A stretch of DNA of 64,000 bases from Jatrophihabitans telluris (GTDB lineage: Bacteria; Actinomycetota; Actinomycetes; Mycobacteriales; Jatrophihabitantaceae). Location of the stretch: the NCBI RefSeq assembly GCF_023516435.1, contig NZ_CP097332.1, forward strand, positions 1,240,001 to 1,304,000, given 5' to 3'. Shown one piece after another: positions 1-64,000 of this stretch. Both the position numbers and the translations under genes were made by a program. The notes beneath the pieces were generated by a model, which worked only from the letters and a program-made list of their open reading frames with translations, was not told the origin of the DNA and did no database searches. Position 1 is the first letter of the stretch; the number at the start of each line of letters is the position of its first letter.

Positions 1-676
1 CGTCCTGGCCGGACAAGGCGCGGCGGAGACCGTGTCGTATCGGAGCATTCTCGCCAAGCGCCCCGTCCTCTGGCTGCTCGGGGTCTCGCTGCTGATCACG
101 CTCGCCTGTTACGCGCAGTACGACGCCGGCCTGCCCGCCTACATTCTCGACGCGACCACCGTGAAGCCGTCCCTGCTCGGCGCCGCCGTGGCGATGAACG
201 CCATCCTCGTGGCGGTGCTGACCGGCCCCGTGGTGGCCTACACCAAGCGGCGTTCGCTGACCTCGTTGCTGGCGATCTGTGCTCTGCTCTGGGTCGGCTG
301 CTGGCTGATCTTCGGATTACCCCTGATCATCGGGGGATTCGACGGTGCCTTCGTGATGATCGGCTTCGCGGCGCTGTCCTTCGGTGAGACCATGATGGCC
401 CCGATCCTGTCGCCGCTGGCCGCCGCGCTGGCGCCCGAAGGGGCAACCGGCCGGACCATGGCTGCTGTTTCCGGTGCCTCAACGGTGGCCACGGCGATCG
501 GCCCGATCCTGTCCAGCGCGTTGCTCGGCCTGCACCTGCCGGCGGTGTTCATCGTCATGCAGGTGGTGTTCTGCCTTGCCGCCGCTGCCTCGTCGCTGAA
601 GCTGCGACGGATCATGGCGGTCAGCCGGTCGCGGTCCGAGCACCCGGCTCGGATGGAACTCGAACTGGCCGGCTGA
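1..676 (+). CDS. MFS transporter, C-terminal part (5' end outside window)
   Basis: The reading frame is open from base 2 to the TGA at 674-676 with no stop before the window edge, so this is the 3' part of a longer gene. The GTG at 32 is probably internal. The roughly 220 residues form about six hydrophobic segments with a cytoplasmic-loop signature (YTKRRSL), which matches the C-terminal half of a 12-helix major facilitator superfamily permease. The substrate cannot be told. It is convergent with the pilus operon, with only about 20 bases between the stop codons. Confidence 0.75.
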   Translation, partial: VLAGQGAAETVSYRSILAKRPVLWLLGVSLLITLACYAQYDAGLPAYILDATTVKPSLLGAAVAMNAILVAVLTGPVVAYTKRRSLTSLLAICALLWVGCWLIFGLPLIIGGFDGAFVMIGFAALSFGETMMAPILSPLAAALAPEGATGRTMAAVSGASTVATAIGPILSSALLGLHLPAVFIVMQVVFCLAAAASSLKLRRIMAVSRSRSEHPARMELELAG

Positions 677-696
677 GGACCGATGCCCGCGGGCGG

Positions 697-2298
697 CTAC
701 TGCTCGCGGGTGTTCTGCAGCGCGGAGCTGGAGATGGCCGGGTTGGCGTTCCACTTCTGTGATGTCGAGCCGTCGCACGTCGTCACGATCGCCTTGTAGT
801 AGGCGCCGTTGTAGACGTCGCTGTTCGGACTCAGCCCGAGGCACATGTTGTTCGAATCCTTGACCGTGTACAGGTCGGCGTAGGACAGATCATTGCCGCT
901 GCTGTCCTTGGTCTGGTACGTGGTCCAGGTCGTGCGACTGGTCGAGGTAGTCGCGCAGGGCTGGACGCTGACGTACCCACCCAGCGACAGCGGGCTGGTC
1001 ATGCAATACGTCGCGTTCAACTGCGTGATCCACTCACCCACCGTGGGCTTGAGCGCGCTGGACAGCGACGGTGCCGACACCCATCTCTGGTTGCCCGCGA
1101 TCTTGGTGGGGTTGGGATTCTGCTTGCAGCTGTAGATGATCAGGAACGACCCGCCGCCGGAGGCCGCCGTGGTCTGGTTGGTGACGTCGAGGCAGCGGCT
1201 GAACTGCTGGAAGTTGACCAGCTGCTGGTTGCCGGCGCCAGACTGTCCGGTCCCGGCGCTGGGGGACGGCACCCACGTCTGGTACTGGTCGGTGACGCTG
1301 CCGGCGCAGGTGGCGATCGTCACCACCTGACCGGCCGATTGACCGGCCGCGTGAATGCACACGTTGCTGGTGTTGGACTTGTCCGCCAGCGATCCACGCA
1401 GGTGAGCGCTGTCGTCGCTGCTCCACATCTGCGTGTAGCCCGGGCTGCCCAGCACGGCACAGGCATTGAGGACGAGCGATGCGCCGGCGGTCGCCGAGGG
1501 CGCGTCGAGGCACAGACCGTTCGGATAGGTGCTGGTCACCGACGACAGCAGCTGGATGGTCAGGTCGTTTCGGTAGGCGAACACCTGCTGCGCAACCGGC
1601 GGCGTGGTCGTGCTGCACACCTGCAGGCTTACGCTCTGTCCCGCGGCGGGCGCGGCGGATCCGGCATCCATGCAGTAAGCGACCGTCGCGCCGGCGGCGG
1701 GGTAGATGCGAATGACGCCACCCGGGATGTTGGTGTTGCTGGTCTGGAAGACGTACGTGCTGACGATCGTGCGCCCTGAGCTCTTGCCGTTGGCGGCCAC
1801 GCCGTCCTTTCCGGCCGAAGTCAACAGTGCGTATTTGGGAGTGAGGGTTCCGGAGGCGACGTCGTAGGTTCCGTAGCCGGCCACGCAGACCATCGGCGTC
1901 GCGGTCGGGTTGACGACAGGGTCCTTGCCGCTGGGGTAGTAGCTGATGGTCACCGCGTAGGTCGCTGTGCTGTTGCCGCTCAAGGAGCCGGAGATCGTCC
2001 CGCACGGCAGCTTCGTGCTGTCGCCGATGCTCGAGTTGGAACTCGATTGGGCGGCCCTGATCCGGCCGACGGCGATGTCGATGCCGGCCTGGGCGGCGTC
2101 CAGTGCACGAACACGGCTTGCCGCGAAGGTCGTGTTGCGGTCCTGGGCGAGGGCCACCGGGACGAGCAGACCGCTCAACAGAGCGCCGACCACCATGACC
2201 AGCATGACCATCGGCAGGCTGCCCCGCTCGGAGTCGTCTCCCTGCCGAAACAGGCTGAATACAGCTCGCGGGCTGACGCGAGGCGAACGCGGGCTCAT
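697..2298 (-). CDS. Minor-pilin-like protein with ricin-type (QxW) lectin region
   Basis: 533 aa. The start is the ATG at 2298, which overlaps the upstream stop as ATGA; a longer frame upstream is only a shadow of the neighbour. Residues about 25-52 form a prepilin-like segment (RGSLPMVMLVMVVGALLSG) with basic residues before it, as in PilX-type minor pilins. From about residue 190 to the end the protein is Cys-, Ser-, Thr-rich and contains repeated QxW motifs (QMW, QTW, QRW, QKW), the hallmark of ricin B beta-trefoil carbohydrate-binding domains, probably two copies. As the last gene of the pilus operon it is likely a surface or pilus-tip component that binds glycans. The function is inferred and no exact homologue is recognised. 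Confidence 0.75.
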   Translation of the reverse strand: MSPRSPRVSPRAVFSLFRQGDDSERGSLPMVMLVMVVGALLSGLLVPVALAQDRNTTFAASRVRALDAAQAGIDIAVGRIRAAQSSSNSSIGDSTKLPCGTISGSLSGNSTATYAVTISYYPSGKDPVVNPTATPMVCVAGYGTYDVASGTLTPKYALLTSAGKDGVAANGKSSGRTIVSTYVFQTSNTNIPGGVIRIYPAAGATVAYCMDAGSAAPAAGQSVSLQVCSTTTPPVAQQVFAYRNDLTIQLLSSVTSTYPNGLCLDAPSATAGASLVLNACAVLGSPGYTQMWSSDDSAHLRGSLADKSNTSNVCIHAAGQSAGQVVTIATCAGSVTDQYQTWVPSPSAGTGQSGAGNQQLVNFQQFSRCLDVTNQTTAASGGGSFLIIYSCKQNPNPTKIAGNQRWVSAPSLSSALKPTVGEWITQLNATYCMTSPLSLGGYVSVQPCATTSTSRTTWTTYQTKDSSGNDLSYADLYTVKDSNNMCLGLSPNSDVYNGAYYKAIVTTCDGSTSQKWNANPAISSSALQNTREQ

Positions 2299-2951
2299 GG
2301 TCGTCCCAACTGCTGGCAAGGGGTGGCTGCGGTGTTCGACAGGCTCGAGTTGACCGCCGAGAACGTCACCGTTGAGTTGTTGGTACTGGTCGTGTTGGCC
2401 GAACCATCGGTCGTCTGCAGGCGGACCGTCAGCTGCTCGTACACCGCACCAGAACCGGTCGAGAGCTGAAAGGGCTGCGTGCTGCCGGCGGCGGCATCGC
2501 CGTTGGTGACCTGACCGGCCAGCGGAATCCATGCCGGGTTCATCGGCGTCGCGGCGCCGGTGGACAGCACGGTCCAACTTCGCTGCTGCAACTGGTTCGT
2601 GGCGAGATCGATCCGGAATTGGGTGCAGAGCTGCGGCCCGGTGTTCGTCGTGCTGATCTCGACGTACCAGGCGCCGGAGCCGCCCGACTGCCCAGGCGTG
2701 CTGATGTCGGCGGCATACCGAACGATCTTGTCCAGCTTGAGAAAGGCGTTGTTCGTCTGCGTCGACACGTTGGTCATCGACTCGGCCTTGCTCGTCGATT
2801 TGGTCATCAAGAGGATCGCGCCGGTGAACATGGCCATGAAGATCGACATGAGCGCCATGCCCACGACGACTTCCAGCATGCTGGTACCGGCCTCGCGGTC
2901 GTCAGGATCGTGCTCGGCGCCGTCGCGGACCCGGGGGTGCAGCGTGAACAT
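2295..2951 (-). CDS. PilW/GspJ-like minor prepilin
   Basis: 218 aa. The start ATG at 2951 and the stop at 2295 are both in 4-nt overlaps with the neighbours, which fixes the gene boundaries. After about 22 charged residues comes a type IV prepilin cleavage and assembly segment (EAGTSMLEVVVGMALMSIF): Gly before the cut, Glu at position +5 in TSMLE, then a hydrophobic helix. The remaining region is a polar pilin-like head (TNVSTQTNNAFLKLDKIVRYA), typical of PilW/GspJ-type initiator pilins. It probably forms a tip complex with the flanking minor pilins and is processed by the PilD encoded at 7951-8742. Confidence 0.78.
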   Translation of the reverse strand: MFTLHPRVRDGAEHDPDDREAGTSMLEVVVGMALMSIFMAMFTGAILLMTKSTSKAESMTNVSTQTNNAFLKLDKIVRYAADISTPGQSGGSGAWYVEISTTNTGPQLCTQFRIDLATNQLQQRSWTVLSTGAATPMNPAWIPLAGQVTNGDAAAGSTQPFQLSTGSGAVYEQLTVRLQTTDGSANTTSTNNSTVTFSAVNSSLSNTAATPCQQLGRP

Positions 2952-5446
2952 CACTTCACCTTCCAGGCGACGTTGGCGGTCAGGGTGACGCCTCCGGCGT
3001 CGGTCAGCGTGATGACCGTGGAATACGTGGTCTTCGTCGCGGTGGGAGTGACGGTGCCGTTGGCGTAGAACGTTGCCGTGGTGGTGCCCGTCGTCGCCGT
3101 CAGTGTCTTGCTCGCGGAACTGGTGTTGTCGGTCGTGGAATTGTTCGTCGTCGTCAGCCCGATGCCCGCGGGCGCCGAAGCGATGGTGGCCGTGCAACCG
3201 GCGAGGCAGCTGTAGGTGTACGTGCCCTGGCCGGCCGATCCCGCATTGGTGGTGATCGAACTGGTGCCCGACAGGGTCGGAACGACGTAGGCGGTGTACG
3301 TCGCCTTGCTGATCGTGTTGGCGACGGTGAGCCCGCTGGTGTCCGCGATGCTCAGGTACAGGCCGGCGAACGTGGCGCTGGTGGCGGTCCCGGTCACGGC
3401 GGTCGAACCGACGAGGCCGTTGACATAGATCGTTCCGTTGCCGCTCACCGTCACCGACGTCGCCGCATTGGTCGAGGCGTTGGTGGCCGAGGTGCTCAGG
3501 CCGAGACCGGGAACCATCGTCCCGTTCAGGGCGATCGTGCAGTTGGGCCGTGGGCAGGTGTAGGCGAAGCCGTCGGTGGGCGTTCCGGTCTCGGACACCG
3601 AGCGACTGCCCAGCGTCGCGATGGTCGGCGGCGTAAAGACCTGCCAGGAGAACGTCGAGGTCGTGGTGGCCGGCGTCGCTCCCGAGGCGTCGACGATCTG
3701 CACCTTCGGCGTGTACGTCGCGCTGGTGTTGGTTCCGGTCACCGCCGTGGCGGCGACCTGGCCATTGAGGTAGACAGTGCCGCTGGTGGCTGCCACGACC
3801 AGCGACACCGTGCCGTTGTTGGTGGTGCTGGCCCCGGAGGATGCGCTCAGGCCTATACCGGGAACCGGGTTGGTGAGCGTGATCGTGCATGCCGTGTTCG
3901 GGCAGGTGTAGGCGACGGCGACGACGGGTGTGTTGCCCTCGGTGCTGGTCTGCGCGATCGGCAGCCCGATCGTGGGCTTGGCGGCGATGGTCCAGGTGAA
4001 CGTCACCGTGTCGGAGAACGAACCGCCCGCCGTGGGGTCGCTCACCTTCAGCGTCACCGTGTTGACCTTGGCCGTCGTGGGCGTTCCGGAGATGAGACCG
4101 GCCGTGCTGATCGAGAGGCCGGCCGGCAACGACGAGGTCGGATCACTCCAGACGTAGTTGCCGTCCCCGCCGCCCGCGGCTAGCTGCAGCCCGGTTGTCG
4201 CGGTGCTGACGGTGCTCGTCTGGTTGGTGGGGATGCTGGCTGCCAGCGGCGGATAGGTCACGGTCCAGTTGAAGGCGACGGTGTCCTTGCGCGTGCCGGT
4301 CTTGTCGGCGACGGCCAGGGTCACCGAGTACACCCCAGGTGTGGTCGGCCTTCCGGAGATGACCGCGTTGTTGTTCGAGGTGGCCAGCGACAGCCCGGGC
4401 GGCAGGGACGAACTCGGGTCCGTCCAGGTGTAGGGAGCGCCGGCGCCGCCGGACGCGGTCACCGTCAACGGGGTGATCAAGGACCCGGTGACCGAAGCCT
4501 GTGGGCCGGGGTCGGCCGCAACGAGGGCGGGCAGGATCGACCAGGTGAAGGTGGCCGAAGCAGAGCGGACGAAGGCGTCGGTAACGGTGATCGTCACCGA
4601 TTGGCTGGTCACCTGGCTCGACGGGCTCCCGGTGATGTTGCCAGTGGGCCCCATCGAAACACCCGGTGGCAGGCTGCCGGCCGTGACCGACCAGGTGAAC
4701 GGCGCAACCCCGGTGTTGGCCTGAACGGCCATCTGGAGGCTGACGCTGTCGTTGACTGCGTAGGACGTCTGATTGCCCGGGTTGCTGACGATCGGAACGG
4801 CCGGGGGAGTGGCGTTGATGTTGAACGTCGGATCCAGAGCGGCGCTCAGCAGGGTCGAGGTCACGTAGGCGCAGGTCGAGGCCGGGCAGTGGCGGTCAGG
4901 CCAGGTCACCGCGACGACGGCCCGCAGGTACCTCAGGTCCGAGGTCGCGCTCGAGGTCTTGACGCAGTCCGTCGATCCGGTGGCCGGCACGAAACACCAA
5001 CCGAGGTAGGTGTTCGTGGTGTAGGTGACGTTGTTCAGAACCGTGGTCGTACCGGTCGTCGACAGGTTCGGCGTGGCCAGACTGGTCGAGGTGTCAGTCG
5101 CCGCCGTCATATCGGCCAGCCAGGGACTGACCTGGCTGATGAGCGCGCCGGCGGCGAACTGGCTACCCGTCATGGCCAAGGTGTGGCCGAGATAGGTGTC
5201 CGAGGCGTGCATACCCCGGATGGTCTCGGTGGCCGTGTCGGCGATCTGCGTTGCCTGCTGACGGACACGCTCTTGCGAGGTGGTCGAGATCGTCGTGACG
5301 AAGAACGCGGCGAGGGCAGTCATGACGATCGTGATGATGCTGATGGCCACGATGGTTTCGAGCAGCACGAAGCCGTCGTCACCGCCGTCCTGCGAGGTCC
5401 GCAGGAACGGCGTGCGCCGGACGGAGTCGTGGTCGAAACGGGACAC
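2951..5446 (-). CDS. PilV-like minor prepilin with long Ig-like repeat stalk
   Basis: 831 aa, far larger than ordinary minor pilins (about 150-250 aa). Residues 1-50 hold a prepilin signal (GDDGFVLLETIVAISI: cleavage after Gly, Glu at +5) and hydrophobic helix. The pilin-like head runs to about residue 230. Then follow about three putative-Ig modules with motifs such as SLPPGVSMGPTGNITGSP and SLPAGLSISTAGLISGTP (He_PIG type), and three to four repeats around a paired-Cys motif (YTCPNTACTITL, YTCPRPNCTIAL, YSCLAGCTATI). The Ser/Thr-rich extracellular stalk suggests an adhesin mounted on the pilus. It overlaps the next gene by 4 nt and starts 6 bases after pilO ends. Confidence 0.8.
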   Translation of the reverse strand: MSRFDHDSVRRTPFLRTSQDGGDDGFVLLETIVAISIITIVMTALAAFFVTTISTTSQERVRQQATQIADTATETIRGMHASDTYLGHTLAMTGSQFAAGALISQVSPWLADMTAATDTSTSLATPNLSTTGTTTVLNNVTYTTNTYLGWCFVPATGSTDCVKTSSATSDLRYLRAVVAVTWPDRHCPASTCAYVTSTLLSAALDPTFNINATPPAVPIVSNPGNQTSYAVNDSVSLQMAVQANTGVAPFTWSVTAGSLPPGVSMGPTGNITGSPSSQVTSQSVTITVTDAFVRSASATFTWSILPALVAADPGPQASVTGSLITPLTVTASGGAGAPYTWTDPSSSLPPGLSLATSNNNAVISGRPTTPGVYSVTLAVADKTGTRKDTVAFNWTVTYPPLAASIPTNQTSTVSTATTGLQLAAGGGDGNYVWSDPTSSLPAGLSISTAGLISGTPTTAKVNTVTLKVSDPTAGGSFSDTVTFTWTIAAKPTIGLPIAQTSTEGNTPVVAVAYTCPNTACTITLTNPVPGIGLSASSGASTTNNGTVSLVVAATSGTVYLNGQVAATAVTGTNTSATYTPKVQIVDASGATPATTTSTFSWQVFTPPTIATLGSRSVSETGTPTDGFAYTCPRPNCTIALNGTMVPGLGLSTSATNASTNAATSVTVSGNGTIYVNGLVGSTAVTGTATSATFAGLYLSIADTSGLTVANTISKATYTAYVVPTLSGTSSITTNAGSAGQGTYTYSCLAGCTATIASAPAGIGLTTTNNSTTDNTSSASKTLTATTGTTTATFYANGTVTPTATKTTYSTVITLTDAGGVTLTANVAWKVK

Positions 5447-5452
5447 GGTGGC

Positions 5453-6133
5453 TCAGTTGCTCACGCCGGCCGAGGCCGCGGCCGCGACGTCCTGCTGCAG
5501 TTGCTTCTCCTGCAGGGGGCTCTTGGGTGCGCTGTAGACGGTCAGCTGCACCGTGAGCGCCGCGCCACGGTCGAGGGTGGCGCTGCTGGTTCCGGCCAGC
5601 GGCATGAAGGAGGTCGCGTTGACCAGCGCGGTGCGGGGACCGTCGAACTGGATGCTGTGCAGGAAGGCGAGTTCGTTCTTGACCGCGCCACCGACGACCA
5701 CACTGACGGGGATCGCGTACAGGCCGCCCGCTGCGCTTGCCGAGCCGGTCCCGGCACCGACGATGCTTCCGCCGTTCGGGGACGTCCGGGACACGCCGGT
5801 CACGACGATGCTGCCGAGGACGACGCCATTGTTCTTGGCCTGTTGCGTCAGCTGACGGGTCAGCGCGGGCAGCCCCGAGTCAGTGGGCAACGCCAGGAGG
5901 GAGCCGGCCAGTTGCGACTGCAGGGCCGCGATTCCGTCCTTCTGCTGCTTCAGCTTCGCAAGCTTGCCGCTCAGGACCGTGCTCTGCAGTTCGCCGTCGG
6001 TGGTCTGAGACTTCAGGGACGACGTGTCCGACATCGTCGGGCTGATGAGCAGGAACCAGCTCGCCGCGACGAGCAGCACCGCCGCGAGTACACCGCCACC
6101 GAGCCAGAGTCGGCGATCTTGCGAAATCGTCAT
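5453..6133 (-). CDS. pilO: Type IV pilus inner-membrane assembly protein PilO
   Basis: 226 aa from the ATG at 6133, which overlaps the pilN stop (ATGA); a GTG one codon upstream is also possible. One N-terminal transmembrane helix (about residues 10-30, GGGVLAAVLLVAASWFLL) is followed by a coiled-coil stretch (LSGKLAKLKQQKDGIAALQSQL) and a ferredoxin-like periplasmic/extracytoplasmic domain. This is the PilO layout. With PilM and PilN it forms the alignment platform linking the cytoplasmic motor to the pilus base. Identification rests on topology, order and length, because PilO sequences diverge strongly. Confidence 0.82.
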   Translation of the reverse strand: MTISQDRRLWLGGGVLAAVLLVAASWFLLISPTMSDTSSLKSQTTDGELQSTVLSGKLAKLKQQKDGIAALQSQLAGSLLALPTDSGLPALTRQLTQQAKNNGVVLGSIVVTGVSRTSPNGGSIVGAGTGSASAAGGLYAIPVSVVVGGAVKNELAFLHSIQFDGPRTALVNATSFMPLAGTSSATLDRGAALTVQLTVYSAPKSPLQEKQLQQDVAAAASAGVSN

Positions 6134-6837
6134 CACTTTCCGCCGTTCTTGGAAGCGTCGAACCGGTGGCTCAACACTTGGTCGGTCACGTTGAAGCTGA
6201 GCTTCCAGGACACGAGCTTCGAGACGTTTGCCTGGCTGAAGTTGGGGATCAGGTCGACGACGCCGGTGATCTTGCTGAGGTTGTCGGCGAAGGTGGAGAA
6301 CTCCGCGAATCCGGTGGACAACCCCTCGAGTTGGACCTTGCCGATCACCACGTGCCCGGAGGTGTCGAGAGCGGCGTTGGCCGAAGACTGGGAGGACCCC
6401 GCTTTCAGAGCGGCTCCGCTCAGTGTGACGTCCTCCTTGGAGACCGCGACCGTGGGCGGCAACGCCTTGGCCAACGAGGCCAGGAAGGTTTCGGCGTCGA
6501 CGTCACTGCCCATGAGCCCGCTCAATTGGCCCTTGATCTGCTGGATGTTCTGTTCGATCCGCACGACGTCGGAGTAGCTGTTGGTTCGCGACTGCAAAGC
6601 GAGGTTGGCATTCGTCTGACTGCTGAGCGCGGAGTCGGCCGCCCGGTGCTGGAGCGAGACCAGTACGTAGGCCGCGACACACAAGGCCAGGACCGCGCTG
6701 AGCGCGATCACCAGTACCTTGCGCAAGACGGCGAGCTTGCGGCTGGCGATGAGCTCCGGCGGGGTCAGGTCGGTGACGATTCCCCAGCCAGGCATGGCGT
6801 TCCAGATCTGGCGTGGTTCGAGGTCCACGGTGCTCAT
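6133..6837 (-). CDS. pilN: Type IV pilus assembly protein PilN
   Basis: 234 aa, ATG at 6837, overlapping pilM by 4 nt and pilO by 3. A short cytoplasmic tail with LTPPELIASRKL precedes one transmembrane helix (about residues 40-62, VLVIALSAVLALCVAAYVLV), a coiled coil and a small periplasmic-type domain (FLASLAKALPPTVAVSKEDVTLSG). The N-terminal tail of PilN docks in PilM, and the coiled coil pairs with PilO. The operon order M-N-O is the conserved one. Confidence 0.87.
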   Translation of the reverse strand: MSTVDLEPRQIWNAMPGWGIVTDLTPPELIASRKLAVLRKVLVIALSAVLALCVAAYVLVSLQHRAADSALSSQTNANLALQSRTNSYSDVVRIEQNIQQIKGQLSGLMGSDVDAETFLASLAKALPPTVAVSKEDVTLSGAALKAGSSQSSANAALDTSGHVVIGKVQLEGLSTGFAEFSTFADNLSKITGVVDLIPNFSQANVSKLVSWKLSFNVTDQVLSHRFDASKNGGK

Positions 6838-7916
6838 GCGGCTGCTCCCATCGCGAGACCCAGCGACACCGCGCTGGCTGAACCTTCGGCTTCGTCGGCC
6901 TGGACGTCCTTGTTGGCCAGCCGGTTGCGCACGTGTTGCATCGGATTGACCACCGAAGTCGGCAGCCCGACCAGGTCTGCGACCGTCTGGGTCAGGCCGC
7001 GCAAGGCCGACCCGCCGCCGGTGAGGGAAACGCGCTCGAGTAGCGCGGTGCCCTCCACCGAGGCGAAGTAGTGGATCGAGCTGCGGATCTCGGCGAGCAA
7101 GGGCCGCAGCGCCATGTCAAGCGTCTTGGAGACCTGCTTGTTCGTTCCGTTGAGGCCGTTCTCCCACTTGGCGCGCTCGGCCTCCTCCACGCTGAGACCG
7201 AGATCATCGGCCAGCCGCTGGGTGAGTTCGTAGGCGCCGCGGGGAATGGAGCGCACCACCTTCGGGATCCCGTGGCTGTGGATCACGATGTTGGTGAGGT
7301 GCGCGCCCAGGTCGACGACCGCTTCGACCGACACTTCGGCGTCAGCGATGGAACGCAACGAGGCGAAGGTGGAGAGGTCGACCCGGGCGACGCGGAGGCC
7401 GGCCTTCTCGACCGCGGCCACGGCCGAGAGCACGGGCTGTCGTGGGGTGGCGACCAGCAGGCCGGTCAGTATGTCGGTCTCCGGATCAGGCTCCCCGAGC
7501 TGGACGAAATCGAGCAGCACCTGATCGATGGGCAGCGCGACGATCTCGCGGGCCTGGAAAGGAAGCGCGCGCGCCAACTGGTCAGGCGGCAGGTTGGGGA
7601 TCTGCAGGTCACGCACCACGACCTGCTGGTTGGTGATGCCGACAATCACGTTTCGGCATTCGAAGCGGTTGATTTCCCAGAGCTGCTTCAGTGCGGCGGT
7701 CACGACGGCCTGGTCGGTGACCACGCCGTTGATCACGGCACCGACCGGAAGGGCGACCTGGCCGAGCCCGTGCACGGTGACCGAGGGCCGGCCCTCGTTC
7801 GTTCCCGGCGACAGGATCGCCGCTCGAACGGCGGTAGCGCCGATGTCGACACCGATCGCGTGTCCGTCCGGGTTGATGGCCCCGACCCGGCTGACTCCGA
7901 TTTGGCTGTGCTTCAT
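6834..7916 (-). CDS. pilM: Type IV pilus assembly ATPase-fold protein PilM
   Basis: 360 aa. The start at 7916 (MKHSQIGVS) is chosen because GGGGAG lies 7 nt upstream; a longer frame to 7982 has no such site. It is an actin-like fold protein: phosphate-1 loop GVDIGATAVRAAIL near residue 22, VDLGAHLTNIVIHSHG around residue 200 and SLTGGGSALRGLTQTV near residue 300. PilM is cytoplasmic, binds nucleotide and the PilN tail, and couples the PilB/PilT motors to the membrane platform. It lies 34 bases downstream of pilD. Confidence 0.92.
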   Translation of the reverse strand: MKHSQIGVSRVGAINPDGHAIGVDIGATAVRAAILSPGTNEGRPSVTVHGLGQVALPVGAVINGVVTDQAVVTAALKQLWEINRFECRNVIVGITNQQVVVRDLQIPNLPPDQLARALPFQAREIVALPIDQVLLDFVQLGEPDPETDILTGLLVATPRQPVLSAVAAVEKAGLRVARVDLSTFASLRSIADAEVSVEAVVDLGAHLTNIVIHSHGIPKVVRSIPRGAYELTQRLADDLGLSVEEAERAKWENGLNGTNKQVSKTLDMALRPLLAEIRSSIHYFASVEGTALLERVSLTGGGSALRGLTQTVADLVGLPTSVVNPMQHVRNRLANKDVQADEAEGSASAVSLGLAMGAAA

Positions 7917-7950
7917 GAGATCTCCCCACCAGATCTCACGATCCGCTGGT

Positions 7951-8742
7951 CTAGGTGACGTTGATGAGGTGCAGGTAGGCATCCGCGATCGGACGCGCCA
8001 GCCACAGAGCCAGGAAGGCTCCGGCGAGCATGAAGGGACCGAAGGGAATCCGAGATTTCCGTGACGCTCGCGAGCTGACCAGCAGCGGGACGCTGACCAG
8101 ACTTCCCAGAAAGAAGGCCGCGAACGCTCCCACCAGCAGCGAGCTGTACGAGAGATAGCCCAGCATTGCGCCGACGATCCCGGCGAGTTTCACGTCGCCC
8201 CAGCCCATCCCGGCTGGATAGGCCAGATGCAGCAGCAGATACGACAGCCAGAGCGCCAGGCCACCGATGAGCATCCGCAGCAACGCCCAGGGCGTGTCGT
8301 GAGTGACCGCGCCGAGAGTCAGGAGCAGGGCCAGTACTGGGTACGAGGGCAAGACGATCGCGTCCGGCAGCCGATGTACGTCCACGTCGATCATCGTCAG
8401 CGCGATGGCGATCGCCGCGAAACACAGCCACGCGGGCAGCACCGACAAGAGGGAGAGCTGGTTCAGCCGAAGCGCTACGAGCACGAACAGGACGCCCGTC
8501 GTCAACTCGACCAGCGGGTAGCGAATGCTGATCCTGCTTCGACAATCCGCGCATCGTCCGCGCAGGATCAGCCAGCCGATGACCGGCAGGTTGTGCCTGT
8601 TGCGAATGGGATTGCCGCACACCGGGCAATGCGAGGACGGCCGCGAGAGCGACTTCCCGGCGGGCAATCGATAGATAACGACATTGAGAAACGACCCGAT
8701 GGCCAAGCCGAGTAGCGCGACCGCCACGATCACGACCGGCAT
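7951..8742 (-). CDS. pilD: Prepilin peptidase / N-methyltransferase PilD (A24 family)
   Basis: 263 aa from the ATG at 8742, with AAGGA about 8 bases upstream. It has an N-terminal methyltransferase region with two zinc-binding CxxC pairs (HCPVCGNP and CADCRSR), then about seven transmembrane helices carrying the two catalytic aspartates of bilobed aspartate peptidases (MIDVDVHRLPD and GWGDVKLAG, the GxGD motif). It cleaves leader peptides of PilA and the minor pilins and methylates the new N-terminus. The full-length bifunctional form is present, unlike the short TadV/CpaA type. Confidence 0.93.
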   Translation of the reverse strand: MPVVIVAVALLGLAIGSFLNVVIYRLPAGKSLSRPSSHCPVCGNPIRNRHNLPVIGWLILRGRCADCRSRISIRYPLVELTTGVLFVLVALRLNQLSLLSVLPAWLCFAAIAIALTMIDVDVHRLPDAIVLPSYPVLALLLTLGAVTHDTPWALLRMLIGGLALWLSYLLLHLAYPAGMGWGDVKLAGIVGAMLGYLSYSSLLVGAFAAFFLGSLVSVPLLVSSRASRKSRIPFGPFMLAGAFLALWLARPIADAYLHLINVT

Positions 8743-8950
8743 CGACGAGGTCCTTCCAGAAATCGGCGGCGGGCCCGGGGGTGCCCGTGGTGCCGGCAAG
8801 CATGGCAGAGACGGAGGAAAGAGGCCGGACGTTATCCACAGCGACGTAGAGCGACGGCCGGCTGCTGGTCGAGAAAGTCATCGCCTGTGCCTTTCGTTCG
8901 GTCGGTTATCGGTTGGCCTGTGGGAAGTCTGGCTGGCTGTGGTCAGACGA

Positions 8951-8981
8951 ATGGGGCGCGCGCTCGGTGCGCGCGCCCCAT
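8951..8981 (-). terminator. Perfect 13-bp hairpin downstream of pilA
   Basis: The arms ATGGGGCGCGCGC and GCGCGCGCCCCAT are perfectly complementary around a 5-nt loop (TCGGT). The hairpin begins 28 nt after the pilA stop on the minus strand and has no clear U-tract, which is common for actinobacterial terminators. It would release or attenuate the abundant pilin transcript before pilD, or stabilise the pilA mRNA 3' end. Confidence 0.65.
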
Positions 8982-9009
8982 CCATGTCGATGTCGTGCTT
9001 GTCAGCTGG

Positions 9010-9453
9010 TTAGCAGGTGGTGATCGCCGTCGAAGAGGTCACGATGCTGCCGGCGTTCGTGCTGTTGTAGCAGTACCACTTGCTGTTGCCGCCGCTGTTG
9101 GTGGTGACCGCGATGTAGGTGGTGTTGGTGTTGGCGGCCGTGTAGGTCGACATCGTCGTGCCGGCGCTCAGCTTGATCAACTGGTTGGCGCAACCGGTCA
9201 TGGCGCCCGTGGTGCTCACGGCGGACGGGTAGCTGCCGTTGTCGGAGTTGCACTGTTCGAAGACAGAAACGGCGCCGCGCAGGTCGGACATCGCCGACTT
9301 GTCCTTCGCGCCCTTCTGGTAGTTCAAGTACAGCGGGATCGCGATGGCGATCAGGATGCCGATGATCACGACGACCACCAGCAGTTCGATGAGGGTGAAG
9401 CCACCCTCGCCGTTGGCGCGCTCCTCACGGAGCTTCTGGAGCTTGTTCAGCAT
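9010..9453 (-). CDS. pilA: Major type IV pilin PilA
   Basis: 147 aa. The start ATG at 9453 has a strong AGGAGG 7 nt upstream; longer frames are shadow. The leader is MLNKLQKLREERANGEGG. The mature N-terminus FTLIELLVVVVIIGILIAIA is the classic type IVa pilin helix with Glu5. The head is short (about 110 residues), Ser/Thr/Asn-rich, and has a C-terminal Cys pair (WYCYNS ... TTC) for a disulphide D-loop. The strongest ribosome site of the operon, a hairpin downstream and a private 241-bp upstream region all suggest that it is expressed separately and highly. Confidence 0.93.
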   Translation of the reverse strand: MLNKLQKLREERANGEGGFTLIELLVVVVIIGILIAIAIPLYLNYQKGAKDKSAMSDLRGAVSVFEQCNSDNGSYPSAVSTTGAMTGCANQLIKLSAGTTMSTYTAANTNTTYIAVTTNSGGNSKWYCYNSTNAGSIVTSSTAITTC

Positions 9454-9546
9454 GGGAGCCTCCTGGCTCGATCGGGTTGTGGCATCGGCTAGGGCTCGCC
9501 GAACTGCCGGTTGGTAGTTCAACTGTGAAATCGGCGTAATCGTCGA

Positions 9547-9616
9547 GTGGTTTAGCAAATCGAGGGCGAAAGTCGGCCAACTTCGTTGCGGTTCGATAAC
9601 AGATTTGCTTAACCAC
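9547..9616. promoter_or_regulatory. 15-bp inverted repeat upstream of pilA
   Basis: GTGGTTTAGCAAATC (9547-9561) and GATTTGCTTAACCAC (9602-9616) match 14 of 15 as an inverted repeat. Their centres are 55 bp apart, about five helical turns, inside the 241-bp pilC-pilA gap and 94-163 nt upstream of the pilA start. The arms are AT-richer than their surroundings. They could be two operator half-sites for a looping regulator of pilA, or a long-loop RNA stem ending the pilC message. Confidence 0.5.
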
Positions 9617-9694
9617 ACGAACTATTCGGGGCGCACAGAGCACGGCCGTTGCCACCCGCTCGGGTGACAACGGCCGGGCCGAGCCGGTGCGGTT

Positions 9695-10921
9695 TCAGCT
9701 GCCGATGTGTCCGTAGATCGAGAACATCGGCATGTACAGGCACACGACCATGGTGCCGATGACCGCGCCGAGCAGGACGACAAGGAGCGGCTCCATTGCC
9801 GACGTGAGCGACTCGGTGGCCGTCTCGACCTCGTGGTCGTAGAAGTCGGCGACCTTGTCCAGCATCTCGGTGATGTTTCCGGTCTCCTCACCGACCTCGA
9901 GCATCTGAACCACCATGTCGGGAAAGAGCGGGTGCCGCGCCAGCGGGCCGGACATCTGCATGCCCACGCGCACGGAGTTACGAACGTCCTCCATCGCCTC
10001 GCTGATGACCGAGTTGCCGGCCGTGCCCCCGACGATGTCAAGGGCCTGGATTACCGGCACGCCGACCGACAGCAATGTTCCGAGGTTGCGGGCCCAGCGG
10101 CTGATGGCCAGCTTGGTGAACAGCGAGCCGAAAACCGGCAGCCGCAGTTTCAGCCTGTCCATGCGCAGCCGGAAGGCGTAGTTGTCGCGAACCGCGCGAC
10201 GGTACAAGCGCAATCCGATCGTCGTTCCCGCGAGCAACAACGGCCCGGCCCAGTACATGTTGTGGGACAGATCGACCATGATCTGGGTCGGCAGCGGTAG
10301 CTTGCCGCCGAGGCCTTTGAACATCTTCTCGAACACCGGGACGATGAAGATGATGACGCCCGTGCCGAGCAGCAGCGAGAAGATCAACACGATGACCGGG
10401 TAGGTCATCGCGCCCTTGATCTTGGAGCGCAGGTTTGCATCCGACTCGTACATGTTCGCGATGCGCGTCAGCGCGTCATCCAGAAAGCCGCCGGTCTCGC
10501 CGGCCCGGATCATGTTGACCATCAGGGGTGGGAAGTGGTCGGGGTGCGCGGCCATCGCCTTGGAGAGGGTGATGCCGCCCTGCACGTCGTTCTTGACGTG
10601 CGTGATCGCGTCCTTCAGCTTGGGCTTGGTGGTCTGCTCTTCGAGGATGTTCAGCGCGCGCAGCAGGGTCAGGCCCGACGAGGTCATCGAGGCGAACTGA
10701 CGCGAGAACACCGCCAGGTCCTTCAGGGACGTCCGTCCGCCGAAGCCCGGTAGCTTCAGATCCTTGTTCAAGCCCGAACCGGCACCCTCTACGGAAAGAG
10801 GAATCAGCTTCTGCGCGGTCAGTGACTGCGCGGCGGCTTCAGCCGTTTCCGATTCGATCTTGCCCTTGAGCATGGTGCCGGAACGGTCCATGGCCTCGTA
10901 GCTGAAAGTCTTGGTCGGCAT
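9695..10921 (-). CDS. pilC: Type IV pilus platform protein PilC
   Basis: 408 aa from the ATG at 10921 (MPTKTFSYEAMDRSG), one base after the pilT stop. It has two T2SF (GspF/PilC) cytoplasmic helical domains, each followed by membrane helices: about residues 70-195 (LAVFSRQFASMTSSGLTLL, MVNMIRAGETGGFLDDAL) and 275-395 (LPVFGSLFTKLAISRWARNL, VVQMLEVGEETGNITEMLD). The length matches the family (about 400 aa). It is the integral membrane platform turned by PilB/PilT during extension and retraction. Confidence 0.95.
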   Translation of the reverse strand: MPTKTFSYEAMDRSGTMLKGKIESETAEAAAQSLTAQKLIPLSVEGAGSGLNKDLKLPGFGGRTSLKDLAVFSRQFASMTSSGLTLLRALNILEEQTTKPKLKDAITHVKNDVQGGITLSKAMAAHPDHFPPLMVNMIRAGETGGFLDDALTRIANMYESDANLRSKIKGAMTYPVIVLIFSLLLGTGVIIFIVPVFEKMFKGLGGKLPLPTQIMVDLSHNMYWAGPLLLAGTTIGLRLYRRAVRDNYAFRLRMDRLKLRLPVFGSLFTKLAISRWARNLGTLLSVGVPVIQALDIVGGTAGNSVISEAMEDVRNSVRVGMQMSGPLARHPLFPDMVVQMLEVGEETGNITEMLDKVADFYDHEVETATESLTSAMEPLLVVLLGAVIGTMVVCLYMPMFSIYGHIGS

Positions 10922-10922
10922 G

Positions 10923-12134
10923 TCAGATCCTGGCCAGTCGCTTGAATTCGTTCGGGTCGTGGGCGAGTTCGAGCGCGGTGCTCTTGGCGATGAGCTGCTC
11001 GGCATAGCGCTGGGCCAGGTGCTGGTCGAAGCTGATCATGCCCTGGTCGGAGGAGGACTGCAGGAACGAGGGAATCTGATGGGCCTTACCCTCGCGGATC
11101 AGGTTCCGGATCGCCGCCGAGGCCACCATGATCTCGCAGACGATCGTGCGGCCGGTTCCGTCCTTGCGGGGCACCAGCGCCTGGGTGACCACGCCCTGCA
11201 GGCAGTTGGCCAACTGGGCGCGGATTTGCTGTTGTTGATGCGGCGGGTAGATGTCGATCAGCCGGTCGACCGTTTGCGCAGCCGACTGGGTGTGCAGCGT
11301 GGCCAGCACGAGGTGACCGGTCTCGGCGGCGGTCACCGCGACCGAGGTCGTCTCCAGATCACGCAGCTCGCCGACCAGGATGATGTCCGGGTCCTGGCGC
11401 AGCACGTGCTTGAGGGCGACCGCGAAATCCTCGGTGTCGGCGCCCACCTCGCGCTGGTTGACCACACACCGGCCGTGGGTGTGCAGGTACTCGATCGGGT
11501 CCTCGATCGTCATGATGTGCCCGGCACGGGTTCTGTTCGCCACGTCCAGCAGACTGGCCAACGTCGTCGACTTGCCGGAGCCGGTCGGGCCGGTCACGAG
11601 TACGAGGCCTCGCGGCAGATGCGCGAAGTTCTCGATGGAGTCGGGCAGTCCGAGGTCGGCCAGGTTGCGGATGTGGTGAGGGATCGTGCGGAACGCTGCG
11701 CCGACGGCACCGCGCTGGCGATAGACGTTCACTCGGAAGCGGCTGACGGACGGGATGGCGTAGGAGGTGTCGAGCTCCTGGACGTTGAGGAACTTCTGCC
11801 ACTGCTCCGGCGTGAGGATCGAGGAGATCAGGTTCTCGGTGTCCTCCGGATTCAACCGCTTGTGGCCCTCCAACGGCGCGAGGGAGCCGTGCACTCGAAT
11901 TGCCGGGGCGATGCCGGCGGTCATGTGCAGGTCGGACCCGCCCATGGTCACCAGCGTCCTGAGCAGCAATTCCATGTGCTCTTTGGCGCCTTCGGCCGGC
12001 ATCGGTTCGACGCTGGACAACGCGCTGACGCCGAAGACATCCTCCGGCTTCGGAGTGGAGGCCGGAGTCGGGAGCGCGGTAACCACGCTCGGCCGCGCTG
12101 TCTGGTTCGGCAGGCTGGACGGTTGGCTGCTCAT
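10923..12134 (-). CDS. pilT: Type IV pilus retraction ATPase PilT
   Basis: 403 aa. An N-terminal extension of about 50 Pro/Ser-rich residues precedes the usual PilT core. The PAS-like N-domain (MGGSDLHMTAGIAPAIRVHG) is followed by Walker A GPTGSGKST near residue 190, Asp-box IMTIEDPIEYLH, Walker B DIILVGELRDLETT and His-box LATLHTQSAAQTVDRLID. It powers pilus retraction, so true twitching is possible. Its start overlaps the pilB stop as ATGA, giving translational coupling of the two motors. Confidence 0.94.
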   Translation of the reverse strand: MSSQPSSLPNQTARPSVVTALPTPASTPKPEDVFGVSALSSVEPMPAEGAKEHMELLLRTLVTMGGSDLHMTAGIAPAIRVHGSLAPLEGHKRLNPEDTENLISSILTPEQWQKFLNVQELDTSYAIPSVSRFRVNVYRQRGAVGAAFRTIPHHIRNLADLGLPDSIENFAHLPRGLVLVTGPTGSGKSTTLASLLDVANRTRAGHIMTIEDPIEYLHTHGRCVVNQREVGADTEDFAVALKHVLRQDPDIILVGELRDLETTSVAVTAAETGHLVLATLHTQSAAQTVDRLIDIYPPHQQQQIRAQLANCLQGVVTQALVPRKDGTGRTIVCEIMVASAAIRNLIREGKAHQIPSFLQSSSDQGMISFDQHLAQRYAEQLIAKSTALELAHDPNEFKRLARI

Positions 12135-13921
12135 ACTGTCACCCGAATGATCTCTTCGAGGGTCGTCAAGCCCTCGGCCGCTTTGAGGAGTCCGTCTTCG
12201 CGCAGGGCGACCATCCCACCTTCGACGGCGACCTTCTTGATCTCACTGGCCGAGGCGTGCTTGACGGCCATCCGCTCGATCTCCTCGGTCACCGGCATGA
12301 CCTCGTTGACCGCAAGGCGGCCGCGGTAGCCGGTCTGCGCGCACGAGCGGCAGCCGACCGCCTTCCAGAGCTTCTCCGGTGCTTCTCCGGAGGTTGGCCA
12401 GCCAGCGCCCATCAGCTCGGATTCCGTTGGTGCATAAGGCTCTTTGCACCATTCACAGAGTCGGCGGGACAGCCGCTGAGCCAGGACCGCATCCAGGGAC
12501 GATCCGACCAGGAAGGGTTCGATACCCATCTCGATCAGGCGCGGCATCGCGCTTGGCGCGTCGTTGGTGTGCAGGGTCGACAGCACGAGGTGGCCGGTGA
12601 GGGCGGCTTCGACGGCCAGTTGCGCGGTGGCGCGATCGCGGATCTCACCGATCAGAACGATGTCGGGGTCCGATCGCAGGATGGCCGGCAGCACAGCGGC
12701 GAAGGTCAGACCCGCCTTGAAGTTGACCTGAACCTGGTTGATGCCTTCCATGCGGTACTCGACCGGGTCTTCGACGGTGATGACGTTGACCTCCGGCCGG
12801 GCGATCTCACCGAGCGTGGCGTAGAGGGTGGTCGACTTGCCTGAACCGGTCGGGCCGGTCACGAGAACCATTCCGTGCGGCTTGCTGAAACTGCGGGAGA
12901 ACCGCTCGTAGTTGTAGTCGGTGAAGCCCAGCTTGCGCAGGTTCAGGTCGATGCCGCCGGTGTCGAGTACCCGCAGAACCACCTTCTCGCCCCACACGGT
13001 CGGCAGGGTTGCCGAACGGAGGTCGATACTGCGCTCGCCCAGCGACTTGGTGATGCGCCCGTTCTGCGGCACCCGACGCTCGGTGATGTCAAGGCCGGAC
13101 ATGATCTTGAGCCGCGAGATCAGCGCGGACTGGATGCCCCGGGGCACCGTGTCGATCGAATGCAGGACACCGTCGATACGCAGGCGAACCTTGAGATCGA
13201 ACTCGCCGGGCTCCAGATGGATGTCGGACGCCCGGCTGGTGATGGCGCGCTCCAGCAGGCCGTTGACGTAGCGGACCACCGGCGCGTCCTCGTCGGCGGT
13301 GGCCATCTCCGACATCTCGGAGCTGTCCTCCGCCTCAGCCTGGGCGGCGGCTTCGTCGAGATCGGTGCTGGCGCGGGTGTAGCGCGCCATCAGGCGGGTC
13401 AGGTCGTCCTTGGTGGCGACGACGGCTTTGACGCTCATACCCGTAGCGGCGCGTATGTCATCGAGGCCGAGGATGTCGCTCGGGTTTTCCAGCGCGACGG
13501 TGACGGTGGTGTCGTCGATGGCGATCGGCAACATGTTGTGCCGGCGGGCCAGGCTCAGGGGCACCTTGGCCATGGCGCCGGGGTCGATGGGGTAGCTGCC
13601 GAGTTCGACCGCTTCCAGTCCCCAGGCCTCGGCGACGGCCATGGCGAGTTCGATGTCGGTGACGACCTGATCGTCCAACAGCACGCTGCGGACGTCGCGG
13701 CCGCTCTTGGTCGCGTTTTCCACCACTGCGGAGAGGGTTTCCTCGTCGAGGCCTCGCACGCGCAGGGCGGCAATGATGGTGCGTGACGCCGGATCCACCA
13801 GACTGCCTCCTATCTCCTTCGCGCGGCCATCGGTCGTCGGGTCGGCCGTGGTCACAGCAGTTGTGGAGTAGGCAGCCTGGTGCCGTGCGGTGTAGGCCCC
13901 TACGGCAGTCGTATCGACCAT
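12131..13921 (-). CDS. pilB: Type IV pilus extension ATPase PilB (GspE family)
   Basis: 596 aa from the ATG at 13921, which has GGAG 8 nt upstream; a longer frame to 14023 lacks one. It has an N-terminal T2SE_N domain (about residues 50-190), then the GspE ATPase with Walker A GPTGSGKSTTLYATL, Asp-box ITVEDPVEYRMEGI, Walker B IVLIGEIRDRATAQ and His-box LSTLHTNDAPSAMPRLIEMG. The C-terminal zinc tetracysteine (CEWCKE ... CRSCAQTG) is complete. It is the first gene of the pilus operon, so the promoter should lie in the AT-richer segment 14,030-14,100. Confidence 0.95.
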   Translation of the reverse strand: MVDTTAVGAYTARHQAAYSTTAVTTADPTTDGRAKEIGGSLVDPASRTIIAALRVRGLDEETLSAVVENATKSGRDVRSVLLDDQVVTDIELAMAVAEAWGLEAVELGSYPIDPGAMAKVPLSLARRHNMLPIAIDDTTVTVALENPSDILGLDDIRAATGMSVKAVVATKDDLTRLMARYTRASTDLDEAAAQAEAEDSSEMSEMATADEDAPVVRYVNGLLERAITSRASDIHLEPGEFDLKVRLRIDGVLHSIDTVPRGIQSALISRLKIMSGLDITERRVPQNGRITKSLGERSIDLRSATLPTVWGEKVVLRVLDTGGIDLNLRKLGFTDYNYERFSRSFSKPHGMVLVTGPTGSGKSTTLYATLGEIARPEVNVITVEDPVEYRMEGINQVQVNFKAGLTFAAVLPAILRSDPDIVLIGEIRDRATAQLAVEAALTGHLVLSTLHTNDAPSAMPRLIEMGIEPFLVGSSLDAVLAQRLSRRLCEWCKEPYAPTESELMGAGWPTSGEAPEKLWKAVGCRSCAQTGYRGRLAVNEVMPVTEEIERMAVKHASASEIKKVAVEGGMVALREDGLLKAAEGLTTLEEIIRVTV

Positions 13922-14124
13922 TGTGAGCTCCGCCTGAGCGATTGGTTCGGGATGAGGTGGCGGTACGAGGTGCTCTGGATCGGTGCGGGGGTTCGATGCG
14001 GGTCGCCGCAGGAAAGGCCGCACAAGCTTGTGACTATGAGTAGTAAAAATATCACGCAGAGTAGCTATGTGAACTCAGTGTAAATAACGATCGAGTAACG
14101 GCGGGAGGAGACGAGTGGCCGGGA
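13922..14124. promoter_or_regulatory. Upstream region of the pilus operon
   Basis: 203-bp gap between pilB and the end of dnaE2. Bases about 14,033-14,095 are clearly AT-richer than anything nearby. On the minus strand TTCACA followed 16 bases later by TATTTT is a possible -35/-10 pair, only weakly matching consensus. This is the only sizeable gap ahead of pilB and so the best candidate site for the operon promoter. Confidence 0.35.
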
Positions 14125-17100
14125 TCAGCGGAAGTCGCGCGAACGGGTTCGCAGTCCGAGGTCGAGCTTGTCGATGCGCTCGGCCGAGACGTTTACTACA
14201 CCGTCCACCCGTTCCAGCATTCCCCGGATGATCAGACCCCCGGACTCGCGTGCGATGCGCCGGTGCCGTTGCCACACGACCGGATCGCAGATGACGTTGA
14301 GCATTCCGAACTCGTCCTCGAGATTGATGAAGGTGACCCCGCGGGCCGTCGCCGGACGCTGGCGGTGGGTGACGATGCCGGCGACCGTGAGACGCGTTCG
14401 ATCGGGCAGATGGCGGAGTCGGTCGGTCGCGACAACCCCCAACGCGGTGAGCCGGTCGCGGATCAGGGCGGTGGGATAGCGGTCTCGGGTGATGCCGGTG
14501 GCCCAGAGGTCGGCCATCAGCTGTTCGGGCTCGGTCATGCTCGGGAGCGGGGGCACCTGTTGCTCCGAGGCCAGGTGCAGGTCCAGTTGCCCGGGGCGGA
14601 AGTCGGCCGCCGCCCCTGCCGCCCACAGAGCCTGGCGTCGTTCGGTGCCGAAGCACTCGAAAGCCCCGGCGGTGGCCAGCGCCTCCAACTGCTCGGCGTT
14701 CAAGCCGATCCGCCGGGACAGATCGGCCATGCTGAGGAAGACCCCACCGGCCTGCCGGTCGGCCACGATCCGGTTAGCGAGGTCGTCGCCGATCCCGCGC
14801 ACGCTCGACAGTCCCAGACGGATGCGGGGCTGGTCCGGGCCTGGACCCCGGTAGCTGCTCTGGTGCCGGTCCTCGGCGCTGATCCTTTCCAGGCCGGCCC
14901 CGGCGGCCGAGTCGTTGATGCTCGGTCCCGCCACCACCACCCCGTGTCGTTTGGCGTCGTGCACCAGGGACTGCGGAGAGTAGAAGCCCATCGGCTGAGC
15001 GTTGAGCAGCCCGGCACAGAACGCGGCCGGGTGGTAGAGCTTCATCCAGGACGAGGCATAGACCAGGTAGGCGAAGCTGATCGAATGGCTTTCGGCGAAG
15101 CCGAACGCGGCGAAGGCCTCGATCTTCTTGAACACGTCGTCGGCCATCGCGCCGACGATCCCGTTGGCTTGCATGCCGTCGTAGAGCCGGTTGCGCAGCC
15201 CCTCCATCTTCTCCGCGCTGCGCTTGGAACCCATCGCGCGCCGCACCTGGTCGGCCTCGGCCGCAGAACAACCCGCGGCGTCGATGGCCAACTGCATGAG
15301 CTGTTCCTGGAACAACGGGATGCCGAGGGTCTTCTCCAGGGCCGGTTGCAGTTTCGGATGCGGGTAGGTGACCTCCTCCAGGCCGTTTTTCCTTCTGATG
15401 TAGGGGTGAACCGAATCGCCCTGGATCGGACCGGGACGGATCAGGGCGATCTCGATGACCAGGTCGTAGAACTTGCGCGGTTTGAGCCGGGGCAGCGTTG
15501 CCATCTGGGCCCGGGACTCGATCTGGAACACCCCGACGGTGTCGGCCTCGCACAACATGTCGTAGACGAGCGGATCCTCTTTCGGGACCTGGTGCAACCC
15601 GTAACGCGTCCCGAAGAACTCGGCCACGAAGTCGAAGGTGTACTTCAGCGCCGACAGCATGCCCAGGCCCAGCAGGTCGAATTTGACCAGGCCGGTGGCC
15701 GCGCAGTCGTCTTTGTCCCACTGCAGCACGGTCCGGTCGGCCATCCGTCCCCATTCGACCGGGCACACCTCGACCACCGGACGGTCGCAGATGACCATGC
15801 CGCCGGAATGAATCCCCAGGTGCCGTGGGGCATTCTGCAATTGCTCGGCCAGCCGCAGGACCTCCGGCGGCACCGCGTCGACGTCCTGGGATTGAGCCAG
15901 GGTCTCGGCCGTCTCCGACCAGTAGTAGCCGTGATCTATCTGCTTGCTCCAGGCGTCCTGCTGTCCCTGGGCGTAGCCGAAGGCACGGGCGATGTCGCGC
16001 ACCGCCGAACGGGGCCGGTAGGTGATCACGTTCGCCACCTGGGCGGCGTGCTGCCGTCCGTGCATCTCATAGACGTGCTGGATGACCTCCTCCCGCCGGT
16101 CGGACTCGATGTCGATGTCGATGTCCGGTGGCCCGTCGCGCTCCGGCGCCAGGAACCGTTCGAAGAGCAGGCCGTATTCGACCGAGTCCACCGCGGTGAT
16201 CCCGATGGCGTAACAGACAGCCGAGTTGGCGGCGCTGCCGCGGCCCTGGCACAGGATGCCCTGCTCGGCACAGAACGTCGTCAGTTCCCAGACCACCAGG
16301 AAATAACCGGGGAAACCCAACTGGTCGATGATCGTCAACTCGTGTTCGATCTGTTGGTAGGCGCGGGCGAAACGTGGATCATCGCGCGGACCGTATCGTT
16401 CGGCTGCTCCGCGATAGGCGAGTTCGCGCAGGTAACTCATCTCGTCGTAACCCTCGGGCACCGGAAACGGCGGCAGGTTCGGCGCGATCAGCTTGAGTGG
16501 GAAGGACAGCTCCTTGCCCAGCCGGGCCGCCGCGGACACCGCAGTGGGGTAGCGACCGAATCGCTCGGCCATCTCAGCCCCGGAGCGCAGATGCTGACTC
16601 GCCCAGCTGGGCAGCCAGCCGTCCAGGGCGTCCATGCTGGTCCGGGCCCGGACCGCGGCCACCGCGGTCGCCAACTGCCGGTTGCGTGGCGTGGCGTAGT
16701 GGGCCGCCGTACTGGCGATGAGGTCCAGCCGCTGCTCGTCGGCCAGCTGCGCCAGCGCGGCATACCGCTCATCGGCCAGCGGCTCGAGGGCATGGGTGAG
16801 TTCGACGACGACGTTGTCGCGCCCGAACCGGTCGGTGAGCGCGGCGAGCGCGGCGCGAGCCGGGTCGAAGCCGAAGGTGCCGAATCCCCCGCTGTGCAGG
16901 GCCTGTTGTACCGATCCCTTCCGGCAGCCGGTGAGGATCAGCCAGTTGTCGTCGGCCAGGTCGGCCAGTTCGTCGATGTCATAGACCGGACGTCCCTTCG
17001 CGCCGCCCCGCAACTGGGCCTGGCTGATCGCTCGACACAGGCTGGCGTAACCGGCCGGATTGCGGGCCAGTACGAGCAGGTGGCTTCCCGGCGGGTCCTC

Positions 17101-17586
17101 GATGCCGACCCGGGCCGCGATGGATCGCTCGGTCTGGGTGGAGGGCATGGGGACGTCGAGGTTCAGCTCGGCCCCGAAGACGGTCCCCAACCCGAAAGCA
17201 TCGGCGGCCTCGGCGAACCGGGCCACGCCGTACATGCCGTCGTGGTCGGTGATCGCCAGCGCTTCCAGCCCGAGCGAGACCGCCTCTTCCACCAGTTCCT
17301 CCGGGTCGGAAGAGCCGTCGAGAAAGGAGAAGGAGGAATGGCTGTGCAGTTCGGCGTAGGCGGTGCGGCCTGCGGTCAGGCGAGTGACGTCGGGTGCTTC
17401 GTAGGCCGGACGCTTGCGGCTCCATGCGGGGGAGTCGCCCCCGTCACCGGGTAGTTCTCGACCGTGGCCCCGGCGGCGGTGCGGGAGGTCGTCCTCCTCG
17501 TCGGGCTCGGGTGAGTCGTGCTCGGGGCGCCCGGACAGACGACGCTCCAGTTCGCGCCACGGAATGATCGGATTGTCGAACCCCAT
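14125..17586 (-). CDS. dnaE2: Error-prone DNA polymerase DnaE2
   Basis: 1153 aa. The start at 17586 (MGFDNPIIPWRELERRLSG) matches the conserved DnaE2 N-terminus. It has a PHP domain (AELHSHSSFSFLDGSSDPEEL, ITDHDGMYG) near residues 80-130, a C-family polymerase palm with the aspartates PDIDIDIESDRR near residue 470, the finger/thumb region, helix-hairpin-helix, and a C-terminal OB domain (LTVAGIVTHRQRPATARGVTF). In mycobacteria DnaE2 works with ImuA' and ImuB in SOS mutagenesis; both partners are at 30.7-33.3 kb here. A GATACT -10 hexamer 7 nt before the ATG suggests a leaderless transcript. Confidence 0.95.
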   Translation of the reverse strand: MGFDNPIIPWRELERRLSGRPEHDSPEPDEEDDLPHRRRGHGRELPGDGGDSPAWSRKRPAYEAPDVTRLTAGRTAYAELHSHSSFSFLDGSSDPEELVEEAVSLGLEALAITDHDGMYGVARFAEAADAFGLGTVFGAELNLDVPMPSTQTERSIAARVGIEDPPGSHLLVLARNPAGYASLCRAISQAQLRGGAKGRPVYDIDELADLADDNWLILTGCRKGSVQQALHSGGFGTFGFDPARAALAALTDRFGRDNVVVELTHALEPLADERYAALAQLADEQRLDLIASTAAHYATPRNRQLATAVAAVRARTSMDALDGWLPSWASQHLRSGAEMAERFGRYPTAVSAAARLGKELSFPLKLIAPNLPPFPVPEGYDEMSYLRELAYRGAAERYGPRDDPRFARAYQQIEHELTIIDQLGFPGYFLVVWELTTFCAEQGILCQGRGSAANSAVCYAIGITAVDSVEYGLLFERFLAPERDGPPDIDIDIESDRREEVIQHVYEMHGRQHAAQVANVITYRPRSAVRDIARAFGYAQGQQDAWSKQIDHGYYWSETAETLAQSQDVDAVPPEVLRLAEQLQNAPRHLGIHSGGMVICDRPVVEVCPVEWGRMADRTVLQWDKDDCAATGLVKFDLLGLGMLSALKYTFDFVAEFFGTRYGLHQVPKEDPLVYDMLCEADTVGVFQIESRAQMATLPRLKPRKFYDLVIEIALIRPGPIQGDSVHPYIRRKNGLEEVTYPHPKLQPALEKTLGIPLFQEQLMQLAIDAAGCSAAEADQVRRAMGSKRSAEKMEGLRNRLYDGMQANGIVGAMADDVFKKIEAFAAFGFAESHSISFAYLVYASSWMKLYHPAAFCAGLLNAQPMGFYSPQSLVHDAKRHGVVVAGPSINDSAAGAGLERISAEDRHQSSYRGPGPDQPRIRLGLSSVRGIGDDLANRIVADRQAGGVFLSMADLSRRIGLNAEQLEALATAGAFECFGTERRQALWAAGAAADFRPGQLDLHLASEQQVPPLPSMTEPEQLMADLWATGITRDRYPTALIRDRLTALGVVATDRLRHLPDRTRLTVAGIVTHRQRPATARGVTFINLEDEFGMLNVICDPVVWQRHRRIARESGGLIIRGMLERVDGVVNVSAERIDKLDLGLRTRSRDFR

Positions 17587-17596
17587 CCCTGCAGTA

Positions 17597-17612
17597 TCGA
17601 ACACGCGTTCTA
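17597..17612 (-). promoter_or_regulatory. LexA SOS box of dnaE2
   Basis: TCGAACACGCGTTCTA matches the actinobacterial LexA site (TCGAAC-N4-GTTCGA, one mismatch). It ends exactly 10 nt before the dnaE2 start and overlaps the putative -10 hexamer GATACT (17,593-17,598 on the minus strand), where LexA would block transcription until DNA damage. Confidence 0.85.
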
Positions 17613-17645
17613 TTAAGGCAAGTCCGGGTCCGCGTCTTGACATGA

Positions 17646-17691
17646 GTAGACAGGTCTGTCTACTGTGGCTGCGACAGACAGACCTGTCTAC
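17646..17691. promoter_or_regulatory. Two TetR-type operators upstream of the MFS gene
   Basis: Operator 1 at 17,646-17,663 is GTAGACAG-GT-CTGTCTAC with perfect 8-bp arms. Operator 2 at 17,674-17,691 is ACAGACAG-AC-CTGTCTAC (6 of 8). Their centres are 28 bp apart. The same dyad recurs in front of the tetR gene at 19,058, which identifies the regulator. Confidence 0.8.
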
Positions 17692-17721
17692 CTAACCGTT
17701 CGCTCGGAAAGAAGCCATGCC

Positions 17722-19056
17722 GTGAGTTCTGCTCTCATCGACGCAACGCCCGTGCCCGTCGGTACCGATCGCCTCGGCTCCACACCGTTCACCCGGCGAA
17801 AGCGGCTGCCCACGACGGCGGCCCTGCTCCTGCTCGCCTCGATCGTGGTGTCCTTCCTTGCGGCCTCCAGCGCGCCTACTCCGCTGTATGCCTTTTACCA
17901 GGCGGAGTGGGGATTCAGCCCGATCACCACCACCGTCGTCTTCGGTGTTTATGCGGTCGCCGTGCTCGTGGCGCTCCTGACGATCGGGAAGCTGTCCGAT
18001 CATCTGGGCCGGCGGCCAGTGCTGCTCGTCTCGATCGCGGTCCAGGCGTTGTCGATGATCGTGTTCGCCACCGCCGACTCGGTGACGGCTCTGCTGATTG
18101 CCCGCGTCGTCCAAGGCTTGTCAACCGGCGCTGCGGTCGGCGCGGTCGGAGCGGGCATGCTCGACCTCGACCGGGAGCGCGGAACGCTGGCCAACGCCGT
18201 CGCCCCTGGCACCGGAACTGCGACCGGAGCACTGGTGTCGGCGCTGGTGGTGCAGTACCTGCCGTCCCCCGCGCACCTGATCTACCTGATCCTGCTCGGT
18301 GTCTTCGCGTTGCAGGCCGTCGGTGTGCTGCTGCTGCCGGAGACGGTGACCCCGAAGGCCGGAGCATTGGCCAGCCTCGTCCCCGAGATCCTCATACCGC
18401 CCGCGGTCCGGGGCGCGGTGTCGACCGCCGCGCCGGTGCTGTTCGCCGTCTGGGCGCTGGCCGGCTTCTACGGTTCGCTCGGGCCCGCCTTGGTGCGCCG
18501 TCTGTCCGGTTCGTCCTCAGCGGTCTATGGCGGGCTGAGCCTGTTCGTCCTCGCGGGGGTGGCGGCACTGTCCGTCCTGTTGCTACGCCGGACCGGTGCG
18601 CAGGCCGTGATGGGCCTGGGCATTCTCGCGCTGATCGTCGGAGTCGGACTCACCGTCATCGCGATCAGTGTGTCCTCGACCGCTCTGTTCTTCCTGGGCA
18701 CGGGCGTCGCCGGAGTCGGATTCGGCAGCGGCTTCCAGGGTGGCATCCGGACGGTCCTGCCGCGAACGGCTCCGCACGAGCGCTCCGGTGTGCTTTCGGT
18801 CCTCTACCTGGTTTCCTACCTGGGCCTAGGGGTCCCGGCCGTGCTGGGTGGCTATCTCGTGGTCAACGCCGGCGGCTTGCTCGACACCGCTCGTGAGTAC
18901 GGTCTCGCGGTGATCGTGCTGGCGCTGCTGGCTGCTGTGGGTCTGGCTCGCGGTCGGCTACGTCGGGCGCCCGGCGCGGTAGATGGTGACTCGGGTGACT
19001 CGGTTTACTCGGGTGACTCCGGTGATGCTGGTGATGCGCGATCGAGCGCGGCGTAG
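17722..19056 (+). CDS. MFS drug/metabolite exporter, TetR-controlled
   Basis: 444 aa from the GTG at 17722 (VSSALIDATPVP), preceded by GGAAAGAAG; an earlier in-frame start at 17665 would place the operator inside the gene. It has twelve predicted membrane segments, with the MFS signature GKLSDHLGRRPVLL between helices 2 and 3 and LLIARVVQGLSTGAAVGAVGAG after. It is an exporter of the DHA1-like drug/sugar efflux kind; the substrate is unknown. The last 20 residues (DGDSGDSVYSGDSGDAGD) are a 9-nt simple repeat rather than membrane protein. Two operators lie in its promoter, and the downstream tetR is probably its repressor. Confidence 0.85.
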   Translation: MSSALIDATPVPVGTDRLGSTPFTRRKRLPTTAALLLLASIVVSFLAASSAPTPLYAFYQAEWGFSPITTTVVFGVYAVAVLVALLTIGKLSDHLGRRPVLLVSIAVQALSMIVFATADSVTALLIARVVQGLSTGAAVGAVGAGMLDLDRERGTLANAVAPGTGTATGALVSALVVQYLPSPAHLIYLILLGVFALQAVGVLLLPETVTPKAGALASLVPEILIPPAVRGAVSTAAPVLFAVWALAGFYGSLGPALVRRLSGSSSAVYGGLSLFVLAGVAALSVLLLRRTGAQAVMGLGILALIVGVGLTVIAISVSSTALFFLGTGVAGVGFGSGFQGGIRTVLPRTAPHERSGVLSVLYLVSYLGLGVPAVLGGYLVVNAGGLLDTAREYGLAVIVLALLAAVGLARGRLRRAPGAVDGDSGDSVYSGDSGDAGDARSSAA

Positions 19057-19057
19057 C

Positions 19058-19075
19058 CTAGACAGAGCTGTCTGG
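19058..19075. promoter_or_regulatory. TetR-type operator upstream of tetR (autoregulation)
   Basis: CTAGACAG-AG-CTGTCTGG, 7 of 8 arm matches and the same half-site (TAGACAG) and 2-bp spacer as the two operators before the MFS gene. It ends 12 nt before the regulator's ATG and overlaps its ribosome site (GGAAGG), so it would give negative autoregulation. Confidence 0.75.
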
Positions 19076-19087
19076 AAGGTGATTGAG

Positions 19088-19747
19088 ATGGTGCAGACGA
19101 AGGGCCCGACGCGGACGCCCGGCGAGGTAAGGCTTTCGGCGCGGGAGCGGTTGCTCAACGCCGCGGGGGAGTTGTTCTACGCCGAGGGAGTCCAGACCGT
19201 CGGGATCGATCGCGTGATCGAGCAGGCCGGCGTGGCCAAGGCCTCCCTGTACAACACCTTCGGAAGCAAGGAAGAACTCGTGCACGCCTACCTTCAGGCA
19301 CGGCACGAACGCATCAGCGGACGGATCAACCGGGTCCTGGACAGGTACCCATCGCCGCGCGAGAAGCTCCTCGCGATCTTCGAGGCGCAGGGCGAGATCT
19401 TCGGCGATCCGGACTATCACGGGTGTGCCTTCGTCAGTGCCAGCGCCGAAGCCCGGCCTGGAAGCAGCGTGGTCGAAGCCGTCGACGACTACCGTGCCTG
19501 GGTCCGTGGGCTGTTCACCGACCTGGCTACCCAGCTCGGGGTGAGCGAACCGGCCACGCTCGCCCAGCAGCTGCAGATGCTCTACGACGGTGGCGGCCTG
19601 TCGGCTCGGATGGACCGTGACCCGCAAGCGTGGCAGGCCTCACGGGCTGCCGCTGCCGCGCTGCTGGACACGGCGCTACTGGACAGGCCGCCGGACACGG
19701 CGCTGCTGGACACGGCGCTGCTGGACACGGCGACCGCCGAGCGTTGA
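19088..19747 (+). CDS. TetR/AcrR family transcriptional regulator
   Basis: 219 aa from the ATG at 19088 with GGAAGG 8 nt upstream. The N-terminal TetR HTH (RERLLNAAGELFYAEGVQTV ... IEQAGVAKASLYNTFGSKEEL) is followed by a ligand-binding C-domain with FGDPDYHGCAFVSASAE, as in regulators next to MFS exporters. The C-terminal about 28 residues are a 15-nt tandem repeat (LLDTA units), probably a polymerase-slippage tail of no function. It probably represses itself and the upstream MFS gene. Confidence 0.88.
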   Translation: MVQTKGPTRTPGEVRLSARERLLNAAGELFYAEGVQTVGIDRVIEQAGVAKASLYNTFGSKEELVHAYLQARHERISGRINRVLDRYPSPREKLLAIFEAQGEIFGDPDYHGCAFVSASAEARPGSSVVEAVDDYRAWVRGLFTDLATQLGVSEPATLAQQLQMLYDGGGLSARMDRDPQAWQASRAAAAALLDTALLDRPPDTALLDTALLDTATAER

Positions 19748-19774
19748 TCGGGGCGGTCCGCGCATAATGCGCTC

Positions 19775-20374
19775 ATGACCGAGCCCGAGGGCAGCGAGCC
19801 CGCGCAGGACCTTTCCGATCAGGACATCTTCGCCGTGCTCGACAGCGATCATCGGGCGCTGCTCGAGCTCGCCGACCGGGCTGCGACCACGGGGGGCGCC
19901 GACGAGCTCGCCGTGCATTGCGAGCAGCTGGTCATGCTCGCGGTCAGACATTTCGTAGCCGAGGAGCAGTATCTGTTCCCGCTAATGCGGCAGCACCTGC
20001 CCGACGGCGACCGGTCGGTGCACCGGCTCAGCGACGCGCACCGGCACCTGGAGTCGGAACTGCGGCGGTTGGAGGACGTGGAGCGATCCCCCCAGGCGGT
20101 TGGCCCGATCCTGGCCGACGTCCGGGCCCGGTTGGTCGATCACGTCGAGAGCCTGTCGCAGGCCTTCGCCTCGCTGCGCGGCGAGATCGATCCCGCCGAA
20201 GCTCAGCGCTTGGGTGATGACGTCCTCGGCGTCGAACAGCTGGCGCCTACCCGTCCTCGGCTCGACCACTCGGACTCGCCCGCGCTGAACAAGCTCGTCT
20301 CGCTGGTCGAGGGATACGTCGACCGGATCCGCGACGCCTATACCCACCGTGGCGTCGAGCGCGACGAACGCTGA
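19775..20374 (+). CDS. Hemerythrin HHE-domain protein
   Basis: 199 aa. Residues about 15-135 contain the iron-ligand pattern of HHE hemerythrins: DSDHRALLELAD, AVRHFVAEEQYLFPLM, HRLSDAHRHLESELRRLE and ARLVDHVESLSQ. These provide His/Glu ligands for a di-iron site, which suggests O2 or NO binding or stress sensing. The tail after residue 150 is not recognised. It lies 27 nt after tetR and may be co-transcribed with it. It ends convergently against the M50-like gene. Confidence 0.85.
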   Translation: MTEPEGSEPAQDLSDQDIFAVLDSDHRALLELADRAATTGGADELAVHCEQLVMLAVRHFVAEEQYLFPLMRQHLPDGDRSVHRLSDAHRHLESELRRLEDVERSPQAVGPILADVRARLVDHVESLSQAFASLRGEIDPAEAQRLGDDVLGVEQLAPTRPRLDHSDSPALNKLVSLVEGYVDRIRDAYTHRGVERDER

Positions 20375-20403
20375 CGGCGGGCCGGTTGGCTGCGTCGAGC
20401 GGG

Positions 20404-21126
20404 CTACCGGTACGGCGCGCTCACCCACCACGTCCCGAGTGCGAGCGAACCCACGGTGGCCAGCAAAAATACGCCGACCCAGAGCAAGCCGGGCAAACCG
20501 GTGAGCCGGGCGAGTTCGTCGGCATCTGATCGTGGCGCGCGACGGCGACGGCGCTGGGCTTGCAATTCCAGGACGGGGCGTGGGGCCCCGAGCAGTAGGA
20601 AGGCCGCGATCAGGTAGGCGAATGCTGACTGTCCACGCTCGGGCACCCACCATGAGACGCCGAAGACCACGAGGCCGGTGCCCAGGACGGTGAGCAGCCC
20701 GAACCAGTTGCGAATCTGCAACAGCAGCAACGCCAGTAGCGCGAGGACAACCCAGAGCAACGCGACCGCGTGCCGTCCGAGCAGCAGCGCGGAAGCCAGC
20801 AAGCCGAACAAGGTCGGACCGAGGTAGCCCGCCGCGTACATGGCCACCACGCCGGGCCCGCGCGGGCGTCCTCGGGAAATCGTGAGTCCGGAGGTGTCCG
20901 AATGAAGCCGGATGCCGCTGAGTCGCCGTCCTACCAGCAGGGCCAGGACACCGTGCGCGCCCTCGTGGGCGATGGTGACCAGATGGCGGCTGTAGCGCCA
21001 GGCCGGCGAGTACACGAGGACGGCTGCGAGCACGGCAGCTACGGCGGCCACGGTCGAATCAGGAGCGGCCTGGCTGGCGTAGACCCGGTGCCAGACTTGC
21101 GTGACGGCTTCCATCTCGGCCAGCAT
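20404..21126 (-). CDS. M50-type membrane metalloprotease
   Basis: 240 aa from the ATG at 21126 (an in-frame ATG at 21114 is also possible). The frame continues upstream only through repeat DNA. About six membrane helices are predicted, with the zinc motif HEGAH at about residue 50 (HLVTIAHEGAHGVLALLVG) and IRLHSDTSGLTIS just after, as in the M50B-like peptidases of actinobacteria. The second expected motif (NxxPxxxxDG) is not obvious. The active-site inventory may therefore be incomplete. It could be a site-2-protease relative or a non-catalytic homologue. Confidence 0.72.
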   Translation of the reverse strand: MLAEMEAVTQVWHRVYASQAAPDSTVAAVAAVLAAVLVYSPAWRYSRHLVTIAHEGAHGVLALLVGRRLSGIRLHSDTSGLTISRGRPRGPGVVAMYAAGYLGPTLFGLLASALLLGRHAVALLWVVLALLALLLLQIRNWFGLLTVLGTGLVVFGVSWWVPERGQSAFAYLIAAFLLLGAPRPVLELQAQRRRRRAPRSDADELARLTGLPGLLWVGVFLLATVGSLALGTWWVSAPYR

Positions 21127-21159
21127 GCCAGCCCAGTCTGTGGTCGGGCCAGCTTCTCT

Positions 21160-21294
21160 CGCGAATGGGCAGTTCCAGCGCGAATGGGCAGTTACAGATA
21201 TCCATCGCGCGTCGACCCGTCCGCGAATGGGCAGTTCCAGCGCGAATGGGCAGTTACAGGTGCCCATTCGCGCGCGAACTGCCCATTCGCGCTG
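21160..21294. repeat. 19-bp repeats (GCGAATGGGCAGTT core), direct and inverted
   Basis: Two tandem pairs alternate CGCGAATGGGCAGTTCCAG and CGCGAATGGGCAGTTACAG at 21,160-21,197 and 21,222-21,259. Two inverted copies (TGCCCATTCGCG at 21,261; GAACTGCCCATTCGCGCTG at 21,276-21,294) follow directly, so the segment can form long stems. It lies just upstream of the M50-like gene. It is not coding in any convincing frame. Confidence 0.8.
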
Positions 21295-21301
21295 CTGGGA
21301 C

Positions 21302-21398
21302 AGAACATCCCCAGCAACAAGGGCAACGTCAACGGAACATCCCCAGCAACAAGGGCAACGTCAACGGAACATCCCCAGCAACAAGGGCAACGTCAACG
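21302..21398 (-). repeat. 32-bp tandem repeat array A (3 copies), 3' of the amidohydrolase
   Basis: Three copies of exactly 32 bp (21,302-21,333; 21,334-21,365; 21,366-21,397). Each has the core GCAACAAGGGCAACGTCAAC with CCA before it and an 8-bp filler GAACATCC; only the first base of copy 1 differs. The array ends 23 bp from the stop codon of the minus-strand amidohydrolase. Read on that gene's strand it is a GTTG-rich 3' element. The same core occurs in the arrays at 48.7-49.1 kb. Confidence 0.9.
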
Positions 21399-21421
21399 GA
21401 GGGCTGGAGCAAGCAGAAACC

Positions 21422-23059
21422 TCAGGTGCTGGCGTAGACCACTTCACCGTCGAGGTATGTGGTCACCACCCGCGCGTCGGCGATCTCCTCCGTCGGCGCC
21501 GCGAACGGATCGCGGTCGAGGACGACGAGGTCGGCCTGCTTGCCGACCTCGATGGTTCCGGTGCGGTCCTCGGCATGGTTGAGGTAGGCGCTGCCCGAGG
21601 TGTACGCGCGCCACATCTGCGCCAGGGTCAACCGCTGCTCGGGATGGAAGTCCGGCTTCAGGCTGCCGCGATGGTTGCGGTTCACCGCGGTATGGATTGC
21701 CGCGATCGGGTTGGCGTCGCTGACCGGCCAATCGCTCCCCGCGCCGATGCGGGTGCCTGCATCCACCAGCGAGCGGAACGGGTACTGCATCGCGTCCCGC
21801 TCCGGGCCGAGGAAGGGGATGACCAGCTCATCGACCTGATCGTCGTGGGCGGCCCACAGCGCCTGCAGATTCGCGGCGGCACCCACCTCGGCGAACCGGG
21901 CGATGTCATCGGGGTGGACCACTTGCAGGTGGGCCAGGTGGTGCCGGTTCGTGCCGTCGGTGCCCGATTCGCGCAGTGCCTGTAGGGCATCGAGCGCCGA
22001 ACGCACCGCTCCGTCGCCGAGCGCGTGGAAATGCACCTGGAAACCGAGCCGGTCCAGTTCGCGCAGATAGCCCGCCAACGCGGCCGGATCGACGAAGTCC
22101 ACCCCGGTCGGGTGCTCGTGCCCGCATCGGTGCAGATAGGGCTCGATCATCGAGGCGGTGAAGTTCTCGGCCACACCATCGAGCATCATCTTTACCGTGG
22201 TGGCCTGAAAACGCCCCGCCGACAAGGACGAACGCCGTTCGACCAGATCCGCGATCTGCTCGGCTCCGCGGCGACGATCCCACCACAAGGCGCCGACCAC
22301 CTTGGCGCGCAAGGCCCCGGTCTCCACCGCCCGCTGGTACGGCCCCGCGGTGTCGGGCTGACCCAGGTACTCGCCGATGATGGCGTCCTGCCAAGCTGTG
22401 ACGCCCAACGCAAACAGGGCCTCCTGCGCGACCAGCAATGCCCGCAGCGCGGTGTCGTCGCTGACCGGCGGCAGCATCCGGGCCACCAGCGAGGCAGCAC
22501 CTTCGTGCAGGGTGCCGCTGGGGAAACCGTCCGGTTCGCGTTCGATCACCCCGTCGTCCGGGTCGGGCGTGGTGGCGTCGATGCCCGCCCGGCGCAGCGC
22601 TTCGGTGTTTACCCACGCCCCGTGTGCGTCGCGATTGATCAGGTACACCGGGCGATCGGGAACCACGGCGTCGAGGGCTTGCCGGGTCGGGGTACCTCCG
22701 GGGAACACCGGCATCGCCCAGCCTCCACCGGTGATCCACTCCAGCTCCGGATGGTCCCGGGAGTAGCGCTCGACGATGTCGAGGTAACCGGACTCGGTCG
22801 CCGCGTCGTCCCCGCCCAGGTGACAGGTGATCAGCTGCAGACCCCCGAAGACGGGATGAATGTGCGCGTCGGTGAACGAGGCGCTGATCAGTCCCGTCCC
22901 CGCGTCGCGGTGCTCGACGCCAGCCGCCTGGCCACGCTTGAGGGCCTCAGCGCCGGTCGCCGCGATAACGCCGTCGCAGACGAACACGGCTCCTGGGCCG
23001 GGAGCGTCGGTCAATCCGGTGAAGATGCGCTGGCCGGTCAGCAGCAGATCGGAAACCAT
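21422..23059 (-). CDS. Amidohydrolase, YtcJ-like family
   Basis: 545 aa. It has an N-terminal beta-sandwich (LLLTGQRIFTGLTDAPGPGAVFV), first metal motif TDAHIHPVFGG near residue 60, then AHLQVVHPDDIARFAEVG, and the C-terminal metal Asp in GAGSDWPVSDANPIAAIHTAVNR. This order is that of amidohydrolase-3/YtcJ enzymes, which hydrolyse amide-like bonds with a metal centre; the substrate is unknown. It has no operon partner and is divergent from the DUF4349 lipoprotein. The 32-bp repeat array lies immediately after its stop codon. Confidence 0.85.
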   Translation of the reverse strand: MVSDLLLTGQRIFTGLTDAPGPGAVFVCDGVIAATGAEALKRGQAAGVEHRDAGTGLISASFTDAHIHPVFGGLQLITCHLGGDDAATESGYLDIVERYSRDHPELEWITGGGWAMPVFPGGTPTRQALDAVVPDRPVYLINRDAHGAWVNTEALRRAGIDATTPDPDDGVIEREPDGFPSGTLHEGAASLVARMLPPVSDDTALRALLVAQEALFALGVTAWQDAIIGEYLGQPDTAGPYQRAVETGALRAKVVGALWWDRRRGAEQIADLVERRSSLSAGRFQATTVKMMLDGVAENFTASMIEPYLHRCGHEHPTGVDFVDPAALAGYLRELDRLGFQVHFHALGDGAVRSALDALQALRESGTDGTNRHHLAHLQVVHPDDIARFAEVGAAANLQALWAAHDDQVDELVIPFLGPERDAMQYPFRSLVDAGTRIGAGSDWPVSDANPIAAIHTAVNRNHRGSLKPDFHPEQRLTLAQMWRAYTSGSAYLNHAEDRTGTIEVGKQADLVVLDRDPFAAPTEEIADARVVTTYLDGEVVYAST

Positions 23060-23182
23060 GGCGCTGAGATTAGAGCGTGCCCATCCGGTCTGTTGTTCCG
23101 GAGCAAACCTCTAAGATCACGACTTGATCTCCCCGCGCACCGCGACGCAACTATCGCCGCCACGCGTCGCATCTGACCGGGC

Positions 23183-24154
23183 ATGAGCGCATCTCGGCTG
23201 TTGCCCATGCTTAGCGTCGTGATCGTGGCCGCCTTGGCGGGCTGTTCCGGTACGCACGGCAAAACGAGCTCGTCCGCGGCCATCGGCGGGGGTTCGTCTG
23301 CCGGGAGCTACGGGATGCCCGCTGCGGCGGGTGCCCCGATGGCGGCAGCGTCCAACGGACAGAACGATGTGGCTCGCGGGACACAGTCCTCAACCGGAAA
23401 GCTCGCCACGACACCGACCGAGCCGTTGCAGCAGCGCGACATGGTCTACACCGCGACCCTGGCCGTCCAAGTCGGTGACGTCGACGCCGCGGCGAACAAG
23501 GTGAGCGCGCTCGCCATCTCACTCGGCGGCCGCGTCGACGGGGACGACCGCAGCAGCACCAAGGCCGAGACGCCGATCGCGACACTGGTTCTGCGGCTGC
23601 CGCCGGACAAGCTCGACCGGGCGCTCGCGGGCAGTGTCGGGCTCGGCAAGGAACTCGGCCGCACGCTCAAGGGTGAGGACGTCACCTCCGCCCACGCCGA
23701 TGTCTCCGCCCGCGTCTCCGCGTTGCGCACCAGTGTGCAGCGACTGCATACCTTCCTGGCTCACTCGGGATCGATCTCGGACCTGGTGAGTCTGGAAAGC
23801 CAGCTCACCAAAAGGGAAAGTGAGCTGGAGTCGACCGTGGCCCAGCAACGGGCGCTGGCCGATTCGATCGCTCTGGCCAGCCTTACGGTGACCCTCAGCA
23901 AGAAGGCGAGCGTGCCCGCCGCGGTGGTCAAGCGAAGTCACGACCCGTCCGGCTTCGGTAGGGCCGTCGGAGCCGGGTGGCACGCCCTCGTCCTGAGCTG
24001 GCGCTACCTGGCCGCGGGCCTGGGCTACGCCGGGCCGTTCCTGCTGTTGACGCTCGCGCTCGGCTTGCCCGCCCTGTGGCTGCGCCGACGGCTGAGCGGA
24101 TCGGTTAATCCGGTGAGTCCGGTGAACCCGGAGGATTCGGCAGCCACACCGTGA
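23183..24154 (+). CDS. DUF4349 lipoprotein
   Basis: 323 aa. A signal peptide with lipobox (VVIVAALAGC, lipidated Cys at residue 21) is followed by a low-complexity Gly/Ser linker and then DUF4349: QQRDMVYTATLAVQVGDVDAAANKV, a long coiled coil (LVSLESQLTKRESELESTVAQQRALADSI) and a C-terminal membrane helix (YLAAGLGYAGPFLLLTLALGL). It is probably anchored at both ends in the membrane; its function is unknown. Its 3' end overlaps the convergent histidine kinase gene by 50 bp, and the overlap lies in a 9-nt repeat (GGTGARYCC). Confidence 0.83.
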   Translation: MSASRLLPMLSVVIVAALAGCSGTHGKTSSSAAIGGGSSAGSYGMPAAAGAPMAAASNGQNDVARGTQSSTGKLATTPTEPLQQRDMVYTATLAVQVGDVDAAANKVSALAISLGGRVDGDDRSSTKAETPIATLVLRLPPDKLDRALAGSVGLGKELGRTLKGEDVTSAHADVSARVSALRTSVQRLHTFLAHSGSISDLVSLESQLTKRESELESTVAQQRALADSIALASLTVTLSKKASVPAAVVKRSHDPSGFGRAVGAGWHALVLSWRYLAAGLGYAGPFLLLTLALGLPALWLRRRLSGSVNPVSPVNPEDSAATP

Positions 24155-25553
24155 AGATGGTGCCGACGCCCTCCTTGGACTCGGCCTCGATCGCCCCACC
24201 GTGCCGCCGCACGATCTCGTCCACGATGCTCAGCCCCAGCCCTGTACCGGGAAGGGCCGCGGCGGCCGCGTTGGAGGCTCGGAAGAAGCGGGAGAACAGC
24301 CGGTCGAACTCGGCCTCGGGGATCCCGATCCCGGTGTCACGCACCTGCACGAACACTCCTGTGCCCTCCGGGTCCGGCCCGCAGGACACGGTCACTTCCG
24401 AACCCGGCGGGCTGAACTTGATCGCGTTGGACAGCAGGTTGGTGAAGACCTGTTCCAGCTGATGGATGTCGGCGTCGACCGGCAGCGGGTGACGGTCGGC
24501 CTCCACGGCGTGCACCGTGACCACGCCGGCGGAGGCGAGCGGCAACAGCGCGGTGCGGACGGTCTGCAGCGCCGCGACCACATCGACCCGCCCCAGCTCA
24601 AGCCGTAGCCGCCCGGCGTCGATCCGCGACTGGGTGAGCAGGTCCTCGATGAGGTTGCGCAGCCTGGTGGCGTTTCGGTCGATGACATCGAGCATCTGTT
24701 GCGCCGCGGCGGGCAACGGTCCGCCATCGCCGTCGCGCAGCAGTTCGAGGTAGCCGGTGATGGACGTGAGCGGGGTGCGCAATTCATGCGACACGGTCGA
24801 GACGAAGTCGCTCTTGGCCTGATCCAGTTCCCGCAGCAGTTGCACGGCTTGTTCCTGCTGGTCGATGATGTGCGCCTGCACCAGGCTGTGGGCGAGGTCG
24901 GCGGCCAGGTGTTGTGCCACCCCCAGTTCGGCCGGCGTCCAGTGCCGCGGGTGATCGACCATCGAGATCCAGAGCAGCCCGAAGACTCCGACGCTGTCGC
25001 CGATCGGTACCACGACCGACGCGCTGGCGCCGAGCCTGCCGGCGAGGTCGAACGCGCTGGTGCCGGCCTCGGACGAGTCGTGGCCGCGATGGTCCTCGAC
25101 CGCGAGCACTCGTGCGTTTTCCCAGAGTCGGACGGCCAGGTCCCGGTGGGCGTCGATGAGGGCGTCCACCGATGCGGGCAGGGGCGTCAGGCGTTCGGTA
25201 TGCCACTGCGCGGTCAGGTCCGGCACCCGCTCGTCGAAGGTGTGCAGCCAGCATCGATCGACCTCGTAGGCGTGGCCGATTCCGCGGACGAGCTGATCGG
25301 CCATCTGCGACACGTTCGCGGTTCGGCGGATGGTGGCCGAGATCAGCCTGGTGCGCTGGCGAAACTGTTCGGCGTCGCGTTCGGCGGCGACCGCCGCCCG
25401 TGCCGAGACCGCCATGGTGTTGACCGCTCGGGTGATCGACTGCGCCGCGGGCGGACCGTCGGCCGCGTCCAGCGCGACATCGATGTCACCGTCGGCCAGC
25501 CGGGTGATGGCCTCGGCGAGCCGGTCCAGGGAGTGATTCGTGCGGCGGTTCAT
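24105..25553 (-). CDS. GAF-domain sensor histidine kinase
   Basis: 482 aa with no membrane helix, so probably cytoplasmic. A HAMP-like N-terminal segment (LAEAITRLADGDIDVAL) precedes a GAF sensor domain (about residues 85-235, ending VVPIGDSVGVFGLLWISMVD), a dimerisation His-box (SHELRTPLTSITGYLELL), N-box LLSNAIKFSPPGSE, and G-boxes DTGIGIPE and GTGLGLSIV. Its ATG overlaps the stop of the response-regulator gene at 25,550, so the two form a pair. The last residues (NPPGSPDSPD) are encoded by the repeat in the convergent overlap. Confidence 0.9.
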   Translation of the reverse strand: MNRRTNHSLDRLAEAITRLADGDIDVALDAADGPPAAQSITRAVNTMAVSARAAVAAERDAEQFRQRTRLISATIRRTANVSQMADQLVRGIGHAYEVDRCWLHTFDERVPDLTAQWHTERLTPLPASVDALIDAHRDLAVRLWENARVLAVEDHRGHDSSEAGTSAFDLAGRLGASASVVVPIGDSVGVFGLLWISMVDHPRHWTPAELGVAQHLAADLAHSLVQAHIIDQQEQAVQLLRELDQAKSDFVSTVSHELRTPLTSITGYLELLRDGDGGPLPAAAQQMLDVIDRNATRLRNLIEDLLTQSRIDAGRLRLELGRVDVVAALQTVRTALLPLASAGVVTVHAVEADRHPLPVDADIHQLEQVFTNLLSNAIKFSPPGSEVTVSCGPDPEGTGVFVQVRDTGIGIPEAEFDRLFSRFFRASNAAAAALPGTGLGLSIVDEIVRRHGGAIEAESKEGVGTIFTVWLPNPPGSPDSPD

Positions 25554-25948
25554 TCGGTCGGGACCCGCGTCGCACGCCGGACCCGCTCCAGAAGTTCGCG
25601 GGGGCTGAACGGCTTGATGACGTAGTCGGTGGCACCCAGGGCCAGCCCCTCGGCCACGTCGAACTCCTGGCTGCGCGCGGACAGCAGGATGACGGGAAGG
25701 CTTGCGGTCTCTGCATCGAGGCGCAGTTCGGCGAGTAGTTCCAGGCCGGACAGGCCCGGCATCATCACGTCGAGCAGCGCGACGCTGATGTCGTGAGTGA
25801 GGATGGCCTCGCGGGCCGAGATACCGTCGGCCACGGCCAGTACGGCGTAGCCGGCCGATTCAAGCTTCAGGGTGATGAGCCTGCGGATGTCGTGGTCGTC
25901 CTCGGCCAACAGCACGGTCGCGCTGTTCGTCGTCGGCGAGCCACTCAT
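25550..25948 (-). CDS. Single-domain response regulator
   Basis: 132 aa from the ATG at 25948; the exact start is uncertain, because GGGAGG lies upstream of an alternative GTG about 9 nt further out. It is a receiver domain only: acidic pair LLAEDDHDI, phospho-acceptor Asp in VALLDVMMPGLSG, Thr/Ser in ILLSARSQEF and Lys in YVIKPFSPRELLERV. No output domain is present, so it acts by protein contact or as a phosphorelay intermediate of the kinase that follows it with a 4-nt overlap. Confidence 0.88.
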   Translation of the reverse strand: MSGSPTTNSATVLLAEDDHDIRRLITLKLESAGYAVLAVADGISAREAILTHDISVALLDVMMPGLSGLELLAELRLDAETASLPVILLSARSQEFDVAEGLALGATDYVIKPFSPRELLERVRRATRVPTE

Positions 25949-26056
25949 GACAGGCACCATCCTCCCAGCGACACCTACGGTGCCACCGCTTGCGACCTCC
26001 CCGTCCGCAACCATCCTCGCAGAAATCCGCTGGGTTGCGCCGCCCGCGGATGAGAA

Positions 26057-27403
26057 TCATGCGCCGCCCACGGGCGGGTGCGCGCGCACCCGAAGTTGGA
26101 GTTGTGTGGCCAGGCACTGGTCTGCGTCGGACAGGTCGATCCCGGTCAGTTCGGTTATCCGGCGAAGTCGGTAGCGGACGGTGGTCTGATGTATGCCCAG
26201 ATCGGCAGCGGTCGCGCTGACCTGAGCCCCGGACCGCAGATGTGTGAGCAGGGTCCGGGCGAGTTCGGGCTCCTCGGCGATCAATGCGTCGACTCGGCTG
26301 TCGTGCAGCTCAGGGACCGCGGCGACCTTCTCCTCGGCGGCGCGGATCAGGGCCAGCGGACGGACCTCACCGAACGTGGTCACACTCGCGGTGCCCAGCG
26401 ACAGGGCCAGCTGGGCACCGCGCAAGGACCGTCCGAGCTCGGCCTCCTCGACAGTGGGGCCGATGCCGGCCCGTACCGCAAAGCCGTAGCGGGCCTTGGC
26501 CGAGCCGATCAGGGCGCGAACCATCGCGGGCAGCCGGTCGGTGCCGCCAGGCACGAGCAGCTGCACCTGCCCGTCGAACTCCCCGGCCAGGGCGTCGCGA
26601 CGGTAGGCGGCTCCGTGCACTCCCACCACGCTCTGCAGGTCCTGGCGGCGTTGCCGGGTTTCGGTGGCGTCCCGGCCGGGGGCGGGGACGAAGCTGATCA
26701 CCGTTCGCGGTCTCGGCTTGGGCCCGGGATCCGGACCGACTCGCCCGCTTTGCAGCTGCCGCCGGACCAGTTCGGCGTTGCTGGGCACCCGGTCGGGTCC
26801 GGCCCGATCGAGCAGTGCCGCGGCCGCGAGCCGGGCCGCGCCGAGCAGGGCCTGGCGGGCGTGAGGCGGGAAGTCCGAACGCCCCTGCTGGACCCAGATC
26901 GTGCCCAGCTGGCGGGCGCCGGCGAAGATACCGACCGCGAGGCGGCGGCGAACGCCCGACTCGGGATGTTCGGCGATCTCGACGACGTCCTCCGACGCTG
27001 CGAGCCGGTCGTAGACCCCCCATTCGCGGAGCAGGGCCAGATAGCGTTCGGGACCACTGCGTTCCAGGATCGACAAGCGTCGAAGGTCGTCGACGTCCTC
27101 GCCGGACCTGGAATAGCCGAGTACCCGCGCAGCGGTGTCTTCGATGGTGACCAGGCCGCCGGTCAGGGTTGCGATGGTCTGGGCCAGGTCGGCGATATCT
27201 GCGGTCGCAGCGGTCGCAGCGGTCGCGGCGGTGTCGGCGGCGCCGCCGGCGGCGTCGGGCAGCGACTGACCCGGCTGCACCCAGCTCAGCCCTACGCCGG
27301 CCGCGTCGGCCAGCTCCTCGAGCGCCTGCCGTCGACCCGGGTCGGTGCCCGCACTCACGAGCAGCACGGCATCGACTTCGCTACGACTATCGGAGGAATC
27401 CAC
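26057..27403 (-). CDS. PucR-family activator of proline catabolism (PruC-like)
   Basis: 448 aa. There is an N-terminal sensor region (about residues 1-190), a GGDEF-like central domain and a C-terminal PucR HTH (LLTHLRSGAQVSATAADLGIHQTTVRYRLRRITELTG). It is divergent from pruA with a 147-bp shared region. In mycobacteria the equivalent divergent regulator of pruA-pruB (Rv1186c, PruC) activates proline use, so the same role is inferred here. An Ala/Thr-rich run at residues 57-70 comes from a short GCGGTCGCA repeat. Confidence 0.85.
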   Translation of the reverse strand: MDSSDSRSEVDAVLLVSAGTDPGRRQALEELADAAGVGLSWVQPGQSLPDAAGGAADTAATAATAATADIADLAQTIATLTGGLVTIEDTAARVLGYSRSGEDVDDLRRLSILERSGPERYLALLREWGVYDRLAASEDVVEIAEHPESGVRRRLAVGIFAGARQLGTIWVQQGRSDFPPHARQALLGAARLAAAALLDRAGPDRVPSNAELVRRQLQSGRVGPDPGPKPRPRTVISFVPAPGRDATETRQRRQDLQSVVGVHGAAYRRDALAGEFDGQVQLLVPGGTDRLPAMVRALIGSAKARYGFAVRAGIGPTVEEAELGRSLRGAQLALSLGTASVTTFGEVRPLALIRAAEEKVAAVPELHDSRVDALIAEEPELARTLLTHLRSGAQVSATAADLGIHQTTVRYRLRRITELTGIDLSDADQCLATQLQLRVRAHPPVGGA

Positions 27404-27550
27404 TCGTCCAGATTATCGTTTCCGAGCACACGGGAGCTCGTCCGCCCGCCTACGGTGGAGGACGTACAACCAATGACCGCTCACGCCTGGCTGTCGGTTC
27501 CTGACTGCCGACGCAAGAAAACCGTTGTCGCCCCGACCGAGGAGCACCCG

Positions 27551-29217
<1,667 letters not shown>

Positions 29218-29221
<4 letters not shown>

Positions 29222-30156
29222 CCGTGGCTGTGTTGCGTGAACCGCTGTTGGTCGCGGCCCGGTCTCCGCGGCTGCGTTCCGTAGCCGAGAAGTCGCGGCT
29301 GACGCGGCCGGTTGTCGACCGCTACGTGGCCGGACCCGGCGAGCAGGACGCGCTGGCCACCACCCGGGAGCTCGCGGCGGCGGGTATGTCGGTGACGCTG
29401 GACTTCCTCGGCGAGGACACCACTGCTGCGGAACAGGCCCAACACACGGTCGCGGCCTACCGCTCGGTGCTGGCGGCGCTGGGTGAGGCCGGTCTGGCCG
29501 GGCAGGCTGAGGTGTCGGTGAAGCTGTCGGCGATCGGTCAGTCGTTGCCCGTTGACGGCGAGAAGATCGCCCTGGACGGCGCTCGCGACATCTGCGCCGC
29601 CGCCGCCGCGGTGGGCACGACGGTCACCATCGACATGGAGGACCACACCACCACCGACTCGACCCTGTCGATCGTGCGGGAACTGCGCGTCGATCACGAG
29701 TGGGTCGGAACCGTTCTGCAGGCCTACCTCAAGCGTACCGAGTCCGACTGCCGCGACCTCGCCTACGAGGGCTCACGAATCCGCCTGTGCAAGGGTGCCT
29801 ACGCCGAGCCCGAGTCCGTCGCCTTCACCGGCGCGGAGGTGGAGCGGTCCTATCAGCGGTGCCTGGACGTCCTGCTCGGCGGCGCCGGCTATCCGATGAT
29901 CGCCACTCACGATCCGGTGATGATCATCGCCGCGCGGCAGGCCATTCGTCGGCACGGGCGGACCGCCGGAAGCTATGAGTTCCAGATGCTGCACGGAGTG
30001 CGGCCGGCCGAACAGCGGGCGCTGGCGGCTCAGGGCGAACGTATGCGGATCTACGTACCGTTCGGCGACGAGTGGTACGGCTACTTCATGCGCCGGCTGG
30101 CCGAACGTCCGGCCAACCTGTTGCTCTTCCTGCGTTCGCTGACGTCGAAGAAGTAA
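29218..30156 (+). CDS. pruB: Proline dehydrogenase PruB (monofunctional)
   Basis: 312 aa from the GTG at 29218, which overlaps the pruA stop; a second GTG lies two codons on. FAD-binding TIM barrel of the PRODH family: SVKLSAIGQSL, VTIDMEDHTTTDSTL, RIRLCKGAYAEP, IATHDPVMI, FQMLHGVRPAEQ and the C-terminal VPFGDEWYGYFMRRLAERPAN. It oxidises proline to P5C at the membrane and passes it to PruA. The monofunctional, pruA-coupled form is usual for actinobacteria. Confidence 0.95.
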
Positions 30157-30184
30157 CGGACGCGGTAGGTCGCGAAGGACCCAC

Positions 30185-30236
30185 CTCGCTCCGCTACAGT
30201 TTCGCTTCACAGTTTTGTCCAGCTGAGCGGAGCGAG
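30185..30236. promoter_or_regulatory. 11-bp perfect inverted repeat before the DUF4190 gene
   Basis: CTCGCTCCGCT (30,185-30,195) and AGCGGAGCGAG (30,226-30,236) are exact inverted copies 30 bases apart. They occupy most of the 79-bp gap between pruB and the DUF4190 gene, and the right arm ends on the G of its GTG. It could be an RNA stem controlling ribosome access (the arm contains GGAG), or the pruB terminator. Confidence 0.45.
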
Positions 30237-30697
30237 TGGTGACCGGTTTCGGCGGACCGCCGCCCAGCGACGACCCGTGGAAGGGTTCGGATGGCGGCCA
30301 GCCGCCGTACGGAGATTCGTCCTACGGGCAGCCGCCGTACGGCGAGCCGTCCTATGGTCAGGGTCCGTACGGCCAGCCGCCGTACGGCTATCAACCGTAT
30401 GCGTATCAACCGCCTCCGATGGGACAGCCGCCACATCCCTACGGGTCCTACCCCCAGCCTCAACCCGGCAACAGCCTGGCGGTGGCGTCGTTCGTCTGCA
30501 GTCTTTTCGGTTTCCTCTGCTGCATCGGGGCGATTGCGGGCACGATTCTCGGTTTCATGGGCCTGAGCCGGGCCAAGGAGCTCAACGGCGCCGGACGTGG
30601 CTTGGCGATCGCCGGGCTGGTGATCTCGAGTGTGTGGTTTCTGCTGGTGATCGCCTGGGCCGTCATCGCTTTTTCGTTGGGCGTGTATTCCTACTGA
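30236..30697 (+). CDS. DUF4190 membrane protein with Pro/Tyr/Gly-rich N-terminus
   Basis: 153 aa (GTG at 30236; GTG at 30239 equally possible). Residues 1-80 are repeats of PPYG and SYGQ type, a disordered cytoplasmic tail. Residues 80-150 contain two membrane helices around a short loop with [24 protein letters not shown], the DUF4190 signature. Such small proteins are common in actinobacteria and have no established role. It is convergent with imuB, with 3 bases between stops. Confidence 0.8.
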
Positions 30698-30700
30698 GTG

Positions 30701-32281
30701 TCAGTCGTAGATTCCTTCCAGATACCAGCGCCGGTCGGTGAGCCGGTAGCAGACCAGGTAGGCACGGCCGGATCCGTCGACCAGTTGTAGTCGAGCCAAT
30801 TGCTGGCGTGCCTGGCAGTCCCACCAGCGCTCGTCCACCGGCCACGGACCGGCCCAGGCGGTCACGGTGCTGGTGCGGCCGGTTTCCAGCACCAGGTGCA
30901 CCGGAGGATTGGGCAGCGCGCCACGTTCGGTGACGAGCACGTCGTGGCCCGTGCCGTCACGAACCTCCACCGGTTGCGGCGGGTCGAGGATCACCGACGG
31001 AGCCGGTGAGGGCAATCGTCCCGGCCAGGGCCGCCGGGCTAGTTCGTCGTGGGAACCGTCCGGCCGGTCGTCTCCCCACGGAATGAGCTTGGTGCGTTGG
31101 GCGGGGCTGCGTCCACCGGACACGACCGGAGTGGCGACCGAACCGTGGCCGAGCAGAGTGGCGACCCGGGCCAGGGCCCGGTGTGCGCGCTCGTCGGCTG
31201 CTCCGTCCGCGCCCCAGAGGGCACGTTGGTGACTACCGGTCGGCACGGTGTCGACCGGCACCAACTGCAGGGAGGTGATCGGCCCGGTGGGAGCGTTGGG
31301 TTCACCCGCGGCCCGGTTGAGCCATCCTTCCAGCTGCCAACGGATGCGATCGGTGACGTCGATTGCGCTGAGGATGCCGGCGTGCCGCCAGCGACGCACG
31401 GATTCTTCGCCCCGGTCGGTGGCACTGATCAGTTCGAAGCAGGTGCACGCCAGCCCGTGGTCGGCGAGGTCGAGGATGAATTGCTCGACGGCGCCACGGG
31501 CGGAGAAGGCGATCGAGTCCACCCGGTCCAGGGGCGGATCGAATTCGACGGTCACCTCGAATTCGACGGGCGGTCGGCGGGCGGCGATGGGACGGGCGTC
31601 CACGCCGCCGGCCTGCCGATGGGCCCAGGCTCCGGCCGGCCCGAAACGGGCGTGGACATCGGCGGCCGGCAGCGCGGCGAAAGCGCCGAGAGTGCGGATA
31701 CCCAGACGTGTGAGCAGGTCGACCAGTTCTGGTTCGTCCAGGGTGTCGATGGGCAGCTGGGCCAGGAAGGCGGGGGAGGTACCCGCCGGGACGAGAGTGC
31801 CGTGCCGCGCGGCCTGTTCCGCGGCGAAGGCGCCGTCGGCGACGCCGATGAGGACATTGTCGGTGTGGGTGCCGATCGCCCGTGACAGGGCGTGCAGAAC
31901 GGCGGTTTCCCCACCGAAATAACGGGTCGGTCCTCCGATACCGATGGCGGCCAGGCCGGGGCGGTCGACCTCGACGCCAGGTGCGATCGCCTCGATGGCG
32001 GAGATGACCGGCTCGAAGGCGCGTGCCTCGGCCGCTTCGTTGCGGGCAAGGACGATGAGGTCCGGACACCGGCTCTGGGCTTCACGTCGACGCAGGCCAC
32101 GTTTGATGCCGTGGTTGCGGGCCGACTGCGAACAGGCCACCACCCGGTTGGCGGTGAACACCGCGACCGGGGGATCGCCGAAGAGGCCGTGCTCGGCGCG
32201 GGCAGCGGTGACCGGCCAGTCCGGACACCAGATCGCGGCCATGCGCGGCGGGGTTTGCCGGACCCGCAGCGGGGCGGTCAT
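30701..32281 (-). CDS. imuB: ImuB, Y-family polymerase-like mutasome protein
   Basis: 526 aa. It has a Y-family polymerase fold (RMAAIWCPDWPVTAARAEHG, GLRRREAQSRCPDLIVL, LTRLGIRTLGAFAALPAADV) but the catalytic acidic residues of DinB are not conserved at the first motif (WCPDWPV), as in ImuB proteins, which act as a beta-clamp adaptor. The C-terminal tail after about residue 360 is ImuB-specific. It starts with a 4-nt overlap with imuA'. It joins DnaE2 and ImuA' in translesion synthesis. Confidence 0.9.
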   Translation of the reverse strand: MTAPLRVRQTPPRMAAIWCPDWPVTAARAEHGLFGDPPVAVFTANRVVACSQSARNHGIKRGLRRREAQSRCPDLIVLARNEAAEARAFEPVISAIEAIAPGVEVDRPGLAAIGIGGPTRYFGGETAVLHALSRAIGTHTDNVLIGVADGAFAAEQAARHGTLVPAGTSPAFLAQLPIDTLDEPELVDLLTRLGIRTLGAFAALPAADVHARFGPAGAWAHRQAGGVDARPIAARRPPVEFEVTVEFDPPLDRVDSIAFSARGAVEQFILDLADHGLACTCFELISATDRGEESVRRWRHAGILSAIDVTDRIRWQLEGWLNRAAGEPNAPTGPITSLQLVPVDTVPTGSHQRALWGADGAADERAHRALARVATLLGHGSVATPVVSGGRSPAQRTKLIPWGDDRPDGSHDELARRPWPGRLPSPAPSVILDPPQPVEVRDGTGHDVLVTERGALPNPPVHLVLETGRTSTVTAWAGPWPVDERWWDCQARQQLARLQLVDGSGRAYLVCYRLTDRRWYLEGIYD

Positions 32282-33276
32282 CCGGCGCGCTCGTCGAACT
32301 CGGCCACGACCGGGTGGGCAGCGACGGGATGAGCGGGGTGAGCGGGTAGCCAGAGTTCAGCGGTGTGAGGACGGGCGGAGCGGCCCTTGCCGCTGACGGT
32401 GACCAGAAGCTGGCGGGACGTCAGGCGGCCGTAGCCGTCACCGATTCCCTGCCAGCGTCCGTGCCGGGCGGACAGCTGGACCTCCAGCGCCGGCCAGCTG
32501 GCCGCCTGCTGGCCGAAGAGCACGAGGACGGCGTCCTTGGTGCGGGCTCGTGCGGTGAGCCGGCGAGTGTCACCGTCGGAGACGGCGGTGGCGCCGGTGA
32601 CACCAGGCCGGGCCACGACGATGTCTACGGCGTCGAGCAGTGCCCCGACCGCGGTGGTCCAATTGGCGGTGTTCCAGCCGGGTTCGGGCGGACTGATCAC
32701 GGCCACCCGGTTGAGTGCCACCCCGGCTTCGACAGCGGCTTCGGCGCTGATCGCCGGCATACCGACCAGGGCGATCCACGCTCCTTCGGCCGAGGCGGTT
32801 CCCAGCAGGGCGAGCAGCAGCGAGACGGAGCTGGTGACCGCCAGACTGCTGCCGCGGCGCAAGCCGTGGGGCAGCAGATCGGACAGCGATTCCGGCACCG
32901 GGAGCGGGGGAACGGCTGGGCGTGACAGCCCTGAGAGCGGACCGGCCACAGCGCGCGCCACCGAATGCAGGAGGCCGCCGGTACCTCCGGCAGTGGGTTC
33001 CCTGGTGCCGGTACGCAGCTCAGCCCGCAGCGACGCGCGTTCGTGGGACAGCCGGCGCACGTTGGGACCGGCGTCGGTGAACGGGTCCGGCTCGGCGATG
33101 GCGTACGCGCCGTCGGTGTCGTCGAAGTTCGCCGCCTGCTCATCGACGTCCGCTACTGAATCCGCTACTGAATCCGCGGTGGAATCTGCGGTGGAATCCA
33201 GGCCTTCGACGTGGTGGTGAGCCGGGCCGTCGGTTCGACAGTCGGCGGCATCATCAGCGGCGGCGAAGCGGGTCAC
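32278..33276 (-). CDS. imuA': ImuA' (RecA-like mutasome protein)
   Basis: 332 aa from the GTG at 33276. The RecA-related core begins near residue 75 (VRRLSHERASLRAEL) and continues with SLSDLLPHGLRRGSSLAVTSSVSLLLALLGTASAEGAW, where the Walker A region is degenerate, as in actinobacterial ImuA'. The first about 70 residues are an acidic Asp/Ser/Thr/Ala repeat tail (DSTADSTADSVADSV). The gene is the first of an SOS operon with imuB. The start is supported because the SOS box lies at the same 10-nt distance as in dnaE2. Confidence 0.85.
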   Translation of the reverse strand: MTRFAAADDAADCRTDGPAHHHVEGLDSTADSTADSVADSVADVDEQAANFDDTDGAYAIAEPDPFTDAGPNVRRLSHERASLRAELRTGTREPTAGGTGGLLHSVARAVAGPLSGLSRPAVPPLPVPESLSDLLPHGLRRGSSLAVTSSVSLLLALLGTASAEGAWIALVGMPAISAEAAVEAGVALNRVAVISPPEPGWNTANWTTAVGALLDAVDIVVARPGVTGATAVSDGDTRRLTARARTKDAVLVLFGQQAASWPALEVQLSARHGRWQGIGDGYGRLTSRQLLVTVSGKGRSARPHTAELWLPAHPAHPVAAHPVVAEFDERAG

Positions 33277-33286
33277 CCACCTATGT

Positions 33287-33302
33287 TCGAACGCTTGTTC
33301 TA
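33287..33302 (-). promoter_or_regulatory. LexA SOS box of imuA'-imuB
   Basis: TCGAACGCTTGTTCTA, sharing both half-sites TCGAAC and GTTCTA with the dnaE2 box. It ends 10 nt before the imuA' GTG, the same spacing as at dnaE2, and GAACAT in the gap can serve as -10. Confidence 0.85.
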
Positions 33303-33307
33303 ATATG

Positions 33308-34981
33308 TCAAACGGGGTTCGGCGTGTCCGGTAACGTGTGGGCCACCCGAGCCAGGATCTCGTCCAGCACGCTCTGGCTGGTGGCGAAATTCAATCGGGC
33401 GAAGCCACTGCCGCCGGCTCCGAAATCCAGGCCGCGGCTCAGTTCCACGCCGGCCGCGCGCACCGCGACTGCGGGGTCCTCACCGAGCCCGGCCAGGCGC
33501 AGCCAAGCCAGATACGTCGCCTGCGGCGGGATCCACTGCACTCCGGGCGTCGACCGCACCCACGCATCGATCCGGTCCCGCCGCGCCCGCAGCTGGCCGA
33601 GGAGTTCGGTCAGCCATTCGTCCCCGCTGCGCCAGGCCGCCAGCGTGGCGCTCACGCCGAGGGTGTTGACGGCGCCGTACAGATCCGGGGGCGCCGCCTG
33701 CCAGCGCCGCCAGAGCGTCACCGGACCGACGTGAGCGACCGCGGTTCGCAGCCCGGCCAGGTTGAACGCCTTGGTCGCCGAGGTCAGGGTGATCGTGCGC
33801 AGCGCCACCGCTTCATCGAGCGAGGCGAACGGGCGGAAGCGTCCAGGTTCGAAACTCAGTTCCGCGTGGATCTCGTCGCTGATGACGATCAGGTCGAGCC
33901 GGTCGGCGATCTCGGCGATCGCGCGCAGCTCCGTCTCGTCGAAGATGTGCCCGGTGGGATTGTGGGGATTGACCAGCAGCAGCACTTTCGCCTTGCTGGA
34001 GCGCAAAGTCTCCTCCATGGCGACGGTATCCAGACGCCAGCTCGCCCCGTCGGACGCCAGCGGCAGACCGACGAGGCGGCGGCCCATCGTCGAGATCGTA
34101 GCCAGAAACGGTGGATAGTTCGGCACGATCGTGGCTACCGGGTCGCCGGCGTTGGTGAGCAGTTCGATGCACACCTGCAGCCCCTGGATGATGTCGGTGA
34201 TGCTGCGCACCCGACCCGGGTCGGGGCTCCAGCCGTGACGTCGGTCCATGTGCTCGGCGAACGGTTGCGCCAGCGGGTCGGCCGGCCAGTCGGGATAGCC
34301 GAGGTCGCCCCGCGCCAACTCGGCCTCGATCGCGGCCAGCACGGGAGGACACACGGCGAAGTCCATGTCGGCCACCCAAGCTGGCAGCAGCTCATGGCCC
34401 GGACGACGCCACTTCACTCCGTGCTTGCGCCGCAGCCACGCCAGCTCCGGCTCGAACGGCGTGGACGGCTCGGGCATGGTGTCGGTCCGGGGCGCCGACG
34501 TCCGGCGAGCGGCCGACAGGGCGTCGCGGATGATCTCCAACTGGCCGTGATGCTGGGCCAGCTCTTCGTAGAGATGCAGCAACGCGGTGCTGGCGTCCAG
34601 CGGAATTTCCGGGCCGTCGGCCCACTCCGAAGGCGGGCAGGCCAACGCCGCTCCGGGCCTGGTGGCCGCAACGTCGAGCCGCAACCGTTCGCGGCTGCGC
34701 TCGGCTCGTTCGAGCAACGGGCCGACCGGGCCGCTGGCGTGGAACTCGGCCTCACGATCACGGTTCGAGGCCCGTCCGTGGACCACATGACCGGCCCAGT
34801 ACTCGATCACTGCGAGGCAATGGGTGAGCAACGCGTAGGGAGTGTTCGAACCAGGCAGTGCAGGACTCCGATTGGCCAGTTCGTCGCCGAGCTCGAGGAC
34901 GATGCGGCACATGCCGTCGAGTGCGCGTTCGAGAAAGTAGCCGAAATCGTCGGCCCGTACCGCTATCGCGCTGTCGTCCAT
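33308..34981 (-). CDS. DinB-superfamily domain fused to MalY/PatB C-S lyase (aminotransferase class I)
   Basis: 557 aa from the ATG at 34981 with GGAG 5 nt upstream. Residues 1-165 are a DinB-like four-helix domain (ALDGMCRIVLELGDELANRS, LTHCLAVIEYWAGHVVHG, LLHLYEELAQHHGQLEIIRDAL) with His residues of the mycothiol-dependent enzyme superfamily. From residue 169 a full-length MalY-type PLP enzyme follows (AWVADMDFAVCPPVL, LLVNPHNPTGHIF, ISDEIHAELSFEPG, PLP lysine in TSATKAFNLAG). No stop or ribosome site separates them, so the sequence shows a single fused gene. The C-terminal half probably cleaves cystathionine-like C-S bonds; the role of the N-terminal half is unknown. Confidence 0.8.
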   Translation of the reverse strand: MDDSAIAVRADDFGYFLERALDGMCRIVLELGDELANRSPALPGSNTPYALLTHCLAVIEYWAGHVVHGRASNRDREAEFHASGPVGPLLERAERSRERLRLDVAATRPGAALACPPSEWADGPEIPLDASTALLHLYEELAQHHGQLEIIRDALSAARRTSAPRTDTMPEPSTPFEPELAWLRRKHGVKWRRPGHELLPAWVADMDFAVCPPVLAAIEAELARGDLGYPDWPADPLAQPFAEHMDRRHGWSPDPGRVRSITDIIQGLQVCIELLTNAGDPVATIVPNYPPFLATISTMGRRLVGLPLASDGASWRLDTVAMEETLRSSKAKVLLLVNPHNPTGHIFDETELRAIAEIADRLDLIVISDEIHAELSFEPGRFRPFASLDEAVALRTITLTSATKAFNLAGLRTAVAHVGPVTLWRRWQAAPPDLYGAVNTLGVSATLAAWRSGDEWLTELLGQLRARRDRIDAWVRSTPGVQWIPPQATYLAWLRLAGLGEDPAVAVRAAGVELSRGLDFGAGGSGFARLNFATSQSVLDEILARVAHTLPDTPNPV

Positions 34982-35006
34982 GCCATCTCCGTCGACGTCC
35001 GTCCTG

Positions 35007-35078
35007 GGTAACCGCCTGAGACGGTTACCGTCAAAGCACACCTTGTCACCGCCCCGGTAACCGGTCAAGATGGTTACG
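35007..35078. promoter_or_regulatory. Two copies of a GGTAACCG-N7-CGGTTACC dyad in a divergent promoter
   Basis: Site 1 at 35,007-35,029 is a perfect 8-bp dyad with a 7-bp spacer. Site 2 at 35,056-35,078 has the same left arm and spacer with TGGTTACG as right arm (two mismatches); its last base is the first base of the GTG of the CGNR gene. Centre distance is 49 bp. This is the pattern of an operator pair for a dimeric regulator, most simply the CGNR protein itself. Confidence 0.75.
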
Positions 35079-35650
35079 TGGATTTCGTCTTCGTCAGCGG
35101 CCGGCCGAGTCTCGACTTCGTCGGCACCCGCAAATGGCGGCGGGACAGTGCCGAGGAGCAGCTTCTCGGTGCGGCCGACCTGGCGGACTGGACGGTGCGA
35201 GCCGGCCTGCTGGACGTGGCCCCGCGGGTCGACGCGAGCGGGCTCGGCCACGCGATCGAGCTGCGGGAATCGATGTACCGGTTGCTGGCCCTGACCGCCT
35301 CGCCGACCCGCTCGAGCGCGCGGGATCGTCGGCGGCTCAATGCCGTCGGGGCTCGTCCGCCCGTCGAGTTGGCGCTGCGAGGTCAGCGGGTCAGACGCAG
35401 CGGCGACCTCGATGCCGTGCTCGCCACCCTGGCTCGCGACGCCATCGAGATCATCGGCACGGACGCCATGGCCAGCGTGCGCGAATGCACCAACGAGCGG
35501 TGCACCAGGCTTTTCCTCGACGCTTCACGGGGACGGACCCGGCGCTGGTGCGGGATGTCCGAATGCGGCAACCGGCACAAGGTCGCCGCGTTCCGCGAAC
35601 GCGAGGGAGCCGGATCGATCCGAGCCGGATCAACCCGAGCACCGCGATGA
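35078..35650 (+). CDS. CGNR zinc-finger (ABATE-domain) regulator
   Basis: 190 aa from the GTG at 35078. The N-terminal stress-response (ABATE) region (FVSGRPSLDFVGTRKWR ... LLGAADLADWTVRAGLL) is followed by a C-terminal CGNR zinc finger, ECTNERCTRLFLDASRGR with CGMSECGNRHKVAAFRER, giving the C-x4-C-n-C-x4-C set. Such proteins are predicted transcription regulators. A dyad overlaps its start codon. The stop overlaps the ATG of the phosphotransferase gene. Confidence 0.85.
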   Translation: MDFVFVSGRPSLDFVGTRKWRRDSAEEQLLGAADLADWTVRAGLLDVAPRVDASGLGHAIELRESMYRLLALTASPTRSSARDRRRLNAVGARPPVELALRGQRVRRSGDLDAVLATLARDAIEIIGTDAMASVRECTNERCTRLFLDASRGRTRRWCGMSECGNRHKVAAFREREGAGSIRAGSTRAPR

Positions 35651-36405
35651 ACGCGGCCGCGCCCTTGGTCGACCCGGCGGTCCCCGACGCGGTCGCACGT
35701 CTGGCCGGTACCGATGAGCTGAGGGCCGTGTGGGTCAACGAACTCGGGGGAACCACCTGGCAGCTGACCTCGGCCGATGCTGACGGCCGACACCGGTTCG
35801 TGAAGTGGGCGCCATCGATCTCGGGCCTGAGACTGGAAGCCGAACTCGCTCGCCTGGACTGGGCCTTCGGCTACGTGGCCGTCCCCGCCGTGATCGCCTT
35901 CGGCGGCGACGAGGACGGCGACTGGCTTCTCACCGAGGGGCTGGGCGGTGACAACGCGGCCAGTGCGCGCTGGCAAGCGGATCCACTGGTTGCCGCCACC
36001 GCGGTCGGAGCCGGACTCCGCCACCTGCACGACGCGCTCCCGGTGGGCACGTGCCCGTTCACCTGGTCGATCGCCGAACGCATCGCGGCGCACCAGCGGC
36101 AGGGCGACGCTGTGTCGGTGACCGAGCAGGACGCGCCTCCGGTGGTCGATCCGGTGGTCTGTCACGGCGACGCCTGCCTTCCCAACACGGTGCTGCGCCC
36201 GGACGGCGGGCTGGCCGGCCACGTGGACCTCGGCCGGCTCGGGGTCGCCGACCGGTGGGCCGATCTTGCCGTGGCCACCTGGAGTACCGAGTGGACCTTT
36301 GGGCCGGGCTTCGAGCACGCCGTCCTGGCGGGGTACGGGATCGACGCCGACTTCGAGCGCATCGATTTCTACCGGCGGCTCTGGGGCTCGGCGCCCGGAT
36401 CCTGA
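35647..36405 (+). CDS. APH-like phosphotransferase
   Basis: 252 aa, ATG at 35647 overlapping the previous stop. Aminoglycoside phosphotransferase fold: nucleotide-site Lys in HRFVKWAP, GLRHLHDALPVGTCPF, catalytic loop VVCHGDACLPNTVL (Asp as base) and metal site GHVDLGRLGVADRWADLAV. The length and motifs resemble APH(3')-type enzymes, but many chromosomal members phosphorylate other small molecules, so aminoglycoside resistance is not established. It is translationally coupled to the CGNR regulator. Confidence 0.83.
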   Translation: MNAAAPLVDPAVPDAVARLAGTDELRAVWVNELGGTTWQLTSADADGRHRFVKWAPSISGLRLEAELARLDWAFGYVAVPAVIAFGGDEDGDWLLTEGLGGDNAASARWQADPLVAATAVGAGLRHLHDALPVGTCPFTWSIAERIAAHQRQGDAVSVTEQDAPPVVDPVVCHGDACLPNTVLRPDGGLAGHVDLGRLGVADRWADLAVATWSTEWTFGPGFEHAVLAGYGIDADFERIDFYRRLWGSAPGS

Positions 36406-36421
36406 CGCGTTCGGCGAACCG

Positions 36422-36925
36422 TCAGCCCGCTGTGGGCTCGGACTCGGGCGCCTGGATCGGGTCGTCCTCGTCGGGTAGCCCCGCGGCAACTCGGTCGGGG
36501 TGCAGGAAGACGAATCGTTTGTAGGCCCAGAACCGGAAGATCGTGCCCAGGCCGATCGTGAACAGATTCACGACGTTCATGACCACGACGTGATGCTTGT
36601 AGTGCAAGGGGTATGAGAAGAAGGCGATCACGGCCAGCGCGCCAACGAGGGCGATCAGGTTGATGATGAAGAAATAGCCGGCTTCGCGACCGAGATTGGT
36701 CCGGGCACGGTGGGAAAAGGACAGATACCGGTTACCGACATAGGTGACGCCGGTTGCAACGGTGGTCGAGATGGTCTTGGCCACGACCTGGCCGTCGTTG
36801 AAGAACAGGTTGAACAGGCTGAGGTCGACGATCAGACCGATGGCACCGACGAACCCGAACGCCGCGATCTCCTTGACGAGGATGCGCCAGGAACCGCGGA
36901 TGTGCTCAATCAGAGAAGTAGACAT
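36422..36925 (-). CDS. GtrA-family membrane protein
   Basis: 167 aa from the ATG at 36925. Four membrane helices of the GtrA/DPMS family: FGFVGAIGLIVDLSLFNLFF, TISTTVATGVTYVGNRYLSFSH, YFFIINLIALVGALAVIAFF and MNVVNLFTIGLGTIFRFWAYKRFVF. These proteins help move or modify polyprenyl-linked sugars in cell-surface glycan synthesis. It lies 50 bp downstream of the DUF1295 gene, possibly in the same transcript. Confidence 0.9.
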   Translation of the reverse strand: MSTSLIEHIRGSWRILVKEIAAFGFVGAIGLIVDLSLFNLFFNDGQVVAKTISTTVATGVTYVGNRYLSFSHRARTNLGREAGYFFIINLIALVGALAVIAFFSYPLHYKHHVVVMNVVNLFTIGLGTIFRFWAYKRFVFLHPDRVAAGLPDEDDPIQAPESEPTAG

Positions 36926-36975
36926 TGCGCCAGAGTGTATTCCAGTCGAACATGTGAAAATCCGGAATTGGATCG

Positions 36976-37794
36976 CTAGTCGCTGTGCTGGGGCCGCTGG
37001 GGCACCCACGGGATGAAGCCCGACGTCCGCTTCATGTAGTCGCGGTAGCCCGGCCGTTTGGCCATCGATCGTTCCAGCACCCGTTTGCCGGAGCCGAAGG
37101 CCAGCAGGTAGACCATGATCGCCGGGGCGAAGATCGTCAGCACCCCGGGCCACCGTTCAGCGGTGACCAGGAACACCCCAACCCACACGCACGCGTCGCC
37201 GAAGTAGTTGGGATGGCGGGTGTAGCGCCACAGCCCGGTGTCGAGCACAGCGTCCTTGGGCAACGATCCCGCCGCCTTCGCCTTCTTGAACTTCTCGAGC
37301 TGGGCGTCGCCGATTCCCTCGAAGAGCACCCCTAGGACCCACAAGCCGACGCCGACGAAGGCGAGAGGCGTCAACCCCGCGCGAAGGAACATACCGACAA
37401 CCACGGGCATCGAGATCAGGAACGCGAGCAGCCCCTGCAGGCCGTAGACCAGCAGCACCGTCTCCAGCGCGCCTCGGTCGGCCAGCATCTCCTCGTAGCG
37501 CGGATCCTCACCCTTGCCGATCGAGCGGCGGCCGATGTGCACGGCCAGCCGGCCTCCCCACAGCACCGTCATCGACAGCAGCAACCACCGCCGGGCGAGG
37601 TCGCCGTGTCCGGTCGAACACACGAAGGCCGCCACCGCCGCGGCGACGAAGAGCAAACCCCACGCGGTGTCGATGACGCTGTGCTTGCCGGCGATCCGGC
37701 TGGCGACGTAGGTCGTCAGCAGGACCGCCAGGATGGCCAGCGCCACCCACGGGAGGCAGGAGAAGAAGTTGGCCGCGGACAAGCCAGATGTCAT
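36976..37794 (-). CDS. DUF1295 (steroid 5-alpha-reductase-like) membrane protein
   Basis: 272 aa. About six membrane helices with the C-terminal signature GLWRYTRHPNYFGDACVWVGVF and the tail ERSMAKRPGYRDYMKRTSGFIPW, characteristic of DUF1295. The family is related to methyltransferases and reductases of lipids (ICMT/steroid reductase fold). The position directly after two cyclopropane synthase genes (3 bases between) suggests that it acts on the same acyl chains, perhaps reducing a methylene intermediate; this is inference. Confidence 0.88.
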   Translation of the reverse strand: MTSGLSAANFFSCLPWVALAILAVLLTTYVASRIAGKHSVIDTAWGLLFVAAAVAAFVCSTGHGDLARRWLLLSMTVLWGGRLAVHIGRRSIGKGEDPRYEEMLADRGALETVLLVYGLQGLLAFLISMPVVVGMFLRAGLTPLAFVGVGLWVLGVLFEGIGDAQLEKFKKAKAAGSLPKDAVLDTGLWRYTRHPNYFGDACVWVGVFLVTAERWPGVLTIFAPAIMVYLLAFGSGKRVLERSMAKRPGYRDYMKRTSGFIPWVPQRPQHSD

Positions 37795-37797
37795 GCC

Positions 37798-39084
37798 TTA
37801 TCGAACCACTGCCGTGAACCACTGCGGCGTCGCGGGGATGTCGGACTCGCCGATGGCCGACGGGCGGACGGCGAGGATCTGGTCCACGCCCATCCGGCCC
37901 TCCTCGAAGCTCAGCGCGCCGCCGACCAGGTACAGCCGCCATACCCGGGCGACCTCCTCGCCGACCATGGCCACGGCCTGGTCGTAATGTGACTCGAACG
38001 TGTCCAGCCAGCACTGGACCGTCCGGACGTAGTGCTCGCGCAACGACTGGACCTCACGGACCTCGAAGCCGGCCTGCTCCAGGAAGCCGAGCGTCCCGCT
38101 CAACGGCCGCATGTGCATGTCGGGTGCGATGTAGGCCTCGATGAACGGACCGCCGCCGGGAGCCGCGTCGGACCGGCGTGACATCTGCTGCAGCAGCAAC
38201 CGTCCGGTCGGTTTGAGATGGGAGAACAGCGCATTGGCGTAGACGGGGTAGTTCTCCAGGCCCACGTGCTCGCCCATTTCGATCGAGCTCACCGCGTCGA
38301 AGGGCCGCTCGCGCACCGCGCGGTAGTCCTGGACCCGGACCTCGACCCGGTCGCCGAGGTTGCGCTCGGCGATCCGCTTGGTGATGAAATCATGCTGCTG
38401 GGCCGAGATGGTCACGCCGAGGACCTGCACCCCGAAGAACTCGGCCGCGTGCAGACTCAGCGAGCCCCAGCCGCAACCGACGTCGAGCAGTCGCATCCCC
38501 GGCTGCAGACCGAGCTTGCGGCAGATGAGGTCGAGTTTTGCTGTCTGGGCCTGTTCCAGCGTGGTGTCGTCCGCGGGGAAGTACCCCGACGAATAGGCCA
38601 TCGACTCATCCAGGATGAGTGAGTAGAACTCGTTCGACAGGTCGTAGTGGTGCGCGATGACCGCCCGGTCGCGCGCGCGAGAGTGGAGCGCACCGGAGAC
38701 GGTCGCCTGGGAGGCGGGGGCGGGAAGTCTGCGTCCCACCGCACCGAGACGCAGGGCCAGCCGGGCCGCGTTGAACTTCGCGCTTAAGCTCAGACCGACC
38801 GGTCCCGCCTCGGAAGCTCTGGCGTGGCGCCAGACCCGCCGCAAGCCCTCCGCAAGTTCGTCGGCACCACCCGGAACGTCGAGTTCGCCGGTGACGTAGG
38901 CCTGCGCCAGGCCGAGCTCGTTCGGCTCCCAGAGCAGGCGCCGCAACGCCCGCCGCGACGTGACGTGCAGCAGTGGCGCGTCCTCGGGTCCGGCTTCGCT
39001 GCCGTCCCAACCCCGGACCCGCACGGGCAGGTCGCCGCCGAGCAGCGGCCCGACCAGGTCGGTCAGTCGTTGTGCGACGTTCAT
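37798..39084 (-). CDS. Cyclopropane-fatty-acyl-phospholipid synthase family methyltransferase (second copy)
   Basis: 428 aa. The N-terminal domain (about 1-130) is followed by a class I SAM-dependent methyltransferase: HYDLSNEFYSLILDESMAYSSGYF, motif I LLDVGCGWGSLSLHAAEFFGVQVLGVTIS, SIEMGEHVGLENYPVY and FIEAYIAPDMHMRP. It transfers a methyl(ene) group from SAM to unsaturated acyl chains of phospholipids. It differs from the copy in the upstream fusion at several family positions, so the two may act sequentially or on different substrates (compare the BfaA/B- and Ufa-type systems that make branched or furan fatty acids). Confidence 0.88.
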   Translation of the reverse strand: MNVAQRLTDLVGPLLGGDLPVRVRGWDGSEAGPEDAPLLHVTSRRALRRLLWEPNELGLAQAYVTGELDVPGGADELAEGLRRVWRHARASEAGPVGLSLSAKFNAARLALRLGAVGRRLPAPASQATVSGALHSRARDRAVIAHHYDLSNEFYSLILDESMAYSSGYFPADDTTLEQAQTAKLDLICRKLGLQPGMRLLDVGCGWGSLSLHAAEFFGVQVLGVTISAQQHDFITKRIAERNLGDRVEVRVQDYRAVRERPFDAVSSIEMGEHVGLENYPVYANALFSHLKPTGRLLLQQMSRRSDAAPGGGPFIEAYIAPDMHMRPLSGTLGFLEQAGFEVREVQSLREHYVRTVQCWLDTFESHYDQAVAMVGEEVARVWRLYLVGGALSFEEGRMGVDQILAVRPSAIGESDIPATPQWFTAVVR

Positions 39085-39121
39085 GAACGTGCTCCGTTCG
39101 CGGGGCTGGTCGGGGCCGGGT

Positions 39122-41206
39122 TCATTCCGCCGTACCCGGCAGCAGGGGCTTGGTGAAACCGAACTGGATGACGTCCAGGTAGCGGGAGCGGAATCCGGCC
39201 TCGGAGTAGGACAGGTAGAGCGACCACATCCGCCGGAAGACCTGGTCGAAGCCGAGTTCGGCGACGTCGTCGGCGCGCTGCTCGAAGGTGGCTCGCCAGC
39301 GACGCAGCGTCTCGGCGTAGTGCAGGCCGAACGAGAGTTCGGAGCTCATCCGCAGGCCCGCCTCGTCGACGTTCTCGCGGATACTGCGGACCGAGGGGAT
39401 GTGCCCGCCGGGGAAGATGTACTTGACGATCCAGGTGTAGGTGTTGAGGCTGGCCAGCATCCGGTCGTGCGGCATGGTTATCGCCTGCAGCCCGACCCGG
39501 CCGCCGGGACGAAGCCGCGCGGCGATCGTATGGAAGTACTCGTTCCAGTGGTTGGCCCCGACCGCCTCGACCATCTCCACACTGACCACCGCGTCGAACT
39601 GGCCTTCGACCTCCCGATAGTCCTGCAGCCGCACGTCGACGAGATCGGCCAGGCCGGCCTCGTGGACCCGCTTGACCGCGAGTTCGGCCTGTTCGGTCGA
39701 GATGGTCACCGTCGTGACGTGAGCGCCGCGCTGAGCGGCCCGGATGGACAGCTCGCCCCAGCCGGTGCCGATCTCCAGCACTCGCGAACCGGATTCGACG
39801 CCGGCCAGGTCGAGCAGCCGGTCGATCTTGCGGTGCTGAGCAGTGGGCAGGTCCTCCGGCGAGCGATCGGGGTCGGATTCGAACAGCGCCGAGGAGTAGG
39901 TCAGGCTCTCGTCCAGGAACAGCCGGAACAGGTCGTTGGACAGGTCGTAGTGGCGATGGATGTTCTCCCTCGCGCCGTCCACGGTGTTGTCCTGTGAGGA
40001 CGGCCGCACGTGCAGCGCGGCCGAGCGAAGCCGCTGCAGCTTAGGCGGAATCAGCGTCGACATCCGTCCCGCCAGCACGGTGAGAACCCCCGCGAGGTCG
40101 TCGGAGACCCAGTCGCCGGCCATGAACGCCTCGCCGAACCCGATGAGCCCGGCGTGCCCGAGGCGCTCGTAGAACGCGTCCGGACGGACCAGATGCAGGC
40201 TCGGATCGGTCGCGCTTCCAGCGCCCATCCGAAGCCCGTCGGCGGTGGTCACCCGGATCGGCAGCGACGCCACGGCCTGGCGCAGCAGGCGCTTGGCCAC
40301 CGCGGCCCGTAAGGCGTGGTGCGGCAGGCCGACGACGTCCGGCCACAGCTCGGCATCGATGCTCGTCTCTGGGGCGGCGAAGGTAGCCGTCATCTGGTCA
40401 CGCTCTTTCGGCTTGTCGTTACGAGGAGAAGTGTGTGTTTCGGTCGAACCCGGCGGTCGGGGATAGGGTCGAAGTCCCTTGAGGAACATGGTGATTCCGT
40501 GGCGCTTGATCCCGAGCATGACGGCCCGGGTGGCCAGTGGTGTTCGCAGCGCGGGCCACAGCGAGCCCGTCCGGCTGGTCGCCCGGCGGCGCCCGATCAT
40601 GGTGGCGACGAAGGGCCGGTCACCGTCGCGGTCCAGCGTCACCGAGACAAGCAGGTCGTCACCGGGTAGCGGCAGGCGCATCCGGTAGTGGCCGTCCACG
40701 GGATAGAACGGCGAGACGTAGAAGGACTTGTCGGCCTCGGCGCGCCCGATACCATCCGGCCGCATCAGGTAGCAGTGCCGGCCGCCGTAGGTGTTGCGAA
40801 CCTCGGCGATCACCGACGTGACGTGACCACCGGCGCCGAGACAGTAGAAGACGCTGAGGGGGTTGAACACGTAGCCGAGCACTCGAGGATTGGCCAGCAT
40901 CAGGATGCGCTCGGGGACCGGCTCGCCATGCTCGGCCAGCAGCCGCTCGACATTGGCGCGCAGACTGTCCTGCGGATCACCGAAGTGATCGGCGCTGAGG
41001 AAGGCGGCCAGCCGGCGAAAGCCCTTGGGTAACCGCGGAATCCGATCCAGGTCGACGAGCCAGGTGGAGCTTTTCTGGGTGAAGGCGTAGTCCAGTGGGT
41101 CCCGGCGATGGTGGGCGATCATCACGTCGTACCGGCGGGCAGCCGACGTCGGCGCAGCCAGCGCGGCGCTGCTCACGCCGGCCATGCTCACGCCGGCCAT
41201 GCTCAC
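39122..41206 (-). CDS. DUF1365 - cyclopropane-fatty-acid synthase fusion
   Basis: 694 aa from a GTG at 41206 that overlaps the upstream stop (GTGA); an ATG two codons on is equally possible. Residues about 1-250 are DUF1365 (DVMIAHHRRDPLDYAFT, ANPRVLGYVFNPLSVFYCL, PDGIGRAEADKSFYVSPFYP). A Pro/Lys-rich linker (RPPGSTETHTSPRNDKPKE) leads into a complete cyclopropane synthase from about residue 272 (HRHYDLSNDLFRLFLDESL, LEIGTGWGELSIRAAQRG, SVEMVEAVGANHWNEYF). In most genomes these are two genes. The frame has no stop; an internal ATG at 40,393 has only a weak GAAAGAG upstream, so one fused protein is the best reading, with possible extra internal initiation. Confidence 0.82.
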   Translation of the reverse strand: MSMAGVSMAGVSSAALAAPTSAARRYDVMIAHHRRDPLDYAFTQKSSTWLVDLDRIPRLPKGFRRLAAFLSADHFGDPQDSLRANVERLLAEHGEPVPERILMLANPRVLGYVFNPLSVFYCLGAGGHVTSVIAEVRNTYGGRHCYLMRPDGIGRAEADKSFYVSPFYPVDGHYRMRLPLPGDDLLVSVTLDRDGDRPFVATMIGRRRATSRTGSLWPALRTPLATRAVMLGIKRHGITMFLKGLRPYPRPPGSTETHTSPRNDKPKERDQMTATFAAPETSIDAELWPDVVGLPHHALRAAVAKRLLRQAVASLPIRVTTADGLRMGAGSATDPSLHLVRPDAFYERLGHAGLIGFGEAFMAGDWVSDDLAGVLTVLAGRMSTLIPPKLQRLRSAALHVRPSSQDNTVDGARENIHRHYDLSNDLFRLFLDESLTYSSALFESDPDRSPEDLPTAQHRKIDRLLDLAGVESGSRVLEIGTGWGELSIRAAQRGAHVTTVTISTEQAELAVKRVHEAGLADLVDVRLQDYREVEGQFDAVVSVEMVEAVGANHWNEYFHTIAARLRPGGRVGLQAITMPHDRMLASLNTYTWIVKYIFPGGHIPSVRSIRENVDEAGLRMSSELSFGLHYAETLRRWRATFEQRADDVAELGFDQVFRRMWSLYLSYSEAGFRSRYLDVIQFGFTKPLLPGTAE

Positions 41207-42483
41207 CACGACGCCCCGAGACTTTCGGCTGCAGACAGGCCGGACCGGCAGCCGTCCTCGTGAAATCCCCAGCCGTGGTAGGCCCCGGCGAAGGCGAGGA
41301 CGCCGTCGTTGAGAGCAGGAAGCAACGCCTGGGCGGCCACCGATGCCGGGGTGAAGACCGGGTGCTCGTAGACCATCCGCTCGATGACCCGTTCTGAGGC
41401 GACCACCCCGTTGTCGTTGAGGGTCACCAGGTACCGGGTGTCGGTGTCCAGCCGCTGGAGCCGGTTCATGTCGTAGCTGACATGGACCTGCGAGGACTGG
41501 GCGTTGCAGTCGGGCAGGTAGTAGTTCCAGGACGACTGCGCCTTGGGTGAAGTCGGCAGCACCGCGGTGTCGGTGTGCAGGACGGTGGGGTTCAGCGAGT
41601 ACTCGAACGCCCCCAGCGCGGCCGTCTCCTGCGGCGTCGGCGCGGCCAGCATGGCCAGCGCCTGGCCGGGGTGGGTGGCGATCACCGCAGCGTCGAAATC
41701 GGCGGTGTCCCCGGCGAGGTCGCGGACCCGCACCCCGGTCGCCGTGCGCTCGACCTGCTGAACGCCGGTGGAGGTCTGGACCGAGGTCAACTGCTTGACC
41801 GCTTTCTCCACGTACCGTCCCGAGCCACCGACGACCGTCCGCCACTGGGGCGAACCGGTCACGCTGAGCATGCCGTGATTGGCGAGGAATTCGAACAGGT
41901 ACCGAGCTGGGTACTGCAGCGCCAGTTCCGGCGAGCAGGACCACACCGCCGAGATGAGCGGGGTGGCGAAGTGCGTTCGGAAATAGGAGGAGAACCGGCC
42001 CTGCGCCAGGAAATCGCGCATGGTCACTCCCGCTGCGCTCGCGGTTCCCGCTGTGCCGTTCTCAGCGGCCAGCAGTGCGCGTGCGCGGCGATGGAATCGC
42101 TTGACCTCGGTGAGCAGATACAGGTAGCGGGGACTGGTGAGGTTGGCTCGTCGCGGGAACAACCCGGCCAACCCGCGGGCCCCGGCATACTCCAGGCCGC
42201 AGCCGCCGCAGCGGATGGACATGCTCATCTCGGATTCCTGCGTGGCCACGTCCAGTTCGGCGAACAGCCGCAACAAGGTGGGGTACGTGTGCGCGTTGTG
42301 CACGATGAAGCCGGTGTCGACGCTGACCGGGTGGCCCGACTCGTCCGCAAGTTCGTGGGTGTGGGCATGACCACCGAGCCGGTCGTCGGCCTCGTAGAGG
42401 GTGACTTCGGCATCGCGTTGCAGGACGTAGGCCGCCGTCAGGCCGGCCACACCACTGCCGATCACCGCAATCCGTCGTGCCAT
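41203..42483 (-). CDS. FAD-dependent oxidoreductase (amine-oxidase fold)
   Basis: 426 aa. N-terminal Rossmann FAD motif IAVIGSGVAGLTAAYVLQ with acidic YEADDRLGGHAHTHEL, then VDTGFIVHNAHTYPTLLRLF, and a C-terminal FAD site AGAYHGWGFHEDG. It is the first gene of the lipid operon (oxidoreductase, DUF1365-Cfa, Cfa, DUF1295), a grouping known from many bacteria with modified fatty acids, where the flavoprotein is thought to desaturate or reduce the acyl intermediate. The exact reaction is unproven. Confidence 0.88.
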   Translation of the reverse strand: MARRIAVIGSGVAGLTAAYVLQRDAEVTLYEADDRLGGHAHTHELADESGHPVSVDTGFIVHNAHTYPTLLRLFAELDVATQESEMSMSIRCGGCGLEYAGARGLAGLFPRRANLTSPRYLYLLTEVKRFHRRARALLAAENGTAGTASAAGVTMRDFLAQGRFSSYFRTHFATPLISAVWSCSPELALQYPARYLFEFLANHGMLSVTGSPQWRTVVGGSGRYVEKAVKQLTSVQTSTGVQQVERTATGVRVRDLAGDTADFDAAVIATHPGQALAMLAAPTPQETAALGAFEYSLNPTVLHTDTAVLPTSPKAQSSWNYYLPDCNAQSSQVHVSYDMNRLQRLDTDTRYLVTLNDNGVVASERVIERMVYEHPVFTPASVAAQALLPALNDGVLAFAGAYHGWGFHEDGCRSGLSAAESLGASW

Positions 42484-42507
42484 GCCGCTCTGCCGCCCTT
42501 TCCCGCG

Positions 42508-43347
42508 TTATGCGGTGACCCGAGGCTCACCCTCGGCCACCTGACGAAGGAGATTCGCAGCCGCCCGGCCGACGGATTGGCCGGACGGCGGGCGCCCGGC
42601 GGCGCCTCGAGGGCTCGACGATTCCCCGGCGGCGGCATCGGTGAGCAGCGTCTGAACGAGATAGCCGGCTGCGAGGTCAGACCACAGGCGTGGCCGACGG
42701 AGCATCGCGTGGCGCTCGCCGGGCACCGCTACGAAGGCGGCGTCGATGCCGTCGGCGCGCAGCTGTGCCGCGACGAACGCGCTGCCCTTCGGGGAGGTCA
42801 TCCGGTCTGCGTCGCCGTGCACCAGCAGGACCCGGCGGCCGGACAGTTGGGCCAGCGGCTCGCCGGGGGGAAGCCATGGCGCGAGCCCGACGACGCTGCG
42901 GACCGGGGCCGCTCCGGCCACTCGCAGCGCGGTGCGGCCGCCCATCGAGTGCCCGACCAGCCCGATCGGCAGCCCGGGGTAGCGCCGGGAAAGCTCCTGC
43001 ACGGCCCACTCGGCGTCGGCGACGGGGGAGGCCAGTGCACCGTTCCAACCACGCACCTGATAGCGCAGGCGCGCCACGGCGAGCTGGCCCGCGCCCATCC
43101 GCCGGATCCGTCGAGCGATCGGCAGCATGCGAAGCACAGCCGGATCGAGGGGGCTGACGGCATCGTGACCGATCTCGCGACCCCCGTGCAGGACCAGGAC
43201 GACGGCGCGCGGCTGAACCCCGCGAGATGCCCGGGACACGGACAAGGTCGGATGCGCTGGGGTCAACGTTGGCCCTTCGCGTGCAGACGGCCGGGTCGGC
43301 TCGTCCCTGTCGAACGTGATGAACGTACCGGAGGCGGGCCGATGCAT
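42508..43347 (-). CDS. Alpha/beta hydrolase
   Basis: 279 aa from the ATG at 43347, leaving a 52-bp divergent gap to purK. It shows VVLVLHGGREIGHDAVSP (oxyanion region), nucleophile elbow GLVGHSMGGRTALRVAG, catalytic Asp region VLLVHGDADRMTSPKGSAFV and His in GERHAMLRRPRLW. This is a serine hydrolase of the dienelactone/esterase kind; substrate unknown. The last 40 residues are Pro/Ser/Ala-rich. It lies 24 bp ahead of the FAD oxidoreductase gene and could be part of that operon. Confidence 0.83.
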   Translation of the reverse strand: MHRPASGTFITFDRDEPTRPSAREGPTLTPAHPTLSVSRASRGVQPRAVVLVLHGGREIGHDAVSPLDPAVLRMLPIARRIRRMGAGQLAVARLRYQVRGWNGALASPVADAEWAVQELSRRYPGLPIGLVGHSMGGRTALRVAGAAPVRSVVGLAPWLPPGEPLAQLSGRRVLLVHGDADRMTSPKGSAFVAAQLRADGIDAAFVAVPGERHAMLRRPRLWSDLAAGYLVQTLLTDAAAGESSSPRGAAGRPPSGQSVGRAAANLLRQVAEGEPRVTA

Positions 43348-43385
43348 GCCAGCGGGCAGGCTAAGGTGCCGCGGGTCGAACCGGC

Positions 43386-43391
43386 TAGATT
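43386..43391 (+). promoter_or_regulatory. -10 hexamer for a probable leaderless purK transcript
   Basis: TAGATT (TANNNT) ends 8 nt before the purK GTG at 43400, where transcription would start on or next to the start codon. There is no ribosome site before this GTG. Leaderless mRNAs with this spacing are common in actinobacteria. Confidence 0.45.
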
Positions 43392-43399
43392 CATTGCTC

Positions 43400-44605
43400 G
43401 TGGACAAGCGGACCGGGCTACCGGTAGTGGGCATGGTCGGTGCCGGCCAGCTGGCGCGGATGACGCATCAGGCGGCGATCGCTCTGGGCCAGTCGCTGAA
43501 GGTGCTCGCGGACGGTCCTGACGACGGCGCCGCGGTCGTGGCGGGCGACGTCATGGTCGGCGACTACCGGACGTTGGCCGACCTGCAAGCCTTCGCGGCC
43601 GGGTGTGACGTGGTCACCTTCGATCACGAGCACGTGCCCCCCGCGCACATCCAGGCTCTGGAAGCGGCGGGGAGCACGGTCTGGCCGAGCTCGCTGGCGC
43701 TACGTTTCGCCCAGGACAAGGCCGCGATGCGGCAACGGCTGTCGGGTCTCGGGGCCCCGTGCCCGCCGTGGCGGGATCTGTCCGCCAGCGCCGATCCGGC
43801 CGCCGAGCTCGCCGACTTCGCCGCCGAGGTGGGGTGGCCCGTCGTCCTCAAAGCTGTCAGCGGTGGTTATGACGGCAAGGGTGTCTGGGTCGTCCAGGGA
43901 CCGGCCGAGGCCGCCGCGTTGCTCGAGTCGGGTACGCCGCTGCTGGCCGAGCAGGCCGTCGACATCGACTTCGAGATCGCCGCTCTAGTCGCGCGCTCGC
44001 CCTATGGGCAGGGCGCCACGTGGCCGATCGTGGAGACGGTCCAGCAGGACGGGATATGCACCGAGGTCATCGCCCCGGCGCCGCGGTTGTCGGCGGACCT
44101 GGCCGACCAGGCACAGGAACTCGGCCTGCGGATCGCCGCCGAGCTCGGTGTTGTCGGCATCCTGGCGGTGGAACTGTTCGTGACCCGCTCGGGAGCCCTG
44201 CTGGTCAACGAGCTGGCCATGCGTCCGCACAACTCGGGCCACTGGACGATCGAAGGCTCGCGCACCTCCCAGTTCGAACAGCATCTGCGCGCCGTCCTGG
44301 ACTACCCCCTCGGTTCGACGACCCAGACGGCCCCGTGGGTCGTGATGGCCAACGTCCTCGGCGGCCCGGACGAGACCAGGCCTGCGCTGGACGAGCGCGT
44401 CCACCACCTGATGGCGCATTGGCCGGATGTGAAGATCCACCTGTACGGCAAGGGATTCCGGCCGGGGCGCAAGGTCGGCCACGTCACCGCGCTGGGTCCG
44501 GAACTGCCCGGGGTGCGCCGTCGGGCGCGGGCGGCCGCCGACTACCTGGCCGGTGGGGACGTCGCGGGTTTCGGCGAATTCGGACAGGACGGGGCGCGGC
44601 GATGA
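43400..44605 (+). CDS. purK: N5-carboxyaminoimidazole ribonucleotide synthase PurK
   Basis: 401 aa from the GTG at 43400 ([21 protein letters not shown]). ATP-grasp enzyme: N-terminal [31 protein letters not shown] lid [21 protein letters not shown], metal site [28 protein letters not shown]. It converts AIR plus bicarbonate and ATP to N5-CAIR in purine synthesis. Overlapping purE (ATGA) confirms the pathway. Confidence 0.96.
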
Positions 44606-45135
44606 ATTCGGGCGTGAATCCGGCGATGAATCAAGCACAGGTCGGCGTGATCATGGGGTCGGACTCGGACTTCACGGTGATGGGCGAGGCGGTGACCGCG
44701 CTGCAGGAGTTCGGAATCGAGTGGGAGTGTCGAGTCGTCTCCGCCCACCGCACGCCCGAGGGCATGGTCGACTACGCGAAGACGGCGGCGGCCCGCGGGT
44801 TGAAGGTCATCATCGCCGGTGCGGGGGGCGCGGCCCACCTGCCTGGCATGGTCGCCTCGCTCACGTCCTTGCCGGTGATCGGCGTGCCCGTTCCGCTGAA
44901 GTACCTCGACGGGATGGACTCACTCCTGTCGATCGTGCAGATGCCGGCGGGGGTTCCGGTGGCGACGGTTTCCATCGGGGGTGCCCGCAACGCCGGGCTG
45001 CTGGCCGTGCGCATGCTGGCCGCCCACGACAAGGAGCTGGCCGGCAAGATGGATGCGTTCCGGAAGGGCTTGGCTGAGACCGCCCTCAGCAAGGACGCGG
45101 CGTTGGCCGACAAGCTCCGTACGCTCGGTTCATGA
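44602..45135 (+). CDS. purE: N5-CAIR mutase PurE
   Basis: 177 aa from the ATG at 44602 overlapping the purK stop. Class I PurE motifs: [55 protein letters not shown] and [26 protein letters not shown]. It moves the carboxyl group of N5-CAIR to C4 giving CAIR. Its stop overlaps the following hydrolase-ABC gene by 4 nt, tying that gene to the purine operon transcript. Confidence 0.96.
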
Positions 45136-47825
45136 CCTGGATGCGCGTGCCGCTGCTGGCGCGCGCCCGATCGATGCGACCCCGCCGCCGTTGGTGGCTG
45201 CTCGCTGTCGTGCTCGTCGTGCTCGCCGGTGCCGGGGCGATCACCGCGGTCGCCGTCCAGGCGCCGGCCGCGGTCGCCGAGACCAGCCAGTTCGTGACGG
45301 GCACGCCCGAGCCGGACGGCAAGCCCGTGCGGATCGACACCACCTTGTTCCTTCCCACACACACGCCCGCGCCGGCGATCCTGCTCGCCCACGGCCTCGG
45401 GGGGACCAAAGCCGGGATGGCCGCGCAGGCGCGTTCGCTGGCGGGTCACGGCTACGTCGTCCTGACCTACACCGCACGGGGGTTCGGCAACTCCGGCGGC
45501 CTCATCCATCTGGACTCGCTCGCCTACGAGGTGCCGGATGCCCAGCGGTTACTGGACTTTCTGCAGAACCGGCCCGAGGTGCTCAAGCGCGACGGCCGTC
45601 CGGTGGTGGGGGTCGGCGGCGGATCCTACGGTGGAGCGCTTGCCCTGATGGTGGGCGCCGTTGACCACCGCATCTCGGCCGTGGCGGCGGACATCACCTG
45701 GCACGATCTGCGCCGGGCCCTCTTCGCCGACAACAGCATGGCCGGGTCGGCCGGGTCGGGCGTGTACAAGAAGCTCTGGGTCGGCTACCTCTTCGCCATC
45801 GCGCAACGTCCGGACGCGACCGGGGTCAGCGGCCCGCTCGACCTGGGTGCGGACGGGTGCGGCCGGTTCGCCCCGCAAGTCTGCGCGTTCTACCGGGGCA
45901 CCGGCACCGATCCGTCCGGTGTGGAGGCCAAGTACGCGGCGTTGCTGGCCCAATCCAGTCCGGCCAGCGTGCTCGACGGCATGAAAGCGCCGGTCCTGCT
46001 GACCCAGGGCGAGCAGGATTCGCTGTTTCCATTGAGCGAGGCGGACGCCAACGCCACGCAGATCGCGGCGGCCGGTGCGCCGGTGCAGGTCCGGTGGCGA
46101 GCCGGCGGCCACGACGCCAGCGATCCCAGCGACCAGGTGAACCTCTGGCAGCAGCAGTTCTTCGACGAAAAGCTGCGAGGCCGCAGCGGCGCCGCCGACG
46201 GCAGCTTCCTGTTCGCCGACCAGGGCGGCGGAATCTCGGCCACGAACGGACGCCGGGTGACGACTTTCCTTCGAGCCGACAACGGATATCTCGGCACCTC
46301 CGGATCGGCGGCGTCTGCGTCGGCCGTGCTCAACCTGCCGGTCTCCGGACGGTCCCGGACGATCACGGCACCGCCTGGCGGAAGTCCAGCTGCGGTGAGC
46401 TCGCTACCAGCGCTGGGCAACGTCTTGTCCGCCGCCGCCGCGGTCGGCGTGGCCGGTGCTGCCGATCTGTCCAGCCTGCCTCAGCAGACAGCGACCTTCG
46501 TCACCGCGCCGCTGGCCCAGGACGTGCGGATCGTCGGATCGTCCCGGGTCAGTCTTTCCGTTTCCTCACCGGATTCGGTCGATAGCGCAACGCTGTTCGT
46601 AAGTCTGCGAGACGTCGCCCCCGACGGGACCATGGTCGTGCCGGCGAATCTGGTCAGCGCGCTGAGCGTCCCGCTCGCTCGCTCCACCGCCGCTCGTACG
46701 ATCACCATCGACACGCCCTGGGTCGCTCGCAACGTCCCCGCCGGGCACCGGCTCGCGCTCGTGGTCTCGACCACCGACCTCGAATACCAGATGCCCGCCG
46801 ATGCGCGTCGCTACACCGTGGCCCTCGCTGGAAGCGCGCCGGTGCTGAGCGTCCCGACGCCGGTCACGGTGGGCACCGGGTCGTCCGGGGTGCGGGTGTG
46901 GCTGCTGATCGCCGCGCTGGTCCTGCTCGTCTGTGCCGGTGCGTTGTGGTGGCATCGCCGACGACGGGGACGTCCCGAGGTACTTGGTGACCCTCGGGTC
47001 CCGGTCCGGATCACCGGGCTGGTGAAGGAGTACGCCGACGGTTACCGAGCTGTGGACGACATCTCGCTCGAGGTGCTACCGGGGCAGATCCTCGGTCTGC
47101 TCGGGCCGAACGGGGCCGGCAAGACGACAACCTTGCGGGTGCTGATGGGGTTGATCCTGCCTACGGCCGGCTCGGTCGAGGTGTTCGGACAAACAGTGCG
47201 TCCGGGCGCGGCGGTGCTGTCGCGGCTCGGGGCGTTCGTCGAGGGTCCTGGACTGCTGCCGCACCTGTCGGGTTGGGACAATCTTCAGCTGTACTGGGCG
47301 GCGTCCGGGCGGCCGGCGGAGGCAGCGCACTTCGACACCGTGCTGGAGATCGCCGGATTGGGATCGTCTTTGCAGCGCAGGGTGAAGACGTATTCGCACG
47401 GCATGCAGCAGCGTCTGGCCATCGCCCAGGCGATGCTCGGCCTCCCGGAAGTGCTGGTGTTGGACGAGCCGACGAACGGGCTCGATCCTCCGCAGATTGC
47501 CGAGATGCGGGAGGTGCTGCACAGCTACGCCGATACCGGACGCACCGTGATCGTGTCCTCGCACCTGCTGGCCGAGGTGGAGCAGACCTGCACGCACGTG
47601 GTCGTGATGGCGCGTGGACAGGTCGTGGCCGCCGGCTCGGTGGCCGAGGTTGCCGGCGCCGGCACCGACCAGCTCGCGGTCGCCGATCCCGTTGCGGCGA
47701 TGGCGATTCTCGCCGCGTCCGGCGTGAGCGCCCGAGCTGTTCCCGCTCGGCGGGCGTTGGAAGACGTGTTCCTGGAACTGGTCGGCGAGGGCCTGGCCGC
47801 CGATCCGGACGGAGGCCGACCATGA
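45132..47825 (+). CDS. Alpha/beta hydrolase (X-Pro peptidase S15-like) fused to ABC transporter ATPase
   Basis: 897 aa. Order: membrane anchor (about residues 20-45, [17 protein letters not shown]); S15/CocE-type hydrolase ([16 protein letters not shown], nucleophile [13 protein letters not shown], Asp [12 protein letters not shown], His [10 protein letters not shown]); a beta-jelly-roll domain (about 390-575); a second membrane helix (about 588-606, [17 protein letters not shown]); then an ABC ATPase from about 625 with Walker [10 protein letters not shown], signature [15 protein letters not shown], Walker [13 protein letters not shown] and switch His. With both helices spanning, the hydrolase and jelly roll lie outside and the ATPase inside. 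It probably works with the permease that follows with a 4-nt overlap; the cargo is unknown. Confidence 0.88.
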
Positions 47826-48739
47826 CCGACCCGGTGTCACCGCCGACTCGACGGGGCGTGCACGCACTGCTGCGCGCGGCCCCGGCGGCCGGCGCGGACG
47901 ACGACCCTCGGTTGGCCTTCCGGCTTGGCGCGACATTGCCGCTGCGGGTGGAGTTCCGCCGCCAGCTCAAGCGTCGCCGTACCCAGTGGACCGGGATCTT
48001 CCTGCTGATCCTGCCGATTCTGATGGCCCTGGCGTTCAAGATCGGCGGCGGATCCGGCGACAGCGGCGGCGCGGCGCTGGTCGATCTGGCCACGGACGGC
48101 GCCGGGAACTTCGCCCTGTTCACCGAGTTCGCCTCGGTCGGGTTCCTGCTCGTGGTGATCGTGGCCATGTTCTGCGGTGACACGGTGGCCAGCGAAGCCG
48201 GCTGGTCATCGCTTCGGTACCTGCTCAGCCTGCCTGTTCCTCGAGCGCGGTTGCTTCGACAGAAGCTGCTGGTAGCCCTCGGTTTCAGCTTCGCGGTCAA
48301 CCTGCTGCTGCCCGGATGGGCCTATCTGGTCGGCGGAATCTTCTTCGGCTGGGCTCCGGCTCGTTCGCCGTTCGGCGGGACGTTCAGTTACCTCGCGACC
48401 GTCGAGCGGATGGGCATCGTCGCCGGATACGCCTGCGGGCAGGCCCTGGTCGTGGCGGGGCTGGCCTTCCTGCTCAGCGTGCTGACCGATGCGCCGCTGG
48501 CGGCAGTCGGAGGCGCCACGTTCCTGGTGGTGGTCTCCAACATCCTCGACTCGATCACGGCGCTGAATCCCTACCGGGTCGTGTTGCCCACCCACTTCCA
48601 GTACTCATGGCTCGATGCCCTGACTCCGACGATCTCCTGGGACGACATGGTGCGCGGCAGTTGTCTGGCGCTGATCTACACCGCGGTGTTCCTGACGGCG
48701 GCCTGGATCCGCTTCGCCGACAAGGACATCACCAGCTGA
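47822..48739 (+). CDS. ABC transporter permease (ABC-2 type)
   Basis: 305 aa, ATG at 47822 in a 4-nt overlap with the hydrolase-ATPase. After a cytoplasmic N-terminus (RVEFRRQLKRRRTQW) come six membrane helices (FLLILPILMALAF, VGFLLVVIVAMFCGDTVASEAGWSSLRYLLSLPVPRARLL), the ABC-2 export layout with the conserved region after helix 2. It pairs with the ATPase domain before it. The stop codon touches the 32-bp repeat array. Confidence 0.88.
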   Translation: MTDPVSPPTRRGVHALLRAAPAAGADDDPRLAFRLGATLPLRVEFRRQLKRRRTQWTGIFLLILPILMALAFKIGGGSGDSGGAALVDLATDGAGNFALFTEFASVGFLLVVIVAMFCGDTVASEAGWSSLRYLLSLPVPRARLLRQKLLVALGFSFAVNLLLPGWAYLVGGIFFGWAPARSPFGGTFSYLATVERMGIVAGYACGQALVVAGLAFLLSVLTDAPLAAVGGATFLVVVSNILDSITALNPYRVVLPTHFQYSWLDALTPTISWDDMVRGSCLALIYTAVFLTAAWIRFADKDITS

Positions 48740-48913
48740 CGTTGACGTTGCCCTTGTTGCTGGCAGCCTGGCGTTGACGTTGCCCTTGTTGCTGGCAGCC
48801 TGGCGTTGACGTTGCCCTTGTTGCTGGCAGCCTGGCGTTGACGTTGCCCTTGTTGCTGGCAGCGTGGCCTTTACGTTGCCCTTGTTGCTGGCAGCCTGAC
48901 GTTGACGTTGCCG
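48740..48913 (+). repeat. 32-bp tandem repeat array B (5.4 copies), directly after the permease stop
   Basis: Unit boundaries at 48,740, 48,772, 48,804, 48,836, 48,868 and a partial unit from 48,900. The first three copies are identical; copy 4 has one change (CGTGG), copy 5 a changed start. Unit: CGTTGACGTTGCCCTTGTTG then CTGG and the filler CAGCCTGG. The reverse complement holds the same core as array A. The first copy begins the base after the permease TGA. Confidence 0.93.
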
Positions 48914-48922
48914 GTAGTACCC

Positions 48923-49146
48923 GCAACGAGGGCAACCTCAACGCAAGGGTTCGAGCAACGAGGGCAACCTCAACGCAAGGGTCCGAGCAACGAGGGCAAC
49001 CTCAACCCAAGGGTCCGAGCAACGAGGGCAACCTCAACGCAAGGGTTCCCGCAACGACGGCAACCTCAACGCAAGGGTTCGAGCAACGAGGGCAACCTCA
49101 ACGCAAGGGTTCGAGCAATGAGGGCAACCTCGACGCAGGGGTCAGG
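48923..49146 (-). repeat. 32-bp tandem repeat array C (7 copies), running into the UDP-glucose dehydrogenase stop
   Basis: Seven 32-bp units starting at 48,923, 48,955, 48,987, 49,019, 49,051, 49,083 and 49,115. The core GCAACGAGGGCAACCTCAAC differs from array A at two bases within this 20-mer (three across the 24-bp core). The filler is CAAGGGTT. The last unit is degenerate and overlaps the stop codon of the minus-strand gene at 49,142. Arrays B and C fill the entire convergent gap, oppositely oriented. Confidence 0.93.
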
Positions 49147-50464
49147 GACGACCGAGCGAGCGGTAGACCCATCCCGCGCCGCGCCACTGAACCGGGTCGA
49201 GCACGTTGCGCCCGTCCACGATGTTTCGCTTGTTGACCTTCGAGCCGATGAATTCCGGATCCATCTGGCGGAACTCGTTCCACTCGGTCAGCAACATGAC
49301 CAGGTCCGCCCCGGACACCGCCTCGTCCAGCGTGTTGACATAGGTCAGTTCGGGGTGCCGCTTGGCCGCGTTCGCGTTGGCCTCGGGGTCATAGAGATAG
49401 ACCTCGGCGCCGCGCCGGGCGATTGAGGCGGCCACATCCAGAGCCGGCGAGTCGCGGACGTCATCGGAGTTGGGCTTGAACGCCGCACCCAGGACGGCAA
49501 CCTTGGTGCCCCGGTAGCTGCCGTCGTTGAGGTCCAGGCCGAGCTCGACGGTCCGGGCACGCCGACGCAGGTTGATCTCATCGACATCCCGCAGGAAGGA
49601 CACGGCCTGGTCGACCCCGAGTTCGCCGGCGCGGGCGATGAAGGCGCGGATGTCCTTGGGCAGGCACCCGCCGCCGAAACCGAGGCCGGCATTGAGGAAC
49701 CGCCGTCCGATCCGGGCGTCGTGGCCGATGGCGTCGGCGAGCTGGGTGACGTCGGCGCCGGTTGCCTCACACACCTCGGCCATCGCGTTGATGAAGCTGA
49801 TCTTGGTGGCTAGGAACGAGTTGGCGGCGACCTTGACCAGCTCGGCGGTTGCGTAGTCGGTCACGATGACTGGGCAACCGTTTTCGATAACCGGGGCGAA
49901 GGCCGACCTGATCGTCTGCTCGGCCCACTCACTGTGCACGCCGAAGACGAGCCGGTCGGGGCGAAGGGTGTCCTCGACTGCGAATCCTTCCCGCAGGAAC
50001 TCGGGGTTCCAGGCGAGCTCGACGTCCTTGTTCGGGCTGACGTCGGCGAGCAGCTGTGCCATCCGGGCAGCAGTGCCTGCGGGCACGGTGGACTTGCCGA
50101 CCACCAGGGCGCGGCGGGTGAGGTGCTGGGCCAGGGACGTGAACGCGGCCTCGACGTAAGTCAGGTCGGCGGCGTACTGGCCTTGCTTCTGCGGGGTTCC
50201 CACGCATACGAAGTGGACGTCGGCGAACTCGGCCACCTCGGCGTAGTCGGTCGTGAAGCGCAGCTTGCCCGAGTCCATGTGCTTGGCCAGCAACTCAGGC
50301 AGTCCCGGTTCGAAGAACGGGATCTGCCCGGCGCGCAACGCGTCGATCTTCGCGTGGTCGACGTCGAGGCCGATGACCTCGTATCCGAGTTCGACCATGC
50401 ACACCGCGTGGGTGGCGCCGAGGTATCCGGTGCCGATCACGGACAGGCGAGGACGCTCCGACAT
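49142..50464 (-). CDS. ugd: UDP-glucose 6-dehydrogenase
   Basis: 440 aa. NAD-binding LSVIGTGYLGATHAVCMVELGYEVIGLDVD, KSTVPAGTAARM, NPEFLREGFAVEDTLRPDRLVFG, lysine in VKVAANSFLATKISFINA, catalytic Cys in NAGLGFGGGCLPKDIRAF, and AVLGAAFKPNSDDVRDSPALDVA. It oxidises UDP-glucose to UDP-glucuronate for surface polysaccharide. Its 3' end lies in repeat array C. No operon partner is seen. Confidence 0.95.
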   Translation of the reverse strand: MSERPRLSVIGTGYLGATHAVCMVELGYEVIGLDVDHAKIDALRAGQIPFFEPGLPELLAKHMDSGKLRFTTDYAEVAEFADVHFVCVGTPQKQGQYAADLTYVEAAFTSLAQHLTRRALVVGKSTVPAGTAARMAQLLADVSPNKDVELAWNPEFLREGFAVEDTLRPDRLVFGVHSEWAEQTIRSAFAPVIENGCPVIVTDYATAELVKVAANSFLATKISFINAMAEVCEATGADVTQLADAIGHDARIGRRFLNAGLGFGGGCLPKDIRAFIARAGELGVDQAVSFLRDVDEINLRRRARTVELGLDLNDGSYRGTKVAVLGAAFKPNSDDVRDSPALDVAASIARRGAEVYLYDPEANANAAKRHPELTYVNTLDEAVSGADLVMLLTEWNEFRQMDPEFIGSKVNKRNIVDGRNVLDPVQWRGAGWVYRSLGRP

Positions 50465-50952
50465 TCAGGTTCTCCGGTTCTGCAGGTGGGACACGATCAG
50501 CGGACGGGCGAGCGATGCAACTGACCGAAAGCCTAACCCGCAGCGGTTACGCCGACGTGCCAGCAGCATTGCCCTGACTACCTTACGTAATCGGCCGTGT
50601 GTGTTCCGTTACATGCAATCCCCACCATTTCACCGGTTTTGCGGGCATTGCGTTTCCATCCGGACGCCGCGTCGTTGGTCACTCCGGTAGGCAGACGGGT
50701 ACCGAGGTATTCGCCCTTACACCTGCCAGCCGGCCGCCATTCACGTGCCGGATGGGCATCGCCGCCGGTGCGAGTTCCAAGCCGCCATCGGGGGTGGGCC
50801 GGGCTCACCGCCCGGGCTGATGCAACCCGGGTCACGGTGCGGTTCGGGCCCAGATGGCGGCCGGTTACCAGCGGCGACGGTGCGGGCCCTGTGGCGCAGA
50901 CCTCCAGCCGACGCAGTTGCACGAGTCGCTACCCGTGGGTAAGTCTTGGACC
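50465..50952. other. 488-bp non-coding stretch between ugd and the acyl-CoA dehydrogenase gene
   Basis: No reading frame here has a good start, ribosome site or recognisable motif; a 114-codon frame on the minus strand (50,578-50,922) is open but unconvincing. The part 50,575-50,640 is AT-richer than the surroundings and holds ATG-proximal promoter-like A/T runs (TTACGTAA). The right end (50,780-50,870) is rich in CCCGGG arms that could pair. TACCCGTGGGTA at 50,930-50,941, 11 nt before the next ATG, is a small dyad that may be an operator. It is the divergent control region for the two genes, longer than usual for this window. Confidence 0.5.
50930..50941. promoter_or_regulatory. Candidate operator TACCC-GT-GGGTA before the acyl-CoA dehydrogenase
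   Basis: Perfect 5-bp arms around GT, ending 11 nt before the ATG. It is in the position of a repressor site for a fatty-acid-responsive TetR-type regulator, but short enough to occur by chance. Confidence 0.3.
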
Positions 50953-52113
50953 ATGGCCTTCGACCCCGATTTCGCGACGTACCGGCTCACCGATGAACAC
51001 CAGATGCTGCGGGCCGCGGTCCGGGAGCTGGCCGACGACAAGATCGCCCCACGCGCCGCCGAAATCGATCAGAGCAGTGAGTTTCCCTACGACGTACTCG
51101 AGGCCCTGACCAAGGCGGACTTCCATGCCACCCATATCCCCGTGGCCTATGGCGGTCTCGGTGCGGATTCGGTGGCCACCGCCATCGTCATCGAGGAGGT
51201 GGCCCGGGCGTGCGCCTCGTCCTCGCTCATCCCCGCGGTCAACAAGCTCGGGACGATGCCGGTGATCCTGTCCGGATCGGAGGAGCTCAAGAAGGAGGTG
51301 CTCACCCCGGTGGCCGCCGGCGAGGCCATGTTCTCCTACGCGCTGTCCGAGCGCGAGGCGGGCTCGGACGCAGCGGCCATGCGCACCCGTGCGGTGGCCG
51401 AGGGCGACAGCTGGGTGCTCAACGGTACGAAGGCCTGGATCACCAACGCCGGCGTCTCGTCCTACTACACAGTCATGGCCGTGACCGATCCGTCCGCCGG
51501 AGCAAAGGGAATCTCGGCGTTCGTGGTGCACAAGGACGATCCCGGGTTCTCGGTCGGATCGAAGGAACGCAAGCTCGGAATCAAGGGGTCGCCCACGTGT
51601 GAGATCCACTTCGACAACTGTGCGATCCCGGCGAGCCGCATCGTGGGCGAGCCCGGTACCGGTTTCAAGACAGCGCTCGCCACGCTGGACCACACCAGGC
51701 TGACGATCGGCGCACAAGCGCTCGGAATCGCCCAGGGAGCGATCGACGCCTCCATCGCCTACATGAAGCAACGGCAGCAGTTCGGACGTCCGATCGCCGA
51801 CTTCCAGGGCCTGCAGTTCATGCTCGCCGACATGGTGATGCAGACGGAAGCGGCTCGTCAGCTGATCTACGCCGCGGCAGCCAAGGCTGAACGCGGGGAG
51901 CCGGGCCTGACCTGGTACTCGGCCTCGGCCAAGGCCTTCGCCTCCGACGTGGCGATGAAGGTCACCACGGATGCGGTGCAACTGTTCGGCGGGGCGGGGT
52001 ACACACAGGACTTCCCGGTTGAGCGCATGATGCGCGATGCCAAGATCACCCAGATCTACGAGGGCACCAACCAGATCAACCGCATGGTCATCGCCCGCCA
52101 GATCCTGAAGTAG
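50953..52113 (+). CDS. Acyl-CoA dehydrogenase
   Basis: 386 aa from the ATG at 50953 (MAFDPDFATYRLTDEHQMLR). Short-chain acyl-CoA dehydrogenase pattern: YALSEREAGSDAAAMRTRA, NGTKAWITNAGVSSYYTVMAVTD, RQQFGRPIADFQGLQFMLADM, and C-terminal VQLFGGAGYTQDFPVERMMRDAKITQIYEGTNQINRMVIARQIL with the catalytic Glu in QIYEGTNQI. It catalyses FAD-dependent alpha,beta-dehydrogenation of acyl-CoA in beta-oxidation or amino-acid breakdown. It is a single-gene unit. Confidence 0.95.
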   Translation: MAFDPDFATYRLTDEHQMLRAAVRELADDKIAPRAAEIDQSSEFPYDVLEALTKADFHATHIPVAYGGLGADSVATAIVIEEVARACASSSLIPAVNKLGTMPVILSGSEELKKEVLTPVAAGEAMFSYALSEREAGSDAAAMRTRAVAEGDSWVLNGTKAWITNAGVSSYYTVMAVTDPSAGAKGISAFVVHKDDPGFSVGSKERKLGIKGSPTCEIHFDNCAIPASRIVGEPGTGFKTALATLDHTRLTIGAQALGIAQGAIDASIAYMKQRQQFGRPIADFQGLQFMLADMVMQTEAARQLIYAAAAKAERGEPGLTWYSASAKAFASDVAMKVTTDAVQLFGGAGYTQDFPVERMMRDAKITQIYEGTNQINRMVIARQILK

Positions 52114-52241
52114 CGAGCGCGCTCAGCTGGTAGTCGTCGCTGCGCGGCGATGGCCTTACGTACAAGGCTGTAGCCCACTCGGTGTGGTCGGTTTCACCCT
52201 GCCGTCGCGGCAGTCGGTTCTCCCCGCCGTCGCATTCACAG

Positions 52242-52724
52242 TCAGTTGCAGCCGACGATGCCCAGCACGCCGGCGCCGTAACCGGGAACGTCGATGACCA
52301 GATCGGCGCGGTTGGCGTTGGAGTAAAGCAGATTGGCCAGCGCGGACGGGGTGGTGTTGGCGGGGCAGTACACGGTGGTCAGGCGCACGTGCTCGTTGCC
52401 CTGGTGCTCGAACGTCGAGGCCAGCACGTTGCATACCTCTCCGAGGTTTTCGGCCAGATCGCTGCGCAGGAAGCGTTCGGAGATCATGTCCTGCACCGCC
52501 GGTTTGGGGACCAGGCCGAGGGCCGCCGCGACGTGTGCGCCGGCAGGAAGCGACCAGCCGAGAACGGCCTTGAGCATGCCGTCATCGTCGTGATAGCACG
52601 CGATCATGCTGCCGACGGTGTCGGAGGACGACAGCGTGAGCGCGCTGGGGGAGACGGCGACGTCCTTGCCGAGCAGGCCGTCGAGTACGTCCTTGATGAG
52701 CTTGTTGGCGGGAACCTCAGTCAT
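52242..52724 (-). CDS. CheC/CheX-like protein in the chemosensory cluster
   Basis: 160 aa. No strong family match by eye, but SDLAENLGEVCNVLASTF resembles the helix DxLGExxNxxxG of CheC/CheX phosphatases, and the protein has the size and alternating beta/alpha pattern of that fold. The second half of the fold is less clear. It lies downstream of a cheY gene and probably acts on the phospho-CheY of this cluster. The start ATG at 52724 is followed at once by TEVPANKLIKDVLDGLLGKD. Confidence 0.55.
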   Translation of the reverse strand: MTEVPANKLIKDVLDGLLGKDVAVSPSALTLSSSDTVGSMIACYHDDDGMLKAVLGWSLPAGAHVAAALGLVPKPAVQDMISERFLRSDLAENLGEVCNVLASTFEHQGNEHVRLTTVYCPANTTPSALANLLYSNANRADLVIDVPGYGAGVLGIVGCN

Positions 52725-52809
52725 TGCGGTGGTGCCTTCTGTTGGTACGGGGTGGGTTGCAGTGATACGGACAGTGCGGTGATGCGGGCAGGGGCGATTA
52801 CTGACCGGG

Positions 52810-53175
52810 TCAGCTGACGTAGGCGCCGAGAGCCGACTCGAAGACCTCGGCGGTGAAGGGCTTGGTGACCAGGAAGGCCGCTCCGGCGCTTTCGGCCTCG
52901 CTGCGCATCGATTCCGAACTCTCGGAGGTGACGAAGCCGAAGGGCACCATCGAGCCCGCGGCGCGAACGGCCCGCAGCGCTTCGATCCCTGTCATATTGG
53001 GCATGTTCCAGTCGGACAGGATCAGGTCGGGCGAGATCGCGATGGCCTTGTCGAGCAGATCCTGGCCGTCCTCGGCTTCGGTGATCTCGAGTCCGGCGAA
53101 ACCGGCCTGCCGCAGGGTGCGGATGACGATCTTGCGCATCACGGCGGAATCGTCGGCGATCAGCAGGTGGGTCAT
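52810..53175 (-). CDS. cheY: CheY-like response regulator
   Basis: 121 aa from the ATG at 53175. Receiver only: LLIADDSAVMRKIVIRTLRQ, acceptor Asp in LILSDWNMPNMTGIEALRAV, Thr/Ser in FGFVTSESSE, Lys in FLVTKPFTAEVFE. This is the standard CheY size. It follows cheX with a 4-base gap and precedes the CheX-like gene. Confidence 0.92.
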   Translation of the reverse strand: MTHLLIADDSAVMRKIVIRTLRQAGFAGLEITEAEDGQDLLDKAIAISPDLILSDWNMPNMTGIEALRAVRAAGSMVPFGFVTSESSESMRSEAESAGAAFLVTKPFTAEVFESALGAYVS

Positions 53176-53179
53176 GGTT

Positions 53180-53677
53180 CTACCGTCCTTCGGGTGAGTC
53201 GCTCGCCCGCCACAGCGAGACGATGATCGGCAAGGTCCGCCAGTCCAGTTGTGCGGTGGCGGCCAGTTCGGTTGCGGGAAGGGATACGGTGCCGCCGCCG
53301 GCAACGACCTGCGGCAGGGAGAGCATGCTCGGTTCGGGCAGCATCGCCTTGACGTTGCCGCCGATGACGTTGGCGACCTCGCCCAGTACGTCGGAGATCT
53401 CCGCGTCACCGACCTCCTCGACGGGCAGGTCGAACATGACCGTCGCCGCGCCCTGTGCGACATCGCGCAGGGTGCGAACGGTGAGGTGTCCGTTCCAGGT
53501 GCCGGAGATCGAGATCAGGGCCAGCAGGATCTGTTCGGCCGGCGCGCCCAGCGGAGCCGGTCCGCCGTCGACCGGTTCGGTGTGCAGTACTGCGAGTTCC
53601 TCACCGATGTAGGTCGTCCAGACCTGGTCGAGCAGCGCGGCGAGATCTTCCCCCGACGGGGTGACGATCGTGGTCAT
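53180..53677 (-). CDS. CheX-family phosphatase
   Basis: 165 aa, ATG at 53677 overlapping the preceding response-regulator stop. The helix EISDVLGEVANVIGGNVKAMLPEPSMLSLPQVV is the classic CheX signature (D-LGE-xN-xxGG-xK...LS-P), with the catalytic Glu and Asn. It should dephosphorylate CheY-P. Placement between two response regulators supports the role. Confidence 0.87.
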   Translation of the reverse strand: MTTIVTPSGEDLAALLDQVWTTYIGEELAVLHTEPVDGGPAPLGAPAEQILLALISISGTWNGHLTVRTLRDVAQGAATVMFDLPVEEVGDAEISDVLGEVANVIGGNVKAMLPEPSMLSLPQVVAGGGTVSLPATELAATAQLDWRTLPIIVSLWRASDSPEGR

Positions 53678-54069
53678 GCAATTCTGCTTTCCGGGCGCAG
53701 GCCCATCAAATCCAGCTTCTCCACGATCCCGTCGCCGGTGAACGGCTTGATGACGTATTCGTGGGCGCCAGCGGCGAGGGCCCGGACGATCTGGGAATGC
53801 TCGCTCTCGGTTGTCACCATCATCAGGGTCATGTCGCCGTAGCGCGCGTCACCCCGGACCGCCTTGATGAACTCCAGACCGTTCATCTCCGGCATGTTCC
53901 AGTCGACCAGTGCCAGCTCGGGGGTGGTGTCCTCCGCGCCGAGCGTCTCGAGCACGTCGAGAGCCTCGCGGCCGTTGCCGGCCTCCGAGACGGAGAAACC
54001 TTCGGTGGTGAGAATTCGCTTGAGAATCATGCGCATCGCGCGTGAGTCGTCGACGACCAAAGCCCTCAT
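53674..54069 (-). CDS. CheY-like response regulator (second)
   Basis: 131 aa from the ATG at 54069, with AGGAGG 8 nt upstream (strong). Receiver only: LVVDDSRAMRMILKRIL, Asp in LALVDWNMPEMNGLEFIKAV, Thr in MMVTTESEHSQIV, Lys in YVIKPFTGDGIVEKL. It heads the minus-strand operon RR-cheX-cheY-CheX-like and is divergent from the MCP gene across 254 bp. Confidence 0.92.
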   Translation of the reverse strand: MRALVVDDSRAMRMILKRILTTEGFSVSEAGNGREALDVLETLGAEDTTPELALVDWNMPEMNGLEFIKAVRGDARYGDMTLMMVTTESEHSQIVRALAAGAHEYVIKPFTGDGIVEKLDLMGLRPESRIA

Positions 54070-54323
54070 CGACCGTCCTCCTGGTGGCGTCCTGATGTAT
54101 GGCGTGCCGGTGGGTCCCGGCGTCGCAAGTCTCATCGGCTCCCTCGGTGCGCGCTTGAGCGGCTGCGGTGGCCAGATCAGCCCGACCTCCCGGCCAGCCA
54201 CAGACGGCTCACATCCCGGGCCGGCAGGCCGATGAAAGGGGAGAACTGGCGGGTGACTCCGTCCTTGTGCCCGTTCACCTGTCCATAGCTGTTCTCACCG
54301 ACTTGTCACCGAAAGAAGCTTCG

Positions 54324-55952
54324 ATGACCGACGCCGCTGTGCCGGCCGCCCGCGGGCCGCTGTCCCTGGTCCGCGATCTACCCGTACGGCGCAAGCTCTT
54401 CGCGGCCGTGCTCATCCTCTGCGCGCTGATGAGCGTGGTCTGCTGGATCGGCCTCTCGCGGCTGTCTGCCAGCCAGGCCCGGCTCGAAGTGCTCTACGGC
54501 GACAAGTTGCACTCCGTCGAGGAGCTGGGTGCGATCCGCACGTCGTTCGCCAACTCCTCGATCTTGTTGCGGGACTTCGCCCTGGCGCGTTCCTCCGCCG
54601 GCAGCAACGTGACCGCTCAAGACGTCGAGAACGCCGACGTGGCCGTGGACAAGGTCGTCGCTTCCTACGTGGCGACCAACGCCGGCGACGGGCGCGCCAG
54701 GGCCGAGATCGGTGCGCTCAAGGATGCGATCACGTCCTTCAGGTCGGCGCGGACCACCGTCGAGGCCAACGCGCTGTCCGGACGGATGGACGAGGTCAGC
54801 GCGGCCCTGCTCACCGGACCGGTGAAGACGTCCTCGGCCACGCTGCTCGCGATCGTCGACACGTTGACCAAGGGTGAGGACAGCGACGCCGATGTCCTGC
54901 TGAGGCAGTCGCATCGGGCCCAGAGCGCGGCGCGCCTGCTGATGATGGGAGTCACCGCCGGCTGCATCCTGCTCGGGCTCGCGCTGGCGTGGGTCATCGC
55001 GACGCTGATCACCAAGCCACTGGCTGAGACGGTGCGCGTGCTCGAAGGGGTGGCCGAGGGAAACCTCGACGCCCGGGTGACGGTGCGCGACCGTAGCGAG
55101 GTCGGCGCGATGGGAACGGCCCTCAACAGCTGCGTGGACACCCTGCGCGGGTTGATCGGTCAGATCGCCTCCAGCGCCACCGTGCTCACCGATTCGTCCG
55201 AGCGCCTGAGCAGCGTGTCGGCCGCCGTGTCCAGCAGCGCCGAGGAATCGGCTGCGCAGTCGCATGTGGTGGCGGCGGCGGCAGAAGAGATCACCCGCAA
55301 CATCTCCGGCGTCGTGGCCGGCAGCGAACAGATGGGTTCTGCCATCGGCGAGATCGCCGGCAGTGCCTCCAAGGCCGCTGAGATCGCCGGCAACGCCAGC
55401 GTGACCGCCGACTCCGCGACCCAGGCCGTCACCAAGCTGGGTGAGTCCTCGCAGGAGATCGGCAAGGTCGTGCGGATGATCACCTCGATCGCCGAACAGA
55501 CCAACCTGCTGGCCCTCAACGCCACGATCGAGGCCGCCCGGGCCGGCGAGGCGGGCAAGGGTTTCGCCGTCGTGGCCAACGAGGTAAAGGAATTGGCCCA
55601 GGCCGCGGCCCGCGCCACCGACGACATCTCCGAGCGGGTCGCCACGACCCAGTCCGACGTGCAGGCCGCGGTCACCGCGATCGCCGAGATCACTGTGGTC
55701 GTCCAGCAGATCAACGACATCCAGGTCGTCATCTCCTCCGCCGTGGAGGAGCAGACGGCAACCACGAACGAGATGGTCCGCAACATCTCCGACGTCGCCG
55801 CGGGTTCCTCCGAGATCGCCATGAACATCACCGGTATCGCGACCGCGGCCGCAGAGACGTCCAGCAGTGCGGTGGAAACCTCACAGGCCGCGATTGAACT
55901 CTCGCGAATCGCTGCCGATCTGAACACCGCCGTCAACAACTTCCGGCTCTAG
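54324..55952 (+). CDS. Methyl-accepting chemotaxis protein
   Basis: 542 aa from the ATG at 54324 with GAAAGAAG upstream. Order: TM1 (about residues 25-45), periplasmic-type four-helix-bundle sensor (45-205), TM2 (210-232, [22 protein letters not shown]), HAMP (232-285, [25 protein letters not shown]), and the signalling hairpin with [20 protein letters not shown] near residue 400. No CheB/CheR-binding pentapeptide is seen at the C-terminus. It is the only receptor in the cluster, placed directly before cheA. Confidence 0.93.
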
Positions 55953-55989
55953 CCGGCACGTGTCAGCAACGAACGGAGCACCCCCCACC

Positions 55990-58365
55990 ATGGCCAACGA
56001 CGACCTCGATGCCGGACTCGAAGACGAAATCGTTCAGGAGTTCCTGATCGAGAGCTACGAGAACCTCGACCAGCTCGACCGGGATCTCGTCGCCCTGGAG
56101 CAGTCGCCGGGATCGCGCGAGCTGCTGGCCAGCATCTTCCGCACCATCCACACGATCAAGGGCACGAGTGGTTTCCTGGCCTACCACCGGCTGGAGACGG
56201 TCACCCACGCCGGAGAGAGCCTGTTGGCCAAGCTGCGCGACGGCCAGTTCGTGATGACGCTGGACACGACCGACCTGCTGCTGCGCATGGTCGACCTGGT
56301 CCGCGTTCTGCTGGGCAACATCGAGACCTCGCGCACCGAAGGCGACACCGACGTCGAGGGTCTCACCGCCCAGCTGCGGGCCATGCTGGCGGCGGGCCAG
56401 TCCGTCCCGGCTCCGGCTGCCGTCGAGGCCGCCTCCGAAATCGCTGAGGCAGCGACGCCGGTGGCGCCGGCCGAACCTGCGGGTCCCGCTGTCGCAACCG
56501 CTGTCGCAACCGCTGTCGCAACCGCTGTCGCAACCGCTGTCGAATCCACTCCGGCTCCCGCACCCACCGCACCGCCCACCGCACCGCCCACCGCGCCCGC
56601 CGCACCGCCGGCCGACAAGCCCGCGCCCGCTCCTATGGCCTCCACGGTCGGCGAATCCAGCATTCGCGTCGACGTGGAACTGCTCGAGCAACTGGTGCGC
56701 TCGGCCGGCGAGCTGGTCCTGGCCCGCAACCAGATCCTGCAGCGGGCGGCGGCGGTCGACGACGAGATCCTGGCCCGCGCCTGCCACCGGCTCAACCAGG
56801 TCGCCAGTGAACTGCAGGAGGGCGTGATGCGCACCCGGATGCAGCCGATCGACCAGGTCTGGTCGAAGCTGCCCCGCGTTGTGCGTGACCTCGGCTCACA
56901 GTTGGGACGTTCGGTCCGCCTGGAGATGGAAGGCGGTGACACCGAGCTCGACCGCACCCTGCTGGAGGCGGTCAAGGACCCGCTGACCCACCTCGTGCGC
57001 AACGCCATCGACCACGGCATCGAGCCGCCGGCTGACCGACGCGCCGCCGGGAAGTCCGAGGTCGGCATCCTGCGCCTGCGCGCCGCCCACGAGGGTGGTC
57101 AGGTCGTGGTGGAGGTCGGCGACGACGGCAAGGGCATCGACCCCGCCATCATCGGGCCCAAGGCTGTCAGCAAGGGCCTGATCACCGAGGCCCGGTTGGC
57201 CGCGATGACCCCGGCCGACATTCTGCAGCTGGTATTCGAAGCCGGATTCTCCACCGCGGCGACGGTGACCAACGTCTCCGGCCGCGGCGTCGGGATGGAC
57301 GTCGTCCGCACCAACATCGAACGTATCGGAGGTTCCATCGAGGTCGACTCGGTACCGGGACGCGGGACCACCTGGCGACTGCGGATTCCGCTGACGCTGG
57401 CGATCGTCCCCGCGTTGACCGTGCTGTGCAGCGGCGAGCGCTACGCCTTGCCTCAGGTCAACCTGCTGGAACTGGTCAACCTCGGCGGAAGCAAGGACGC
57501 AACCGTTGCCCGGGCGGGCATCGAGGACGTCGGCGGGGCCGAGGTCTACCGGCTCCGGGGCTCGTTGCTTCCTCTGGTGCGGCTTTCGGAGGCACTCTCG
57601 CTGGACGCCGTGGTGAGCTTGAACGAAGACGGCGAGGTCGAGCCGGGCGTGCTGGCCGTGCTCGAGGCCGATGGTCGTCGTTTCGGTCTGGTCGTCGATC
57701 GGGTCCTGGACACCGAAGAGATCGTGGTCAAGCCGCTGTCGGGCATCGTGAAGGAGATCGGCAGCTTCGCCGGCGCCACGATCCTGGGCGACGGCGCGGT
57801 GTCGCTGATCCTGGACGTGCAGAGCCTGGTCCGCAAGATGCTGCGCGGCGTGGACACCCACGACCGCTCCCAGCTCGAACAGAGCGTCGCCGAGGGCAGC
57901 ACCGCCAGCGAGGAGCAGTTGCTGGTCGTCGGCTTCGGCGACGAGCGGCGGGTCGCCATCCCGCTGGACGTCGTCACCCGGCTGGAGGAGTTCCCGGTCG
58001 AGAACATCGAACGGGTCGGCCGGCGCGAGGTCGTCCGCTACCGCGGCGCGATCCTGCCTCTGGTGCGGCTGTCGGAACATCTCGGTGCGTCCGCGCGCGT
58101 GGACGGTGCCACCATCCCGGGTGTCGTGTACTCGGCCCGCGGTCGCAGCGTCGCCCTGGCCGTGGACGAGATCATCGACATCGTCGGTGCCGACAGTGCG
58201 ATCCCCAGTGACGTCGAGGACTTCGGCCTGGTCGGTTCGGCCCTCATCAAGGACCGGGTCACCGAACTGCTCGACGTGCGGGCGGCGATCCTGGCCGCCG
58301 ACCCGATGTTCTTCAACCACCTCGAGTCCGGTGAGCTCACCGGCGAACTGACCGGAGCGATCTGA
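55990..58365 (+). CDS. cheA: Chemotaxis histidine kinase CheA with two CheW domains
   Basis: 791 aa from the ATG at 55990 (GGAG 10 nt upstream; a GTG at 55960 is less likely). P1 Hpt domain with IFRTIHTIKGTSGF (phospho-His about residue 53); an Ala/Pro/Val linker with five 12-bp repeats (VATA units, residues about 168-183); dimerisation domain LVRSAGELVLARNQI; ATPase with DPLTHLVRNAIDHG, VGDDGKGIDP and GRGVGMDVVRTNIERIGG; then a first CheW domain (ALTVLCSGERYALPQVN) and a second (LVVGFGDERRVAIPLDVVTR). A P2 CheY-binding domain is not evident. Extra C-terminal CheW modules are unusual but known. Confidence 0.93.
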   Translation: MANDDLDAGLEDEIVQEFLIESYENLDQLDRDLVALEQSPGSRELLASIFRTIHTIKGTSGFLAYHRLETVTHAGESLLAKLRDGQFVMTLDTTDLLLRMVDLVRVLLGNIETSRTEGDTDVEGLTAQLRAMLAAGQSVPAPAAVEAASEIAEAATPVAPAEPAGPAVATAVATAVATAVATAVESTPAPAPTAPPTAPPTAPAAPPADKPAPAPMASTVGESSIRVDVELLEQLVRSAGELVLARNQILQRAAAVDDEILARACHRLNQVASELQEGVMRTRMQPIDQVWSKLPRVVRDLGSQLGRSVRLEMEGGDTELDRTLLEAVKDPLTHLVRNAIDHGIEPPADRRAAGKSEVGILRLRAAHEGGQVVVEVGDDGKGIDPAIIGPKAVSKGLITEARLAAMTPADILQLVFEAGFSTAATVTNVSGRGVGMDVVRTNIERIGGSIEVDSVPGRGTTWRLRIPLTLAIVPALTVLCSGERYALPQVNLLELVNLGGSKDATVARAGIEDVGGAEVYRLRGSLLPLVRLSEALSLDAVVSLNEDGEVEPGVLAVLEADGRRFGLVVDRVLDTEEIVVKPLSGIVKEIGSFAGATILGDGAVSLILDVQSLVRKMLRGVDTHDRSQLEQSVAEGSTASEEQLLVVGFGDERRVAIPLDVVTRLEEFPVENIERVGRREVVRYRGAILPLVRLSEHLGASARVDGATIPGVVYSARGRSVALAVDEIIDIVGADSAIPSDVEDFGLVGSALIKDRVTELLDVRAAILAADPMFFNHLESGELTGELTGAI

Positions 58366-58367
58366 CC

Positions 58368-58817
58368 ATGGTGCAGCTAGCCACTTTCTTCCTGGGCGAC
58401 CACCAGTGCGCAGTCGGCGTCGAGCATGTCCAGGAGGTGCTGCTCGATCAGCCGCGTACCCGGGTGCCGGGTGCACCCGAGGCCGTCGCGGGGTTGATCA
58501 ACCTGCGCGGACAGGTCGTGACGGCGCTGGACCTGCGGGTCCGGCTCAAGCTGTCGCCGCTGTCGGAGAACGGCTCCAGCATGAACGTCGTCGTGCGCAA
58601 CGGCGACGAGGTCTGGAGTCTGCTCGTGGACCGGATCGGCGACGTCATCGAGGTACCCGACTCACAATTCGAGCCGCCGCCGGACACGCTGACCGGACGG
58701 CTACGGGAACTCATCATCGGTGCCTACAAGTTGGACGGACACTTGCTGCTGGTGCTCGACGTCGCCCGGGTGCTCGACCTGGCCTCGGTGGGCTCGGCGG
58801 CGTCGGCTGCCGCCTGA
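58368..58817 (+). CDS. cheW: Chemotaxis coupling protein CheW
   Basis: 149 aa. It shows LATFFLGDHQCAVGVEHVQEVLL, AGLINLRGQVVTALDLRVRLKL and VVRNGDEVWSLLVDRIGDVIEV, the full two-lobed CheW fold. It links the receptor to CheA in the array. It starts 2 bases after cheA ends, in the same operon. Confidence 0.93.
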   Translation: MVQLATFFLGDHQCAVGVEHVQEVLLDQPRTRVPGAPEAVAGLINLRGQVVTALDLRVRLKLSPLSENGSSMNVVVRNGDEVWSLLVDRIGDVIEVPDSQFEPPPDTLTGRLRELIIGAYKLDGHLLLVLDVARVLDLASVGSAASAAA

Positions 58818-58986
58818 GCTGCCGGGTGCGGACAGTAGCAACATGACGCCTGCAGGTGATGGGCGGTTGTGCACAGTAATGGCCTGTGAGTAAAGGGTAA
58901 TCGTTTCTTGATAGTCCCTTCACATTGAGCGAACTTGATGCCCTTCATGGGTAGCGGGCGGCCTCTGTGAGCCTCATGATCGACAT

Positions 58987-59934
58987 ATGCCCCTTTCGCT
59001 CGTGAGCGCTCCGGTGCTCGGCTTCGACCTCGTCCGGCACCCCAACGGGCCGGGCGTCGCCGCGATCCTCATCCGAGCGATGCAGCTGCAACCGGTCGAC
59101 CTGCCGCGATTCGGCCGCCCGTTCCCGGCCAGCGGCCCGTCCCGGGCTCAATGCTGGGACGCGATCGCCGACGCTCAGGCCAGCGCCGGACTCGGTTCGC
59201 TGCGGGGCTCCTACGTCCCGCGTCGTACCGGAGACCGGCTATCGGTGCTGGAGACGGTGGCTGATGACCTCGTGCGCAGCATGATCGTCGATCTCGACGA
59301 CCTGCGGCGGCTGATCGGTGCCGAAATTCTCGCGTGGACCGACGCCGACCGTAACGCCGCGCCGGCCGAGCCCGCGGGATCGGCCGGCCTCACCGGCGGG
59401 TCCGGGCACCCCGAACAGGCCGTGCTGGACGCCGAGGAGGCGCTCTTCGATGCGGTGGCGGCGCAATGGATCACCGGACTGTGGCCCGACGGCGAGGCCG
59501 GCCCCGAGGCCGTCGCGCTGACCGGTCGCTACCGGGCTGCGGAGGCGGGACTGGGAGACCGGCCGGTCGATGTCGGGCCTGCCGAGGCATCGGTCGCCGC
59601 GGTCCTGGACCAGCTGCGTCGCTGCACCGACAGCGACCGCGCCCGGCTACGTACCATCGGCCAGGTCATGCGGGCCAGTGGCTCGCAGTGGGCCGAAGCC
59701 GTTCACGACGCATCCTGGGCCGCCTATACAACCGGCCGAGTCCGTGCGGCGGCGATGGCCCAACTGCTGGGTGTGCAGGCGTTCCGGGCCGGGGGTTTCG
59801 ACGCGACCGACGGGGCCGAGGGCCTGTGGAACCTGGTCAGCGGTCATCTGCAGGCGTGCGTGATGGGTGACGTCCTCAGCGACGAAACACTGACGACGCT
59901 CACCCGGGCGTGGACGGCCGCTTTCGGTCGCTGA
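58987..59934 (+). CDS. Uncharacterised helical protein in the chemosensory cluster
   Basis: 315 aa, not recognised. The N-terminus (MPLSLVSAPVLGFDLVRHPNG) does not look like a cleaved signal, and no membrane helix is seen. Residues 125-315 are mostly helical with DQLRRCTDSDRARLRTIGQVMRASG and RVRAAAMAQLLGVQAFRAGGF. A Pro/Ala/Gly linker near residue 125 suggests two domains. It is 169 bp after cheW and convergent with cheR, so a role in the signalling array, for example as adaptor or scaffold, is possible but unproven. Base usage is like its neighbours, so it is not newly acquired. Confidence 0.6.
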   Translation: MPLSLVSAPVLGFDLVRHPNGPGVAAILIRAMQLQPVDLPRFGRPFPASGPSRAQCWDAIADAQASAGLGSLRGSYVPRRTGDRLSVLETVADDLVRSMIVDLDDLRRLIGAEILAWTDADRNAAPAEPAGSAGLTGGSGHPEQAVLDAEEALFDAVAAQWITGLWPDGEAGPEAVALTGRYRAAEAGLGDRPVDVGPAEASVAAVLDQLRRCTDSDRARLRTIGQVMRASGSQWAEAVHDASWAAYTTGRVRAAAMAQLLGVQAFRAGGFDATDGAEGLWNLVSGHLQACVMGDVLSDETLTTLTRAWTAAFGR

Positions 59935-59943
59935 AGGCGCCGC

Positions 59944-60759
59944 TCAGCGCGGGCGGTACAGCGACACCCGGCCCTGGGAGAACCGCTGCCAGTGCTCGTC
60001 CATGCCGAGGATGGTCTCGGCGCCGCCGAGCAGCAGGAAGCCGTCCGGCCGACAGACAGCGCGCATCCGGGCCAGGATCTCGCGCCGCGTCTGGATCGAG
60101 AAGTAGATCAACACGTTACGCAGGAAGATCACGTCGAACTGACCCATCGGCGGGAACGGCTGGGCGAGATTGAGCTTACGGAAGCTGATCATCCGCTTCA
60201 GATCGTCGTTGACCGCCCACTTGGTGCCCGCGCGGGTGAAGTGTCGGACGAGCCGGTTGGCGGGCAGCCCGCGATTGATCTCGATCTGGCTGTACACCCC
60301 CGCCTCGGCCTGACGAAGCACCGCCGGGGACAGGTCGGTGGCGATGATCTCGCTGCGCCAGCCCACCGGCAGCAGGCCCTCGTTGAGCAGCATCGCGAGG
60401 CTGTAGGGCTCCTGCCCGGTGGAGCAGGCGGCCGACCAGATCCGCAGCTGGCGCGCCGCGGCCCGCTCGGTCTTCAGGTACGGCATGATCTCGTCGCTGA
60501 AGACCTGGAACGGGCTGTTGTCCCGAAACCAGGAGGTTTCGTTGGTGGTGAGGGCCTCGACGATGTCTTCGCGCAGCCGACGGTCGGCGCTGGTGCGCGC
60601 CTTGTCGACGAACGCTGTCACGGTGGGGTGCCCGCCAGAGCGCGCCAGCGGGGTCAGCCGGGACTCGACGAGGTATTCCTTGCCGGGCTCGAGCACGATG
60701 GCAGCCTCACGTTCCACTGTGGCGCAGACCCAGTCGAAGGCGGGGGCGGAGAGTGTCAT
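59944..60759 (-). CDS. cheR: Chemotaxis methyltransferase CheR
   Basis: 271 aa from the ATG at 60759, overlapping the cheB stop. CheR_N domain (residues 1-60), then SAM-binding domain: TTNETSWFRDN, WSAACSTGQEPYSLAML, IIATDLSPAVLRQAEAGVYSQ, FDVIFLRNVLIYF and LLLGGAETILGM. It methylates glutamates on the MCP. With CheB it makes a minus-strand pair behind the cluster. Confidence 0.93.
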   Translation of the reverse strand: MTLSAPAFDWVCATVEREAAIVLEPGKEYLVESRLTPLARSGGHPTVTAFVDKARTSADRRLREDIVEALTTNETSWFRDNSPFQVFSDEIMPYLKTERAAARQLRIWSAACSTGQEPYSLAMLLNEGLLPVGWRSEIIATDLSPAVLRQAEAGVYSQIEINRGLPANRLVRHFTRAGTKWAVNDDLKRMISFRKLNLAQPFPPMGQFDVIFLRNVLIYFSIQTRREILARMRAVCRPDGFLLLGGAETILGMDEHWQRFSQGRVSLYRPR

Positions 60760-62063
60760 TGCGGTGTTTCCTCGGATCCATGCAGGGGGAGATGGTGCTG
60801 TGGTGCGCGAGCTCGGTTGCTGAACTCGGTCGGTAGGCTCGGCGGCCGCCGGGGCATTCGTTGCACGAGCTGCCCGGCGATCTCGGTGAGCGGCAAGATC
60901 GAATGTGCCAGGCCGGCTTCGGCGACCGCGCCGGGCATGCCCCACACGACCGAGCTGGCCCGGTCCTGTACGAGGATCTCCCCGCCGGCGGCGGCGATGT
61001 CGCCCGCGCCGAGCTTGCCGTCGCTACCCATGCCGGTCAGGACGAGCGCCAGGACCTGCGCTCCGTAGGCCCTGGCCACCGAACGGAACAGCACATCGAC
61101 GGCCGGCCGGCAGAAATTCTCCTGGGCGCGCTGGTGGAGCTTGGTCTGGACCCGCCCGGCGGCTCCGCCACCCGAGCGCTCGACCTCCAGATGGAAATCG
61201 CCCGGCGCGAGATAGACGTGCCCGGGCGACAGGGGCATTCCGTCGCGGGCTTCGTGCACGGTCAGCTTCGCGCCCTTGTCCAGACGTTCGGCGAACAGCG
61301 CCGTGAACACCGGCGGCATGTGTTGGACGACGACGACCGGGACGGGGAGGTCGGCGGGCAGCTCCCGGAGGATCGAGCTGAGGGCCTCCGGTCCGCCCGT
61401 CGAGCAGCCGATGGCCAGGATCAGCGGTCCGGTCCCGGCGGTGCGGGGCCGGGCCAGCGGCCGCGTCGAGGGCTGGCCGAGTCGATCGGCCTGACCTCGC
61501 GCACCGGTGCCCGGGCGGCCGGTGGCGCCGCCCTGGGCGGTGCGCGCCAGTCCGTTCGCCGACTCGGGCAAAAGGCTGGGCCGGCTGCGGTTGAGCAGGT
61601 GGGCCGTGCTGAGTGGGGCGGCCGGTCGCGCCGAGGCGAACCCTCGCGCGGCCGCGCCCTCGGCCAGCGCTTTGATCTTGGGCGCAAGCTCCGCGCGGAC
61701 CCGCTCGCGGGACTCGGTCACGCTGCCGACGTTGGCCGGTTTGGTGACATAGTCACTGGCTCCGGCCGAGAGGGCCTCCAGGGTGGCCGCCGCGCCTCGT
61801 TCGGTCAGCGTCGAGAACATGATCACCGGCAGCCGCCGGTTTCGCTTGCGGATCTCCCGCAGCGTGGTGAGGCCATCCATCACCGGCATCTCGATGTCCA
61901 GGACGACCACATCGACGTCCAGCTTGTCGAGCTTGTCGAGGGCGAGCTGGCCGTTCGCGGCTATGCCGACGACCTCGATGCCCGGGTCGGCGGACAGGCC
62001 TTCACTGACGATTCTCCGGACGACCACGGAATCGTCGACGATGAGAACCCGGGCCTGCTTCAC
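60756..62063 (-). CDS. cheB: Chemotaxis methylesterase/glutaminase CheB
   Basis: 435 aa, longer than usual (about 350) because the linker (residues about 125-210) is Pro/Arg/Gly-rich. Receiver domain: VLIVDDSVVVRRIV, VVVLDIEMPVMDGLTTL, KPANVGSVTE. The esterase domain has the catalytic triad in AIGCSTGGPEALS, VVVQHMPPVF and LVLTGMGSDGKLGAGDI. It removes methyl groups from MCPs and is adapted by CheA phosphorylation. It overlaps cheR by 4 nt. Confidence 0.93.
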   Translation of the reverse strand: MKQARVLIVDDSVVVRRIVSEGLSADPGIEVVGIAANGQLALDKLDKLDVDVVVLDIEMPVMDGLTTLREIRKRNRRLPVIMFSTLTERGAAATLEALSAGASDYVTKPANVGSVTESRERVRAELAPKIKALAEGAAARGFASARPAAPLSTAHLLNRSRPSLLPESANGLARTAQGGATGRPGTGARGQADRLGQPSTRPLARPRTAGTGPLILAIGCSTGGPEALSSILRELPADLPVPVVVVQHMPPVFTALFAERLDKGAKLTVHEARDGMPLSPGHVYLAPGDFHLEVERSGGGAAGRVQTKLHQRAQENFCRPAVDVLFRSVARAYGAQVLALVLTGMGSDGKLGAGDIAAAGGEILVQDRASSVVWGMPGAVAEAGLAHSILPLTEIAGQLVQRMPRRPPSLPTEFSNRARAPQHHLPLHGSEETPQ

Positions 62064-62133
62064 AGAACACCCATCGGCAGACCGTTGCTGCTACTGAGCC
62101 TTTGTCCCCTTTGCGGGCGGCTGGAAAGCGGTC

Positions 62134-63414
62134 TCAGACGAACGTGACCGGCAGGCCCGGGTCGCCGGCCGACAGCTTCAGCGCCTCCCAGGGCAGCTCG
62201 CTCACGGCCGCGCGGTGATGGCGGCGGGACTCGGCCAAGGCGGGACGGTCGACAGCCTTGCCGTCGACCATCAGGGCAACGGTGAGCGGACGCTCGTCGG
62301 CCTGCGCGACGTAGCCGCCGGAGTTCACGGCGATCCGTTCCTCGATCGCCGTCCCGGACGCGCGGTGGGCGCGGTAGGCCCGTTTGAGCCCACCGCGGCT
62401 GGCCTTGTTCTCGCTGCGCTTGGCCACGGGTCGCCCGTCCACCTCGACGAGCTTGTAGACCAGCCCGGCGGTCGGCGCCCCGGCCCCGACGACGACGGCG
62501 GTGCCCGCGCCGTAGGAGTCGACCGGCGCGGCGGCCAGTGCGGCGATGGAGTACTCGTCCAGGTCGCCGCTGACGACGATCTTCGTCCCGGTGGCACCGA
62601 GCCGGTCGAGCTGGGCCCGGGACTGGTGCGCGAGCACGGCCAGGTCACCGGAGTCGATGCGCACCGCGCCCAGCGACGGGCCCGCCACCGCGATGGCCGT
62701 GTCGATGCCCTTGCCGATGTCGTAGGTGTCAACGAGCAGCGTGGTCCCCACTCCCAGCGCGGCGACCTGGGAGGCGAAGGCGTCGGCTTCCTGATCGTGC
62801 AGCAAGGTGAAGGCGTGCGCGGCCGTACCCGCGGTCGGGATGGCGTACCGCGCGCCGGCGGCCAGGTTGGACGTCGAGGCGAAGCCCACCAGGTAGGCCG
62901 CGCGGGCACTGGCCACCGCTGCCTGTTCATGAGTCCGCCGGGAGCCCATCTCGATGATCGGACGGTTCCCGGCGGCGATCACCATCCGGGCCGCCGCGGC
63001 GGCCACCGCCGAGTCGTGGTTGAGCACGGACAGGACGAGGGTCTCCAGGACCACCGCCTCGGCAAAGGTGCCCGTCACGGAAAGGATCGGCGAGTACGGG
63101 AAGTACGGCTCACCCTCGGCGTAGCCCTCGACCCGGCCGCTGAAGCGATAGCCCGCCAGGTAGTCGGCGGTGCGGTGATCGATCGCCCCGGTCTCCAGCA
63201 GCACGGCCAGCTGATCGGCAGTGAAGGTGAAATCCCCGATGGCCTCGATGAGCCGACCGGTACCGGCGACCACCCCGAAGCGACGTCCGTTGGGCAGCCG
63301 CCGCCCGAACACCTCGAAGCTGCAGTGCCGCTCGGCGGTGCCGTCGGCCAGCGCGGCGGCCAGCATGGTGAGCTCGTAGCGATCGGTGAACAGGGCGGTC
63401 GACTCGTCCGGCAT
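62134..63414 (-). CDS. pncB: Nicotinate phosphoribosyltransferase
   Basis: 426 aa from the ATG at 63414 ([22 protein letters not shown]). NAPRTase motifs: [75 protein letters not shown]. It converts nicotinate and PRPP to nicotinate mononucleotide in NAD salvage. It is divergent from clpS, a conserved actinobacterial neighbourhood. Confidence 0.94.
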
Positions 63415-63462
63415 GGTTCTGATCGTCGCAGACTGCCCGGCGGTCGTGTCACCATGGGACCC

Positions 63463-63774
63463 ATGGCTGCTCCCATGCCGACCCTCGTTCCGTCGAAGGA
63501 GTCCGAGGCCGATCACCGTTCCGACGAGCAACTCGACCCCGACCGACCATGGGTCACCGTCGTGTGGAACGACCCGGTCAACCTGATGAACTACGTGACC
63601 CACGTGTTCATGACGGTGTTCGGCTACCCGAAGGACAAGGCGACGGCTCTGATGCTCGATGTCCACCACAAGGGAAAGGCGATCGTGTCCTCCGGGCCGC
63701 GCGAGCGGATGGAAGGCGACACGGCCAGGTTGCACGGCTACGGCCTGTGGGCGACAGTGCAGCGCGACGCGTGA
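63463..63774 (+). CDS. clpS: ATP-dependent Clp protease adaptor ClpS
   Basis: 103 aa from the ATG at 63463; ATGs at 63454 and 63475 are also possible, with no clear ribosome site for any. The core [32 protein letters not shown] includes the N-end-rule binding pocket residues (N-D before PVN), followed by [34 protein letters not shown]. It delivers N-degron substrates to ClpA/ClpC. Divergent from pncB and followed by DUF2017, the usual actinobacterial order. Confidence 0.93.
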
Positions 63775-63790
63775 GTCCTCGAGGCGGCCG

Positions 63791-64000
63791 ATGAAGGCCA
63801 AGCGCAAGGGCGAGGTCCTGCGCGTCAGCGTCGAGGCCGAGGAGTCCGCCCTGCTGGCGATGCTGCTCGACGACCTGGAAACGTTGCTGGACAGCACCGA
63901 CGACTCGCTCGGTGTATTCGTCGATCCGGCTCTGGCCCGCCTGTACCCCGACGGGTACTCCGACGACTCCGAGGCTTCTGAGGAGTTCCGTGGGCTGGTC
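63791..64000 (+). CDS. DUF2017 family protein (5' part, cut by window end)
   Basis: 70 codons seen from the ATG at 63791, with a Gly/Arg-rich site (GAGGCGG) 6 nt before. MKAKRKGEVLRVSVEAEESALLAMLLDDLETLL... LARLYPDGYSDDSEASEEFRGLV matches the start of DUF2017, whose genes follow clpS in many actinobacteria. Its function is unknown. Starts 16 bp after clpS, likely in the same operon. Confidence 0.85.
   Translation, partial: MKAKRKGEVLRVSVEAEESALLAMLLDDLETLLDSTDDSLGVFVDPALARLYPDGYSDDSEASEEFRGLV

Follow-up and report, generated by a model that had tools for sequence, protein, structure and literature searches.

A lineage-specific family of short interspersed repeats at gene 3′ ends in an actinobacterial genome, probably working like REP/BIME elements

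What are the tandem repeats that lie against the stop codons of two convergent genes at this locus, and why are they found there? In the window, by which we mean the whole 64,000-nt stretch of DNA that was analyzed, we recovered all three arrays with a 32-bp period reported in the initial annotation (A, B, and C; Table 1), and the identities it had given to their neighbors, an ABC-2 permease, ugd and an amidohydrolase, were borne out. The repeats had been called exact, which holds for A and not for B or C. The unit, described as a 24-bp core with an 8-bp filler, is instead made of a 20-nt core (21 nt with a leading C) and about 12 nt of filler specific to each array. B also has a sixth, degenerate unit, which faces C tail-to-tail across a 2-nt center, so that B and C constitute a single inverted structure. 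For the reasons given below, we regard these arrays as part of a lineage-specific family of short interspersed repeats, REP/BIME-like in its working, with a probability of about 0.62.

Table 1. Repeat arrays in the window and the genes adjoining them (positions are those of the window).
Feature	Position	Strand	Remarks
Array A	21303-21400 (three cores 21314..21397)	-	3.1 copies, period 32, 100% matches
Array B, repeat extent	48736-48912	+	5.5 copies, 94% matches
Array B, five 20-nt cores (48741, 48773, 48805, 48837, 48869)	48741..48888	+	period 32, filler TGGCAGCCTGGC
Array B, sixth core, degenerate, tail towards C	48901..48920	+	sequence reading; B scored as n=6
2-nt center of the tail-to-tail B/C join	48921..48922	.	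sequence reading; spacing class 22/23
Array C, seven cores	48923..49134 (repeat extent 48923-49142)	-	period 32, 6.9 copies, 93% matches, TCGAACCCTTGC-type filler
ABC-2 type permease, 293 aa	47858..48739	+	stop 1 nt from first core of array B
UDP-glucose/GDP-mannose dehydrogenase (ugd), 440 aa	49142..50464	-	stop 7 nt from first core of array C
Amidohydrolase, 545 aa	21422..23059	-	array A 24 nt downstream of stop

The core, GTTGASGTTGCCCTYGTTGY, usually preceded by C, is present in 528 copies at no more than one mismatch in the 4.19-Mb host genome. The genome-wide search at up to three mismatches suggested in the initial annotation returned 562 matches, compared with 4 for a backwards control, revealing a large dispersed family; the window holds 14 such matches (0.01 in shuffles). 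Sites 6 (G/C), 15 (T/C), and 20 (C/T) of the core are dimorphic and the remaining sites near-invariant. Its outer end reads CGTT, the four letters being shared by 331, 348, 346, and 336 of 350 cores, in that order. The only stem, GAGG/CCTC as paired by eye, reaches 4 bp at best and is broken by a C at position 6 in 83 of the 350 cores.

The architecture of the family was read from 95 stretches plus the window, about half of the genome, which yielded 102 arrays and 350 cores. Rates per gap were taken from a systematic set only (60 + 20 stretches and the window; 1.66 Mb with 66 arrays, one per 25 kb), because 15 further stretches had partly been picked for known arrays. Genes were called with a home-made codon-usage caller. 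Array density per 0.5-Mb bin peaks at 75 per Mb (3.0-3.5 Mb) and goes down to 20 per Mb elsewhere, bar the 2.0-2.5 Mb bin; there, a single array was seen in the 160 kb sampled, that is, 6 per Mb. The family is lineage-specific among the 61 genomes searched: at no more than one mismatch, the core gave no match in any of eight congeners (completeness 63 to 99%, three of them at most 85% and one of these 63%), and one stray match in each of three other genomes. The exact two-core pattern was absent from viral contigs and from GTDB contigs (a set from which the window's own genome is possibly excluded), and core arrays gave no match to phages. Two plasmid records, from Mycoplasmopsis and Shewanella, matched 35-44% of the query at 68-71%. 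A phage or plasmid origin was dropped, the viral contigs and phages being empty and the plasmid matches partial. At gathering thresholds, no known RNA family was found in the window or in seven array loci, and 10 array loci contained no tRNA gene.

The arrays, of 1 to 10 cores each, are head-to-tail runs with at most one tail-to-tail center, and direct-only arrays are common. Of 248 direct spacings between cores, 247 fall within 31-33, the lone exception, 42, coming from the single in-gene array. A spacing near 64 never occurs in this set, which means that detected cores have no decayed unit between them; detection by likeness to the core is biased against decayed copies, and this check covers the interiors of arrays. 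Inverted neighbors within 160 bp are tail-to-tail in 32 of 32 cases and never head-to-head, with center spacings of 22/23 (19 pairs), 32-34 (10 pairs), and 53, 75, and 84 (one pair each), and the usual spacer of such a pair is 2 or 12-14 nt. Each of the 18 single cores has an inverted partner within 140 bp, such that the sample contains no lone core. The two arms of inverted pairs agree at two of the dimorphic sites in 14 of 29 cases compared with a shuffled mean of 9.1 (P = 0.03), a weak signal.

Rather than lying at random relative to stop codons, or inside genes, the arrays concentrate at gene 3′ ends, as the initial annotation had supposed, and only 1 of 102 is within a called gene. In the systematic set they are found in 25 of the 209 convergent gaps, 17 of the 932 co-directional ones, and 2 of the 224 divergent ones; the excess in convergent gaps over all others (25/209 vs. 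19/1156) corresponds to an odds ratio of 8.1 (P = 1e-10), while occupancy does not differ significantly between co-directional and divergent gaps (P = 0.56). Over all stretches, 68 gaps carry arrays (37 convergent, 27 co-directional, and 4 divergent), and in 26 of the 27 co-directional ones the array is nearer to the stop than to the next start. A point against the REP/BIME-like reading is that 22 of the 102 arrays have a nearest head-side gene that is not co-oriented with them; correction for two genes missed by the caller brings this to 20, and some of these 20 are inverted partners of a co-oriented array. Three missed genes were added by hand in the gap analysis: two on L081 were profile-scanned, with EamA scoring above its cut-off and DUF1345 below its own, and one on L084 has coordinates that contain stops and affects only the gaps of 3451254 and 3452418. 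The in-gene array lies antisense within the coding frame of an ECF-sigma-like gene (L031:13888-15321), and the spacings of its cores (33, 33, and 42) are each divisible by three.

Gene ends are also built into the repeat. In 19 of 102 arrays, the TGA of the first core is the stop codon of the adjoining gene, and no called gene ends elsewhere within any of the 102 arrays; the repeat has thus taken over the stop codons of 19 genes. The encoded proteins end with Arg (CGT TGA) in 18 of these 19 cases and with Ser in the other, while random frames would put one third in the CGT TGA frame. Such a skew can result if longer tails are selected against, or it can follow from how arrays originate. For three of these genes, truA-, HIT-, and methyltransferase-like as judged by eye, the readable congener ends are only a few codons away from the corresponding position and have no repeat; for a fumarase-like gene, also by eye, the stop present in the congener G002 is lost in the host genome.

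Comparison of neighboring units separates the core from its filler. Across 144 pairs of neighboring internal units, all 32 bp apart and none from the in-gene array, the filler differs in 195 of 1728 comparisons. The core does so in 74 of 2880; leaving out its three dimorphic sites, a choice made post hoc, brings this to 36 of 2448. The difference in rate is 4-fold, and 8-fold without the dimorphic sites (P about 1e-43 for the latter). Since the core varies 4-8 times less than the filler, the core is constrained: it has been kept while the filler drifted, perhaps by host selection and perhaps by a copying process, and a host function could, as an alternative to a copying signal, account for its tight conservation. 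The fillers of neighboring units are 84-96% alike per position (79 pairs) and unlike between arrays. Among 44 of the 53 systematic-set arrays with two or more cores, those in which all fillers are 12 nt long, a few nucleotides immediately upstream of the first core and ~8 nt immediately downstream of the last one agree with the filler of the same array above shuffled pairings. By our estimate from per-position counts, the two flank matches together fall short of 12 nt, where 24 would be needed for a two-sided 12-bp target duplication. A 32-bp stretch, core plus local flank, duplicated in tandem fits better, and duplication of the whole 12-nt filler as a target site was rejected on the same count. 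The exclusion of a CRISPR in the initial annotation was upheld, because fillers recur within an array, unlike the unique spacers that separate identical CRISPR repeats.

MIRU repeats of mycobacteria are likewise tandem, intergenic, and linked to TGA stop sites, but have larger units and lie within operons. The literature covered by our search contained no report of the GTTGASGTTGCCCTYGTTGY core family itself. The statement that no such family is known, however, does not stand, since published REP and BIME repeats share its location, stop donation, tandem reiteration, and intragenic copies, as described in PMC3733652 (Di Nocera and colleagues) and PMC2817692 (Nunvar and colleagues). According to the former, REPs tagged with GTAG or CGTC are found mainly between convergent and unidirectional genes, downstream of coding regions; the termini of GTAG REPs often supply the stop codon of flanking genes; REPs form dimers and clusters reiterated in tandem together with flanking DNA, with intragenic copies in several species; and there are CGTC families without a known dedicated transposase. 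The core family resembles them in being short, high in copy number, extragenic, and lineage-restricted (some REP families are species-specific, PMC3733652), as well as in its 3′ location, stop donation, tandem reiteration with flanking DNA, and occasional intragenic copy. It differs in its stem of at most 4 bp, compared with about 5-13 bp for REP palindromes (PMC3733652), in its CGTT end in place of an unpaired GTAG or CGTC tag, in its near-fixed 32-bp period, and in its actinobacterial host, the word “actinobacteria” being absent from the main text of PMC3733652.

The segments between repeats likewise differ from cluster to cluster in BIMEs and BIME-2, where inter-REP segments are unrelated between clusters and four hold the 3′ end of a rayt gene (PMC2817692); the REPs of BIMEs, however, alternate in orientation and are tied to RAYT, while core arrays run head-to-tail. 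The likely unit of REPINs, an inverted doublet, recalls the tail-to-tail pairs, yet in the genome described in PMC3116915 the doublets are 71 or 110 bp apart, compared with the much shorter usual spacer of core pairs; direct-only arrays are moreover common, and no RAYT was found in the host genome. The Y1 transposase profile (PF01797, RAYT) gave no match there at E ≤ 0.001, with a positive control in 5 of 14 genomes, including Escherichia coli. Since stem, tag, alternation, and RAYT all fail, we file the family, which on its sequence features works like REP/BIME, as a variant rather than a member.

According to the REP/BIME-like reading, the repeated item is the 20-nt core, seen in the sample only in groups of at least two, arranged head-to-tail at 32 bp or as a tail-to-tail palindrome. 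About 12 nt of local flank would be captured with the core and then repeated as array-specific filler; the bias of the arrays towards gene 3′ ends, above all those of convergent pairs, would reflect the sites at which insertion is least harmful; and the in-frame TGA at the core's outer end could take over from the native stop. A dedicated factor may copy or bind the core, the family may have spread through a copying process, and the arrays may help terminate or insulate transcription between convergent genes. If true, REP/BIME-like dynamics would extend beyond the RAYT system, and 102 arrays in about half of a genome would serve as natural replicates for what copies or protects a 20-nt word amid drifting filler.

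An alternative, which we find unlikely, is that the arrays are sites for a candidate DNA-binding protein (a roadblock, gyrase-like, or nucleoid protein) by which convergent genes are insulated, the core being maintained through host selection. The core constraint within arrays, a fixed period close to three turns of the helix, and the absence of lone cores are in line with such sites, as are the inverted spacings of 22/23, 32-34, 53, 75, and 84, which suit a 10.5-bp period (P about 0.003). This fit is suggestive only, as it uses five spacing classes picked after the data were seen, the last three of which consist of one pair each. Against this explanation, the spacings of the in-gene array indicate that a period of 32 is not obligatory, no protein was identified, and the core is absent from the eight congeners.

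Somewhat more doubtful is the idea that transcription from the upstream gene runs into the arrays, which would then work as RNA or, where genes converge, as a bidirectional terminator. The initial annotation had proposed a 3′-UTR element from the observation that three of three arrays have the same polarity relative to the neighboring gene. However, B and C share one convergent gap, which leaves A as the only test of polarity; any array, indeed any repeat, in a convergent gap is sense to one of the adjoining genes, so polarity can be tested only in co-directional gaps. There, the strand tabulation that had been called for gave 13 gaps with sense arrays only, 5 with antisense only, and 9 with both, an excess of sense that is not significant (P = 0.10); proximity to the stop was verified and polarity was not, and we rejected the latter as a rule since it is mostly geometric.

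Other features favor such a role: besides the marked preference for gene 3′ ends and convergent gaps, the 32 innermost tail-to-tail palindromes fold into long hairpins, with a mean of -34 kcal/mol, and among the systematic-sample convergent gaps that measure 20-450 bp, 16 of the 23 bearing arrays contain both orientations. A hairpin of 11 paired bases (loop 3-9) was found in 16 of 127 array-free convergent gaps vs. 0 of 127 shuffles; of the 23 array-bearing gaps, 2 have one that is separate from the array. REPs, too, are reported in PMC2817692 to aid Rho-dependent termination. On the other hand, direct-only arrays (n = 34) have a weak sense-strand fold, with a mean z of -0.9 vs. shuffles, compared with -2.1 for the antisense strand, and three arrays (144609, 541633, and 574755) lie beyond a strong hairpin. 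Unlike an intrinsic terminator, in which a GC hairpin is followed by a T-run, none of the 102 arrays has a T4 run within the next 12 nt, although tail-to-tail centers do fold. Congeners, moreover, do without the repeat wherever the gap was readable. The 3′-end location thus stands, while a 3′-UTR RNA role of the arrays is weakly supported.

Plain minisatellites made by replication slippage, with a core that nothing recognizes, are highly improbable, for although slippage suits fillers that are alike within and unlike between arrays and array sizes of 1 to 10 cores, it alone accounts neither for one 20-nt core in 68 sampled gaps nor for a common 32-bp period, and the 4-8 times lower variability of the core relative to the adjoining filler speaks strongly against it.

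Two further candidates were also set aside. Array neighbors 100-4000 bp apart were listed together with the genes called between them; judged by eye, none of the ORFs within two of these pairs looked like a transposase, and an autonomous element flanked by TIRs was rejected. A retron-like reverse transcriptase (L138:1279-2586) is the sole RVT_1 match in the host genome, and RVT_1 is present in two of the eight congeners. This enzyme lies ~2.4 kb from an array, yet no link was found, and the proximity is uninformative because arrays average one per 25 kb.

Comparison with relatives was possible at a limited set of sites, 8 of 76 queried array-flanking genes having matched the relatives' stretches; among the orthologous gaps that could be read, the core repeat was absent from the congeners. 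One such gap measures 27 bp in G006, while G002 and G003 carry other short repeats there. In G004 and G006 we found an unrelated 53-bp palindrome with CCCGATCGTGTAACA ends (CCCGATCGTGTAACA...TGTTACACGATCGGG), which at no more than one mismatch occurs 68 times in G004, 60 in G006, 3 in G001, once each in G007 and the host genome (G000), and not in the other four. Its own TAA ends a flanking gene in 6 of the 15 copies read (L206, L207, L210, L213, L214, L216-L219, L221, L222, L226, L227, L181, and L183, all from G004/G006), two of the six being the same gene in sister species. We tentatively propose that the lineage has a non-RAYT factor which recognizes the 20-nt core and, at the 3′ ends of genes, keeps or copies it 32 bp at a time with local DNA as filler, and that, as unrelated palindromes occupy like places in congeners, gene ends in this genus might have been colonized repeatedly by stop-bearing elements, maybe bidirectional insulators.

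Smaller repeat families were also seen. In the window, positions 21160-21290 hold a second one, GCGAATGGGCAGTT, with a direct period of 19 and then an inverted part; at no more than two mismatches it has 51 matches in ~1.95 Mb (6 for the reversed control), forming 17 clusters, 6 of them with more than one match, while the single matches are mostly intragenic and may be due to chance. G007 carries a third motif, GGCGTCATGACGC..TGGGCAT (L198-L203), with nine matches at no more than two mismatches and none in seven other genomes searched. Given that separate palindromes and motifs are found in different congeners, short repeats differ between species of the genus.
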